The notes below the pieces were generated by a model that worked only from the letters and a program-made list of their open reading frames with translations, did not search any database and was not told the DNA's origin. 64,000 nt of DNA from Xylogone sp. PMI_703 (taxonomy: Eukaryota; Ascomycota; Leotiomycetes). Both the position numbers and the translations under genes were made by a program. The stretch is from contig JAJTUQ010000002.1 of the NCBI GenBank assembly GCA_021399445.1, forward strand, positions 7,750,001-7,814,000, written 5' to 3'. Within the stretch, counting starts at the first letter, position 1. The number at the start of each line of letters is the position of its first letter. This document shows, piece after piece, positions 1 through 64,000 of the stretch.

Positions 1-944
1 TCTGTAATCGGAAGATTTCGTTGACAAGCGAAGTATACTCCCACATTTTATATCCGACTGCTGTTATGTTTGATGGCTGAAATGACCCATTAATATTTAG
101 TGCTAGAAATACATACCGGATGCATACCTTATTCTGCCAGTACTGGTTTGGGCCTACTCCATCCAAAATTCCGTATTCTGGACTGAGCTGTAAAGGTGCT
201 GTATTCATCAGGACAAAATTACGACCCCCAGCAGCATAAATTGCATCAAAAGCATCAAAGACACATCTTGTATAGTTTACAATTGTAGTCCCAGCAAAGG
301 TACTGTCCGTGAAAAACGAATCAGAACCCAAGTCATTAGTACCTGCATTGAAGATCAGCATGCGAGATTTTAGAGTAACAGAATAAATACCTATCCAGAT
401 GGCGTATACACTATTGTCGGCTTTTCTATTGCGTCCATATACCGTATTTGTTCCCGTAGAGGAGTTAATATACTTAGTATCGCCAATAAATGACGGAATC
501 TGCGACCCTAGGACATCTGGAATTGGATTGGCAATACCAGACACATACTTTTTAACAATGTTATTGGAACACACTGCTCCGGCTGTGGCATAATCAAAAA
601 GCTGAGCTTTGGTATAGATTGATACCCAGCGATCCCAAATGATCCCCCCATCCGAGTCTACTTCAGAAAATGGAAGAACGGTACCAATGGGGACGGCGTT
701 GCCATTGTGGCCCCAGAAGTATCCTAGACGTCCTTCGTCTGTATAGCTATATAATAGACTTATGTTAGGGCTAATCTAGTATAAGTTAATGAGGATTAAT
801 GGTGTTAGACCTGTCTCCGAATGTAATCAGATTCTCAAACTTGCGGAGTTTCCAGTTCGTGCCTCTCGCTGATGATCCACCGCCGACAGAATTTCCCACA
901 GCTATACTCCCCAGAGTAATAAGAAGAATTAAAGATCTCATCAT
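1..944 (-). CDS. CE16-like GDSL/SGNH acetylesterase, secreted (3' end outside window)
   Basis: This is probably a secreted acetylesterase that deacetylates plant hemicellulose oligosaccharides. The start ATG at 942-944 (or 939-941) opens a hydrophobic signal peptide, MRSLILLITLGSIAVG. An intron at 810-747 interrupts the GDS motif; splicing gives FGDSYTDEGRLGYF, the block I signature of fungal CE16-type SGNH esterases. A second intron falls before GTNDLG, the block III Gly/Asn residues. A third follows NQYWQNK, and the next exon resumes with PSNITAVGY. The gene runs off position 1, so the C-terminal block V (Asp and His of the catalytic triad) cannot be checked. The seen part has no frameshift or in-frame stop once introns are removed. 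A related GDSL lipase specificity is possible. Neighbouring CAZymes fit a role in plant cell wall breakdown. Confidence 0.85.
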
Positions 945-2740
945 AGCTATAGGAGGATGAATAACATAGTTAGATTGAGACACTCTAGCTTAGGTTTTAT
1001 TATCACAGGTATCGAGTACAGTCAGACGTCGCTTCCGTGCCTTTTAACCACCTCCTCTTAAGCTAATGTATGATTCATAATCCCAACAGTGAATATGTGT
1101 AATATTACTTTCTTCTTGAACCTAAACGGGCAAGTGTGATGTACCGATTCATTAAAATCCACTTAAAATGCATCATGACATAGCTGTCAGGTGCCGTGTC
1201 GGTATATTTAAAGTAATATTCCGGGGAGAATATCGGGTCCTATAGTTGTCTTCCATATGATTGCATCAATATACGAGAGCATATGAAAATACCCCGCATT
1301 AACTGTGAGTACCGAGAAACTTTCCTATTTGTTATTTTGCAAACCTATCAATACAAATTAACTACAAATTGAAAGCTTAAGTGGAGATCCTTGTCATCTT
1401 CGTACAATAAAAGCTGCTATTCATTTATGAACTGTAAATTTTGAAATAAAAGCCCATATATCGCAGGTATGTAACATCATCTTCGTTACAATGATCAATA
1501 TTGAGAAACAGCCTAGCAAAATGTCGTATATCATGAATCCGGCACTCTCTTTGCATAAGGTGACGGCGTAACTGCATCAGTATATCATTTGATAGTAGGT
1601 AACTCATACCTATAGGAGGTCATATTGTAGCAAAAGCTCGTATTCTGCGAATGGTGTCCGTCTACTGTAGCGAGTATACGAAGTTGTTAAGGCTTGGTAT
1701 TACGAGCGCGCTATCGGGTGACTAGCTAGCTCTGTATCAATTATAAAGCCACAACATGATGGGTTAACTCCGGAAGCGATATAATTACCTTAGATCCAGA
1801 ATAATACAAATAAGTACCTTACCGAGAGATTGAAGAAGCTTCCAAAATCAAGGCGCTAGCCTTGTAACTGATCACATAATTAGGTGTTTATTACAACAGG
1901 TCAAGATGTATAATTATTTCAAGAACGTGCAACGAGAATTTTATTGGCATGGAATGCCTCATCAGGTAGTATTATCATAATGAAAACAAATACAAAATAG
2001 AATGGGCTCTTTGTCCGTTGTATACCATGATGGGCTGGTCTAAAACCTGATCACAACATCCTCACGTTCCTTACAGGTCTTCAGGCACAACGCCCTACTA
2101 ATCTCAGTCATTTTCCTTGGTTCGAGCCGGCATATGACAATGTTGGAGGCACATGACGGCAATACGAGGACAAGATCGGATTGCAAGCCATGCCTCTCCT
2201 GGTTGGAGCATCCAGATGCAAGTTCACGGATTTATTTATGCTTAATTCTTGGCACTATACCTAGGTTAGGTGATCGTACCATCCATCCCCAGATCGAAAA
2301 TATCTGCCCATTCTTCCAGAAAAGAGCGCGAATGGATGAAGCAGATTGCGTTGTCACGGCCGTGCGAAAGTCGGAGGCTGAGTGGTGTGCACCGTCACCC
2401 ATCCGTGCGCGGTACTCCAAGGAATCATACACCATCACAGGATTTCCTCGTCTCTTCTTCACCACGATCGACGGATAACCGGAATGGCAATGTGTTTACT
2501 CTCCCTGGTAAACATTAAACTTGATCTCGTGTTGCCAGCCATTGAGTTTTCGTAGTCTCAGCCTCTTAAGCCTGCCATCTCTAGATATATAAGTGGCCCA
2601 TCAATCTGAAGTGTTGAGTAAATTGCTATATCGTTGAATCACATTATTACAATAAATACTCGCAAAAAAGTCACATTCAAGCACTAAAGTGTTACATATA
2701 CACCGTTGAAAATTAATCTTACCACTCAAATCCTTAAACA
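945..2740. other. Intergenic, no gene supported
   Basis: This AT-rich spacer lies between the divergent esterase and the CBM protein, so it should hold both promoters. Short open frames (for example 1425-1607 minus and 2134-2478 plus) lack recognisable motifs, signal peptides or family-like composition and overlap each other in several frames. I see no RNA gene. Confidence 0.6.
2586..2593 (+). promoter_or_regulatory. TATA box candidate for the CBM18/CBM1 gene
   Basis: TATATAAG lies about 150 bp upstream of the ATG at 2741 and leaves a plausible 5' leader of about 100 bp. Position and match are the only evidence. Confidence 0.4.
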
Positions 2741-3214
2741 ATGCAGACTTACGCTTTCTTGCTCCTCGTCAATCTTATCGGTCTATCTCCAGCTGTCCTT
2801 GCAAACCCTCTTGGAAATGTAGGACTTTCCATTGAACACCGTCAACTGGGCTCTTGCGCCACTGCTCCCTGCCCTGTAGGCCTCTGCTGCTCGAAATATG
2901 GCTACTGTGGCACGGGACCAGATTACTGCCAAGCGGGTTCTTGTACCGGTGGTGTTGGGGGGACCTGTCCCGCTGGAACGTGTTGTTCCAAGTATGGATA
3001 CTGTGGAGTAGGGCCAGAATTTTGTTCAGCTTCTCCAACGACTACGACTACCACAGCTAAAACCACAACGACTACAACGACAAAAACTACGACAAGCCCT
3101 ACCCCTGTGAACCAGTGGAACCAATGTGGTGGAAAGGATTGGACCGGTGGGACCGTGTGCAAGTCGCCATTTGTGTGCAAATATCATAGTGAATGGTATT
3201 CACAGTGCGAATGA
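2741..3214 (+). CDS. Small secreted protein with two CBM18 chitin-binding domains and a C-terminal CBM1
   Basis: An intronless 157-residue protein. Residues 1-21 form a signal peptide. Two hevein-like CBM18 modules follow, at about residues 33-64 and 73-98, each with the CCSKYGYCG core and spaced cysteines. A Thr-rich linker spans about 100-122, probably O-glycosylated. Residues about 123-157 form a fungal CBM1 with QWNQCGG and the terminal Cys pattern. No catalytic domain is present, so it should bind chitin and cellulose rather than cut them. CBM18-only proteins in other fungi can shield hyphal chitin from plant chitinases, but pairing with a cellulose-binding module is unusual. The gene sits next to CAZymes and has its own promoter. 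Domain calls are strong; the function is inferred. Confidence 0.88.
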
Positions 3215-3828
3215 TTGTTGTTCGAGGTCACTATTAAACAGATGCCTGATTAATAGCGCAAACATTATGATGTTGGTGGCAGAGTTTGGTTGATTTTTAT
3301 TCTATTTGCGCGTTAAGTACATTATGGTCGGTTCGCAAGTCTCTTTTAGGAAATGATATTTGATCAAGCTGTATTTTAAACTTAATAAGAATGTTCAGAT
3401 ACAAAAAAAGTTATCTGGTTTGATAATCGACATCGCCGAAATACGCAGCTTTGGTAGCGGAATAATAGAAATTCAGTTCATCAGCCTACACAGTACTAAC
3501 CTAACTGTTACCATGCTTACTGTAAACTCGCTTGTAGTCGTGTTCTGTACGAACATATTTAGCCTATGAAGTAGAACAACAATTTCCCGCCAATCCCAAA
3601 CACTTAACCTCCTGTGCGGGGATGGGATCAGCAAGTCGGTATACCATTACCGACAAGTTAGCAAGTATATCCCGTGCTAAGACGTTTATGTTTGGTGCCG
3701 TGTAAATGCCTCTGTCTACTCTGGCTGAAACGAATATCCAATTGATCCTGCGGCGTATACATTTTCGACAGACTGACATCTAGACGCTATGTTCCTAGAC
3801 TACACGTAATTTTAAATCAAATTTCCAA
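3215..3828. other. Intergenic, no gene supported
   Basis: This holds the 3' flank of the CBM protein and the promoter of the GH35 gene. The open frames inside (3360-3569 plus, 3564-3779 minus) have no family signal. Confidence 0.6.
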
Positions 3829-6800
3829 ATGCTATTACGTGCATTCTATGCCTTGTCCCTCTTGTGTCTAGCTGGGACTTTGACAGTTCCAGTCAGTGAG
3901 TATGCTGAAGGCAGAAGAGATGTCAGCAAGTCAGAGCAGCTGCAAAATATCGTACGTCCACAAACTTATGGTGCATGAGGGAGGATCCTAACAATTACCA
4001 GGTAACATGGGATGAGCACTCCATCTTTGTCCGCGGTGAGCGGATTATGTTGTTCTCAGGAGAATTTCACCCATTTCGTCTTCCTGTTCCCGGTCTATGG
4101 TTAGATGTGTTCCAGAAAATCAAAGCTATGGGATTCACTTGCGTGTCTTTCTACGTTGACTGGAGTCTTGTGCAAGGAAACTCTGGCGAACCTGTCTTTG
4201 ATGGGATCTGGAGTCTGGATGGATTTTTTCGAGCAGCAACCGAGGCTGGTATTTACCTAATTGCCAGACCAGGACCGTATATAAATGCAGAAACGACAGC
4301 TGGTGGTATTCCAGGATGGGTGCTTAGAACCAAAGCAACGATTCGTTCTCTGAGTCAGGAGTACCTCAATGCAACACAAAAGTATATATCGGCAGTGGGT
4401 AAAATTATTGCCGATGCTCAGATCACGAATGGTGGGCCAGTGATTCTCGTGCAGCCGGAAAACGAATACTCAACCTGGCCTGGGGTGACTAACTTCCCCA
4501 ATGAGATGAATAAAGAGTATATGGCATACGTTGAGCAGCAATTCCGAGATGCCGGAATAGTGGTTCCTCTCATGGACAATGATAATCTTGTCCAAGGATT
4601 CTTTGCACCTGGAACTGGAGTTGGTGCTGTGGACCTCTACGGGATAGATGCATACCCATTACGCTATGATTGTAGGTCAAGCTCTTGTACCTTGTGAGTA
4701 TTGAAATTAACTGTTAAATCCAAGGTGCACATCCATATACCTGGCCTACAATTCGGTGGCCACAAAACTGGCAGATCAGCCACAGAGAGCAAAGCCCTAA
4801 TACACCTTTTGCAATCGCTGAGTTTCAAGGAGGAACAGGCTCTGGGTGGTAAGTACATTGTCACTTAGGACGACTTATAATTAAATGTCATCTAGGGGTG
4901 GAGTGACCGAAGACCAGTGTGCTATACTGGTGAACGAGGAGGCTGAAAGAGTGGTCTACAAAAACAACTACGCCTTCGGTGTGACAATATTCAATATCTA
5001 TATGGTTAGTTATCTTAGCTCTTCGATAAATCTCAGCTAATTCTATCAGACTTATGGCGGTACCAACTGGGGAAACCTTGGCTACCATGGCGGTTATACA
5101 TCATACGACTACGGCGCTGCCATCACTGAAGATCGATTGATCTGGCGAGAAAAATACAGCGAACTGAAGCTCCAAGCAAATTTTGTCAAGGCATCGCCGG
5201 CCTACCTTACAGCATTTGCTGGTAACAGCGTGAACGGATCTTATGGCGCACCAGATTCAATTACAGTCACTCCAGTCCTCGATATTAAATCCAAAACCGG
5301 CTTTTATGTCGTGAGACATGCCGATTTCACTTCAACTGATGATACTCAGTACCAGCTAACTGTATCAACAAGTATTGGGAATGTTACAATTCCACAACTG
5401 GGCGGTCATCTAAGTCTAAACGGTCGAGACTCCAAAATCCACGTTACCGATTACAATGTTGGAGGTGTCAATCTGTTATATTCTTCAGCAGAGATATTTA
5501 CATGGGCATCAGGTGCCGGCTCTGCTCGAACATTGATTCTCTATGGCGGTGAGGGTGAGACGCACGAGGCAGCTTTCCCGTCTCATCTAGGCAGACCCTC
5601 TATCGTAGAAGGGCACGGAGTAACAATTAAGCAAAAGGGAGCCGCGTGGGTTATACAGTGGTCAACTACTCCTACACGTCGTATTATTCAGATTGGATCT
5701 CTCGAGGTCTACCTGCTCTGGAGGAATGAAGCGTATAACTACTGGGTATTGGAATTACCCGCTGCAGGGCCTGTCGGAAGTTTCTCTTCTCCTTCCAAGG
5801 AAAAAGTCATTGTGAAAGCCGGATACCTTCTGAGAAGTGCGAAGATTGCTGGCACAGAGCTACAATTAACCGGTGACACTAATTCAACTACAAGCGTGGA
5901 AGTTATATCAGTACCATCGTCAAAAATTTCTGCAATCAGTCTTAATGGACAGCATCTTCGAGTTTCAAAAACCTCCGGAGGAAAGCTAACTTCCACGGTC
6001 TCTTATAAAGCACCACATATAAATCTTCCAAACTTGTCTCAGCTAAGCTGGAGATACATTGATTCACTTCCGGAGATCCAATCAGGCTATCAAGACCGGG
6101 ACTGGACATCTCTGTCTCACACATCTACGACCAACCCACGCAATCTGTCAACTCCTACATCACTCTACGCTTTGGATTACGGCTATCATACCGGATCTTT
6201 CATCTATCGGGGGCACTTTACTTCAAATGGCCAAGAAGAAACTCTATTCCTTAATACCTCTGGAGGAGTCGGTTACGCCCACAGCGTTTGGCTTAATGAT
6301 GCTTTTCTCAGCTCATGGACCGGCGCAGGGGGTGTCCAAACCTATATACACAACATATCTTTGGCCGCAAAGCTTGAGCCAAGAAAAGAGTATGTGCTCA
6401 CTGTGCTGATTGACCATATGGGCTACGACGAGGAAGCTCCCGGAACAGATGCAATCAAATTTCCCCGTGGTATCCTGAACTTTGGGATATCGGGTCATAG
6501 CCAGGACGATGTCAAATGGAAAATGACCGGTAATTTGGGTGGTGAGAATTATCGTGACCACGTTCGCGGGCCGCTGAATGAAGGGTCTATGTACGCCGAG
6601 CGACAAGGTTACCATCTTCCATCACCGCCAACTTCAAAGTGGAAGAAGTCAAACCCCGTACAGGATGGGATTTCTCACGCAGGAATAGGATTTTTCGCGA
6701 CATCCTTTAACCTCAACATTCCAAAAGGATACGACGTTCCACTGAGCTTTGTATTCAACACATCGAGTTCAACAAGCTCAAGCGCAAGTGCTGGAAATAA

Positions 6801-7129
6801 TTATAGGTGTCAGCTATATGTGAATGGGTATCAGTTTGGTAAATATGGTAAGAAACAAGCTGAATCTCTTTTTTGAAAGTTTCGACACTAACAAATTATT
6901 TTTACAACCAGTCAATAATCTAGGCCCGCAGACAGTTTTCCCTGTTCCAGAAGGGATAATCAACCATGGAGGCAAGAATTATATTGCGCTTACTCTTTGG
7001 GCTCTGGATCAGAGTGGCGCCAAAATCAATGGAATTGAGCTTGTGTCCACCTCGGTGATACAGTCAGGGTATCAGTCGCCAGCAGCTGCGCCCCAGCCAG
7101 GGTGGCAGAGACGAATAGGGGCTTATTGA
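3829..7129 (+). CDS. GH35 beta-galactosidase, secreted
   Basis: This enzyme hydrolyses terminal beta-galactosyl residues of galactans, xyloglucan or lactose-like oligosaccharides outside the cell. Six exons join in frame, with introns at 3952-4001, 4672-4724, 4849-4895, 5005-5049 and 6848-6911. The ATG at 3829 gives signal peptide [16 protein letters not shown]; without that first exon the family's conserved start ([14 protein letters not shown]) would have no leader. The acid/base is in QPENEY and the nucleophile Glu in AEFQGG. Further GH35 marks are [17 protein letters not shown] and TYGGTNWGN. The large C-terminal half carries the usual beta-sandwich/jelly-roll domains, and total length near 1,000 residues matches fungal LacA-type enzymes. 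Next to an alpha-galactosidase it suggests galactose release from plant polymers. I see no frameshift. Confidence 0.93.
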
Positions 7130-9200
7130 TGTAGCTCTGTACCTTTTATTCCTCAGCTGCTATACTGACCTAAAACTGAAATCTTAAAGTCCATTTGATG
7201 ATCTAAGATTCTGCAGCATGTGTAAGAGCGGACCCTGATCATGCGCACAGGAGCCTTAAGCTAGAACATCAATTATACTGGGGCAATTAATTGCTGGCTC
7301 TCATGGTAAAGGGACTTTTAAGATATATGTCCTTAGGCCTTTCGTAACCCCAAGATAATAGTAATCTCAACAATTGATAGAAATCTTCTAATCTCGAGGC
7401 TACGAGCTCGAGTCTCGCAAGAACTGTGTATGTGTAATTTATTTTTAAAGTTATTATTCCACGTGGTATCTAATGAAGCTGGCGGAGTGAGTAAGTGTCA
7501 TAATCCAGACCAGGATTTGTCGAGTGACTAAAGTAATTACTCAGATTCAGATACCAATAATAAATATACGCTCTCAACACTGTAGTCATTTCCGCGAAGA
7601 GTGTCGGGAGAGCACTGTGCTGATTTATGCGGGCATACGGAAGTCCAGCATCACCACGTTGTATCAAGCCAGGAAACCCCCGCAGTGTCGGCTCACGGTC
7701 CCCGCCATGGGCATAAATAGGGTGTGGCTGCCGTCTGACGGGAGCACGTCAACTGTGGGCTGCGGGCGTCTACGGTAGAAATCCAGAAATCCAGCGTACC
7801 AAATGCAAACATATCGATGGCAGATGAGAGCCAGCAGAAACGGCGATGGTGAGGCTTAAGAGCTCAGTGCCGTGATGTGCATTGCGCAGAGTGGAGTTCT
7901 ACCGCCTGTAAATGGATCACGGTGGGTGGTGCTGATTATGCCTTGTGCATTAATGAATCCTCCTATGCTGTAAATCCTTCCTTGGCCAATGCAAATCCGT
8001 TTTCCAAACGAGGAGTGACTAAGCCGTGAGAAATCCTCATTTAGTTTCTCTTTTCAGCTTCCTGAGAATGGCTCGTGTGGCTGTCCCGTATTATGTCTTG
8101 TCTTTTAATTCTTGGAGCTCCGGCATCCACATCGCACGAAACACGCCCGGAAATCTCTCCGTTCACATCAGGGCAGCGGCCGTAAAATCCCAACAGGGTA
8201 GGTCATGAAGCCCCCAAGCTCAAAAGAGCCGAATCCGGGGAGCAAAGTGTTTAAATCCGGCCTGGGAATACCGCTGGAGAGCGACTGCGTCGAGCGAAAG
8301 GAGCAATCCAGCTGTAAGATGACGTGTGTGGGGATGGAGTCGTATACTAACCCCGCGACCGACAGATTGAGTAACGGACGCCGGGGCTTGGAGAAATGTT
8401 ACAGTATAGTTAATTAGTAACTCCAGCTTTAGCGTGTTGTATCGTACTGTAGAGGAGCTTCAGAGGTGCTTGAATGGTTACATTTCGCTGTTTGCGGGGT
8501 GAAAGCACCGAGTGTGGTCGCATCCACAACGGCATCGTGACGGTTCCTAATAAGCTGGTTCCTCGGATCACAAACCTTTCTTTGCTCGAGATCTGCAGGA
8601 GAACAGCTGGTAGTGGAGTAGTACGAGTGGTAATATGAACCATGTGGCTACGAGCAATCTACAGCAATCTGCTCCTTTACCAAGTGGGATATATTCGGCT
8701 CCAGCTAACCTAGGCGTATATTGGGCCTGAATAATACCTGAAAGCCGAAATACGTCCTCCATCCCTTATTTGCTCCATCACGAGACACCCGCTCTATACT
8801 ATTGGACATGTAATTCTCATAATCACTAATCGTATGGGCCATTCCTGTTCAATGCCCCACACCCATATCCTGGAATTCTCGGTGAGATCTCACGCCCTTG
8901 CCAGCTCTGCCTCAAATCCTGGCTTCTAGCACGCGTAATACAAGCTCGACAGGTACCACAACAGTCCCCAGCGATCCTTATGCGATGATCCTTCTATTAT
9001 TACTATACGGTTACTGTTGGACCCTCGACCCCGTAATAGTTGCCTCTTTGATGACATGCCTCTCTACTAATTCCTAATCAAAGTTATAGGGCGATCTCTA
9101 TAAAAGCGCCTGTTTCCATCCTTAAAAAAAAAAGTTGTCTCGTATTTACTAGGTCAGGAAGAGGGTTGCGGACTTTGAGTCTCTTTTCTTTTCTCTAAAC
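7130..9200. other. Long intergenic region, no gene supported
   Basis: About 2 kb between the GH35 and GH27 genes. The middle (about 7600-8400) is more GC-rich than its surroundings but has no ORF with recognisable family features. A tRNA-like TC-arm string near 7400 does not extend into a cloverleaf. It probably contains a long promoter for the GH27 gene. Confidence 0.5.
9099..9106 (+). promoter_or_regulatory. TATA box candidate for the GH27 gene
   Basis: TATAAAAG lies about 100 bp before the ATG at 9201 and is followed by a CT-rich leader, a common core-promoter layout of highly expressed fungal genes. Confidence 0.5.
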
Positions 9201-10761
9201 ATGGCCATTTCTTTGCCTCTACTGGCACTTACACTGCCAGCTACCATCTGGGCTCTTCCTGCCCCTCAGCCAGAAAATGCCGATTCATTAGTTAAACGCG
9301 ATCCTCTCTCAGTCCCCTTTTACGGAACCAGTGCCAATGGCTTCACAGCGCCGCCTCGGGGCTGGAATAGCTTTGGCATGGACATTCTGGGAACTGGGTG
9401 GCCCCAAGACCAAGATCACGTCCAACAACAATGCGACAATTTGAACGTAGGCGCAGGGTTCACACTCTGCAGTATCGACTCGGGATGGTCTGGAAATGGA
9501 GGTGATCCTCTTGGAAGACTGGTTCCTGATACCAGCGTCTTCCCAGACTTGAAGGGTCTGGCCGATCATCTTCATAGCCAGGGAATGGAGCTTGGGGTTT
9601 ACATCCTGCCTGGAGCACTCTCGGCAGATGCTGGTGTTACTGTTGAAGGAACAAATATCAAGCTTGGTAGTCTATTTGATACTACTCAGCCCAGTTACAA
9701 CTTAAGGCAGACTTTCGATTTCACCAAGGACGGTGTCCAGCAGTGGCACAATTCCGTTGTTAACAACTTCGCTGAAATGTAAGATCGTAAATAACCTTCG
9801 AGACTATTGCTATGCTAACAAGATATTCAGCGGCGTGGACATGATCAAGATGGACTTCTTGACTCCTGGCAGCCCCGCAGCCGGCGAGGATCTCCCTGCG
9901 AACAACTCCCTCGCGGCGGTTTTCTACCACCGTGCAATCCAACAAGCAAGCCGCCCGATGCGCCTCGACCTCTCTTGGAAGCTGGAGCGCGATAATGCAG
10001 ACTTCCAAATCTGGCGTACCAACTCAGATTCAATCCGAACCGATCAAGATATTAACAACGACCATACAGGAACATTTGTTTCCTTCGAAGTCGTGCAAAG
10101 AGCTATTGAAAACTATCGTATCTTCATCAACCAACAGGTGGAAGACCCTACGAGACAGAACATCCCAATTATGGTCCGTCCTGATATGGATAACATGTAT
10201 GTCGGCAACGCTGCTTCCATAACTGGTGTCACTGATCAGCAACGCTACACCATTGCCATTCACTGGATCGGAGCAGGAGCTAATCTGATCACTGGCTCTG
10301 ATCTCACACAAGTTGATTCTCTAGGTCAGGAGCTTCTCTATAACTCCGAGGCTCTCTCTGTCGCAGATTTCACCGCAAACTTCCCTATGCAACCCAAGAA
10401 TCCCTTTGGAACCACACAACCTGGATCTCAAGCTTCATCGCAGCTACAAGCATGGATTGCTGGCCCAGATGACAACAATGAAAATGCTGTGGTCGTCCTT
10501 GCAAACTACGGCCCAGATCTCGGGCAAGGAAGTTTCGGCACGCAGCTGCAAGGAACTCAGCTGGTAAACATCTCGCTCTCACTTCTAGGCATAGCAAACG
10601 GACAGCCAAATGGTGCTCCTGGATGGAACGTGCGAAGAGTCTGGGGAGGCGGTGGTCAGGGTGGAAGTGACCACGCTGATTTAGGTGTCACTAGCACCTT
10701 CCTAGCATCCAATCTTGGTCCCGGAGAATCAGTGTTGTATAAGTTGACTAGGGCCAATTAA
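9201..10761 (+). CDS. GH27-type alpha-galactosidase, secreted
   Basis: This is predicted to remove alpha-linked galactose from galactomannan or raffinose-type sugars. The ATG at 9201 starts signal peptide MAISLPLLALTLPATIWA; PENADSLVKR looks like a pro-segment ending in a Kex2 dibasic site. One intron, 9779-9830, joins ...NNFAE to IGVDMIK. The GH27 opening PPRGWNSF is present. The nucleophile Asp is in IKMDFL, and a second Asp in the SIRTDQDI region is the likely acid/base. The C-terminal part (ALVVLANYG-like, ending in LYKLTRAN) is the beta-sandwich. The KMDFLTPGSP form differs from the plant/animal KYDYC, as in a divergent fungal subgroup, so alpha-N-acetylgalactosaminidase or beta-L-arabinopyranosidase activity cannot be excluded. 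Confidence 0.87.
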
Positions 10762-11388
10762 TTTACGTGGTGTGAGTGCTTGAATGTAAATACGGGAACG
10801 GCAGTTTGAATATAAATAAATAATTAGTAGATTTTGAAAGGAGATTGAAATTACTTGGATTGCAAATAACCGCTGCTTGACCAAAAGTCTCGAATCTTTG
10901 TGTCATGCCCATCCCGGTGTTGCCGAACATAGCCGTGCCAGACAAATCGAGGGATACTTTAACTTCAAGCATCTCACACTCTATATACACATCGATATAT
11001 AGCATATTGCTGTATAAATCTTGTACTATGGTCATTTCTGAACACTCTAAACCAAGTGACTTAACCAGATAATTTACATCTATGCATTCTGTTTGGCAAA
11101 AAATAGGTCCACATCAAGTATAATATACAACATTAAATCTATAAATATTCACAAGTTTACGTGACACTTTTTAGCTAGCTTTTTTGATGCCCATGGGATA
11201 TATGTGGTGATAAATTAATGCCAACGCTATATTTGTCTTTATCACATACTTATCTACTTTATGATATACCGTTGAGGTTCTATATGGATCAGCTAATGAG
11301 ATCTAAACTAATCAATATCTGTGACTATTTTCTAACATTACTAACAGCTCGTGTATTAGCTTACGAGCTAAGGTCAGCCAGTCAGTTG
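10762..11388. other. Convergent intergenic region
   Basis: This AT-rich spacer lies between the ends of the GH27 gene (plus) and the reductase gene (minus), so it should carry both terminators and poly(A) sites. No coding signal is seen. Confidence 0.6.
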
Positions 11389-12589
11389 TTACTTCCGCCC
11401 AATCAACTCTAGATATTGGTCTGCAACACTGAGCACTTGTTCCTCGAATGATTTAAATGTGAAGCCGAATGTCTTCTCAGCTTTACTGCTATCAACACGG
11501 AGCCTCCATGTCTGTGGCCGCTCTGTTGTATCCACCTTGAAGATGCCATCTGAACACTCTTTAGGATAGTGCTTCTTGATTATATCGAAAGCTTCAGCCC
11601 ATTCGACGCCTTGGATAGGATGAGAACAGGCCAGATAGTCCTGGTTGCCGGGAATAGTGTTTTCAAGTGAACGGACATGCATCATAGCTACGTCGTCGAC
11701 ATGAACTGGGACACCCGGATAAGGAGAATCTGACGGGTGACCTAACAACGGGCCCATGACAATAGCATTGGCACCTTTCAGGAGGCTAGTTGGATCGGTG
11801 GCTGTTTCGTCGCGACCAATAACAAATACAGGTTCGATATTAATCAATTCGAATGAGGGTTTATGTTCATCTACCCACTGTTTCGTAGCCTCGAATGCGC
11901 GGGCTTTAGAAGCTGCATAGGCTACCACCCAATTTGGAAATGGCCCTTCTGAAGTAGCGCTGCGGTGATACTCTATATAAAAGCAATGGATTAATAATGT
12001 GAAAGGAGATCGGCTAATTAAACTTTTGAACACGTACCATCGACAACAACATCAGAGCCCGCGAGTCCGAATGATGCAATCGAGAGAATGGATGCAGTGA
12101 TGATAACCCTCTCGATACTCTTAGCCTTTATTGCTGAGTCTAGCATCCCTACCGTCCCCTTGACAGCTGGCTGGATATAAGAGGTCTCGTAATCGCCGTT
12201 AAAGAGATCAGGTGAAGCAAAAGGCGACGCTACGTGCAACACGTATTTGACTCCTTTGACAGCTTCATCATAGGCACCTGGTGCTGTGATATCGGGAACA
12301 ATAATGGATTCCATTTGTGACTGATAAGGAGCAGTGGATTTTAGAGCCTTAATCTTTTCAAATCCAGCAGCATTCCGAACAGCTGTGCGGACTTTATAGC
12401 CTGCTCTCAAGAGAAGGGCTAAGACACGGAAGCCAATGAACCCGGTGGCACCGGTAAGCTGTGCATAGAAAAGTTTTAGCTATCTTGTATTATATTCCAT
12501 GGAGAATATAGTGGGGCCAAGTTCATGTGGACAATAAGCATGGGAAGTTTCAAGACAAAAGAACTTACGAGAACAAGATCACCAGACAT
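11389..12589 (-). CDS. NADPH-dependent aldehyde/ketone reductase, GRE2-like extended SDR
   Basis: A cytosolic extended short-chain dehydrogenase of the GRE2/dihydroflavonol-reductase group. Three exons: a tiny first exon MSGDLVL (12589-12569), intron 12568-12459, then LTGATGFIG, so the Rossmann TGxxGxxG motif is built across the first junction. Intron 12037-11973 gives VVVDEYHR. The catalytic motif is YAASK with the upstream Ser in TASILS; RTAVRN after beta2 fits NADPH preference. About 340 residues, the normal family length. It reduces small aldehydes or ketones; the physiological substrate cannot be read from sequence. It could serve the nearby P450/aldolase group or detoxification. Confidence 0.9.
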
Positions 12590-13277
12590 GCTGGTTATAG
12601 ATTCAGTATATAATGATGCTCTATCTTTTCAAAATAAGGCAGATAAGCAATACTGGATAATAAAATATTCTCAAGAAATTCTTAATTGCGATTCTCAGTA
12701 CAATTTGCTTGTTCGGCTTGGAATAAAGGACAGAAAACTGGAAGGCATCGGTCCTTTATATCCTGAGCCAACTACTTCAATTGTCATACAAAGCTCCTCC
12801 ATTTTCACTCTTAATAGATATGTAATCGCTTTTTTGTTAGAGATTTGCTAGGAGATAATCTTTGTTGCGGAACAAGAGGCAAATGAAATAGCGCCATGAA
12901 GTGCAAGACGGTGCTGCCAGCTAACAGGGTCTCTGTTGCCTTGAAAGGGAAATTGTGGGCCTGGTGATTTATCATATTCCCGCCCTGCGAAAGTGGTCCA
13001 ACCAATAGCTGTGGCAAGATGCTTAGCCATTGATTTCGGAGTTAAAGTAAGCAGCCTGCGAATATTTATTAAACCTTAAATTATATCTCAGTCTCACAGC
13101 AACACATCGGCCTTGTGTCCTTTATTCCAACAGATACCAGCGGTCATGCACCCAACCAACTCCCCCTATTGAAGCCAAAGGTGGACCCAACCTACTTGGA
13201 AACCGCTATAATCCTAAGCGTTTCATCGACATATTTTCCATTCTTCCATGTCTGCTGAGAGCTAAATAAGGAGACGC
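12590..13277. other. Divergent promoter region
   Basis: Shared 5' region of the reductase (minus) and the regulator (plus). A minus-strand open frame at 12848-13030 has an ATG and fairly coding-like composition but no recognised motif, so I do not call it a gene. Confidence 0.5.
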
Positions 13278-15123
13278 ATGTCCCGAGAAGGTATGACAGA
13301 CTACGCCCAAGACGGGCAGTATACATTTGTTAGTTACAAGGGCTCTGAGCTCCCAAAAGATCCAAATGTCCGAAATTCTATCCACCGTCGTGCCATGAAG
13401 CACGGAGCAGCGATTAGAAAACGGAACGGGGGGTATGGAAGGTACAACATTGGTCAGTTTCCTGTACAACACCAAATACTGGAGGTACAGGGTGAGGATC
13501 CCCCGTCAAGTATTATAGCTACACTTCCAGATTCTATGTCTCATGAGCACCAAAAAGAGGCCTCCAGGATAACCGAAGACCCCAAGAGCACGAAGACAAT
13601 GTCGATGTCAATCCACAATATCGCAATTGCTGATGCCTACCGCCACACTAGCTTCCAACGATCTCATTTGGGTGATTTCCTGACGAAATCACCTCATGAC
13701 TATTCCCTCTTAAGTCTTGCGACACCCCTGACCGTGCTCCATCTCGGGATCAGCTCGTTATCGTACTTTAGACCTGACCTTGACTGTATCGGGAGAACAC
13801 TTTCCAAGATGTCAGCGTATCCCGAGAGCCAACGGTTACTGTCTTACATTCCTAGTCGATATGGGCATGTACCCTCCATAACCTACGCCACAGACTGTCT
13901 TCTTGCACGCTTAGGTGAGATTGCACGGACCCAGGGTATATTATCCTCAGAAGGCAGTGTGACCGCGTTAAAGCTCCATACCAAAGCATTAAGATCTATT
14001 CAAGAGGCAATAGATGATGAGAGCCTTAGATTAATGCCCGAGACATTATGTGCGGTTGAGCTTTTAGCAATCTACGAGGTATATGATGCTGTTCCTGTCA
14101 TTGACTATGCCTTTATCTAGCTCTCTGCTAATTCATCATTCTACCGTTGTCATATAGCTACTCCATGGACCCTTTGAAATGAACAGCTGGATATCACACG
14201 CAGGTGGTGCCTCTCGCCTTATTGAATTGCAAGGTCCTGATCGATTCCGGACGAACTTTGAACTATCGCTCTTTATGACTTGTGCGGGATCAATTGTAAG
14301 CCCCCTCCATAGATATATGATCGGATCTGTGGGTCAAAATTCCCAGCTAAGTAGCAGTTTTGTTCAGGTCACCGAAGCATTTATAAATGGCAAAACTTGC
14401 TTTTTAGGAGAGGCTCGCTGGCAGCGGGTCATTCAAGCAGCAATTCGTAATGATCCTCTAATTCCCCCAGAACAAGTTCACCTCTTCATGATGATGTGGG
14501 GGCCTCTCAGTAATGGGCCAAACTTATTCAAAGCAGTTGAAGATTTCCTTTCTAATCCTGCAATTGACCAACATGCCACATACGAAGATCTTATAAGGCG
14601 CCTATGCAGCGAAAACGAGCATCTCAAAGCATGGCTAATATTTGCAGAGCAATACCAATACGGGTCCGCAGGTGAATGGCAAAGCTTACTTCATAATACT
14701 ACAGTTTTGCTGCAGAATTGCAAAACCGTGAAGGGTTCTCCTGATCAGCATGTTGGCTGGCGTGTGCTTCAAGGAACATTCCTTCTATGTTGCCTCATCA
14801 AAACACGTCTTCTATTTGCATTATCGCCGTCACGATTTCCCGAACTCGAGATCACATGTCAAGAGCTAGCACGTGAAGCTGTGAGTATGAGTACGGACTA
14901 CGCAAGCTATCAGGATGAGAGACTCATTTATGGCCTTTTTATGGCAGAAGTTGTATGGATGGCTGAGGCAGTTATAGAGACTAAAGAGGCTTGGAGTGAG
15001 AGCCCAAAAGACATACATCTTAGGCAGGACCAGGGCTACCCCGGAACCATAGAGAAGTGGAAGTTTGAGGCTTGGTGTAGAGCAATGGGGAGACAAGTGT
15101 CGCAGAGAAGCCCTCTGTCATAA
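13278..15123 (+). CDS. Fungal-specific transcription factor-domain protein without a zinc cluster
   Basis: Related to the Fungal_trans_2 (PF11951-like) regulators that often flank metabolic gene groups. The N-terminus has the common motif FVSYKG...IRRRAM-like (FVSYKGSELP, NSIHRRAMKHG), followed by a Ser-rich stretch and the helical domain (LFLYHVRTLS-like, SPHDYSLLSLA, WISHAGGASRLIELQGP, ARWQRVIQAA). Intron about 14075-14155 joins IYE to LLHGPF; intron 14296-14374, which keeps frame, joins GSI to VTEAF. No Cys6 cluster lies before it in any frame, so DNA binding is unproven; this missing-finger form is widespread in Pezizomycotina. The target is unknown. It may control the reductase or P450 next to it. 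Confidence 0.78.
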
Positions 15124-15474
15124 AAGAGTATTGCATCATAATAGTATTGATATACTGTATATATACGTATCTAGGTGGTAATAGCGGAATAGAACGGGAT
15201 AGAATGCTGTAGAGGCAGCCGTATCGGGATTCATAGATCTTTCTCCGACACATCTATTTAAGGGCAGAGCAACCATCCCAATATACTTAACATAGAATTT
15301 GATTATTGTCTATGGAAGGTTGTGCACTAAATTGTTTGCACACTCAAATTCGATATTCTGAATACACTCTGAGAAAATTTATACTACTATTTAAAATCTT
15401 CCTGACATAGGTGATTCCAAGCCCAAGCGCCCAGCGACTGTTGTACGTATCTTCGATCCTTCGGTACCTAGATC
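15124..15474. other. Convergent intergenic region
   Basis: Only the 3' flanks of the regulator (plus) and the P450 (minus) are here. It is AT-rich and no gene is seen. Confidence 0.6.
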
Positions 15475-17506
15475 CTAGATTGGACTCTCCCGTTTCCGGA
15501 GGATGACTTCCGGCCCGTCTTGGAATGCAAGGAATCTTTGATGGAAGATATTAGAAATAGGAAGGTAATGAGAGAATTGGTAGCAACTTACATATTCTTG
15601 ACTGGCATTGGCTTGTTCGGATTTACTAACTTCAAGTCGTAGTGCATAAAGAAGGTAGGTAGAAACTAGATTATCAGCCTCCCTGGTAATTCAGAAAATG
15701 TGAGTCAAAGGAGCCAAATTACCTTTGACATTTCAAGCCAGACAATGTCTAATGTATTTTAGTCATGTCAGAATATATTGTATCATTGTTAGCCGGTGCT
15801 GCTGAGGAGATTCTTACTTCTACCGAGACAGGTACGAGCACCACCGCCGAATCCAAAAAAGTATCGTTCTAGAGGTTTTGGTCAGCAAATGAAAATTGAT
15901 TACGAGCATAAAATGGAATAAGTGCTGACTTACGCATAACGCCTTTCTTCTCAGGATCTAGCCATCGCTCCGGTCTGAATGCATCCACGTCATCGCCAAA
16001 CGCATCTTTGCTACGATGGATCACCCACGCGTTCGACCCGACTACTGTCTATAACACGTTAATCCAGCCGAACGGTCCAGTATTGTGTCAATATACTTAC
16101 ACCTTGTGGTAAGTATACACCATTGGCAGTCAGACCACCTTCAGGTACAACTCGTGGTAGATGGACGGCGAACGGAGGATGAAGACGGATTGCTTCGTAC
16201 ATCACGGCTTGAAGGAACGGCCACGCCTCAGCCTCTTCAAAGCGAATCGGATTGCTAATCTGACCTGCCTCTCGTCTTTCTCTTAATTCGTAGAGAAATC
16301 TATCATGATATTGTGGATTAGATAGTAGATAGTAAATCATGGCGCGGAGAGAAATGGCAGTTGTATCCGAGCCAGCGAATATATTGCTTGTGACTGTGGA
16401 AACCATATCATACTCTGAGTATTCATCAGGCTTCTTTTGGTGAACACTTTCAAGATATCCAAGGACATCTTTGTGCTTTTCATCATTGCTTTGGTGCTCT
16501 TTTGCTTTCTCTGACGCCAACGCCCGAAACCTGACACTGCGCATTGTAACTCCTAACCAGTTACCAGTAATCGGTGAAACCACATGATGAATCCAGTAAA
16601 CCCAAGGAACACACCCAACCCAGGCAGCACTTGAGAAAACCGTTTTAGATAAGGAAAGAATTCCATCTTCGTCTCCTTTGTCTAGGTATCCGAAGCTTTT
16701 GGAGAAGGTAATCTCAGTGATGCTATCTAGAAGTTATTATAAAACCAATAAGCCTCGCATCCATTTCATTGCTTTCGAATTAACTCACCTATAGCAAAGA
16801 GTTGGAGCCATTCTCCAATATCTACAGGCTTGCCCGTTAACTCTTCCATACGGCCCAGGAAATGGTCTATAACTTGATCCACAAATACTTCGAGAGTCTT
16901 AACTGAGTCCATGGAGTAAGCCTTGCTTACTAACCGTCTATTTTTACTGTGAATACGATCGTCACATTCAGCAGTCAAGCTCCACTTCAGCTTAGCTTTG
17001 AAGGGCCTGTAGAAATCAGATTTACTAAATTTGTTTCCAGCGCCTGATCAATGTTAGAAAATGGCATATCTCGATTCATCTTTAGATATACCGTAGATAG
17101 TTTTGAAAGCTTCCAGATCAGCGACCATACTAGTCTGTTTTAGAACATTGCTCGAAAATAGAAATGGCAGGAATACTTACATATGATTGGGACCTACGCG
17201 TACTAAGGGCCCATATTTCTTATGGAGTTCTAGAGAATCGAGATGCTGCTGTCTCTTTAAGACCGTACGTAGCCACCAGAAATTGGTGAAGCATGCCAAA
17301 AAGGGTCCTGGAACTTTTGCCAAGGGAGAAAAGCATCGTTCGTAAATGATATAGCTAGCAAGAATAATCCCTAAGAACGAAATTATCTGAAGCCCGGATA
17401 AGGCATTCTCAAGCTGCAAAGGATGGAGTCTCAGCTCCGCCATTGGGTCGAAGGACGTTATGTTAATTGGAAGAATGTACGTGTTCCACTGGGATGACAT
17501 AGTCAA
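15475..17506 (-). CDS. Cytochrome P450 monooxygenase, pisatin-demethylase/CYP57-like group
   Basis: A microsomal haem monooxygenase. The N-terminal membrane anchor is around ISFLGIILASYIIY, followed by the proline hinge KVPGP. Nine or so exons can be joined by frame: GPNH to IMVADLEAF, TIYG to AGNKFS, FAI to DSITEITFS, then the long exon with the I-helix AGSDTTA and ExxR motif EAIRLHP. Late exons give PERWLDP and the haem loop FGGGARTCLG, whose Cys is the iron ligand. The last intron restores NIFLAFQDGPEV and the stop at 15475. Length of about 510 residues is normal and no break is seen. WWLRTVL and LHKKYGPLVRVGPN resemble pisatin-demethylase-like P450s, but the substrate is unknown. Alternative start at 17440s (MAELRL) is possible. 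Confidence 0.9.
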
Positions 17507-18175
17507 TTAGGGAAGCCAACTCAATCCATAAGAGTTATATCAACGTATAGGTGTTATAGATGTGCTTGCTAGTCAAGTAATGAAAATCATACCGCGGCGC
17601 TATTTTAGCATGCGATCCATCTGGCATACCATGGATACGGCCTTCATGCTATCTTTCGAATATTCTCAAACTACTAACATCAGTAGTACCCACATGCCAC
17701 ATAGTGGGGAAATTTGTACGAAGATTTCTATCTTCAAGTATTTGTTTCCGATGTTCTTATTCCGACAATTCATAACCAACCATTTAAAATATCAATTATG
17801 AGAGCACTTCCATTGATTATATCCCCGCACATTTTGCATCCGAAAGTGGTGATTATCCGAACGTTTGCATCCGAGGAGCAAGGGGTGGCTGTAACCTCGA
17901 AGACATATCACCGTACAGCATAGCATCCCGGGGGGGTTGCCAGTTAACTAGACTCATAGTCAACCAATGTAATTTGACTCACATTTGATTGACATGGAAT
18001 GGGACTCGGGAATTAAGACTGGAGACGTTTCTGGTAGTCGGATTATGAAGTATAGCAACCTACCATTATGCCCATCGAACTGCCAATCAAACGATTTCTA
18101 CCCATCTTTACAATTCTACAAACTGGAACTGGGCTTAACAGTATAGATAGGTCGATTGATTGATTGATAATACAA
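17507..18175. other. Intergenic, P450 promoter region
   Basis: 5' flank of the P450 and 3' flank of the aldolase-like gene. Short frames at 17562-17923 have no family signal. A GATT/TGAT microsatellite lies near 18155. Confidence 0.55.
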
Positions 18176-18979
18176 TCATGCCGAATTAACATACAAATTG
18201 CATGATTCCACTTCCCGCTGCCAAAGCCCCCATGGTCGATGACCCGAAACCTTTGCCATCTCAGTAGCTGCTGCAGCCTCTTCTTCGCTCAAATACTTAA
18301 TTTCTCTTGTAGCACTCGGGTCTGCGGCTCGTGTCGTCAATGCCATACTCTGTATCATTGCATTCTTCTGTGTGTAAACTGCTCGCATCACACAATCTGG
18401 AATACTCTCCGCCATCACAGTAAATCCGTGACCTCTCATCAATACAACTGGATGTACATATTCTGACTTTTCATCCTCCGAGAATGATGTCGCAAGCGCT
18501 TTTCCTAAGTGTGTGTTCCGAACAAGTAGATCTTTAATATCATCTCGTTCATAGGCATCTGCAATGTCCCAGACAGGCACCTGTGCCCCAAGAAAACCGC
18601 CCATGTGGTACACTGCCCGCAAATTGACACCACTAAAGGTATAGGGAACAACTGCTTCCGAGTGGCTGTGGATGATGCTTTGGACAGAAGGATAGCGTTT
18701 ATAGCATTCGCTGTGGATGCACCGCTCTAAGAAACCTGCAGCTGCACTGGAGTCCACGGGCTGTGCATCCGAAACGTAATATTCAATTAAGTCATTTACT
18801 GAAGATATAGTTCCCGGAGCCGCATTCCTGGACATCACAAAAATATTCGGTTTGTGAGGGTGACGGAAGGAGAGATGGCCAAAGGCGTCTAGGACATTAT
18901 GATAATGTAAAATGTGAGATCCTGAGATGAAGTCACGGTAGTATTTCTGTAGGATAGCCTTTTCTCCTGAAGCTTCCAT
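18176..18979 (-). CDS. Class II aldolase/adducin-fold protein
   Basis: A 267-residue, intronless protein of the class II aldolase/adducin family, which binds a divalent metal and cleaves or epimerises sugar phosphates or related hydroxy acids. The metal-ligand motif HSHSE (from IIHSHSEAVV) and a third histidine in MRGHGFTVM are in place; FGHLSFRHP is the N-terminal phosphate-binding-like loop. Length matches the family. Fungal members are often linked to P450 and oxidoreductase genes and their substrates are mostly unknown. It follows the P450 on the same strand, about 670 bp away. Aldolase, decarboxylase-like and epimerase activities are all possible. Confidence 0.85.
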   Translation of the reverse strand: MEASGEKAILQKYYRDFISGSHILHYHNVLDAFGHLSFRHPHKPNIFVMSRNAAPGTISSVNDLIEYYVSDAQPVDSSAAAGFLERCIHSECYKRYPSVQSIIHSHSEAVVPYTFSGVNLRAVYHMGGFLGAQVPVWDIADAYERDDIKDLLVRNTHLGKALATSFSEDEKSEYVHPVVLMRGHGFTVMAESIPDCVMRAVYTQKNAMIQSMALTTRAADPSATREIKYLSEEEAAAATEMAKVSGHRPWGLWQREVESCNLYVNSA

Positions 18980-19380
18980 CGTAGCTGCGAGTCGAGATTT
19001 TAGATTTCTAGCCGAAGAACGAGAAAATTCTCAAGTGAACCTCTTCACAATCCCAGTGGAATCTGTAAACATTTAAAATAATATGGGTGTAAACCCATTT
19101 TATCCTCGGCTGGTTGAAGGCCGAGTGCTTCCGAGCTCCTAATGAGAACATCCGAACGTAGACACCCCACCCTCACCAAGGTCTCATCCACCTCGTTCCT
19201 TCTAACTAATAGCTAGTTATAGAGAGTCATAATTATGTAATATACAAACTTGATTGGTTGATATTGCAACAGTCAATCCCTCTTATAGATTACTCAGTTC
19301 CGACAAGCATGGATAGCACAAGGCAAACCGGCCGACCCTACTATATTGGGCTCCCTTTGTGTGCACCTATGCACATATAT
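18980..19380. other. Promoter of the aldolase-like gene and 3' flank of the regulator
   Basis: A 400 bp spacer between two genes on the same strand. No coding signal. Confidence 0.55.
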
Positions 19381-21658
19381 TCATGTAGTTCCCAGTGTAA
19401 AAGGCATCTGGAGCCATGACATATCGTTCGGATCAAGTTCGAAATCAGGAATGGTAAAAAAGCCATCCAAATGTAAAGCATCTACTTCCGACACGGTGTT
19501 GCATGGGTCTTCGAGCCAGGTATTCAGACTGATATCTACTGGTATTTGATCTCGAGCTGTTTCTGAGCTTAATTCCGCATGGATATCACCATCAATAGTC
19601 GATACGTTGACTGTGTCAGTTTCCTTTTGGACACTCTGTGTCTGCTTACTGGTACGTTGTCTGTTCCGTAGATCAGTCTGATGATAGGATGAGTGATGTT
19701 TCTGTTGACCTGATTCTTCATGTCCACGACGATGCGTCACACGATCAAAAATTGTGATTAGACTGGTAATAGATTGTTTGATGTGGTTTCCAAAGGGTTC
19801 AAAACGGCGCAAGACCCTGATGGCTGACTTCCATCCATTCGTTATCGTGAGCTCATCAACTTCTGTCGTCTTCTTAGGATGTAAACTGGCAGCGAGCAGA
19901 ACCATGCCTGCAGTATAGACATAGTATGTACTGTACCACCAAGACGGCAAAAGAACGTCAAGCTCACTTAGACTCTTACCTTCCATTGTGGATACAAGAA
20001 AGTGGATGATCTCGCAAGCAGTCTCTACACAGATAGTAGAACAATGAATCGCAAGCTTATACCACATTGCACTTGTAGATGATTCGCTATGGCTATCGGA
20101 ATGAGAGCAAAGCCTAGATAAAACTGGCCGAAACAACGAGACCCGGACATGACAGTATCTCAGATAGAGAATATTGCTCTGACGCGTGTGTGTTGCTGAC
20201 TTCTCAACAGCTTTGTCATGTCGCAGGTGAAGTGGTAGATTCTGGTGCCAAAGCCATAACTTACTGTCTACATCCAGTATTGTCTGAGCAGCTTTAATGC
20301 CTCTGCTTCCAAAATACGGAGCGTAGGGATCATCGTTTGGGCCCTCATCCTGGACCCCAGGACAATATAAGGTTAGTAGTGTCCCACCAAGCATCTCATA
20401 CAGCTTCACAGATTCGATGAAGAAATGGGTTCCCTTGAAATCTGGTTCTGGACTCGGGGCACCCGTAAGACAGGAACACTCTGAATTATCGAAGTGTGGT
20501 TCTGGTAGAGGGACCCTAACGATGGGTCGATATGTTATAATCCCAGGACGCCCAAACACGATCGAAAGTGCTCTGTCCATTAGAATACAACCATACCACA
20601 CTCTTTGCAGGAGGTTCTTCCGCTTCTCATTCTCCGCGCGAGCACTGATTGATGGTAGGTCCAACCCAATACCTTGCGCGGTGCGAACGGCCAACCCGAT
20701 AAAATACCAGCACTCTTGCGACTCATCAGTACTCTGCAGATATTGTCCAAGAAGCAGAAAACACTGGACGGCGAGGACTGATCGACTCTGAATTAGCTCG
20801 ATATCTAAAGAGGCCCTCGCTCGTTTGTAGAATATCTCGCCACGAGGAACTCGGTCTTCTGGCTTAATCGACGGGTCACTGAGGCATGTTAAGCTAAAAA
20901 GAGCATTGAGAGCACATAAGAAGATAGGACCACTCTCGCCCAGGGATTCTCCAGTCCATAGAGCATTATACAAAGTATAGACTTCATCCCTATCCAAGAA
21001 GGGATACATTGGTGCCACAAAACGCCAGTAGGCCTCCATTAAGTGGTCTGCAGTCTGACGGGGTGGGAGCACAAAGTCCATATCAAATAATGACCTACTG
21101 GTCGGACGTCTATGGTCTCCAATGGCGTGAGTACATGTTTTTGGCGATCGTCGCTGTTGGAGAGTACCAGTCTTTTGGATCATAACACTTCGGATTTGGT
21201 GCATGAAACTTGACATGCTAGCGTTTGGGGAGGTTTGGAGGTCCTCTTCCATCAGTCCCATCATCGCATTAACCGTGCTACCGTGGTCGCTTTCAGTACA
21301 AGGTGATTCAGGAGAGGGAGAAGGCGAGGGTTCAGCGTGTTGGTCAGCTTGCTCGTGTTCTAAGCCGTGGCATTGCTCTTTCATCTTCGACAATGCAGGT
21401 CCTCGTCTCTTACGCATGCCCCAGTAACAGCTTGTTAAAGAGCCATTCTTTCTCGAACATGGAGAGCATACTAATACAGTAAATAAGTATAATCACGCTC
21501 AAAGTATTAGACCAGCCAAGGGATGCGAGAAATGTACCTGGTTTCCGACCGTCACACTTAATTTTGCGAGACCTGCACTCATCGCATGCGGCGCCTACGC
21601 GTGGACGCTTAGAAGTCTTCATAGACTCTTGGTTGTTATTAACAACATTAGACTCCAT
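19381..21658 (-). CDS. Zn2Cys6 transcription factor with Fungal_trans domain
   Basis: A nuclear regulator of about 735 residues. The ATG at 21656-21658 gives MESNVVNNNQ. An intron of about 70 bp (near 21538-21471) splits the zinc cluster: CDECRSRKIKCDGRKP joins VCSPCSRKNGSLTSC, which completes all six cysteines. RKRRGPALSKM follows as the basic linker. The Fungal_trans (PF04082-like) domain is marked by YWRFVAPMYPFLDRDE, GLAVRTAQGIGLD and the arginine-rich RVWYGCILMDRALSIVFGRP. The C-terminus is acidic (FELDPNDMSW), a plausible activation region. It is on the same strand as the P450 and aldolase and may regulate them; that is inference. Confidence 0.9.
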
Positions 21659-22655
21659 ATAGTATAAGGCAGTTGAGGAATGCAGGAAGTTATAATTCCT
21701 GTGATCTGGGAAATCCGGGGTGCACAGGGGAGACGAATGGCGGGGGTCTAGTTTGCGTGAAATTCGGAATAAACAACTCGGGACTAGCTCGGAACCCAAG
21801 CCCGATACTTGTACTTTCTCGGATCGAATGAAACATTAGTATACAAGTCATTGGTAATCGTGCATGGCCGCAACCCAGAGTATATAAGGCGGTATAATAT
21901 ATAGTTAATAACTTAGTAAGTAGGTATCAGTACTAGCAAGATAGCTGAAGAGCCCATAGCTTATTGCCTCCTTGAGATATTATTTCAGGCCAGTAATGAG
22001 CCATACAACCGTATTAGCCTTAGTCAAGTTTTAGATGTCTGTAGAGTCATTAAGGGAGAGTAAGGAACTAATAGCCACAGTATACCTTCCATGTCTGCCA
22101 ACTCTGATTTATACTAGCAGATTGAGGAATGTCATGAGGGTTTCTTAACTGTCTCTGCTCAAATATACCGCAGCTACTTAGTAGAAAACCATGATAAACA
22201 GCTTTAGCGTGGCCTTGTCATTAGAATGAGTTGACTAAAGGAGAGAGCTATTGTAACTGTACTACTAAAGTGTCTTTATATAGTTAATGACCTAAGCTAT
22301 GCAACATTCTTATTTCGTTGTACATCCAAGAAGAGACAGTGATATCATAGCTGTTTCAACATGATTTAGCCCTACGCCCAGTGCCACTAAAGTAGTGAAA
22401 ACTTGCCCACCTTAGCTTGCCCTAAACAATTCGACTTATTCATCTCCCAAACTTCAGCACGATTAAAAAATCCATTTTAAAATACTTGGTCTTAATATTC
22501 TGCGCAGCTATAATAAAGTTCAAGTTTCTATCCGCAAATACATGACCGAAATAGAGTAGTACTTCTTAGGCCTCAGAACTACCAACCTATCTAACACCCC
22601 TGGGTACAATTTTAATCCAATTTGAAGCCCGCGCTCCACCTCCAAAGTACAGAAA
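21659..22655. other. Intergenic, AT-rich
   Basis: 5' leader of the regulator and 3' flank of the secreted protein. There is TA-rich low-complexity sequence near 21890-21910 and no supported gene. Confidence 0.55.
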
Positions 22656-23153
22656 CTATGGAGCACAGCAGGATGTTGCCGTACCTACAGAATTGAGGCA
22701 CGCTACTAACCCTGGAGAAGCGCTGGAACATATCGCATCTTGCGCTGCCTGTTGCGCAGGGAATCTTCGTGGCGGTGGAGGCGTCAAACAGAGCTGTCCA
22801 CTGACTGTACAAGGGTTGGAGCTTGACAGGCAGACCTGGCCAGCGGGGCAAGGATTGGCAGTTGACAAACACGATTGTCCCGCTGGACAGACAGGCGGAG
22901 GTGGAGGTGGAGGTGGAGGAACTACGTTGCAGTTGGGAACTGTCACAGAACCCCCCAAGCCAGCCCATGGATTCGGAAATAGAGGTCCAAATAGGAACGA
23001 GCCTAATGGCTTGTAAGATATCTGAGCCTGACAGGTTGAAGTAATGGGAGCCGGGACCGGGGCCGGTAAAATGATAGGCGCAATGGGAAAGAACCAGGCA
23101 GTGGCCGTGTTAGCCAAAATGCTGGTGGTAAGTATAATGAAGAATGTTTGCAT
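22656..23153 (-). CDS. Small secreted Cys- and Pro-rich protein, unknown
   Basis: Not assigned to a family. The ATG at 23151-23153 starts signal peptide MQTFFIILTTSILANTATA, giving about 165 residues. The middle has a run of nine prolines, encoded by a GGT/GGA-rich strand at about 22893-22919. It is followed by a repeated Cys motif CPAGQxCLS (VCPAGQSCLS, PCPAGQVCLS, then PCTVSGQLCL). The C-terminus, CSSASPGLVACLNSVGT..SCC, has four more cysteines. It looks like an extracellular or wall-associated protein. No intron is needed. An earlier in-frame ATG at 23192 would spoil the signal peptide, so the internal one is chosen. Function unknown. Confidence 0.68.
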   Translation of the reverse strand: MQTFFIILTTSILANTATAWFFPIAPIILPAPVPAPITSTCQAQISYKPLGSFLFGPLFPNPWAGLGGSVTVPNCNVVPPPPPPPPPVCPAGQSCLSTANPCPAGQVCLSSSNPCTVSGQLCLTPPPPRRFPAQQAAQDAICSSASPGLVACLNSVGTATSCCAP

Positions 23154-24600
23154 ATTGGTGTAGTCAAATAGAAGCTGTATGTAAATTAACACTCAAATGC
23201 TAAGATAAGGGGCCTTCTGAGTTCAAAGTCCTAGGGTGCGAACTTTGACAAACAGTGGAGTTGGTATCAATATGAAGACGGGAACACACCTCAGCTGCAA
23301 GAATTTTTCAATAGAATACTTAATCTAATTATACGAACACACTGAGCGTATTGTCTAAATGCTGTGTTTGATAAATAGAGAAAACTGAGTACCCGAGCCG
23401 ACTTATTCCTTTATAGGAGGAAAGCCTGGTCTATATAAATTAATTTGGATGAAGGCAAGCTTCCAATTGTTTCAAGACTTTACTAGCTTCGATGCACTGA
23501 TGCTCCGATACTCTATCATAATGATCATCTGAATCAGAAGACATGCAAGTGTATTTGATAATCTATTAAGCTGAATTCGAAACATGTACTGCATACAATT
23601 GAAAAGAAAGACTATACGATAAGCTGAAGACTAAATATATGCAAAAGAATGTAAAAGGAAATGGAAATATAAACCATGTGATGCCTTGCATAATGCATAG
23701 TTAAGCTATGAGAATATCTATTCTATTCTTACAAAAAAGGAAAATATAGAGGTAGTCATGCAAGGTGCAACGCTTTTCATATGTCACGGATGAGCTTTAC
23801 ACATATGTAATAATAACCGAGAAGGGAAACTGTTTGACATTCAACGCATAATATTGAGTAATAAATTAAACTTGAAATATAGGTTTTTATGGTGATTAAT
23901 TGAAAAACAAACCATGAGATCCGCAATATGTTTCATAATTCAATGGGCTGAACCTAGAATGTACGTCTTATGTAGCGAGGAAAAGGAATACAATATGATA
24001 TACAAAGGCTAGATATATTCATTAATATCTCAATTTATGACTATCTTTGGTGTTAATGTGCAGGCACGTTTACATAATGGTGTGCTCGAAGCCAACCATT
24101 TTGCACAGAGTAGAAGAAGCTTGTATCCTTGAAGACTTCTTGAACTAAAGTCTATCAGACCACAAGAGTATCGTGGCTGACATTCTGTTCTCGTGACTGG
24201 GTCTACCATAGTTTACAGTGGTCCACCCGCACAAAAAAACAAAGTGCGGCAAGGTGTGGGCCGTGTTATGACGATCATTTCTATTATCCGTGAGCTGAAC
24301 TAGATGTTTTTGTTTTATTTTAGGACGGACCAGGAATACAAGCGACAGCGCTGATACAGTTTATCATGTTGTGTAACAAAGTTCTCAGTCCTGCGTCTGA
24401 GACTATTGTTTCCTTTTCCTAGGAACCCTGCTTATTCCACGGTCCAGATTTCCTATGGTTCATCAAAGAGCATCCTTGGAGGCTACAAATAGAGCAGCTT
24501 TATTAGTTCCCGGCGAGCAATTCTTGACATATTTTAAAATCCCCAACAACAGAGAGATTTTAGTAGTATCATCAAATATTGGTTCATATCAATTACCACA
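23154..24600. other. Long AT-rich intergenic region
   Basis: About 1.4 kb of strongly AT-rich DNA with many stops in all frames. It could be promoter sequence or a decayed element; no transposon motif, inverted repeat or coding remnant was recognised. Confidence 0.5.
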
Positions 24601-25782
24601 ATGGTCTACATTAGCTTTAACCGCCGACCTTTCACTCTCCTTCCCGTGATCTCACTTGTTTGGGCAAATAGCAGTTTTGTAGCTGCTCAAGCAGAATACC
24701 CAAACCCTTTTGCTCAGTCACCCATCGCGGTGCCAGCTCCTCAACCTACCGGGAATTCAGAATACCCGAACCCTTTCGGCAGTGATCAGGGTCAGCCTGG
24801 TGCTGTAGATTCTGATCAAGCCTGGGCAGATGGTATCTGTCACAGTGATCCATCGTATGGTTTTGGGTACGTTGCGGCTAGAGACGCGAGCGGTACTTGG
24901 GCTTGCGTTCTTATGCCAGAGCCAAACAGACCGCAACCTTGTTTTGGGGAGCGATATATTGATCCCAAAACTAATCAGCAAAGATGCCGTCCAAAACCCA
25001 TGACTAACTGCCCTGGATCATCCGATACAATTTGTGACGCCGGCAAGTCTTACCAGAAAGTAAACGCATCCGCGCCTACAGGTGCGTGCTGCAGCACAGG
25101 CAGCACATTCGCCTGCTCCTGCAAAGACGGTGGCTCCTATGTTTACGATCCTCTCTCATGCCCTGTGCTTCATCGAAATATTCGAATTACTCCAGCTGGT
25201 CCAAAATTCAACCTTTTCTGCAATATTTCTACCAAGCGCCAGGAAATCAAAGCTGAGCCTGCGGATAGTTTTATCGAATGTGTTGACGCTTGCGGAGCTT
25301 TGGAGGGCTGTGCAGGAGTCGAGTTCAACAAACTCAGCAAGCAATGCTCATTCAAATCCGAATTCCTGACTGAGAATTCAGAAGGCGGCGCCAACAACGA
25401 CGTGGATAGTGCCTCCATGGATCCTCCACCACAATGCCCTGATGCCGAGGGCCAGACATTGACAATTGGGGGAGTCGAATACCAGCTTTACTGCACTCAC
25501 GGATGGAGCCAAGCATTACCTCTAAGTTTTTCCTCAGAGGCAGAAAACATTTACGATTGTAAGTATTCTATGAAACCGCAGCAACACATCTTGGTGAATG
25601 TCTATTAATATTCTCATTCAAAAGGCACTCGGCAGTGTACAGAAAAGGGTTCTTCCTGCCAAGGTGCAAACTACTGGTTTGCTACCAAAAGCTGCGTCAT
25701 GACATCTACTTTCGAGTTCCCCCCAACCGGAAGTAATGCTGGAACTGCTGTTGTCGGTGCCATACCGAAAAAGCAAAAGTAG
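24601..25782 (+). CDS. Secreted YPNPF-repeat protein with two PAN/apple-like domains (member A)
   Basis: A 371-residue protein of two exons; intron 25559-25624 joins IYDC to TRQCTEKG. A signal peptide ends at about FVAAQ. It is followed by two copies of the peptide E-Y-P-N-P-F (24691-24714 and 24757-24780), then a Cys-rich domain (about residues 75-185). Two PAN/apple-like modules follow: FNLFCNIST...ECVDACGALEGCAGVEFN...CSF and YQLYCTHGW...DCTRQCTEKGSSC...KSCVM. These have the Cys spacing of PAN domains, which bind proteins or carbohydrates. It lacks the GLEYA domain of its downstream neighbour but shares the same N-terminal plan, so the two are probably a tandem duplication. Extracellular adhesion or a wall role is inferred. 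Confidence 0.8.
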
Positions 25783-26908
25783 TTAGTACATAACAGGCAT
25801 CTTCAGCCTACAAGATCGAACATGGATATATTTATGCATGTTACGCTTGGTGAATTAAGATTGTAGAAGTTGTAGTCAACACATGCTAGACTGTTTGTGG
25901 TTAGCTTATTAGTTTTTTTTACTGTTTTATAATTTTCTATAGACTCTGTCCATAAGATTAAATCAATTCAGACACTGTCTTCAATATGAATCATCCTTTT
26001 TGCATATTCTGGAAGAACCCAAGGGCCATACCTTGAGACGAGGTTATTACTTGCCGCAATATGTTGATCAACTGAGGTCCACTTCATTCATTGAAGCCTG
26101 GTTTCCTAATCTTTGAATAACCGTTTGTGGCCATTGATACTGTAATTGGAGATACATATAAGCTTGGTTCTAAGAATCTATCGAATAAGTTATTGTACTG
26201 TCCAGCAAGGAATAATATGGATTTTCAAGATTGAATAGTCTACAAAAGCAAAGGAGCTATTATCTGCAGGTTATCCGATGTGGTCAAAGTTACAGTTTCA
26301 CTTTTCTTTTCCCGTTCATATTGACTCGGTCATCTGGGGTCAATCTTTCCGCCTAAGAAGTATCCGTGTAACTATTCATATATTGAATTTGCCACCACCA
26401 TGTGACGTTAGTCAAACCTATAACCATTTCAGCCTACGCACACCGTTGATCTTTAAGTAGCTACGAATAAATTAGGACTAGAATCTCTAGAAAAGTAATT
26501 CTCACCGTGAATCCAGACCGAGGCCAATATTTCCCCGCTAGCTACATGCATGAAAGCTGAGCACAAAGATAATTCGTGCATTAAAAAGTAAAGACCAAAA
26601 AGCATTTTGGTTCCATACTTACTCTGTGAAAGGTCAGCCCCGCGAAGAGCAGTCCCGCGAGAAGCCAAGTCATTCGGACATGTATGACCGATGCAGCGGC
26701 ATCTATCCAGCTGAATATCCTAGATATTCTGAAGGAAACGATCTGCCGGAGGGCTGGAGGAGATATCATGTTTATTTATTGACCACGGCCAGTATGACGG
26801 ATTATGATGATGATACACTTTGGATTAAAAGGATCCTTCTCTACTTATTGATTGTCTTTGCCTGTGACTTCTTTTATCATCGTTGAATCAACTGGAGAAA
26901 CTCTAACA
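25783..26908. other. Intergenic between the two YPNPF genes
   Basis: About 1.1 kb between the tandem pair. Frames at 26278-26460 and 26626-26886 have no family signal. I did not find a leftover GLEYA-coding segment after gene A. Confidence 0.5.
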
Positions 26909-28580
26909 ATGGTTTCCGCTACTAACATTCTCACATATCGCTTCCCCATTATCATTACTTCTCTCCTTACATCGTTCATTTGGGGTGATAATGGTTTTGC
27001 TACTGCTCAAGCAGAGTATCCCAACCCTTTCGCCCCTTCTGCCGGCATAGGAACTTCAATACAACCCGCTGGACCATCAAGTTTCCAGAATCCAGTTGCT
27101 CTAGGAGCAGGTAATCTAACACCTGGTAGTGAAGCGGCATACCCAAACCCGTTTGCTCCAGTTGCTCCTCCTAATCCTACCGATTCTACTTCTCAAGGGA
27201 CTACGGGCTGTCCGCCGTCGGTTGACAATAACATTGCCGTATGCCCAACGAGCCACAACAATGTGTACTTTACAAGTGATGGTACATTCTTCAAGATCCA
27301 ATGTTCCCATCACCGGAAAGCCACAGCCATCCAAATAACAACGGCACAGTCCTTCCAGGAATGTATCGACAAATGTGGCCAGGAGACCGTCTGCAATGGT
27401 ATCAACTATATTCCCACAAATAGTAGATGTACTCTATTATCCACCGGTGCTTCAGCCGACTCTGAAGCGGTTACGGATGAGCATAATGCATATAAAGTTG
27501 ATCCCCCAACACAGCACGCTAAAGACGAAAATTTAGTAGTTTGTTCAACATCCTGTCCCTCAGGTCAGTCTGTCGACGTCGATAGGAGAAAATTGATAGT
27601 TATTGACTTCCAATTTAGCAAATGGCCTAAGCTATTCCTCTATATTCGGAGAAACTTTCAGAATCACCTGCGGCAAACGACATGGAACGGAATATCTCAA
27701 GATAGACAAGCAAGGCACGTTGAAAGATTGTATGGACTCCTGCGCGTCTTATATCCCTTGCCACAGCGTCGACTATCACGAACGGTCTCGAACTTGTTAC
27801 TATTCTAACCATCATGGCGAACCGACCATTGTCACTCCCGGTTTCAGCAGTGCCTATTCTCTAGGCTGCAGTAGTTCGTGCTGTAGCAATAATACATCTG
27901 GCTGCAGAGGATGCAGTGGTTGCAACACATGTTCGCCATGTGTTCCGCCCAAGCCATTAGGACCACCAATGCCAGACCTATCCTGTGGTAATCAGGGCCT
28001 TCAATACGCGATTTACCGCAATACGAAAGCGGACGGTTCTACCAACATATTCACTGGCGCTGACTATCCAACGTTTTTTGCCGAAAAGTTCAAAACCGAT
28101 CCCTTGGAGTTTTCGGGCAAGACGTCAAGTATGGGTTTCAGCTCAAGTACATCTATTTACGGCAACTCTCCTGCAGACTCGGGTTATGTAGCTGTTAATC
28201 ATCGTGCCTACATATTCGCGCAACAAAGCGGTGCTTACACTTTCAGCTTCCCCTACGTCGACAACATCTCCCTCCTCTGGGTAGGCCCAGCAGCCTATTC
28301 GGGATTTACACGAGCAAATGCAAACATTATACAGCCGTTCGTTTCAGCTGGTCAGACACCAGTCACGTATACTGCAACGTTCGAGGAAGGGAAGTATTAC
28401 CCTATGAGGGTACTATGGGCAAACGGAGGTGGACCAGGCGTATTTTCATTTGAGTTGAAGGGGCCTGATGGGAAAGTAATCATAGCAGCTGATAGCACGG
28501 AGCCTTCGCCATTTTTGGTGCAGTACTCTTGTGATGAAACAACTGCGCCGAGGTTTCCACCATTTGGCTCAGAGTCCTGA
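26909..28580 (+). CDS. Secreted YPNPF-PAN-PAN-GLEYA adhesin-like protein (member B)
   Basis: A 538-residue protein. The ATG at 26909 starts a signal peptide ending near FATAQ; the longer open frame from 26852 is not needed. Intron 27564-27618 joins CPS to ANGLSYS. After the signal come two intact YPNPF peptides (27011-27034 and 27134-27157) with a decayed FQNP copy between them. PAN-like module 1 is FFKIQCSHH...ECIDKCGQETVCNGINY; module 2 is FRITCGKRH...DCMDSCASYIPCHSVDY. A short Cys-rich hinge (CSSSCCSN..CRGCSGC) follows. The C-terminal ~210 residues are a GLEYA (PA14-like) lectin/adhesin domain with NQGLQYAIYRN, LLWVGPAAYSGF and YYPMRVLWANGGG. GLEYA domains bind glycans at the fungal surface. 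Cell-surface or matrix adhesion is the likely role. Confidence 0.85.
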
Positions 28581-29167
28581 TTTAAAACTACAAGAGTAGG
28601 AGTGCTTGACCATTTAGAACATAGTATCAATATTATTTAACTATATCAAGTGAGAAACGACCGCGAGAATTGTATATTAAGAACAGACTGTTCATTCACC
28701 AATAGTCTAGGTATGGTTTTGCGGAAACGGCTTAGATAATATTTGTAGACCCAACAAGTGGTTTGACAGGCCGAAGGATGCTAGGAGGTTATACTATAGT
28801 TAAGCCTTGCATAGTTAACTCATGTTCAAAGCATTAAATTTGGTTAATGAAGCGCTGTGTGTACAACAAGAAGGAAATATGCTGCTTCTGGAAAGTAAGA
28901 GAGAAATGATGTCAGTGGCTTTGCAGGCAGTCAGCAGGACACCCTGTACTTGATGCTTCAGCACCATGACAACTCTCAGGCTATCAATACAACTGGTTAA
29001 ATCGAACCACAGAAGAGCGGTCTAGTCACCACTAATTTACTATTTGCGACTTATATTGTTAATTCCTAAATAATCCTCACTGAATTGTCAAATACTGTCT
29101 AGTACCAGATGGATGAATTCTACAGTGACTAGCATCTATCCAGTCCTGATAAAGCAATTCGAGCACA
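28581..29167. other. Intergenic, no gene supported
   Basis: 3' flank of the GLEYA gene and promoter of the HPt-like gene. No coding signal. Confidence 0.55.
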
Positions 29168-29648
29168 ATGTCGCTCCCTGACACCGTCGTTATCGACTGG
29201 GACATATTTGAGCAGATTCTCGAAATGGACGAAGATCCCGATGAGCACGAATTCAGTAAGGCAATTGTTACGGAATATTTCCAAAGGACCAATGAAATGC
29301 TTGATCGGCTGACCCAGCACTTGTAAGCGTTTACACTCTTTACCATATTCCCAGGTTATTCAAACCAGCCTAACTTCTCTCCCCCAAATCCTCAGCGACC
29401 AAAGAGATTTCAATTCATTACTCATGATAGGAAATGAGATGAAGGGGATGGCAGCAACGTTGGGCTTGGACACTCTCAGGACGATAGGTGAGGATATACG
29501 AGATATTAGCTGGCGCATTAGGAATGGTGTGAGAGACGGTCTGAATGTAGATTCCCAGGTGAAGATACTAGGTGGACTCTTGTTGAAGGGGAAGGCAGAA
29601 TCCAAAAAGGCAGAAGATTTATTTAGGGGATTTTATTCATATGAATGA
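29168..29648 (+). CDS. Ypd1-like histidine phosphotransfer (HPt) domain protein lacking the phospho-histidine
   Basis: Ypd1 relays phosphate between hybrid histidine kinases and response regulators in the HOG pathway. Two exons (29168-29322, 29396-29648) give 135 residues. The N-terminus VIDWDIFEQILEMDED and FSKAIVTEYFQ match the Ypd1 family. The signature helix, normally H-x-L-K-G-S-S..LG, here reads G-N-E-M-K-G-M-A-A-T-L-G-L at residues 64-76. Asn65 therefore stands in the position of the phosphorylated histidine, and no other His lies in residues 53-76. The rest of the fold looks intact, with an open frame and a clean intron. It is predicted to be a pseudo-phosphotransfer protein or a decaying paralogue; the true Ypd1 must be elsewhere. 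No kinase gene is nearby. Confidence 0.8.
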
Positions 29649-29958
29649 GGCCGATCCTATGCCGAGTAGTTGCTCCGATAATACCCGAATATTGCGGTTT
29701 CTCATATGTGGTCCATTTAGTAGGATTGCTACTATATCAATATCCAGAATCTATGACTGTGGTTGAGAATCTGGACTCTTAACTGTTACAATCTATTCAT
29801 GGTGTACATGCCACACCTTTTGCTCCATTCTATCAAAATATGCAATCTACAAATCCATAGCCATTCAGACAAACGCCAGAGTTACGGGGTATCATCAATC
29901 GTAACATGCATATAAATCTTTTCTTTTTTCATCATCATCATCAAATAAAGCCTCATAT
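29649..29958. other. Convergent intergenic region
   Basis: 3' flanks of the HPt-like gene (plus) and the membrane protein (minus); a poly-T/CAT-repeat stretch lies around 29920-29945. No gene. Confidence 0.55.
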
Positions 29959-31579
29959 TCAACTTCGCTCTCCGTCAAAGTTTCTGGTAATGCCAAAGAT
30001 GGCAATGCCTTCGCCGACTCCCTCGTTCAATCCTCCAATGACTTCCTCCACAATCCAAGACCCGGTCTCCCCTATTACCCTACCAACCTTGCCGTCAGCG
30101 ATACCGGAAATTGCTTCGGTGATGGTAACCCTCCTCTTCCCCCAAGCATCTGCTAGGTCGATGCCGTGACTTAAAACGCGTTCTGAGATCTTATGCCTAC
30201 GCTCATACTCAAATGCGTTCGCGAGAAGAGCTTTCAAGTACGGGAGAAGAAAGTGGAGGAGGATGAACAGGTTCAGGATTGTTGAAGCCACTGTGCGGTG
30301 AAGGAAAGACGGTGTACCAGTAGATCCTGCATTGTGTTGAAGTGCCGATGAGCTAGATTCAGCAGGGTTGAGCTGGATTCGTAGAGGCAAGACAAGGCCC
30401 TCGGGGAGAGCACCTCGTATACCCAGTTGTTCTTCGGCCGTCAGATCCGGTGGAAGAGCACGGAGAAGATAGGTGAGTGAGTGGAGATAGAGTTGACGAG
30501 CAAAAGAGACGTTTCCCAACTGAATATCATCCGAGATCATGGAACATTCTTCCACAGCACGACCTAGTAGAGAGATACCTAACAACCAGCCTGTTACTAG
30601 TGAACTGTATCAACTATAAAAAGAAATTCTGACCTTGATTTGCAACTCTCCAAGAGATTCCCGTTCTTAACTCGGTAGGCTCGGATGATCTCTTCTTTGC
30701 CGGAACAGGAAGATCCTCATCCTCAGAGACAGAAACCGTGGTAGTGGTGTTATCCAGAGAAATACTTGCTGTGTCGTCGGCATCAGCTGGTGGAGGATCC
30801 CGGATCACCATTGCTCCATAGTAGGACGTCTCCGGCGAGCTTGTCCCGGAGCGAGAGTGAGATGAGAGCTGTGAGCGTGAACTCCTCACCGCGTACAGGC
30901 TCACTGATTTTCGAAGAGATGGAAGGCGGGGCAATCTAGATTGAACAGCCGAGGGAAGCATGGCATACAATCGAGAAGTCTCTCTCAATTGATGCGAGAA
31001 GTCGAGGGGAGGCAGGCCGTCTGTGCGTGACTGGGTGAGAGGTCCGACTCCGTGATCCTGGGTCATTGTAGCCGTGAGCATAGTCTGGAGAATTCTTTGG
31101 CAAGATAGAGGATGAAATTGTGCTGATTGAGTGGGTTGTAGTACAACAGAAGCGTGATCGAGGAGAGAATCGAGGAGGGAATAGCGGTGATTCAACCCGG
31201 CGGTTAGGGCCTCCAAAAAACTCCAGAGTTTCTAGGGAAAGGAAAGACTGTTCATCAGACAGTGGAAAAGTAAGGTTGCTGACCTATGATGGGAGAATTG
31301 AAATTCTAAAATATCAAATAATAACGCAAAGAGGTTGGAGGGCATAGAAAATGGAAGGACAGAGAGAGGGAGAGAACGAGGAAGAAGGGGAAAAAAGATG
31401 TTGAGATTCTTATCCCACCGAGCGATAAGGAGCTCCCTGGGCAAACCGTTTTGCACATGTCCAGAGACCTCATGGCCAATTACAGCGCGTCTTCCTCTGG
31501 CCGCGGCATGTGAAAGCGGGTCACGACGGTCACGCCACCAGAAGGGTCCATTTTTGGCAGACGCTGCTGACTCAGCCAT
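29959..31579 (-). CDS. Conserved fungal membrane protein, unknown function
   Basis: Not recognised. At least three exons. The last two join by an intron near 30632-30593 (VANQ to VTGWLLGISLLG). The penultimate exon begins with KLWSFLEALTAGLNHRYSLLD, preceded by a good acceptor at about 31228, and has no early ATG. An upstream exon is therefore needed; MAESAASAKNGPFWWRD (ATG 31577-31579) ends in phase and is my best candidate, but its donor is weak. The middle is Ser-rich and basic; SILNLFILLHFLLPYL is a membrane segment; the C-terminal part has long amphipathic helices (WIVEEVIGGLNEGVGEG). It could be a peroxisomal or ER membrane protein, but I cannot say. It is divergent to the helicase gene. 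Confidence 0.6.
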
Positions 31580-32154
31580 GCCAGCCTCGTCTTCAGCCTT
31601 GTCTCCAGCCTTGTCTCCAGCCTTGTCAGTACCCGCTCTGGGACTCTTGTCACTGCTGGGGGAAGATTCCCATCATGTCATCAAGCTGAGCCACTTGCAC
31701 AGTCAGGTAAGAATGAAGAGAAGAGGGTGTGCCATATGCCGATGAAGCTGTACAACTCTATCGCCATAGTCTCCTATCATTAACTCCAACACCTGGTTTG
31801 TCTGCTGTCCAACTCTGGTAGCACGGAGTACCAGCGTTGTGAAAGGCAAGAGGTAGAATTTGCGCCCAATAATTGCCGTTGCAGCCGTGCAAGCTTTTCT
31901 TGATGCCTCGCTGCCTAATATTCAACGCTATGATGTTCTCAGTTAGACGCATAAATCACCTGATATCGCTAGTCCTATCGGTGGGATCACCAAAAAAAAT
32001 CTTGGGAAGAGATTAAAATGGGCATTTCTCAACTTCATCCTTGAACGGCCACCATCCCAAAGCCTATTCATTCCTTTGTTGTTTTTAGATTTTGTTATAA
32101 TTGGTGTGCTTGGGTCCTACATGCTTATTGTGATCTCCTCCCTGCTTCTCCATC
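31580..32154. other. Divergent promoter region
   Basis: 575 bp between the membrane protein (minus) and the MSS116-like gene (plus). It includes a 12 bp tandem repeat (separate entry). Pyrimidine-rich stretches precede the helicase start. Confidence 0.55.
31597..31632. repeat. 12 bp tandem repeat (about three copies)
   Basis: AGCCTTGTCTCC-like unit repeated about three times, the last copy partial. Read on the minus strand in frame with ATG 31579 it would encode KAGD repeats, so the reading frame may extend upstream of that ATG. Otherwise it is leader sequence. Confidence 0.6.
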
Positions 32155-34357
32155 ATGTTCAATGTCTGCAGAAGAGGTCCGGCCTCGATAAGCAGAATTG
32201 TGCGGGCCGCCGCTACAGCTCCTGCGATAACTCTCAGATCAACACCAGGCTCCATTGCACTGCGCACCACCGCAAGTCTGCCGATTGAGAGGAGATATCT
32301 ACACTTGTCATCGCCATGGAGTGATAGGCTAGCTCAAGCAAAGCTGAAGCTGGACGAGAGCCCCGAGGATATAACCCACAATGGCACCGCGGAAGAGGAA
32401 TTGGCCACCAAGTTCGAGGACTTGCGCACGAAGAAACTGGTACATCCGGCCTTGATCGATCAGATTGTTAAAGGAATGGCACTTCATACCATGACTCCCG
32501 TGCAGAGACAAACTATCAATCAAGCCCTCCAAGGAACTGATATGTAAGAGATTTATACCTTTCGGGACCCTATCACAATCGTGCTAATTATTCTGTAGCA
32601 TTGCACAAGCGAAAACGGGAACTGGTAAAACAGTGGGATTTCTCCTCCCAACCATACAACGTATTCTCGAGAAGAATCCTGAATTGGCAAAGCACCGGCG
32701 AACTTCGAGGGCTCGCCCCGACGACATTCAGGCGATTGTCATATCTCCTACCCGTGAATTGGCAGAGCAAATCGCTGTTGAGGCAAAGAAGCTCGCTTAC
32801 AATACCAATGTCGTAGTTCAGGTGGCTACTGGAGGAAACAGCAAGAGGTCTATGCTTCAGAAGACACAGAGAGAGGGTTGTCACCTTCTCGTGGCTACCC
32901 CAGGCCGCTTGAACGACCTTCTTACGGATCCATACAGCCGCATTGCTGCACCACATTTGAGGATGCTCGTGTTGGATGAGGCAGATCGGCTCTTAGATGA
33001 AGGGTTTTCGCAGGATATTGAAGATATTATCAAGCTCCTTCCAGACAGGACAGAGGTTGATCGTCAAACATTGCTTTTCTCGGCCACTGTTCCCCATGAA
33101 GTTATGCACCTAGTGAAGAGGACCTTGAAGCCGGGATTTGAATTTGTGCAGACCGTTCAGCCTGGAGAACAAGCCACGCACGATAGGATTCCCCAAAAGA
33201 TTGTCCGCGTTCCCGGAATCGAGAATTATCTTCCTACACTGCTTGAGCTCTGCCAACGTGAGATATCAAAAGTTGGAGAGCCTTTAGAAGAGGGCGAAGA
33301 TGGCGCTGAAGCAGGTGTTCGGGGCCCATTCAAAGCGATCGTTTACTTTGCATCCACCGCTAATGTCCAGTTGGCCATGGAGATATTCAGAAATCTCAGA
33401 CAACCTCAGAACGGCACAGGAAGCTTATTCGGCAAGCACCCTCTTTGGCCGGTCGAGCTCTTCCATATCCACGGTCAGCTCACACAGATGCAAAGGACTC
33501 GCAGCTCAGAAGCTTTCCGCCGGGCAAAGTCTGCGATACTCTTTTCAACTGATGTTACAGCCCGCGGTATGGATTTCCCTAACGTCACACATGTCATTCA
33601 AATTGGGTTGCCCCAGAGTCGTGATCAATACATCCATCGTGTCGGGCGGACTGGCCGAGCAGGAAAGCAAGGAGAGGGCTGGATTTTCATCCATGAGAAC
33701 GAAATTCGGGAAGCACGACAGCGCCTTCGTGCCCTGCCTCTCACCACAGATAATACCCTCGATGCTGGTGCGGTGGATATGACTCATAACGCACAGCTAC
33801 CTGCAGCTACAGCAGCAGTCCTAAACCAAATTGCAGACGCAACAAAGATGGTTGATCGTGAGTTCAAAACAAGAGCTTACATGGCTGCACTTGGTACCTC
33901 CGGAGATCCCAGGATTGGGGCTGAAGCAGTAAACCAGTGGGTTCGCTATGGGTTTGGATGGGAGCATCCTCCCAGAGTTTCTCGTTCACTAGCGCAGACT
34001 CTTGGAATTTCAAGGGTACCAGGTATGAATTTTGATATTAGCGATCCCGAGGATGATTTTGCAAGTTCTCGTGGCAGAGACGATAGGCGAGGCGGGCAGG
34101 ACTTTGGAAGAGATGGAAGAGACGGAAGAGGAAGAAGTGAGAATAGACTCCGTTCAAGGGATGGTTCAAGATCCAATGACTTCGGAGGATCGTTCCGGGA
34201 CCGGGACTCTGGCCGTGGGCGAAGCTTTGGGGGCAGAGAAAGGAGTGGCCGAGACAGAGACTCTGGTAACCGAAGAGACCAGAGTCACTGGCAGCGGAGA
34301 GGTCGTGCCGGCAACGACAGAGGGAATCATCGCCAGGAACACTCTGCCAGCTTCTAG
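32155..34357 (+). CDS. MSS116: Mitochondrial DEAD-box RNA helicase, MSS116/CYT-19-like
   Basis: An ATP-dependent RNA chaperone that helps group I/II intron splicing and translation in mitochondria. 715 residues from two exons; intron 32544-32598 joins GTDI to IAQAKTGTGKT (Walker A). The first ~55 residues are Arg/Ser/Ala-rich with few acids, a mitochondrial presequence (MFNVCRRGPASISRIVR). Other motifs: Q-motif region MTPVQRQ, PTRELAEQ (Ia), ATPGRL (Ib), LDEAD at about residue 254-258 (II), FSATV (III), STDVTARGMDFP (V) and YIHRVGRTGRAG (VI). The C-terminus is a basic RG/RD/S-rich tail, as in Mss116, that aids RNA binding. Strong call; the symbol follows the yeast orthologue group. Confidence 0.9.
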
Positions 34358-36279
34358 GCTAGTCATCGATGCAACGCGGAGCTAGTAGCTTGGCCTAACA
34401 TACATTTCGGACTATGAGACAAAACTTCAGAGTACATGGCTTATTGCCATTACCATGGCACCATCTACCTTCCCAACGGCAACGACACATCATTTTTGCA
34501 TTCCTCTATGGACATATTTATATTTTGAAGGGCACACTACGATTTGGATGAAGGGCTATGTCCACATGGATATGTGTGTTATGTATGAATAAAAAAAAGC
34601 CCTGGGTGTTAGGTTATAGAGCAGGACAGGCGTTTTCCTTTCAATCTTTGGCTTCCCTCAAGCCAACTTACGAAGGTTTCGAGATTATGTTTTATGTACA
34701 GTATATCCAACTTTTGTTTTGCTTCACGCTAAGCCAAATGATGGGGGTGGTAGGCTATTATGTATTACTGGGGTCTAGGGGAACAAAAAGGGAGGGTTAA
34801 GGAATGCTGCTAATTCAACTCCATTCTATTTGTATTATCATATTATTGCATCTGCCTTTGAATAGTTCGAGATATTATGAATTCGAGGATACGTCACCGA
34901 GTGCACCGAGTCTCACGCGTAAAGCTCCTGATGGACACTTGACCTCCTGAACAGAAAATGAAGAGTCTAAAACATTGAGGTGATCTCAAGATAGTATCAT
35001 CTTGGTTATTCTGAAATTTATTCCCATTCTACTGTGGAAACAATCTATTTCACTTCGGATTCCCTAAGCGCTCGTGAGGCTGACGATCCCAACCAGCCTG
35101 ATACTGCACGGCACGATTATCCCAGGGCTAGATATGAGCTGGTCTCTATAGTTGTATGCAATATAACCCATCAACAAAAGGTATGCGTCTACTAGAAAGG
35201 TAGAACTTGTTGCTATAACAATTCAAACTCGTCGTAAAATTGTGCAAAGTTATGTGGTAAAAGTTGTTCATGGTGTCTTGTATTTTATATATTTTGGTTA
35301 GCCGATTAATTAAATTGCCCACGACATTTTATCATTTTTGAAATTTATCAATTATCATTACATACAATTTACGTCGAAATTGATGCTACTAATAAAAAAA
35401 CTGCTGTACGCTTACAAATGATACGCAGGTCGTCTAGACTTAAGACATTGGCATATGGATAGTAGCTTGTGGTTTGCTGTAAACTCGTACAACATCGACC
35501 GCACTGCCAAGACCATCCCCGGGCCCCACACAATACACTGCGGATGTATGCGGCAGATGCGGATCTCAAGTGGTTGGATGAAGATTACTGCACTCATGAC
35601 GAGCGGATCTTTGTCTCATTAATATCAACTGGACCAGTGAAACCGCCTGATTATGGTCCGACCTGGTGGGAAATCCCTGGGTGGGATCCATAGAGTCGCA
35701 TTGTTAAATACTTCGGCAGCAGAACCCGAGCTTGGTTCTCCTTTCTCTGTATCTATATATCTACCTTCACCATACCGCTCCTGCTTTTTTTGGGAAATGC
35801 ATCAATAGACCAATATTTAAGAATTACCTGTGAGAGATATGATTTCTGTCGATGTAACTGACGGTCTTTTACATACTGTAGTCCACGAATAGAGCAGGTT
35901 GAATGGTAATAGATGGATGGTTGTGAGAAGAGACAAGAGCAGACCAAAGTACCGGATGAATGCGTTGGTCAGGACAGACAAGGAGGATGGTGCGCTTCCC
36001 CTATTCTTCTGGTATCATTCTTGGCTCAAGGCTAATTGCTATTTGGAGATATGATTACTGTAGCAGAGCCGTGGCTTGGATGGTTTGGTCGTCGCGTCAA
36101 CCAATCTACGCTCGGCGTTTCAGGAATGAAATGAGCTTCAATGGACCGCGTTCCGCATGTTTTCAAACCTGAGTCTGTTTGAGGGGATAGCATCTTCGTG
36201 GATTTCACAAGCAGCATCATATTGGTCCAGTTTTGGCACGGAAGTGCTCTTCAAGCTGGCGTCGCGCACCTATGGGATG

Positions 36280-36304
36280 CACGTGATAATATGGTCACGT
36301 GATA
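36280..36304 (+). promoter_or_regulatory. Pair of CACGTGATA E-box elements upstream of the C2H2 factor
   Basis: CACGTGATA occurs at 36280-36288 and again at 36296-36304 in the same orientation, centres 16 bp apart. CACGTG is the core bound by bHLH factors (Cbf1/Pho4 type). They lie about 425-450 bp before the ATG at 36727. Function is inferred from the motif and the repetition. Confidence 0.4.
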
Positions 36305-36363
36305 GTCGAGATGGCTGCCTAGGCTGTAACAGGCCAAGTGCGACAGCTAGTCTCAGCGACGCT

Positions 36364-36434
36364 TGACTCAACACAGCTCGGCTTAGCAAACGGAGGATTT
36401 CCATTGGTGATTGAATTGGAAGATGGCTGAGTCA
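36364..36434. promoter_or_regulatory. Two TGASTCA (Gcn4/CPC1-type) sites
   Basis: TGACTCA at 36364-36370 and TGAGTCA at 36428-36434, 64 bp apart, upstream of the C2H2 factor. This is the consensus for Gcn4/CPC1 (general amino acid control) and AP-1 factors. The sites are exact matches; use is not shown. Confidence 0.4.
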
Positions 36435-36726
36435 GCGTCGCAACAGCCAGGCTACCCCGCAGCAAAGGGCGAATGTGGGGCCTGGTTGATTGCTCCCTGC
36501 GCTCCCCAATCAGGCCCTCCACATTTCGGCTGCGGCCAACCTCCAGTTTTCATCGCATCCCGACCGAATTGAGTCTGCAAACACCGTGTTGGCAGCGACA
36601 AGGCGAACAATCCACCGCGCGCCCCGTCACATCTCCCTCTTCTCCCTCCTTGTCCTTCTGCGCAGAGAGCTCTCCACATGCTCTGCCTGTGGATGTGTTT
36701 CTGCTGACACCAGATACGTCTCGCAA

Positions 36727-39700
36727 ATGGAGGTCGTCGAGGCACCCCCGGCGCCTGCTCCAAAACCGGCCCCTGTGCTGAGCAAGAAGTGCTCCCATTG
36801 CGACCGCCGCTTCTCCAAAGTTGAGCACTTGCGCCGTCACCAACGATCCCGTATGTTGCTCTGAATCCCCTCATAGTGCACCTGCTCCTTCAATTGCTGC
36901 CAAGAGACGTGCCTGTCGCTGACATTGAACTTTTCGCCCTGCCCAGATACCGGCGAGAAGCCATTCAAGTGCGACTTCTGTGGCCGGCGATATGCCAGAA
37001 GGTACGAGTAATAATACAAATTGTTTCAACGAAGACAAGGCATAAGCGGCGGCGCAGCTGACCTCGTTGCGACAACACAGTGATGTCCTGCATCGCCATG
37101 TCCAGAGTTACCATCCATCCGATCCTTCCTCCGACAAGGCACGCACCGGCTCCAGAAAGCTCTCCACCCTGACCTCGAATAATAACAATAGCGGCAACGG
37201 CAATAGCAATAGCAACGGCGAGCCTTCCGGCACGATCACGGCGATTTCACATCATGAGGAAGTGCCTGTGATGGATACACAACATCCAGGCATCCCAGGC
37301 CCTCCTCCACAAATGCTCTTTGGCCAACCCAATCTCGGTAACGGCCAGATACCTTCTCCCCAGCTAAGTAGAAACGACCTTCGATCGCCCACGCTGGCTC
37401 TAGATTCGCTGGCAACAGCATCCGTGATGCAGGCGCAGAACGACATGAATCCACCGCCATCCAATATTGACCCTGCACTGACTCCAATGCACGACGGTTA
37501 CTCGACTATGAGAAGCTATGGACGAGCAAGCAGCGTCTCTCAGTCAATATCTACGCCGGCCGGACCACCACCAGGACAGACGCCGCAGAGTGTAGACGGA
37601 ACTGTGAGTGCGAGGATGAATGGTTCAATGCTGCAACCAGAGCAGGCGCGCCCAAGCATGGACATGGGAGCTCCAACACCACGAATGGCGCAGTCTTACG
37701 ATGCCTTGAGCAGCTGGCAACCCCCATATGGCCATGACTTCATGAGCACACCCAGCAATATCGACATGTGGAACGATTCGATGATGATGGATTTCATGGA
37801 TTTGGTTGAGCCTCCCTATTTCATGGCCCCTCTACGACCTCGACGACACCGGTTATCGCAATCTGAACTGAAGGAGCGCGTCCCCAATGAACGATTCATG
37901 AGAGTGGCTAGGCTGTGGCCGACTCGGCGGACCCCACATTACAGCTTGATGTCTCATCTCTGGGCAAGCATCGTTGCCCATCCAGAGGACAACCTCTTTG
38001 CCGATACAACCATCGCCTCATCCTCACCACATCCTCCGGTCGTGGATTTCAATGGGTCGAGATGGGGATTGGATGAAGAAAGGCGGCAAGAATTCATCCA
38101 TGAGTATGGCTCTACCACCTTTCCGGTGAACAACAAACCCTCACCTGCTGCATCCAACCATGATACGGGCGATTCCATGCCTGGTCGTCGACCATCGGTA
38201 AATCGGAGCGACTCATTTAGCCATAGTCAATCTGGAGCCTCGAACATGTCCAAATTTCCTTCGGCCGAGATCCTCGACATGAGCCTTGATCAATATTTTC
38301 GACAATTTCACCCTTTGCTCCCTTTCATACATCAACCAACCTTTAATGCGAAAACTGCTCCCACATCCCTGGTATTCCCCATGTGTCTCGTCGGATTGAC
38401 TTTGCTGGATTCAATTGGGACCAAGAAGTTTGTTTGCGCACATCTGCCTGTAAGTTAGATATTGGTCCTTGTGTGGGGCCATCCCTGATCTCTTTGCCTC
38501 ACGACGGTTTATTCTGACTCTTGTATGAACAAAGGCTGCAATTGAAAAATGCCGAAAGGAAATGGTTGGGCGATTAACCAAGCCAGAGGAAGCAGTCAAA
38601 TTGTTGACCACCTTGGCCTCTGCCACACTGCTTCTCAATGCTGCTGCTACATGTGGGGTACTACTCCCGACTTCCTGCCCACTTCTTCGACTAAATTCAA
38701 TATAGGATCGAGGACAAGATGTTCAAGCTCAGATGCTCTATTTGGAGACCATGTCGGTTAGTATATTAATCTTTCCATCCAGACGAGCTTTGGCGCTGAT
38801 TTCACTATAGGTTGCCCAACGCAATGGACTTTTCGCTCCAGATGAGAGTAACCAACTCAACATGTCACTCTTTCAGAGCCTGGATGGTGATGCCGCAGTA
38901 TGGAAGGCATGGGCGAGATGTGAGTCGGCCAAACGGTAAGTTGCTCTCATACTACGTTGATTTTATGTATCATTCGCTGATATTTTTTCTAGGTTATTCG
39001 TTTGTTTGATCATGCTTGACGCATATCTCTCTTACACACTGGGCACAGCGCCCCTTATACGAACCGGAACTATATCCCTGAAGCTTCCCTGCGCAATGGA
39101 GCTTTTCCAAGCTTTCACCCCCAAGTCCTGGCTGCGGTTGGTAAACTGCGGAAGCCCAATGATAAAGCCGACCCTCAACATTGGTGCCTCGTCCACTCCT
39201 TTACCGAAAGGCCTCATCGACAGCGCCTTGGCTATGCATGGTCTTCTTTCTGTGATCTGGCTCCGTGTTAGTGAAGCTCGCCATCGCCTACTTCTTTCCC
39301 ACTCGTACCAAGACACAAAGAGGTTCCTGGTTCCAGCAGAGATTTATGCTACCGATAGCCAAGCGCGACATATTGCACCTCTCCTTCTCGACATACTGTC
39401 AACCTACTCGCAAGCCCTTCAGTCCATAAATTCCAACTGTATGGCGCTCTGGCACAGCCTCTCTATGATGCTCACCTCAAATATCTCGCTTTTCGAGCTC
39501 GCAGCTGGCCGAAGCGGTGCAGATGCTGCCAAGTCCGCACTCGATGATATTGCGACATGGAGCCGTAGTCCCGCTGCCAGAAGATCGTGTCTCCATGCTG
39601 CACATATCTTCCTAACTATCAGTCGTCGCCGAGTCAGTGATGGTACCATGTTTCACAGCGAAATTGCACTCTTCAACGCCGCCCTGGTCCTCGGCCTTTA

Positions 39701-40268
39701 TGTCTTCATGATGCCCCAAACACCAACCTTGACACAAGTTGGCGACGACGGGGACCCAGCAAACGAGCCCGATCCTGACCCAGAACCATTTGAAATCATG
39801 GATCCAGTGGATTGGATCGCCGTAGGAATGGAAGGGCTCATCTCCGATAACACTACACCTTCTTCCACCACCCTTGATCCATCAATCTCCCAATCGCAAT
39901 CACAATCTCAAACGCCTTATACGAACCAAAGTACTGCCACTGGCCAACCCAACACCATTTCTGCTTCCCAGCCTTCGCTTCCGCCACCCCCACCCCAAGC
40001 GCATTCCCAATCCCAACACCCTTCAATAGGCAAATTGAGCTCAAACTCTACTGCTGCGAAACACTTCATCCGCGAAGGCGGAGTCATGAGTTTCTCAGGT
40101 GCTGTCTGCTATGGAGGGTATAACGCCGCGCGAAGGATCTTCCTCGAGTATGCGGCACTGTTAGAGGAGATTGGAAAGTGGAGTGGTCGGGAGTTGAGTT
40201 TTATCTTGCGGATTATGAGTGATAGTCTACTGGATCTAGATGCTGGAGATGAGGCTATCGAGGATTGA
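36727..40268 (+). CDS. C2H2 zinc-finger plus Fungal_trans transcription factor
   Basis: A nuclear regulator of about 1,040 residues in seven exons. Introns are 36851-36946, 37002-37080, 38450-38534, 38658-38705, 38757-38810 and 38936-38992. Two C2H2 fingers are assembled by splicing: CSHCDRRFSKVEHLRRHQRSH, then the TGEKPF linker, then CDFCGRRYARSDVLHRH. The linker crosses the first junction and the second finger crosses the second. An Asn/Ser/Gly tract follows (AAT/AGC repeats around 37180-37220), then a long disordered Pro/Ser/Gln region. The fungal-specific helical domain starts around SLDQYFRQFHPLLPFIHQPTF and includes AVWKAWARCESAKRLFVCLIMLDAY. The C-terminus has a Ser/Gln-rich stretch. 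This C2H2 plus Fungal_trans architecture is known in Pezizomycotina; targets are unknown. Confidence 0.9.
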
Positions 40269-41310
40269 AATGTCATAAAACAAGGGATTAAGGCTTTCGG
40301 AGTTTCTGGTCTTGGGATTTTGCAGAATAGCTGGGAACAGGCGTATCTGTACTGGTTGGGAATGGATTTGTTTTTATTACTGGCTGACTGTATATTTCTC
40401 GATATACATTATATTGAGTACATCTATGGGAGCATGGGCGTGACATTGGGAATGGAAAGATGGACTTCAACAGGATCTTTTGATATTTCTGGCCGGTTAG
40501 GTATCATCCAAAAAGTTATACTGCATCCTAGCTAGTGAGCTGTTCAGGATCTTGCAATAGCCATATATATCACTATTTCATGCTCGAAATTTATACCAAG
40601 TGTTCTCAAGTTACTGTAGTTATCGAGGCAACTATCCTGTGCCTCAGGGTGTCAATAATAGAAGAGATTGTATGGTTGAAGGCCAGTTTTAAAACGCCTG
40701 GATATTCAATTTTACAAGGACGTGAAATGAGAGGGCAGTACTGCCACATGGTTCTTCTGCTTCAAAAAGGAAGAGTCATCCAGACACAGGACTTAGGAGA
40801 ATGACAATTCAATCCACTAGATTCTTCCAAGAGATGTCCGGAATACGATAAAAAGGAAGTCCAATGGGGGCCCTAGCAGATACGGTTAGTTAGAGGGATC
40901 AAGAAATTGTGGCTAGACTCCTCAATTCCCGCACACTACGTAAATTCTCATACATCTAACCTGATTAGATCCCCATTCAGTGTAGATTGTTTGATAATTT
41001 GTGTTTGTTGAACACTTGGCGTGTGATTATCCGGCTATATTTTGGAGGGCCCCGAATTGACCAACCAGAAGACAGCCACCGGCTCTTCGGCTCAATCTCC
41101 ACATCTGGGGTAAGTGTGCCTCCTCAGAACTGGGGAGACAGGGGCAATATGCTCTGTTGCTATGTCTATATCATGTTTTGAGTATCCTGCTTTTCTGGAG
41201 TTTCCTTTTTTAAAGAAAACTAGTGAAACAAATAATGATTTCAAAGGTGAATCATCGAAAATGATAACAGATATGGAATTATTGTAGTGAAATTGCTAAC
41301 ACAAATCTAG
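40269..41310. other. Intergenic and unresolved 5' exon of the transporter
   Basis: 3' flank of the C2H2 gene and 5' part of the next gene. The transporter needs a first exon here. An ATG at 40864 (MGALADT before a GTTAGT donor) is the best candidate; an ATG at 41235 (MISK) is another. I cannot choose. Confidence 0.4.
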
Positions 41311-43441
41311 CAAATCTACTTTTACGGCATTGCGCCCTGCACGGGTGGCCTTGCTTTTGGATATGTACGCCACTCTCATCCGTATCACCGAGTCCTTACT
41401 AACCCCAATGACCCATACAGGATACTGGTTCAATGAGTATGTTGATGCCGTCTGCTGTTAGTGTTTCAATAATTTAATATATGTTCAGGCGGTATATTGG
41501 CTATGCCCCAGTTTTTAGAGTACTTTGATCATCCAAGCAACTTCCGGCAAGGAGGCATCACCGCGTCCATTTTAGCAGGAGCTTTTGCCGGCTCTCTCGT
41601 AACTGGGGCATTCATTGCCGATACATTCGGAAGGAAGAAGACTATCTTGTTTGGTTCAGCTCTTTTCACGGTTGGGTGTGCAGTTGCTGCTGCTGCTAAT
41701 GGACTTGCTGCGCTGGTTGCTGGCCGGCTTATAAATGGTATGGGCAATGGATGCCTGGCTATGATGGTGAGTAAGTCTTATAAGGGTGTTTATGTTCCTG
41801 CTCACAAAGCTTTCTCTAGGTCCCTCTTTACCAGAGTGAGATTACCCCAAAGGAGTAAGTATTCTTCCAGAAGAATCCTGAGATTAGTACTGAGAAAATA
41901 GAATCCGTGGTCGAATAATCTCAGTTCAACAATGCTTCATTAATTTCGGTATTCTCATTGCCTTCTGGATCCAGTATGGAACTAGTTTCATCGATGGCTC
42001 TGCAGCATGGAGACTACCTATGGCTCTTCAAATGATTGTTAGTATTTATCCAAATCCCTGATCGAAGCTTTCTCATAGTATATATTAGGCAACCATTGCA
42101 CTACATCTTACAATGTATTTTCTTCCTGAGTCCCCACGATGGCTTGTTTCTAAGGACCGACACGAAGAAGCCTTGACTGTCCTCGCAAGGCTACATGCCA
42201 ACGGCAATGAGAACGATTCTTATGTTTTGGCGGAATTGAGTGAGATTAGAGCCAAGCTTGCTCAGGAGAAGCTCTACCCAGCACCATCTTATTTCAAGCT
42301 TCTGTTTGGGGAAGAACGTAGACGTATGTGGATTGGAATTGGAGTGGTACGTATGTTTATCATTTATAGCTATGCGTTCTAATCTCGCCACAGCAATTTT
42401 GGCAATCCATGACTGGTATCAATGTGTAAGCTCTCCTGTCTTTGAATTTCACCAAAGAATAAACCTAATGGACCTAGCATCATGTACTACGCCGTCTTCC
42501 TTTTCCAGCAAGCTGGTATATCTGGCACCGCTGCGTCCTTGCTGGCGAACGGTCTCCAAGGCCTCGTCTTGAATATATCTACGTTGCCAAACATGTACTG
42601 GATGGACAAGTGGGGAAGAAGAATACCAATGATTATTGGCGGTGTAGGCATGGGTATAGCAATGATGTTGATTGGCGTTCTTATGAAAACTAAAGGTATC
42701 GTCCGACTCTGCATTCCCTCTCACCCAGAGCTAATGAGTTTCACAGGAGACCCTGTCTACAACGAGTTGACGAAGAAGACCGATTTTACCTTTTCTTCCA
42801 AAGCTGCTTCAAATGCTACTATCGCTTTTGTTTATATCTACGTCATGGTCTTTGGCTTGACCTGGGCCTGCGTTGCCTGGGTCTACCCTCCAGAAATATT
42901 TAGTATGAACATGCGTGGTCGCGCTACCTCAATGACGACAGCAACAAACTGGTTTGTTGTAAGTAGAATAGCGTGCTTATAGTTAAATTACTAAGTCAGC
43001 GCAGAACTTCTGGTTTGCTCTATATATTCCGACTGCTATGAATAAAATTAGGTAAGAGATTCCGAAAACATACCAGTACATGCATAGCTAACCATGATAG
43101 CTGGAAACTGTACATGGTGTTCATGGCTCTTTGCTATCTGATGGCAATAGTTGTGTACTTGTACTATCCGGTAAGTATCTCCTGTATCCGGTGTCCGTCA
43201 CAAAATCTTATATCTTGTCCAGGAATCTGCTGGTAAGACACTTGAAGAAATGGACTATCTTTTTATGAAAGGTCGTTCGCCTTGGGTAATGTTCGATAAG
43301 GAAGCTACTAAGATTGGAAGCATTTTTGAGCGCGACATGGCCAGTGGAGAGGCGCTGACCGCTTTTGAAGGCAAGCTTACGGATATCAAACATGTTGAGA
43401 CTGCAGTAGCCGAAGATGACAAGCATGCCAGCGAAGTTTAG
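41311..43441 (+). CDS. MFS sugar transporter (5' exon not resolved)
   Basis: A plasma-membrane sugar:H+ symporter of the MFS sugar-porter family with 12 expected membrane segments. Many small exons splice in frame: FGY joins DTGSMSG and then GILAMPQF; MMV joins PLYQSEI; VQQCFINFGI, MALQMI and ATIALH follow. Family marks are FGRKK after TM2, PESPRWLV after TM6, QFWQSMTGINV in TM7, MDKWGRRIP, PPEIF and NFWFALYIP. The C-terminus PESAGKTLEEMDYLF is the standard end motif. The first translated exon lies upstream and is not fixed. Substrate (hexose, pentose or galacturonate-type) is not readable. The gene is next to a Zn2Cys6 regulator on the same strand, which may control it. Confidence 0.85.
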
Positions 43442-43807
43442 TCATGCTTTGCAAATATGAACTTCTTACGTAGCCTTATATGTGGTTATCATGTGTTCTC
43501 TCACGGGGCTTGTAACTCGCGTGTCACTTGGCTTGCAAAAAGCCTTGATCTGAATTCAATCGAACACATCTGAAGATATATAAAGTATTAGAATGACTAG
43601 TAGTCATGATATAAACGTTATCACTGCCTTCAAAAATGTTTTTTGGACTCAAGTTGAATTGTGAAACTGTACCGGAGATATCTTGGCGATGCCCGTGGTT
43701 GGTCTAGTCTCGGCAATATAGATATTTCCGAGCTGGCATCAAGTTGAAATGCCGAAACCTCCATCACATAAAGGAAAACGCCCTCATTTCAGCATGTAAC
43801 CTCTTCT
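43442..43807. other. Intergenic, promoter of the regulator
   Basis: 366 bp between the transporter and the Zn2Cys6 gene on the same strand; no coding signal. Confidence 0.55.
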
Positions 43808-46413
43808 ATGTCCGGATCGCTCTACGCCATTGCAAACTATAGCAAACGCCCCTCCACTTCAATGGATACTTTTGCTTCCAGTAGCGAGCCACCGAGGGCC
43901 GAAGAAACAAGGAGACGTGCCCTCAAAAATAACAAGGCGTGTGTGCTCTGTCGTGCACGCAAGGTTAAGTGCGATGCCGCCATGATTGGTCTCCCCTGCA
44001 GTAGCTGTTCTAGCAGGCAGTCTGCCAAGGACTGTGTACTACCAGTCCGTAAGGGTCGGACCAGGTTAGTCGATTACTGATATAATATGATGGTTTATGT
44101 TTCATCAGGTGCGTGCTAACATAGATGGTGTTCATAGGAAAGTAATACCTGTTTTACCGACTCCTAGCCATGTATGTTTTAGATGGGTGGCATTGCCCGA
44201 GCTGCTTTCTTCTACTCTCCTTCACGGGTCCTTCACAATTTTCACTGACTGTTGGCAGACTGCAGCCATCCCGCCTGCCTCCAACAGTAGCCTGTTGGAT
44301 AGTCTCAATCGATCTAATCGATCTAATCAATCTAATCAGACAAAACGATCCTCCACTTTCGATTCCCTGGAAAGCCAAAGCACATGCCGGACTGAGCCAG
44401 ATCTGCTCTACCTCAATATCCTAGACGACGCTGTGAAAGAAACCACAGAATCAAGTCGACATCACACCACTTCCAATTTCCCCTACAGCTCAAGGCCGCA
44501 AGACGGTTCTAATCCTCAGAGCTATCTATGGACCAAGCTACCCCGATTGGATGATATAGATAATGAATATCTTTTCAAGAAGGGCGTCTTTGATCTACCT
44601 CCTCCTCACCACTTGTAAGACAATCATGGAATCCTCTGTCCTCCATTGTTCTTCTCTAGGTCTTCGTCACCACTCTACTTACAGGCAGAATCAACAGAGA
44701 TGCCCTCGTCAAGACATATTTTGACAATGTCTACCCCTTTGTTCCCGTCATCAGCAGAGCTGATTTCATTCGCCACTATCAAGCCGGCGACTGCTCTTTG
44801 TTCCTGCTTCGTGCTATATTGACACCGGCCAGTCTCCATGCACCAGCAGATGTGCTATCTGCCTGTGGCTTTCCCAGCCGCTCGGCCGCTCAAGAGTCGT
44901 TCTTCTCCAAAGCCAAGCTGCTCCACGACTTTGCCGCTGAAGATGACCCGCTGTTGATGCTGCAGGGATCCATAATCTTGTCCATGGTGATTCTCGACCA
45001 CCCCACAGATCGGGACTTTAACTACTGGTTCCACAACGCGATACGTCTTGCCACCAAGCTTGACATACGCAACACGTGCGTTTCCTATTGTTGGACTATA
45101 GTCCCTGTCACATGTATTGCCGGTGCTAACTGCCTACGTTCTCTTTGCTAGGTGTGTCCGAGAAGACAAACCTCCCAAAGTCTTAAAGTTGTATAGAAGG
45201 ATCTGGTGGGCTCTCTATGTACGTCCTTCTCGTCAATGTGTTCTGTTTTTTCTGCTTTATGCTCATTGTAACTACATAGTTTCTGGATATTTTCCAGGTC
45301 TTTGTCAATACTGGGCATTCGCGACTACTGGAGAACACCTCTGCGATCAAGCCTAGGACGGAAGATGACTGGGAAGCGGAGGACGTCTCAGGAGCATCAT
45401 TCGGCTTGCTATCAGCGGTCACGCCTCAACAAAAGGTCGTACCTGTTGTTTATTGCGAGTTGGCTCGAATGAGTGCGTATTGCTTCTATTCAATTCTTTG
45501 TTCTTATTCCCCTTTGATTTTATTTCCAATCTGTAACTGACGTCACAAGCAATGACTAACTCTATATAGTCGGACAGTGTTTGTCCATTGTGACAAACAA
45601 ACCACAACAGGATCCTCGCCAAATGATGCACGCACTCGATGCATGGCGCAAGTCTCTCGCCGCTAAGATGCACATACATGGGAATACCGGAACTGACATT
45701 TACTATCTCAATGTACAAGCCATGAGCTACAGGTTTGAGTGCATCTTGTGTCGTCTGATACGACGCTGTTGGCAACAGTCCCAACATGCTGACTGGAGCG
45801 AGTGGGCTAAACAGCGGCTTCAGTCCGCCATTCTGGAGCTGGACACAATTACCATGAGAGTGTTGGCGAGTGGTACTATTCAAGACTATCCTGTATCCTT
45901 GTAAGTGCCGCCCATTTCTACATATTTTCCAATTTTTCAGACATGCCCCTCTGTTCAGAACTCACTGATGAAACTAACAATTGCTTTCTCAGCACGACCA
46001 CAATAACTGCGCTCCTCGCTCTGCATATCGAATCGGCCCTTGATCCAGCCGAGACAGACCTCGTCCGTTCCATGGCTCGGATATCCATCAGCCAGACAAT
46101 GCTTGTCCTCATCCAGGGAAACGAAATACCCGCGTTGAAAAGAGCGCTGCCGGTATTCGAGAGGATTCTTGCCAAGAAAAACCTGTATTTGCTTCCCCCC
46201 AGTAATCTCGGTCAAGTACCTGCGCAGTCGCCGGCGCAGTCACAAGAGAATAGTATTGCGGATGCGTACGCTTTGCCGCCCACACAAGTCGGTGTAGCTT
46301 CGTCTCAATTGGGGCAGTGCGAGAACAACTCAGCGTTCAATGTGGATTTACTAGGACTTGATTTCTTGGACGAGTGGCAGATTGGACAACTTGACTTTAC
46401 TGGTTCATATTGA
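43808..46413 (+). CDS. Zn2Cys6 transcription factor, cutinase transcription factor 1 beta-like
   Basis: A nuclear regulator. The ATG at 43808 leads to the zinc cluster ACVLCRARKVKCD...LPCSSCSSRQSAKDC. Exons join by frame: GRTR to KVIPVLPTPSH, then TAAIPPASN, HHL to RINRDALVKTYFDN, IRNT to CVREDKPPKV, and ALY to VFVNTGHSR. LVKTYFDNVYPFVPVISRADF, FNYWFHNAIRLATKLDIRNT and RRIWWALY are Fungal_trans hallmarks of the CTF1-beta group, which control fatty-acid, cutin or amino-acid-like catabolic genes. The VRDR segment usual after WWALY is missing in the spliced form, so an exon boundary may differ. A 9 bp repeat codes an Arg-Ser-Asn tract. It lies between a sugar transporter and an exporter. The target is unknown. 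Confidence 0.83.
44308..44339 (+). repeat. In-frame 9 bp tandem repeat (CGATCTAAT-like)
   Basis: About three and a half copies inside the regulator's linker encode N-R-S/N-Q-S. The unit length keeps frame, so copy number can vary without breaking the protein. Confidence 0.7.
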
Positions 46414-46777
46414 CATGAGTTTCCCAAGAATGAGTGGCATCGAGGCGCACGCATTATCTGGAGCAATGTCAGCCATATGGGTGTCTATTAGGATGCAGAG
46501 CTTGTCGAATCTTCCTTTCCCCTGAAACATTCCCGTCGTTCAGTCGCAATAATACAACCTGAGTCTCTGTACTAACCATCTTGTTCGCTTCAGGCTAAGA
46601 CGAGAAGTATATGGCTAGGTATCTCAAGTCCAATGGATCTGGATCTTCTGTCTACATTTTCATATTGAATCCATACTCCACATGCTTCCTCTCCGTCTCT
46701 TAAACTTCCACGATGGCGCTCCATGAGGTATTACGGAGCGCCAATAACACTCTCGGGGATAGCCTCCACTTAACAGC
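46414..46777. other. Convergent intergenic region
   Basis: 364 bp between the ends of the regulator (plus) and the MFS exporter (minus). No coding signal. Confidence 0.55.
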
Positions 46778-48567
46778 CTATTCAACCCCATTTTCTGGCC
46801 CATTTGTCTCGGCTCCAATCACGACGTGTCGACGATGCATCATCTCCAGCAATTTTGCTGCCTCGGAAGCATACTTGCATTTAGAGCGTATCTGTGGTCC
46901 GTACTTGTTAAACAGAAACGGGAAAGGCAGGCACCCAAGCACCAGGAATGCAGGGATAGAGCTCGCCCATTGATTTCCGAGCTTCTCGTACATTTGAGTG
47001 GTAAACAGGGGAAACGCAGTACCAAACAAGGACCGAAGGACCGAATTGGCTGCCAGCACAGAAGCAGCATAGACAACATCTGTACACAGTTGAGCATGTG
47101 CATTGTTTCAAGGGATTATGAGCAAGGATAAAAACATACAAGAATCAATCAGATAACTCATCAGAGAGATGAAGACCATGACAAGTCCGCACGAAAAAAA
47201 CATGGCGCCGATAGTAGGCACGATCCAGTGCACCGATGGATACGTCGTCCACGCAAAAAGGAAGAGGCCAACTGGAAGCACGATAGACCCTGCCATGGCC
47301 GTACCCAGTCTGGCTTCTGATCCAACTACGCGTCCCTCTGCCGCAGCTGCCACGCAGAGGCGCACGTAGCGCTTGTTATCTACACCAGTCGCCAGTGTGG
47401 CAAGACAGACGCCGATAGCAACACCGACAAACGGAAGTCCAGCGGTGCCTTGGCTCCAGCCTCGAGCAACTCGGAAAACGATGGGAAAGCCGGCAAAGAA
47501 CATATACAGTGTGCCATAGATGATGGATATGTACAGTGACGCCAGCAAGACAATGGGCTCGCGGAAGAGAAGGATCCAGGGGCGTGTAAGGGAGACCGAA
47601 AGCTGCTGTGAGAGTGTCTTGAGAGGCTGTCCCGCATCCAGCCGGGACACATATACACTTCCTGTCATCTGGGAGAGAGCCTTGGCTCGATGTTGCAGAA
47701 TGAACGGCGCGTATGTTTCACGGAGAGCCAATATCGCGGGAATCCAGATCACTCCGCCCACTATAGCAATCAAACCAAGAACCCAGCGCCAGCCCTGGGT
47801 CTCACCAAGAAAACCACCGGCAATGGGTCCTGGAAAAAGAAATTGTCAAGAATCAGCAAGTGTACCAAGGCAATAAGGGAAACAAGGGCGGTCTAGATGA
47901 GGGACAGCCACCTACCCAGTGCAGGCCCCAGAAAGGGAGCAGTTGCAAACAATCCCGTCGCCAATCCACGCTCCGCCTTACTGAACATATCTGCAATGAT
48001 TCCCCCAGTATTCGTCATCGACGACGAGCCAAAGGCGCTCGCAAAGAAGCGAAGAACTAGCAATGCCGTAATGTTAGGCGCACACGCTGCTGCTACGCTA
48101 AATGCAATATATGCCGTGTACGAAATGACAAAGATGGACTTGCGACCGTACATCTCTGATAGAGGTGCCCAGATGAGCGGTCCCAGGGCGAATCCCAACA
48201 CGAAGAGTGACAAGCCCAGCGTGGCCACCTCCTGGGACACGTCGAAGCGCTGCATGACGCCTCCGATGCCACTGGCATACACTGAGCTGGCAAAGGTCAC
48301 TGCAAAGGTAGCCAGGGACTGGAGAACGGCAATGGCCCATTTTCGGCCCTTGGAAAAGTTCATGGCGTCTTGGCGGTCGTTGTGGAGGTAATCGACAATA
48401 TAGGGATCGTCGTCTGTGCCATTGCCGGCGTAATTCTGGTTGCAGATATCGTCATCGAGGTGCGTATGGAGGAGAAGAGATTGGATCCGGGACATGCGCC
48501 GGGAGGAGCCCTTGACTCGCTGGGGGATGTCGTCGTCAGAGACAGCAGATTCGGGATGGACGGCCAT
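46778..48567 (-). CDS. MFS drug:H+ antiporter, DHA1/polyamine-exporter (TPO1-like) family
   Basis: A plasma-membrane exporter of the DHA1 (12-TM) family. The ATG at 48565-48567 ([13 protein letters not shown]) starts a hydrophilic N-terminal tail; the open frame extends upstream but reads non-coding. [24 protein letters not shown] is the conserved pre-TM1 segment. [14 protein letters not shown] is MFS motif [19 protein letters not shown] and [13 protein letters not shown] are TM4/TM5 motifs. Intron about 47906-47832 gives [14 protein letters not shown] (motif C); intron about 47142-47084 joins LIDS to YVVYAAS. The family exports polyamines, fungicides and toxins; the substrate is unknown. It is convergent with the regulator. 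Confidence 0.88.
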
Positions 48568-49273
48568 GAGGAGAATGGTAGGAAGGATCGAAAGACCTGC
48601 GTCGAGATATAATAGACGGACAGAGAAAAACCAACAAATTTTCATACCTGGCCATCTTATCACGGCGAGTAGACATTGTGCCTGTGGTTATATAGATTTA
48701 CTTCGGAGGTTTGCATTCGGAGTTTCAGCCTGGCAATACTGTATTAGCGAGGGACAAAAGTCCGCGGCATTATCTACGGAATTATAGGAATAGGGGTAAA
48801 CCCTCCATAATGATAGGCGATATACTGATGTCCTCAATATTGCCGTGTTTTTTCATGCGGCGATTTGATTCCCATACAATTAATATCTGAAATATAGCCT
48901 CCGATTCCACATTATACTGCAATCCACAGTTACTGCTCCTAATATCACCATGCCTGCAAACAGATTGCTCTCGAACAGCAGCGTGCTTGCATAATTAAGC
49001 TCGGTACAATGCTCTCACCTTTGACAAAAAGCCTGTATTGAATGGTTTAACAAGAACTCCATCATAGACTGAGTCAATCTACTTTGGTAGAAAAAACACT
49101 GTATGTATAATAGCTGGCCCGTTCCGATACCCTATATATGTATCAGAACACAGATATATAGGGGTATAAGCAACTAGGCAACTAGAGTTCCCCTTTTGCT
49201 CTGATGAGGACCTGGGAGATCAAAATTCTAATACGAATGCCTCCATAGACAGACTTGAGGTTTCTTTGACCAG
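48568..49273. other. Intergenic, promoter side of the MFS exporter
   Basis: 5' flank of the exporter, AT-rich. A copy-like CAAAATTCTAATACGA string at about 49219 resembles the spacer of the array that follows. No gene. Confidence 0.5.
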
Positions 49274-49754
49274 AGTTTTGTTGCATGTCTAGGAGGAATC
49301 AGAATTTCAATCTGAGTAGCAGTACTGTATACAAGCTTGCTCTGGCCAAAAGTTTTGTTGCATGTCTGAGACAGTTCAGAATTCCAACACGATTGGCCAT
49401 AAGGTTGCTTTGGTCAAAGTTTTGTTGCATGTCTAGGGAGGCCTCTGAACATATTCACGGGCAAATTGCACAGTAGGCTTGATGAGCTTTCTTTATAGTA
49501 GCCAAAAGTTTTGTTGCATGTCTGTATAGCTCAGAATCTCAATACGATTGGACAGAAACAGATGTGACCACAAGTTTTGTTGCAAGCATGGGGAGGTTTC
49601 TAAATTGCTTCACGAGTGCCAGTACTTTCGCAGGCCTTTTGAGTGATCTTTCTTTAGCCAAAAGATCTGTTGCATATCTATGATGGTTTAGACAATACAA
49701 GCCCTGTACTATAGGATTTAAACCTGTTGTGACCAGAAGTTTTGTTGCATGTCT
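49274..49754 (+). repeat. Degenerate tandem array: seven AGTTTTGTTGCATGTCT cores
   Basis: The 17 bp core AGTTTTGTTGCATGTCT (with mismatches in copies 5 and 6) occurs at 49274, 49351, 49418, 49507, 49573, 49663 and 49738. Spacings are 77, 67, 89, 66, 90 and 75 bp. Each core is usually preceded by CCAAA or GACCA. Spacers alternate: after copies 1, 3 and 5 they start A/GGGAGG and are long; after 2, 4, 6 and 7 they carry TCAGAATTnnAATACGA-like sequence and are short. This suggests a dimeric unit of about 145-165 bp. The sequence does not match any transposon I know. The minus strand reads RHATKLL-like peptides but with shifts, so coding is unlikely. Confidence 0.8.
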
Positions 49755-50558
49755 GTGAGATATCAGAATTGCAATACGAGTGTGTGCCGCTGTAGGGCAG
49801 GGCAAGCTTGGGTCTGCGCCTGTATGGCCAGGAGTGGTTTGTTTCTGCGATACCTTTGCCTTAAGGTTTGTGTGCGTGTTTGTGTGTTCAACTTCAGTCT
49901 GGTGATTATTCTCCTACTAACTCGGTCACACCATCTTATGTATATATCAAGGTCAGTCTTGCCCAAAGTTCAATAACACTTAACCTCAAAAGCTAGAACA
50001 ATAGTACAGAATGATTTGACGTATGAAGTATGAAGAGTGAGTATTTATGATTAAATTAACAAAGAGAAAATAAAATACTTTCATACTTACAAAGAAAAGT
50101 AGAGTGTCTGAAATAGAAGACAACATAAACAAGTGCCGTCTTGACTCCCGAATGACAAAGCGAAGAACTTCCAAAGAGAGTATGCACGATGCACACAGGA
50201 TACTCCACAACAAGGTCAACAAGACCCTTTTTGAGGAGAACCCCTGCTCCGCTGTAGAAAGTGCGGGGCATAGAGTGGGATGAGCTTGTACAGGCCATAA
50301 TTAAGCATCATTTCCCCCCCTTGACTCTCGCGCGTATTGCCGAAGAACCGGTACGCAAGCCGCGATTGGCTGGCATTTCGTATCTTGAACGTCCCCCCAT
50401 ATGGGGCGGTTTATTCTAGGTGCACCTAGCATGTTGATGGCTTCTCTCGATGGGCCCTATCTCACTTCGACTGGTATAAATTATGTTGAGATAAAGCTTC
50501 TTCTCTGGACAAGACTCCTTCTCGCTTTGGATTGGTATAGAAGCGCTGTGTTTGCAAT
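49755..50558. other. Intergenic, promoter of the dehydratase
   Basis: Between the repeat array and the dehydratase ATG. A minus-strand frame (49986-50298) is hydrophobic but has no family signal. No gene is called. Confidence 0.5.
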
Positions 50559-52118
50559 ATGGGCAGTTACCACGGTGATAAAAATGTCAACGGGAGACAC
50601 GATGGGAAGAAGATAGTGATTACTTCGTTCGAAACTCATGGTGAGCAGTCTAGACTTTGTATTTCGTTTGGTACTGCCTGCCTAATTGATACATCACTCC
50701 CTAGATTTGAGGTTTCCCACAAGTCTCGACCAGTCCGGCTCCGATGCTATGAATCCATCTGGAGACTACAGTGCTGCATACATCATCCTGCACACCTCTA
50801 CAGAGCTGAAAGGCCATGGTTTTTCTTTCACCATCGGCCGCGGAAATGATCTTGTCTGTTCTGCCGCGGCCCTCATTGCCGATAGGCTTGTGGGCAAGAG
50901 CTTAGACGAACTGACTTCGAATATGGGGAAGACATGGAGATACCTCGTTTCCGACTCCCAACTGCGATGGATTGGGCCAGAGAAAGGCGTGATTCACCTC
51001 GGACTAAGTTCATGTGTCAATGCGATATGGGATTTATGGGCTAGATCGTTGGGAAAGCCTGTGTGGCAGGTGGTCGCAGATTTCACTCCCGAAGAGTTCG
51101 TACGTTGCATTGATTTCCGGTATATTTCGGATGCTATAACGCCAGAGGAAGCAATTGCTTTGCTCAAAGAGAATAATAAGACGAAAGCGGCGAGGATCCA
51201 AGACGTTAAGGATAATCGAGCGGTGCCTGCATACTCAACGCAGGCCGGATGGCTCGGGTTTTCAGACGAGAGAATGATTGAGTTGATGCAAGGGATGATA
51301 CGAGATGGGTTTGATAAGTTCAAACTTAAAGTTGGAGGCAGTGTCGAGGATGACAAGCGACGACTGAAAATTGCCCGTGATATTCTGGGGTTCGACAAGA
51401 TGTTGATGGTAGATGCAAATCAGGTCTGGAGTGTACCGGATGCCATTGACTACATGTTGCAGCTAGCTGAATTTAAACCAGAGTAAGTGAAGTGCATGAA
51501 TTTCTTGCGCAGCATGAGCCAAATATTGACATCGACAGCTTTATTGAGGAGCCTACATCACCGGACGACATCCTAGGCCATGCCGCTATTCGAAAAGCAT
51601 TGAAACCATATGGAATTGGAGTTGCAACTGGTGAACACTGCCAAAATCGGGTCATGTTCAAACAATTTTTACAGGCCGGCTCAATAGACGTTTGTCAAAT
51701 TGATGCTTGCCGCCTAGGAGGCGTAAATGAGGTTATGGCTGTTCTACTAATGGCTCGAAAGTATGCCAAACGCCTTCTATTTTTTACTTAATCGCTTTGA
51801 TGCTAACGTACTTATAGGTTCAACACACCTGTTATCCCACACAGCGGCGGTATTGGCTTGAATGAATACACGCAGCATCTTGCTATAATCGACTATGTCT
51901 GCGTATCTGGAAAGAAAAGTCTCTTGGAGAACATCACCTCATTCAATGAGGCCATTACACACCCCGTTAAGGTAAAGGATGGATACTTTGTGACGCCATG
52001 GGAAGCTGGTTATAGTGTTGAGTATAAACCCGATTTCATAGAGAACTACAAGTATCCGGAGGGAAGATTCTGGACCTCAGGACCAGGCCGAAAAATAAGG
52101 GACGGTCCAAAGTTATAG
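50559..52118 (+). CDS. L-galactonate dehydratase-like enolase-superfamily enzyme (LGD1/GaaB-like)
   Basis: A mandelate-racemase-type dehydratase. LGD1 converts L-galactonate to 2-keto-3-deoxy-L-galactonate in fungal D-galacturonate (pectin) catabolism. Four exons (50559-50640, 50705-51482, 51539-51760, 51818-52118) give 460 residues, the family length. The frame splices ETH to [17 protein letters not shown]. Catalytic residues are in FKLKVGG (Lys-x-Lys), [24 protein letters not shown] and [23 protein letters not shown] and [13 protein letters not shown] segments are near-identical in kind to LGD1. It could be a paralogue for L-fuconate or L-rhamnonate. The usual partner aldolase (lga1/gaaC) is not adjacent; a Zn2Cys6 gene lies convergent to it. 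Confidence 0.87.
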
Positions 52119-52199
52119 GGCGTTTTCCTCATCAAATAGATTGTATTTACTTATTAGATAGACCACTCAAGCCGTAGTTGTTGGCATAACGAGGTGGTA

Positions 52200-54600
52200 T
52201 CAAGCAGAGGGGAATATATTTTGAAAGGTTTCGTAGCCTTTTAGCAACTCTTCAAACTGAAATTCTTCATCTGGTGTGGCGCTGAGTGCTTCACTACTCA
52301 TCGCCATCTCGTACTGAAGGTTATCCTCTCCGTTACTGCTGGCTTTGTTGGACTGCCTAGATCCTTCACCACCGGGTTCTTCGCTATATGGAGTGCGTGA
52401 CGGCATAACAGTGATCGAGTCCACTGTCTGCTCGCTGGGACCTGCCGTCCCGTGTGAAGATGACGGAAGTGAGCTGGTGGAGAGCCTACTGGATTGCTTT
52501 TTGGACCTATTTAGAAGACTATCACCACTAAGTCGCGAGTGATTCGTTCGTATTGCCATTTGCTGCTTTAGAAATGCAATAAGTGGATCATGAGTACGCG
52601 ATTGCCGTGGCTCTAAAAATTCATTATCGATAGAAGCGGCAAGCTCAAAGAAGTCGTAATAGAAGCTGGCATGCCAGTATACGTCTCCCAACTCGCGAAG
52701 GAATATCATACAAAGGTTATACTGATTAGTAAACAAGGTAGTTACCGTAGGATTACGCGATGAGCGAATCTCGAGTAGGTGAATAATGAGTGGGGGTAGA
52801 ACGGATGTAACACTACGTAAGGTGAGTCTCTAGCCTATTAAGCTTGCAGATGGTTCATACATACCAGTAAGTTGGGCAATATTTGACCAGGTCAGAGTTG
52901 ACTAGCTGAGTAACAAGGTTTGTCGTGTCCAGAGCAGCAAGTTTGACCTCTTGTTGCGCTTGCTCATGGTATTCTACCTCATGAGTGCCGTGAATATGAT
53001 GCGGTTGATGTAATGCAATAATAGTCACACTACAAAAATTTTGTTAGAGAAAATGGCAGCAGCAACGAGAAAAGCTAAGACTTGCTTATATAATTGCCTC
53101 AGAACTGATCGGTAGAGAGTAGCTATGTTAACGTGGCCAGTCATGTTGAGAGGCTCCTCTTGTCGTCTCGCAGATGCAGGAAGATTACTCAGCCATGACT
53201 TAAGAGCATCGTCGCAGACCTTCACTTGGTCCTGTGTGGCTCTCGCAGCTGCAGCAGGCGAGTAACGGAGGGACAAAACCCCTTCGATATACTGACAAAG
53301 CTTCACAAATTCCACAAACATCTCTTTAACAGCTATCTCTTCGGGAGTGTCTTCATCCTCTCGTAGATCTTCTAAGGAAAGCATAGGCACGTCACAATCC
53401 AAGCTGTTTACATGCATTGGCCTCCCTGTTCCCAGGCTAACCATTCTGTCTCGAACAAGACAAGCCCACCATATTCTGGCCCATATTCGGCGTTGGGGAA
53501 TATCTCCTGGATTACGATGTAAGCCAGAAGCTTGAGCCAGACTGATGGCCTGGTGAACCCAGTGCCACGTATGCTTCTGTTCGATCATTGATGAGTAATA
53601 ATGACTGATAAGTAACAGTGCTTGTACTGATATAATATTGTCTGGTTCATAGTCAAAGTTATAGAGAAGCTTGGGGACAATATTAGTGTATATAGCAAGC
53701 CAATTGTAAGTTTGTAACAATACCTTTGCTTTTGTATACAAGGATTCTCTTGCGGTTTTGCGAGAGCTATAACCTGCCTTCTTGAGTAACTCCAGTGGTG
53801 TGACCTAGGGTCTATGAGCAAAAGAATAGGTGCACTCGGCAGAACCGACTCACGCTACTAGCAGCAAACAACACTGCTTGTAAGAGTAATAAGCTTGGTC
53901 CCGAGTGACTCTGTTGCTCCTTCGGCCACATTTGACGATAGCTTGCCAGAAACGATGGCTTATCAATGACAGGAAAGAATGGATGGACCAATCGGAAATA
54001 GTATGAGATAAATTCATCCGTGACACTTTTATCAGGGAGGTCCAGTGTTGCTTGGTGCTTTAGAAACCCAAAGTGTTCGGGTAATTTCCGAATATCTGGG
54101 CAGGTAAGATCACTAGCATTAGTATCGTATGAAGTAGATGGACCAGGAGATCGCAAGCCAACTTCCCCAGCCGTAGAGATGCGTGCAAAGTTGACGATGA
54201 ATGGGTAGTGGGGAACTTGGTGAAGAATAGTATGTTGAGAAAGACTGGGTTGTGGCGAGCCCGATGTTTGAAGCGGACTGTCAGCATGTCCGCTGGGGGA
54301 GCGAGTTTCAATGGCCGTGATTCGGGGCAAGAGCTGAGTTCCACCTGCTTGCAATGGCTGGCTGGATTGCACATCCTCTGGTTTTGCTACAGGAGGTCTA
54401 TTTCGTGGGTCTACTCCTGCTGCTTTGCGCCGCTTTTTGCGCTCTGGGACATGACATTCATATCCTTCCACACGGCATCCGGTACACGGGCAACCCACAT
54501 CCGGGATATCACAGCGAACCTTGCGGGCATTGCACGAAGCACATGCGCGTGGAGCTCGTCGCCGGCGAGCTTTGGCTCCCGAGGCTTCTGCATAACTCAT
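52200..54600 (-). CDS. Zn2Cys6 transcription factor, cutinase-factor-like, with a GC-AG intron
   Basis: A nuclear regulator of the same broad group as the one at 43808. The ATG at 54598-54600 gives MSYAEASGAKARRRR and the cluster ACASCNARKVRCD..CPCTGCRVEGYEC. Splices: AASS to VTPLELLKKAGYSS, TKAK to LLYNFDYEPDN, LY to NVTIIALHQPHH and CPTYW onward. Fungal_trans marks are YYFRLVHPFFPVIDKPSF, HWVHQAISLAQASGLH, RIWWACLVRDRMVSLGTGRP. One junction (intron 53085-53030) needs a GC donor, GCAAGT; the only nearby GT donor leads to a stop. C-terminus is acidic (DEEFQFEELLKGYETF). It is convergent with the dehydratase and may regulate it (inference). Confidence 0.85.
53030..53085 (-). other. GC-AG intron (56 bp)
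   Basis: Minus-strand donor GCAAGT and acceptor TTGTAG. Joining TATAA to TGTGAC restores LYNVTIIALHQP and keeps the frame for over 50 codons. Using the adjacent GT (GTCTTA) shifts frame to an early stop. GCAAGT is the consensus of genuine GC-AG introns. Confidence 0.75.
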
Positions 54601-55082
54601 GATGGAGACGCATGTTCAAATGTTCAAGAAAGGTTTTCAAGGAGATACAAGCAAGATTGAAGGTGTAGGATGTGGCCATTAAGTAAGCGACGACGCAGCT
54701 GAGAGAAGCTGAGAAGAATGGACGACAATTCAGGCTAGCCGCATCGACGGTTCCGCAGCCAAACCTTCTGCGGCACTAGGACGCATACGGCTAGTTATGG
54801 TTGTAAGGACTTTGCTTACCTCACAACTTATGTAATCTCATATCTAAACTGGGAGACGTTTCAGCACTGTCCAACGTACGTTCCTCTACAAGCACAAACA
54901 TTCTGTTTAGCCATTCCAAACTATTGTGTATATAGCACACTGCGCCTTGAGTCGCATTCTGAGTCCAGTCTGATTCTTTGCCGGTGCCGCATCCCCAATC
55001 ATTGCTACAGAAGCACGCATCTCCGAGCCCGCAGCTTCTTGCGAAAACGGAGTTACATTGTGTAGAGACGCTAAAGTCCGAT
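54601..55082. other. Intergenic, divergent promoters
   Basis: 482 bp between the Zn2Cys6 gene (minus) and the gag-like gene (plus). No coding signal beyond a non-ATG extension of the gag frame. Confidence 0.55.
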
Positions 55083-55871
55083 ATGGATCTGGATTCAGCC
55101 AGCAATTCCGATTTCAGCCCTGGCGGCTGCTGTAGCCATGAGACCTCAGACGGGACATATTTTTACAGTAAATATGGGAAGATTGAAATACTGAGACGTG
55201 AAAATTATCGCAGTTTCGAAATAACTTGCCAACTGGCATTGCTCTGTGCTGGGGCGTGGGATATCATTGAACAGGAGATACCTCGGCCCACCCTCGAGGA
55301 AGCTGATGATATCGACAAAGCGAGACGGGAACAGACAGCATGGGATAAGAAGGCGCTGGAGGCTATTCGCCTCTTCACCTTCGTCGTGCCTCAGAGGCTA
55401 TTAAGGAACTTGTTTCCAATGTTTATGGCCAAGGACATCGCCGGTGTCTGGAAGGCATTAGCAAAGGAATATGCCCCACCGGCTGAAATATGCGCGATGG
55501 CTGAATCTGAGTTTCGAGACCAGCGCTGGGATCCCGAGGCCGAAACCCTGCAGAGCTTCGTGGATAGACTTGAGACATATCGGACAAAAGTATGGCGCAG
55601 CTCGTTCGAAATATCTGATGAGGCTATGCTATCACATCTCTATTCCCAGCTCCCAAATGGGCACATATGGGCCGAGGCAAAGATACTCTGCTGGAGCGAA
55701 CGCCGGGACCTTCCTGGTGCTATCGCTTTGCTAACCAGGTATGAGAAGCTGAGTCACCTAGATGACCCAAGCCCTGAGCCGGCAATGTCCAACCGTAACC
55801 GGTCCAGGCGATTGCAGGAAAAGAGGAACAGGCGGGAGCGTTTCCGACATTCACGGCAGCCGAGACAATAG
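55083..55871 (+). CDS. Ty1/copia-type Gag-like protein without pol
   Basis: A 262-residue, intronless protein from ATG 55083. The body resembles the UBN2/DUF4219-type Gag of copia retrotransposons: YGKIEILRRENYRSFEITCQ (W/NY..W motif region), WDKKALEAIRLFTFVVP, VWKALAKEYAP, ETLQSFVDRLETYRTKV and LYSQLPNGHIWAEAK. The C-terminus is an Arg-rich tail (NRNRSRRLQEKRNRR) instead of a CCHC zinc knuckle. No protease, integrase, reverse transcriptase or LTR was found on either side within 1.5 kb. It may be a domesticated gag or a truncated relic. The frame is open and intact, which leans towards selection. Function unknown. Confidence 0.7.
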   Translation: MDLDSASNSDFSPGGCCSHETSDGTYFYSKYGKIEILRRENYRSFEITCQLALLCAGAWDIIEQEIPRPTLEEADDIDKARREQTAWDKKALEAIRLFTFVVPQRLLRNLFPMFMAKDIAGVWKALAKEYAPPAEICAMAESEFRDQRWDPEAETLQSFVDRLETYRTKVWRSSFEISDEAMLSHLYSQLPNGHIWAEAKILCWSERRDLPGAIALLTRYEKLSHLDDPSPEPAMSNRNRSRRLQEKRNRRERFRHSRQPRQ

Positions 55872-57420
55872 CGCAAGCCTGGCGAATCCAGAGATGTATT
55901 TTATGTACTATATGATTGATAAAATCAGCAAGTTGAACGAACCTCTTTTGCTCTTTGAACATGATGTGGTCATTTATCAAAACACTAAAAGGGATAAGTC
56001 GCTCCAAACATTCTTCCGTTTCGAGACTTACTGTCTTGTTATTTGCACGACAACGGGAGGGCGTTCCAGGCATTGGCAAGATAGCACTGAGCCTTTTGAA
56101 ACAATTATACTTTCGGGTGTCAACTGAGAGATTCAACAAGCTTTTTACAGAACCGGTACTCATGCAAGTCGTAGCCAGCACGGATGCTCGTAACGCAGAA
56201 GACCTCGTATACGGTGGATGGCGCCAGAAGATTCCTAAACCCTGCGGGTGAGCGTCGCCCTGGGCGGGGAATTTTCCAGCCCCAAAAGTTTAAATTGACC
56301 TTGCAGCCAATGGTCTCTGCATTGTACTCCGTAAGATTGTACGAGTTGAAGCTTCTGAGAGGGTGGAAGATAAGAGCGAGATGTCGGGGAGCTACGCCGT
56401 ACAGTAAAGTGCTGTGGTACATTCACACGCCTCAACAACTCCACGGGGGAAGGGTCCGTGGCAAAGGCACTAACGATCGATAGTTTGACGGCGACAGCCG
56501 CGAATACAGTAATCTTATCAGACCCTTCATTCTTGTACAGCACCGTAGCCCCTGCGCCCGCCAGCACCTTCAAAGCATTTACCCAAGAGAGAGCCGGTCA
56601 AGGCCACGAAATGTATACGAACTGTGCTCGTTCATGACGCGCGTCGCTGGCTGGAGCGTGCTGGAACGATTGGATATGACCCTACAGAGTATTGCACATC
56701 GCTTTAAGGAGGAGTCTTTTGCTTGTCTGGATTGCTTGACTGCTTTGACTGCTTGGGTTGTCGTGAAAGTGAACGCAGTTGTGTGAAAGAACTCCAACAA
56801 CCACATTCAATATTGAAGATGCAGAAAGCACGCGCAAAACCAGAAATGGATTCCAAGACGGAAGCCCGGGAAGATGCCAAGTGCAACCAGGCCAGACAAG
56901 CTTTTCTCGGCTTCCCTTCTGGTGCCTAACGTACGTCAAAAAGCAGGCTTCAGGGGCTGCCCATTGAGGTCAGAATGCGAGCAAAGTTCCTCCGGGTGGG
57001 CTTTTGGGGGGCTTGGAGGCTGTCCGCCAGCACTCCACAGGAGGCGCCCAACAACGCACAAGTCCAGAGACACAAGACCGCCAAGCAGCGACGTCTTGCT
57101 GGTTTGGGCGGGAAAAGAGGCTCTTGCGATGGATAGGAGAAAGCCATCGCTCCTGTTGCGGCCATTAAACTATTAACTATTGGCGCCAACCCCGTTCGGC
57201 TGACCTCAGCTGCCCAGCGTGCCCAGCTTCCTCCCTGAAGCAGATCAGTTAATATTTTTTTCTTCTTTCAACGTCTACCATCCCGCCGACTGAACAACCC
57301 TCTTTGTTCCTTTCATCTCTCTTCGGTCGCGTACAAGATTGCTGGTGCTGGTGACTGCCGAGTCATGCGGTGCTGCTCTCCCTCATCATCTCCCTCGTCC
57401 TCCTCGCTATCGCCTGCAAG
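55872..57420. other. Intergenic, no gene supported
   Basis: Several overlapping open frames exist (for example 55955-56251 plus, 56120-56573 minus), but none has a family motif or consistent splice signals. It could include decayed transposon sequence beside the gag gene. The right part is the GC-rich promoter of the GT34 gene. Confidence 0.4.
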
Positions 57421-58980
57421 ATGATCACGCACCGGTATTCCCGCCCGCTTGCCCTAGGGGTCGTTCTCGTGCTCCTCCTCATCACCTTCCTCTCTTTTCG
57501 ACCCGAGCCCCTCCCCCAACGACCGCTCTCGACGCACCTCACAAATGGCGAGTGCGAAACCATCAAGATCCCGCCTCTATCCAACGGGACTGATGCCTCG
57601 AACAATGCGAACAATGACCTCAACCCTCCGATCTACGACGATACTCCTGTTCGGCTTTCGAAGGTCGGAAAAGTGACGGTTGCTGCCAACGTGCTCAACT
57701 CGCCCACCATCGAGAGGGCCCTGCGCACTCATGCTGTGCAGAACAAAATTCACGGATACGTCCATCACATTGCGAAAAATGAGGTTGTGGGGAACCTGAT
57801 CGAGGCCGAGAGCAAGGGCATGCCCAAGGGAGCGTGGAGTAAGCCCGCTCTCCTGCTTAGCGTCATCGTTGCAGAAATGGCCAAGCCAGAGAAGGAGAGA
57901 TTGGAATGGGTCTTGTAAGTCTTGCCATTGCTCCTCCCAATTGTCCCGCTATGCCGATGTTCCCGGCTGCATCCTCCATTTTGACCATCCTTCGTGCTAA
58001 CCACATAAACTTTTTGTTCATGCAGCTGGTTCGATGCCGACACTATCATCTTGAACCCTCTCACCCCTCTCGAAGTCTTCCTCCCGCTCGACGACGACCC
58101 AACAATGGCAGAGGTTCACATGCTGATCGCTTCCAACTGGGATGGCCTTAATAGTGGCGTCATGGCCTTCCGTGTTCATCCTTGGTCGGTCTCTGTGCTC
58201 TCCATCATCAACGGCTATCCGATCTTCCTTCAGGAGCGACTCAAGACCGATAAATTCCGGGATCAGTCTGCCATCCAATGGCTCCTGCAAAATGACACAT
58301 CCCCACTTGGCAATACACCAGAGCAAGGAAGGCACAATTGGGCCACGGTCCCAATGAGGTGGTTTAACTCTCTACCCGTCAACAACGCATTCCGCAAGAA
58401 CGGCACCTGGCTGTTTGGAGCGGACATGACGGAAGAGATGTTCGATCAGGGCACGGACAAGGTATACGACGATGGACATTCACATCACATCAATCCGTGG
58501 AAGGTGATGCGTGGTGACATGGTGGTCCATTTCGCAGGAAGCACCAGAGTCAGGGATAGTTGGATGGGACCATGGCTGGATCGAACCGAGCAATACTTGC
58601 CCGAGTGGAATGACCCCAACACCCAGTACACGCTGGCCAAAGAGGTAGCGAAGTTTTATAAAAATCTGCCCAACCAGTGGAAGGAAGAGAAGAAGGCAGC
58701 AGAGAAGAAGAAAGAGGATGACAAAAAGAAGGCTGAGCAGAAAGCGAAGGACGAGAAGAAAAAGAATGAGGAGGAGGAAAAGAAGAAAAAGGAGGAGGAA
58801 GCTAAGAAAAAAGAGGAAGAAGATCGAAAGAAAAAGGAAGAGGAGGATAGGAAGAAGAAGGAGGAGGAAGATAAGAAGAGGATGGAGGAAGAGAAGGCCA
58901 GTCCGACTTCTTCGGCCACAGTCGCCGGAGAAGAATCAGCATCTACTCCTACGACCATTCCCGACATCCCACCACCTTGA
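57421..58980 (+). CDS. GT34 alpha-mannosyl/galactosyltransferase (GMA12/MNN10 family) with Lys/Glu coiled tail
   Basis: A Golgi type II membrane glycosyltransferase that adds sugars to N-glycans or wall mannan. The ATG at 57421 precedes the signal anchor LALGVVLVLLLITFLSF; the frame before it lacks an ATG. Intron 57915-58025 joins RLEWV to FWFDADTIILNP, which holds the DxD motif binding Mn-nucleotide sugar. NSGVMAFRVHPWS and MVVHFAG are typical of GT34. About 482 residues. Residues about 383-468 are almost all Lys and Glu (long KEEE runs, predicted single helix or coiled coil), then a Ser/Thr/Pro end. Such tails occur in some filamentous-fungal GT34 proteins. Linkage specificity (alpha-1,6 or alpha-1,2) is not readable. 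Confidence 0.88.
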
Positions 58981-59432
58981 GGAGTATCTCTCCCAGATCA
59001 ACACCTGACGAGTGAAGACTCTACACCATCAAGGTTCTAGAAAAAAGGAGCAATGTGAGATGACAAGCAAGCCATGTATCCAAAGAGAATTCAACGGGAA
59101 AAAAAGTCGTAATGAAACACGGATAATTACGTTGTAGAACAGCAGTTAAGGATTCATTTTACGCCTTGGTGTTATTAGCCCAAGGTCCTCTCATGTACTT
59201 TTAGAGTGTATAATTTCTACGCAGCAAGGGTATGTTAAGTATTATATTGGAGATTGTAGATGGAGATCTATATGATCACCTGCAACGCAGCGCATGTTCT
59301 GGTACTTGGATGTCCTTTAGAAAAACAGGATACGAAAAGAATTCAATTTTGATTTCTATTAGTTTATTGTGGGAAATAGATCACGCGGTTTACTGCCCAA
59401 GTTTCAACGTTGAATTCACACCATCATCCTCA
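58981..59432. other. Convergent intergenic region
   Basis: 3' flanks of the GT34 (plus) and CorA-like (minus) genes, AT-rich. No gene. Confidence 0.55.
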
Positions 59433-61361
59433 TCAGCTGTCAAAAGTCTTCTGTGCCTCCACTTTCGTCTTGAACCCCAGCCCTTGCCCTCCAATCTTCT
59501 CATTCCCACTAAACTCCCTATTCCTCCTCACCCGGTTCTGCATCATGGCCATGACCTCCTTCTCCATGAACTCAGCTCCATTCTCGATGTCCAAGTCCTG
59601 ATGTCGATACTGTCCCTGTTGGTGCCTCTCCCAGAGGTACCATAGTCCTACGAGGACCAGCGTCACGGGGATGCTTATCGCCCAGTAGATCCAGAATTTG
59701 GGGGATACGACGCTTGGATTTGCGTCGGAGGAGTTTGAGGTGGGGCTTGTGGTTTGGAAATTGAAGAAGGTTGTGGAGAATATTGACTGCGTTGTGGAGC
59801 TCTTGTTAGGGGCATTCGTTCGTTTCATTAGGTGGTTGTGGTTGGAAGAAGGATTGTTACGAGAGAGGACTTACTGCTAGGAATGTACCAGGGAGGAATA
59901 TTACGCCGAGGAGAGCAATGGTCTTCATGGTTGCGGAATCTCGTTTGCTGGCGTAGGCAATCTTTCTAGAGTCTCCTGCCATCATGAAGTTCAGTTTGCT
60001 TTCCTTCTCTGCGATTAGGTTGTACAACTTTTGTTCCCCAGGTGGTCAGCACTGCAGATTTCCAAGCACATGGAGGAAATACAACTCACCACGTTCCGCT
60101 GAACATCGATTCGTTCTAGCGTTGTCTTGACGTAGCTCTCTATCCCGATTAGCCTCCTCCTGTGGAACTCTAGTCCGTACAGTATTTCGGAATGGATCTT
60201 TTCTATGTTAGCATCCTTCCTCGTCTCAGGTACCATCGTCATGAATAGGCGCATAGTCTCTTTGAAAGCGTCGATGGTTCCAATATATGCCGTTGCAGAG
60301 TACCGGAGTACTTGCGCACGACAATCAACTAGATCTTGGTTTATTGCATCCAGGTTTAACGCCCACTCGTCGCCTGCACCTCCACCACGCATAGCCAGGG
60401 AGTTTTCAATCCCTCTCAGCATGTCTCGATTATCGCGCTGATTCATATCTATCCTCATTGAGGTCATGTTATTGAGGATTATTGTCGGCAGTAACATCGG
60501 GTGGGCAATATCAAGAACGCATGCTTTAACGTGGTCAAGGCATTCCCCTATGTCAGAGGAAGACCCTCTATAAAATCCAGAGGTTATACCCGAGATGATA
60601 TCGTGGCTTAGAATGAGTTCATAGCCTCTCGTGGTACCGAGCTTGCGAACATCAGCTTTTCGATATATTATCTCTGGATGATGTTAATACCCAGATGGAA
60701 ACTTAGATAAGATAGTATGTATTCTCACTTAGGTAAGGCTCCTGATCATCCATTTCCACTGCAGACCAGAAGAACGGCCCCACACAGCTTGAGCTTTCGA
60801 GAAGCCGGTATGGTAAATGAAAGGTCTCAACCATCAATTTGTACATATCCGGCTTGAGGCTTATATAGAGAGGTGTAAAAGCTTCTGGATGTTTAGTGTC
60901 TCGTTGAATACTATGTGGGAAGGTAGCCCTGTCAGCCTGGTATTCAAATTCTCCAATCGGGAAACACTGGTTCTGCATACATCAGCCGGAGGCCTCCTAG
61001 CCGTGTCACGCTTTTTGGTAGAGATGCATCTTGGAAATCGCCCTGTACATGGCCAATTTGTTAACATTTCTTGTCTTATTTTCATCTTGAGGCATGATAC
61101 ATAATTAAAGCAGATGTCGAGCTATTTTCAATTCACGTACTGTTCGGTGAAGGAAATCCTCCATATCATGAGCTGGAAGTGGGTGCTCTTCCACGGTATT
61201 GTAGCTAGTATCCTTAGAAAAAGAGGCATATCAGTCATTAAGCCCAACGCTGGCACCAGGACAATAAACCATACCGAATATGAAAACATCTCCAGATACG
61301 ACGTCTTTTCCTCCACAGATCTACACCGAGATAAGTTCTGCATGAAATTGTAATAATCCAT
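59433..61361 (-). CDS. CorA-like Mg2+/metal-ion transporter domain protein (5' exons partly resolved)
   Basis: A membrane protein of the fungal CorA-like group, often annotated as Mg2+ transporter. Exons from the 3' half are clear: VQRNV joins LYNLIAEKESKLNF, DSATMKTIALLGVIFLPGTFLA joins SIFSTTFFNFQ. This gives the first membrane segment and SPKFWIYWAISIPVTLVLVGLWYLW the second, with the standard GMN replaced by the fungal-type loop. Upstream, EPYL joins KIIYRKADVRKLG, and LEFHRRRLIG precedes the helical stalk. The 5' part (MDYYNFMQNLSR, start 61361, then DTSYNTVEEHPLPAHDMEDFLHRT) is plausible but the exons between about 61150 and 60980 are not resolved. Whether it transports Mg2+ or acts as an ankyrin-less signalling relative is unknown. 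Confidence 0.68.
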
Positions 61362-62006
61362 AGTAGTCTTCTATCCACCCGGGGCGAGTATTTTCCAAAT
61401 GCAGGCAATAAAATAATAGGAGAATAGTAACAACCAATTTAATTGCGATAGGAAAGAAGAAGAGAGTAGAAGGACCTCATAGTACAAAGAAGGCTATGCT
61501 GCCACGCCTCCGTGCCTATACAGTCGAGAGACAGTATTGCGGCTCGGCAGGTGTGGAGGAGTGGTGGCTGTGCCCAGGCTCCCAGGCAGCGAGCGGAATG
61601 GCTGATCCAAGTGACACTGGCATCACAGTGACCAATAATGAATTCTTTCATTCAGGTGGCCCAATCAGAAAGGTGCATGAATGCAAGGATGAATTATTAG
61701 TCATAAGTACAGTAGAAGCACGCTTTAGAGCTATTAACTTATATTCACGCTAAGCATTGATTCACTGAACTCAATATGGTCTTGGCGCTGCCGCTTGGAC
61801 GGAGTCAGACATAAGAGTCAAGTTCCCTTCTGAATCACGGTTTAGACTGGCTAACTCTTCCTGTACCTAGATCAAGTATTTGATCTATCATCTACCTCTC
61901 CATTTGATATTGTACCAATAACCCACCCTTGAGTGTTGGTATTTTTAAAAGCTTCCTTCTCCACAAAGCTTCGTTTACTAATTTCAGGGTCCAGATCACG
62001 AGCACA
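61362..62006. other. Intergenic, divergent promoters
   Basis: 645 bp between the CorA-like gene (minus) and the protease-like gene (plus). The frame at 61496-61753 shows no family signal. Confidence 0.5.
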
Positions 62007-63981
62007 ATGGCAGAACCAGACACGCCTTCGAGCAGCAATACTGGAGAGACCGGAAGCTATCCCCAGTACAGAGGTATGCCTTACTAGCTTTTTACATTAT
62101 AAATGGAGTTTTCAATTAACATACATTAAAGTAACTCTTCGTTTTCTCCAGCTCAATGTGGATTTCGACTTCCAACCACCTCTCCAAATGGAGGTCCTTG
62201 ATGAATTCGACCACCTCTCCTTTACAATAGATGCATTGGAGCACCCGATTGCCGATGTGTTGCACATAGATAATGACTACACAACACTAGTTATGGATAT
62301 GGAGCGTAAAGCACTATTCGTTCGCCGCCCTAGCGATGCACGACACGCTTTTTGGGTCGATGGAAAGCGAGTTGCTGCAGGAAAACGGGCGGAACTGCGA
62401 AATGGTACGATCCTATCAGTCAGCGTCAACACCAACACCATCGAAAACTCGATCAGCTTGAGATGCTATTTGAAGTATCAAGCAAAGCCATCGGCAAGGA
62501 GAAGGTGGCGAACAGCACAGAAGACACCTGTTGCCACTGAGCGCTCAAATCAACTACTCACTACTGGAGAATTACTTTCTTACGCACAAACTTACCTCAA
62601 AAACAAAGGTGAATCGACACCGCTCAACCTTGATGGACTTCTTCGTCTATACAAAGTAGCTGGGATGCGAGGACCTTGGTTCGACGTAAGACTGGACTCC
62701 GGTGAGACGGTTAGAGTTCATGCACGGATACGTCGTAACCAGGTTCTATATGATTTTGAAGGCCAGTTACGCGACCAGGCTTATGTTATTGGCCATCCTG
62801 ATGCACAAACCGCATTCATGAATAGGGCTTACACATCTATCAATGGCGAAACGATGGTCTTATCAGAAATTAATCTTGAGCTCTGGTTTCGATGTGTAAG
62901 AACAACCTTCAGAGTATTCGGGCAGCTGCAAGGCACGCGGTTTGTAGGAGTTGGAGCTACAGGTTTTACCGTCTCTCGCGACCCTCAAATCCCACTCCCA
63001 CGTCTTTCCGTCGGAGAACGCGTTCTGTGCTCATCCGGATTCGTTTCATTTGAAGATGTACACGGCGAACTTAAAGATGATGCGTATAGCGGAGCCAAGA
63101 TCGTTCCAGAGAATGTGAATCCCCTTCAGCGAGGGAATTTGGATCTGATTTCCGCAAATTTCGGCACCTTAGGCCATTTTGCTAGCGTGTTGGACCCTGA
63201 AGAAGAAGGTGACGAAACCCATTACGCAATAACTATCGGACATGTCCTGGAGGATAACACTACCAAAGCTACTATAATGACAGAAGAGGACGATTCCCCA
63301 GTAGATGTGAGTATTCCTGTCGAATTTCAGCGAAATAACGGCACCCCTACATTTATACACATCCTCAAAAAGATTGATCTCAAGAGGTTCAGTGAACCCG
63401 CCATGCGTGAAGTTGGCTGCATGGAATACCCAGATCACCTCCCAAGACGCTGTGCAATCATAGGTATTAACTGTGCAGGTATTTCACAATCATTACAGCT
63501 CGCCGCTCCAGCCAATTACGAGTCCTTCAATCTAGACAAACGTTCTCCAGATAGTTTCGACCCGTTGCACCTATCCATCCTTATTCAGTCACCGTTAAAC
63601 CATAGAGTATACAAAATGGGAGCTGCAACCGGCCTGACGCAGGGAACATTGGTAAACGTGACAAACGATGTTGCTTCAAGTGGTAACGACCGCGAGAAAG
63701 AGAAAGATCTTTACTATGGGGTTGTTGCCTGGGATAGCCCTGAAACTCCGTTCGCGGAAGGGGGTGACTCGGGCAGCTTGGTCTATCTAGTCGAGGGTGG
63801 AAATGTCATACCTTTAGGAATCCATAAAGGTTCTTTGGAGGGGTTTAGTTATTTCCTGTTGATAAATCATGCGGTTGGAGTGATTGGAGAGGTCCTAGAC
63901 CTTGACGTACTCTTTTGTGGCGACGATTGTGCTGGAGACTGGACGCAGCTGAAAGGGTCAGTTGCTGAGCGCTCGAACTGA
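62007..63981 (+). CDS. FHA-like plus trypsin-like (PA clan) serine protease-fold protein
   Basis: An intracellular-looking protein of 638 residues; I see no signal peptide or membrane segment. Two exons; intron 62074-62131 joins PQYR to VTLRFLQLNVDF and keeps frame. Residues about 60-140 resemble an FHA domain end (FWVDGKRVAAGKRAELRNGTILSVSV). The middle (200-370) is unassigned. The C-terminal third looks like a chymotrypsin-fold peptidase: His393 in TIGHVLED, Asp438 in KKIDLKRF and Ser569 in GGDSGSLVY. H-to-D spacing is 45, as in chymotrypsin-type enzymes, and AATGLTQG fits the strand before the Ser loop. Target and biological role are unknown. It ends 19 bp before the window edge; downstream partners cannot be seen. 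A Nal1-like protease relation is possible. Confidence 0.7.
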
Positions 63982-64000
63982 AGCCACGGAATATCCGGAG

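Follow-up and report, generated by a model that had tools for sequence, protein, structure and literature searches.

Two adjacent genes of the fungus Xylogone sp. PMI_703, lying within a window of 64,000 nucleotides, encode secreted-looking proteins that open with the same repeated peptide, YPNPF, and they raise the question of what such a peptide does there. An earlier note on this DNA placed the start of the first gene (A) at 24601 and the end of the second (B) at 28580, and both limits hold. The pair is present as described, with the gene models now revised: A has a second exon and an intron, and B has a single intron that unites two overlapping open reading frames. Gene A (371 amino acids, two exons) encodes on its first exon (24601..25558, + strand) a signal-like N-terminus, two YPNPF copies, a Cys-rich module, the first PAN module and the start of the second. 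A 66-bp intron (25559..25624, +, GTAAGT...AAAAG) separates it from exon 2 (25625..25782, +), which encodes the end of PAN 2 and has its stop at 25782; the splice-joined sequence is as in the relatives P0021, P0022, P0024 and P0027, and P0021 is 75% identical to gene A across the entire query. Gene B (538 amino acids, two exons) has a signal-like N-terminus, its YPNPF copies and PAN 1 on exon 1 (26909..27563, +), then a 55-bp intron (27564..27618, +, GTCAGT...TTTAG), and PAN 2, a Cys-rich neck, a PA14/GLEYA domain and the stop on exon 2 (27619..28580, +), joined as in P0001, P0002 and P0003. Both proteins look secreted, as claimed at first, with signal peptides assigned by eye and without a predictor. 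The feature is masked by both public gene models at the locus. The model of gene A begins only at residue 134, hiding the YPNPF arm, and that of gene B (P0001) skips, on comparison with our sequence, a 68-bp stretch in the zone 28169..28238 (+), with boundaries at 28169-28236, 28170-28237 or 28171-28238, none of them GT-AG; the resulting frameshift loses the GLEYA domain.

Both A and B carry AEYPNPFA at the likely mature start, right after the signal-like N-terminus, and a second intact copy of the peptide follows in each. The copies are where the earlier note saw them, except that its numbers fall two residues before the YPNPF codons, which lie on the + strand at 24697..24711 (copy A-1, residues 33-37), 24763..24777 (A-2, residues 55-59), 27017..27031 (B-1, residues 37-41) and 27140..27154 (B-2, residues 78-82). 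The decayed third copy in B reads FQNPV (residues 59-63, 27083..27097, +) and contains the sole aromatic of that protein's spacer. Shuffling either N-terminal segment 200000 times never produced two copies, and produced at least one in 83 and 68 cases. Among the four copies of the window, four of the five third-codon positions vary and none of the ten others (p 0.0037, a value inflated by restricting the comparison to intact copies). Intact copies that vary at synonymous sites only suggest that the arm DNA was not freshly copied. A recent DNA repeat is disfavoured on this ground and because TRF reported no tandem array over the arms, its one row being 27899-27924. The first copies of the two genes are connected by a DNA match (82.5% over 40 bp), which makes it likely, from the sequence, that the two arms share common descent.

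Beyond the arms, the assignment of two PAN modules to each protein and of a GLEYA domain to B only is borne out by Pfam scores above the cut-offs. PAN_1 (PF00024) reaches 34.2 bits in A and 34.7 bits in B (cut-off 21.4), with two stretches per protein, and the PAN fold is also seen in a structure model. Module 1 of gene A covers about residues 186-272 (25156..25416, +; best PAN_1 stretch at residues 212-254), and module 2, split by the intron, about residues 279-362 (25435..25752, +). GLEYA (PF10528) scores 104.5 bits in B against a cut-off of 26.2, and PF07691 is matched too; the domain core spans residues 410-499 of 538 (28191..28460, +; E 3.7e-30) and was found at the same place in the genome search. 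The calcium site of GLEYA domains consists of D-D on the loop CBL1 and N on CBL2, according to the available part of a review (PMC8621652). Gene B keeps the CBL2 asparagine and has D-N on CBL1, in contrast to the D-D of P0002 and P0003, the relatives nearest to it. In the 17 of 18 aligned rows that were readable at this site (all but P0006), D-D occurs in ten, D-N in three, D-G in two and H-D in two, with the CBL2 asparagine present in 16 of the 17. The D-N pair in place of D-D leaves the predicted lectin activity of B unsure.

The wider genome of 50.1 Mb contains 22 matches to the YPNPF DNA pattern, against 19 for a reversed control. Four are those of the A/B pair, one falls within the GLEYA domain of another gene, and the remaining 17 are in short open frames (9-126 codons) that, judged by eye, look like chance and not genes. 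With 17 of 22 matches in such short frames, the idea that YPNPF is spread over many secreted proteins of this genome was rejected. The extra YPNPF in the second GLEYA gene (contig C20) was treated as a separate coincidence, since it sits at the start of the domain and relatives diverge there, reading for example IYPN or YYSNP. PAN_1 was found in A and B only (E <= 0.01), and the pair is the sole place where YPNPF coincides with PAN_1. The genome search found just two GLEYA regions, that of B and one on another contig, and splicing of A to a distant GLEYA exon, which the earlier note suggested checking, is unsupported and unlikely.

Recurrence of YPNPF beside PAN or GLEYA domains elsewhere had been set in advance as a test that could refute the idea, and it did not do so: ten further database proteins, each with a body like that of A or of B, carry YP[ND]PF repeats. 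PAN_1 is listed for seven of the ten, and P0023, P0026 and P0033 are A-type by alignment. The relatives include Leotiomycetes and the lichen Caloplaca ligustica (alignment A2 excludes P0001, P0006 and P0018-P0020). In Amylocarpus encephaloides, the contigs that carry an A relative and a B relative have the same length, 86,696 bases, and linkage of A and B is thus probable in a second genus. When proteins were searched with the motif by itself, scoring was limited to the 7998 candidates with the most words in common, and four proteins emerged; the two new ones, P0032 (E 0.12) and P0033 (E 0.33), score weakly but have four and six copies and an A-type body. Other relatives do without the peptide. 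The B relatives P0005, P0008 and P0015-P0017 have an apparent N-terminus yet are motif-less, and P0014, also a B relative, has PAFPQP repeats in place of YPNPF. Among A relatives, the motif is decayed in P0025 and absent from P0031 (Monilinia). Since motif-less relatives exist in both families, YPNPF is not required by every member.

The relationship between the two proteins can be approached through their PAN modules. In a tree built without P0031 and P0017, whose branches were long in a first tree (there, PAN module 1 of P0031 was long-branched and grouped with the B rows), the modules of A cluster together and those of B together (94/88, unstarred, with a long-branch warning). A simple-duplication tree is not rejected (p-AU 0.115), nor is one that pairs A1 with B2 (p-AU 0.114). 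GLEYA is listed in none of the 11 A relatives of the protein search, several of them partial, nor in P0032 and P0033. Because these GLEYA-less relatives span Leotiomycetes and Caloplaca ligustica, headlessness looks old, and on sequence grounds gene A looks like a member of an old headless family rather than a recently decayed copy of B. The first proposal, a duplicated adhesin of which one copy lost its head, is less well supported: a simple duplication is compatible with the tree test, and A as a recent headless copy is unsupported.

The conservation of the peptide itself bears most directly on its role. There are 34 YP[ND]PF copies in 12 proteins of both families, A and B included, with 2-6 per protein (P0001, which is gene B itself, P0014 with its other repeat, P0025 with no intact copy and the motif-less relatives are excluded). 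They precede the Cys-rich part, although the P0006 model opens at the motif without a signal and the P0029 model has a long extension ahead of it. In an alignment of five A sequences, all 10 motif columns are invariant, compared with 11 of the 32 columns in the spacers (Fisher p 2.4e-4, for related sequences and a motif chosen in advance). A motif that is kept while the surrounding sequence changes is probably a docking or sticking element, and probably an undescribed one, as judged from a literature search for YPNPF limited to word starts. We therefore favour, with a probability of roughly 0.55, the reading that A and B are wall-associated adhesive proteins in which YPNPF acts as a multivalent short linear protein-binding motif. 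Both would be secreted, as their signal-like N-termini suggest, and would reside in the wall by analogy with Ss-Sl2 of Sclerotinia sclerotiorum. After the signal, an unstructured arm rich in Pro, Ala, Gly, Ser and Thr would present several identical YPNPF 'stickers' set between spacers that are free to change; the two PAN modules would come next, and B would add a PA14/GLEYA domain of the calcium-dependent lectin type. Several weak YPNPF sites could allow A and B to join the same extracellular network around hyphae, in which A, lacking a lectin, would be the scaffold and B the putative sugar binder. A constant motif on spacers that turn over would link two products of one locus, a PAN protein without a head and a PAN-lectin, with relatives in two classes of fungi, and the peptide is short enough to be synthesized and tested directly. 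To our knowledge, the protein-level basis of hyphal gluing in sclerotia, fruiting bodies and lichen thalli is poorly understood.

A possible alternative, which we consider unlikely, is that YPNPF has no specific protein partner and serves as a cross-linking tether, its Tyr (and Phe) residues being either oxidatively coupled or stacked on glucan or chitin of the wall and thereby fixing the proteins there. Tyrosine/proline repeats of plant wall proteins act as such tethers. The confinement of arm aromatics to the motif or its decayed copies fits this: the spacers of 13 proteins have three aromatics in 668 residues (P0014 excluded; segment ends set manually), all within the apparent decayed copies FQNPV in B and FTNPF in P0025. 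The variable copy number also fits, as do the C-termini of A (AIPKKQK) and B (FPPFGSES), which by eye, without a predictor, show no hydrophobic GPI signal, so that some other anchor is needed. A cross-linker, however, should keep the tyrosine alone, yet all five positions are kept (position 3 is N in 33 of 34 copies and D in one, a conservation that, like the motif entropies, is partly circular because copies were picked by the motif), and the F-P-Q-P units of P0014 lack Tyr. GLEYA adhesins lack GPI signals, according to the available part of the review (PMC8621652).

It is more doubtful still that the proline-rich arm serves as a low-complexity spacer, binds nothing specific and merely lifts the PAN and GLEYA parts off the wall. 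Its composition and lack of structure are those of a spacer, and some relatives are motif-less. AlphaFold models the arm of P0003, a relative of B, as unstructured (block pLDDT 31-44), whereas the PAN and GLEYA blocks mostly reach 69-94, and the best PDB match of this model is Cea1A, followed by Flo and Epa heads (Lg-Flo1, Flo5, Epa; best E 1.5e-10). For A the model has a mean pLDDT of 45.2 and is poor; none of its Foldseek matches reaches E <= 0.001. Modelling of the modules, suggested at the outset, captured the folded blocks of P0003 and placed the motif confidently in neither model, its residues being near or below pLDDT 50, which speaks against the favoured docking reading; the test is a weak one, with monomers built from 13-15 sequences and judged on confidence and secondary structure, not coordinates. 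The spacer reading is disfavoured by the contrast between a fixed motif and spacers that turn over, by spacers that are aromatic-free outside decayed copies, and by the occurrence of the same motif in two families.

We regard a secretion or sorting signal, either an N-terminal peptide recognised by a cargo receptor of the ER or a tag for sorting to the wall, as improbable. In 11 of the 12 motif proteins the first copy does lie about 2-4 residues past the likely cleavage site (by eye; the exception is the signal-less P0006 model), but further copies occur as far as 119 residues downstream in P0033, beyond the reach of a receptor for the mature N-terminus, and in this genome the element is confined to the A/B pair. 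Bacterial type IX sorting domains open with a similar phrase, and words resembling YPNPF are frequent in them. The NCBIfam matches of P0003, P0021, P0032 and P0033 include no type IX sorting-domain family (one sub-threshold, unrelated family for each of the first three and none for P0033). Cutting of the arm into free peptides, as from a Kex2-type repeat protein or pheromone-like precursor and as implied by the earlier idea of a processing element, is highly improbable: the near-identical tandem units with spacers right after the signal peptide recall such precursors, but the N-terminal segments (n = 13) have no R and at most one K and hence no dibasic site, none of the 14 arms scanned contains KR, RR or indeed any R, and the remaining protein has conserved folded domains.

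Within the favoured reading of YPNPF as a protein-binding motif, the preferred candidate for its partner is a PAN module of the same or a neighbouring protein, a speculative proposal drawn from precedent. Factor XI (FXI) apple 2 reportedly binds a DFP motif. By PDB title, there are structures of PAN proteins in complex with peptides (FXI with kininogen peptide, 5i25; FXI with P39, 5eok; AMA1-RON2L, 8g6b; the titles do not name the module that holds the peptide). In its fullest form, which we consider a long shot, the YPNPF copies of each arm would bind PAN modules on adjacent A and B proteins, and both products of the locus would polymerise extracellularly into a hyphal glue with lectin tips; copy number (2-6) would tune this glue, and its conservation would extend from Leotiomycetes to lichen-forming fungi. 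The system may have a third member in a nearby secreted-looking protein that carries FPNPWAG.

Several known systems share parts of this design. With the coccidian two-apple lectins SML-2 and MIC4 and the apple domains of FXI and prekallikrein, the A family has its PAN/apple fold in common. Its profile matches to apple proteins of these types have E values of 6.8e-4 to 0.017, and there are model matches too; identity is 10-17% among the listed rows, and the comparison is one of fold. SML-2 was solved with a galactose analogue, by PDB title. The adhesins Flo1, Flo5, Epa1 and Cea1 share the GLEYA/PA14 domain with B, which keeps their CBL2 asparagine. B differs in its C-terminal, not N-terminal, GLEYA domain, in having PAN modules and a YPNPF arm instead of flocculin repeats, in the calcium pair D-N instead of D-D, and in a CBL2 of GGGP, without the side chains reported, in the part of the source available, to read sugar in Cea1. 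The Flo-type flocculin family combines an N-terminal GLEYA/PA14 domain with flocculin repeats, as the available part of the review has it (PMC8621652), and no flocculin family is among the Pfam matches of B up to E 1. Closest in layout is Ss-Sl2, a secreted protein of 352 amino acids with PAN modules at 138-225 and 256-336 (PMC3338822, available part); like gene A (371 amino acids, signal by eye) it bears a signal and two C-terminal PAN modules. Ss-Sl2 accumulates in walls and is needed for hyphal consolidation, its silencing giving loosely packed hyphae; the partners named in the available part of that paper are GAPDH, Hex1 and EF-1alpha, with no PAN proteins among them (PMC3338822). The same part reports no YPNPF array of the kind found in A and B, and its forward primer for the mature form (Table 2) translates to N-P-F-L-K-P, placing an NPF at the predicted mature start of Ss-Sl2 (PMC3338822).

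Contig C12 of a 50.1 Mb assembly of Xylogone, a Leotiomycete, contains the window. Two neighbouring genes on its plus strand encode proteins with a signal-like N-terminus, an unstructured arm and two PAN modules, with a GLEYA domain in the second protein only. Gene A (24601-25558 joined to 25625-25782) encodes 371 residues and gene B (26909-27563 joined to 27619-28580) encodes 538 residues in the splices chosen. The introns were selected on GT-AG ends and on agreement with the joined sequences of related database proteins (denoted by P numbers), which in the alignments are the same for A in P0021, P0022, P0024 and P0027, and for B in P0002 and P0003. Three alternative splices of gene A (375-379 residues) were rejected because they retain residues absent from the same four relatives of A. 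Over 75% of its length, the product of gene B is identical to a database protein of Xylogone sp. PMI_703. The public model of A (P0024) begins at residue 134, and so is without the signal and both YPNPF copies; that of B (P0001) leaves out 68 bp within 28169-28238, the ends of which are not GT-AG, so that GLEYA is lost. These faulty models may be the reason that the pair went unnoticed.

The shared YPNPF peptide described in the earlier note is borne out. AEYPNPFA stands at the likely mature start of both proteins, and a second YPNPF copy follows 22 residues on in A and 41 residues on in B; two copies arose in none of 200,000 shuffles of either arm. Across the four copies of the pair, third codon positions vary in four of five cases and other positions in none of ten (p 0.0037, a value inflated because intact copies alone are compared). 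Protein searches with A, B and the motif returned 33 different proteins, 11 of which, counting P0001, have at least two copies of YP[ND]PF. The carriers include P0003, P0006, P0021 and P0026 of Pseudogymnoascus and P0032 of the lichen Caloplaca ligustica; the motif recurs in proteins of the A or B type from other genomes. Leotiomycetes and Lecanoromycetes are separate classes (taxonomy look-up). The repeat is absent from the other 22 of the 33, some of which, including both Amylocarpus proteins, are without a natural N-terminus, and it is also absent despite an apparent N-terminus in P0005, P0008, P0014-P0017, P0025 and P0031.

Among 34 copies in 12 proteins (A and B counted), Y, P, P and F are invariant and N is present in 33, a fixity that is partly circular as copies were selected by motif. 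The aromatic-poor spacers between copies are a less circular argument: they hold three aromatics in 668 residues of 13 proteins, one in FQNPV of B and two in FTNPF of P0025, both read as decayed motif copies. The same 13 arms have no R and at most one K each. In five A sequences, akin to one another, all 10 motif columns are invariant compared with 11 of 32 in the spacer (p 2.4e-4, motif fixed in advance). YPNPF is therefore a real feature and probably a short linear motif under selection. Arrays of it seem to grow through duplication, since P0033 has four successive copies placed 21 residues apart, and the spacers between them are almost the same. P0014, a two-PAN relative of B, has ten PAFPQP units at the arm position where others have YPNPF, which suggests that the arm serves as a slot for such aromatic-proline repeats.

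Within the genome, a six-frame, exon-by-exon search for PAN_1 at E <= 0.01 found A and B only, with three matches. The YPNPF DNA pattern has 22 matches and its reversed control has 19; outside the pair a single match lies in a presumed gene, where it opens the domain of another GLEYA gene. This locus (contig C20, 2456331-2457107, minus strand; YPNPF at the domain start, CNNQGVQFAYYPNPFGG) is the sole further GLEYA region found in the genome, and its CBL2, a Ca/sugar-binding loop, has Gln in place of the Asn of all 16 other rows read. A search of open-licence papers by word starts, which a motif inside a longer sequence would escape, did not find YPNPF. One paper of this literature mentions both GLEYA and the PAN domain; in the passages available, the two form separate table rows and no protein has both. 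Five papers mention GLEYA together with 'apple'. The modules of the two proteins are of ordinary kinds and the arm that they share is new; the pair is not described in the searchable open-licence literature.

Other genes in the window encode secreted-looking proteins. At 22656-23153 (minus strand), transcribed away from gene A, is a 165-residue Cys/Pro-rich protein with FPNPW at 22965-22979 within GPLFPNPWAGLGG, a sequence similar to the YPNPFA motif and a post hoc lead only. The [FY]PNPW DNA pattern has 16 genomic matches against 7 for the reversed control, and no paralogue of this protein turned up. A protein at 2741-3214 (plus strand) has Chitin_bind_1, in two stretches, and CBM_1 (Pfam), and inspection by eye suggests several glycosidases among the ORFs in the left part of the window.

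The earlier note also proposed a duplicated adhesin with one headless copy. The two genes do have a common front end and PAN ancestry: the signal and arm of A (residues 16-64) are 43% identical to B where they match it, and one PAN stretch is 29% identical. On these and the following comparisons, A itself is best regarded as a headless sister family of long standing. GLEYA is listed for none of the relatives of A in its protein search. The PAN tree places the two modules of A in one group and those of B in the other (94/88, with a long-branch warning), and a tree pairing the first modules of A and B was not rejected (p-AU 0.115). In Amylocarpus encephaloides, the relatives of A (P0027) and B (P0002) are each encoded on a contig 86,696 bases long, and from this equal size we infer one and the same contig.

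Structures of PAN-module proteins with peptides have been solved, by title (5i25, 5eok, 5eod, 7qox, 8g6b); by analogy, the first candidate partners of YPNPF are the PAN modules in A and B themselves. In AlphaFold models the motif residues remain unstructured, giving no support for such docking. The Ca site of B is D-N in place of the D-D of 10 of the 17 rows read, with the CBL2 Asn retained, so that sugar binding is plausible but unproven. Neither protein has a GPI tail when read by eye. By layout, the nearest studied protein is Ss-Sl2 of Sclerotinia, which (PMC3338822) is a secreted protein of 352 residues with two PAN modules that builds up in walls, is required for consolidation of hyphae into sclerotia, and has GAPDH, Hex1 and EF-1alpha as reported partners. 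By this likeness, A would be an Ss-Sl2-like cohesion protein and B its lectin-bearing partner. In our translation, the primer for the mature form given in that paper reads NPFLKP, and Ss-Sl2 may thus retain part of YPNPF at its mature start.
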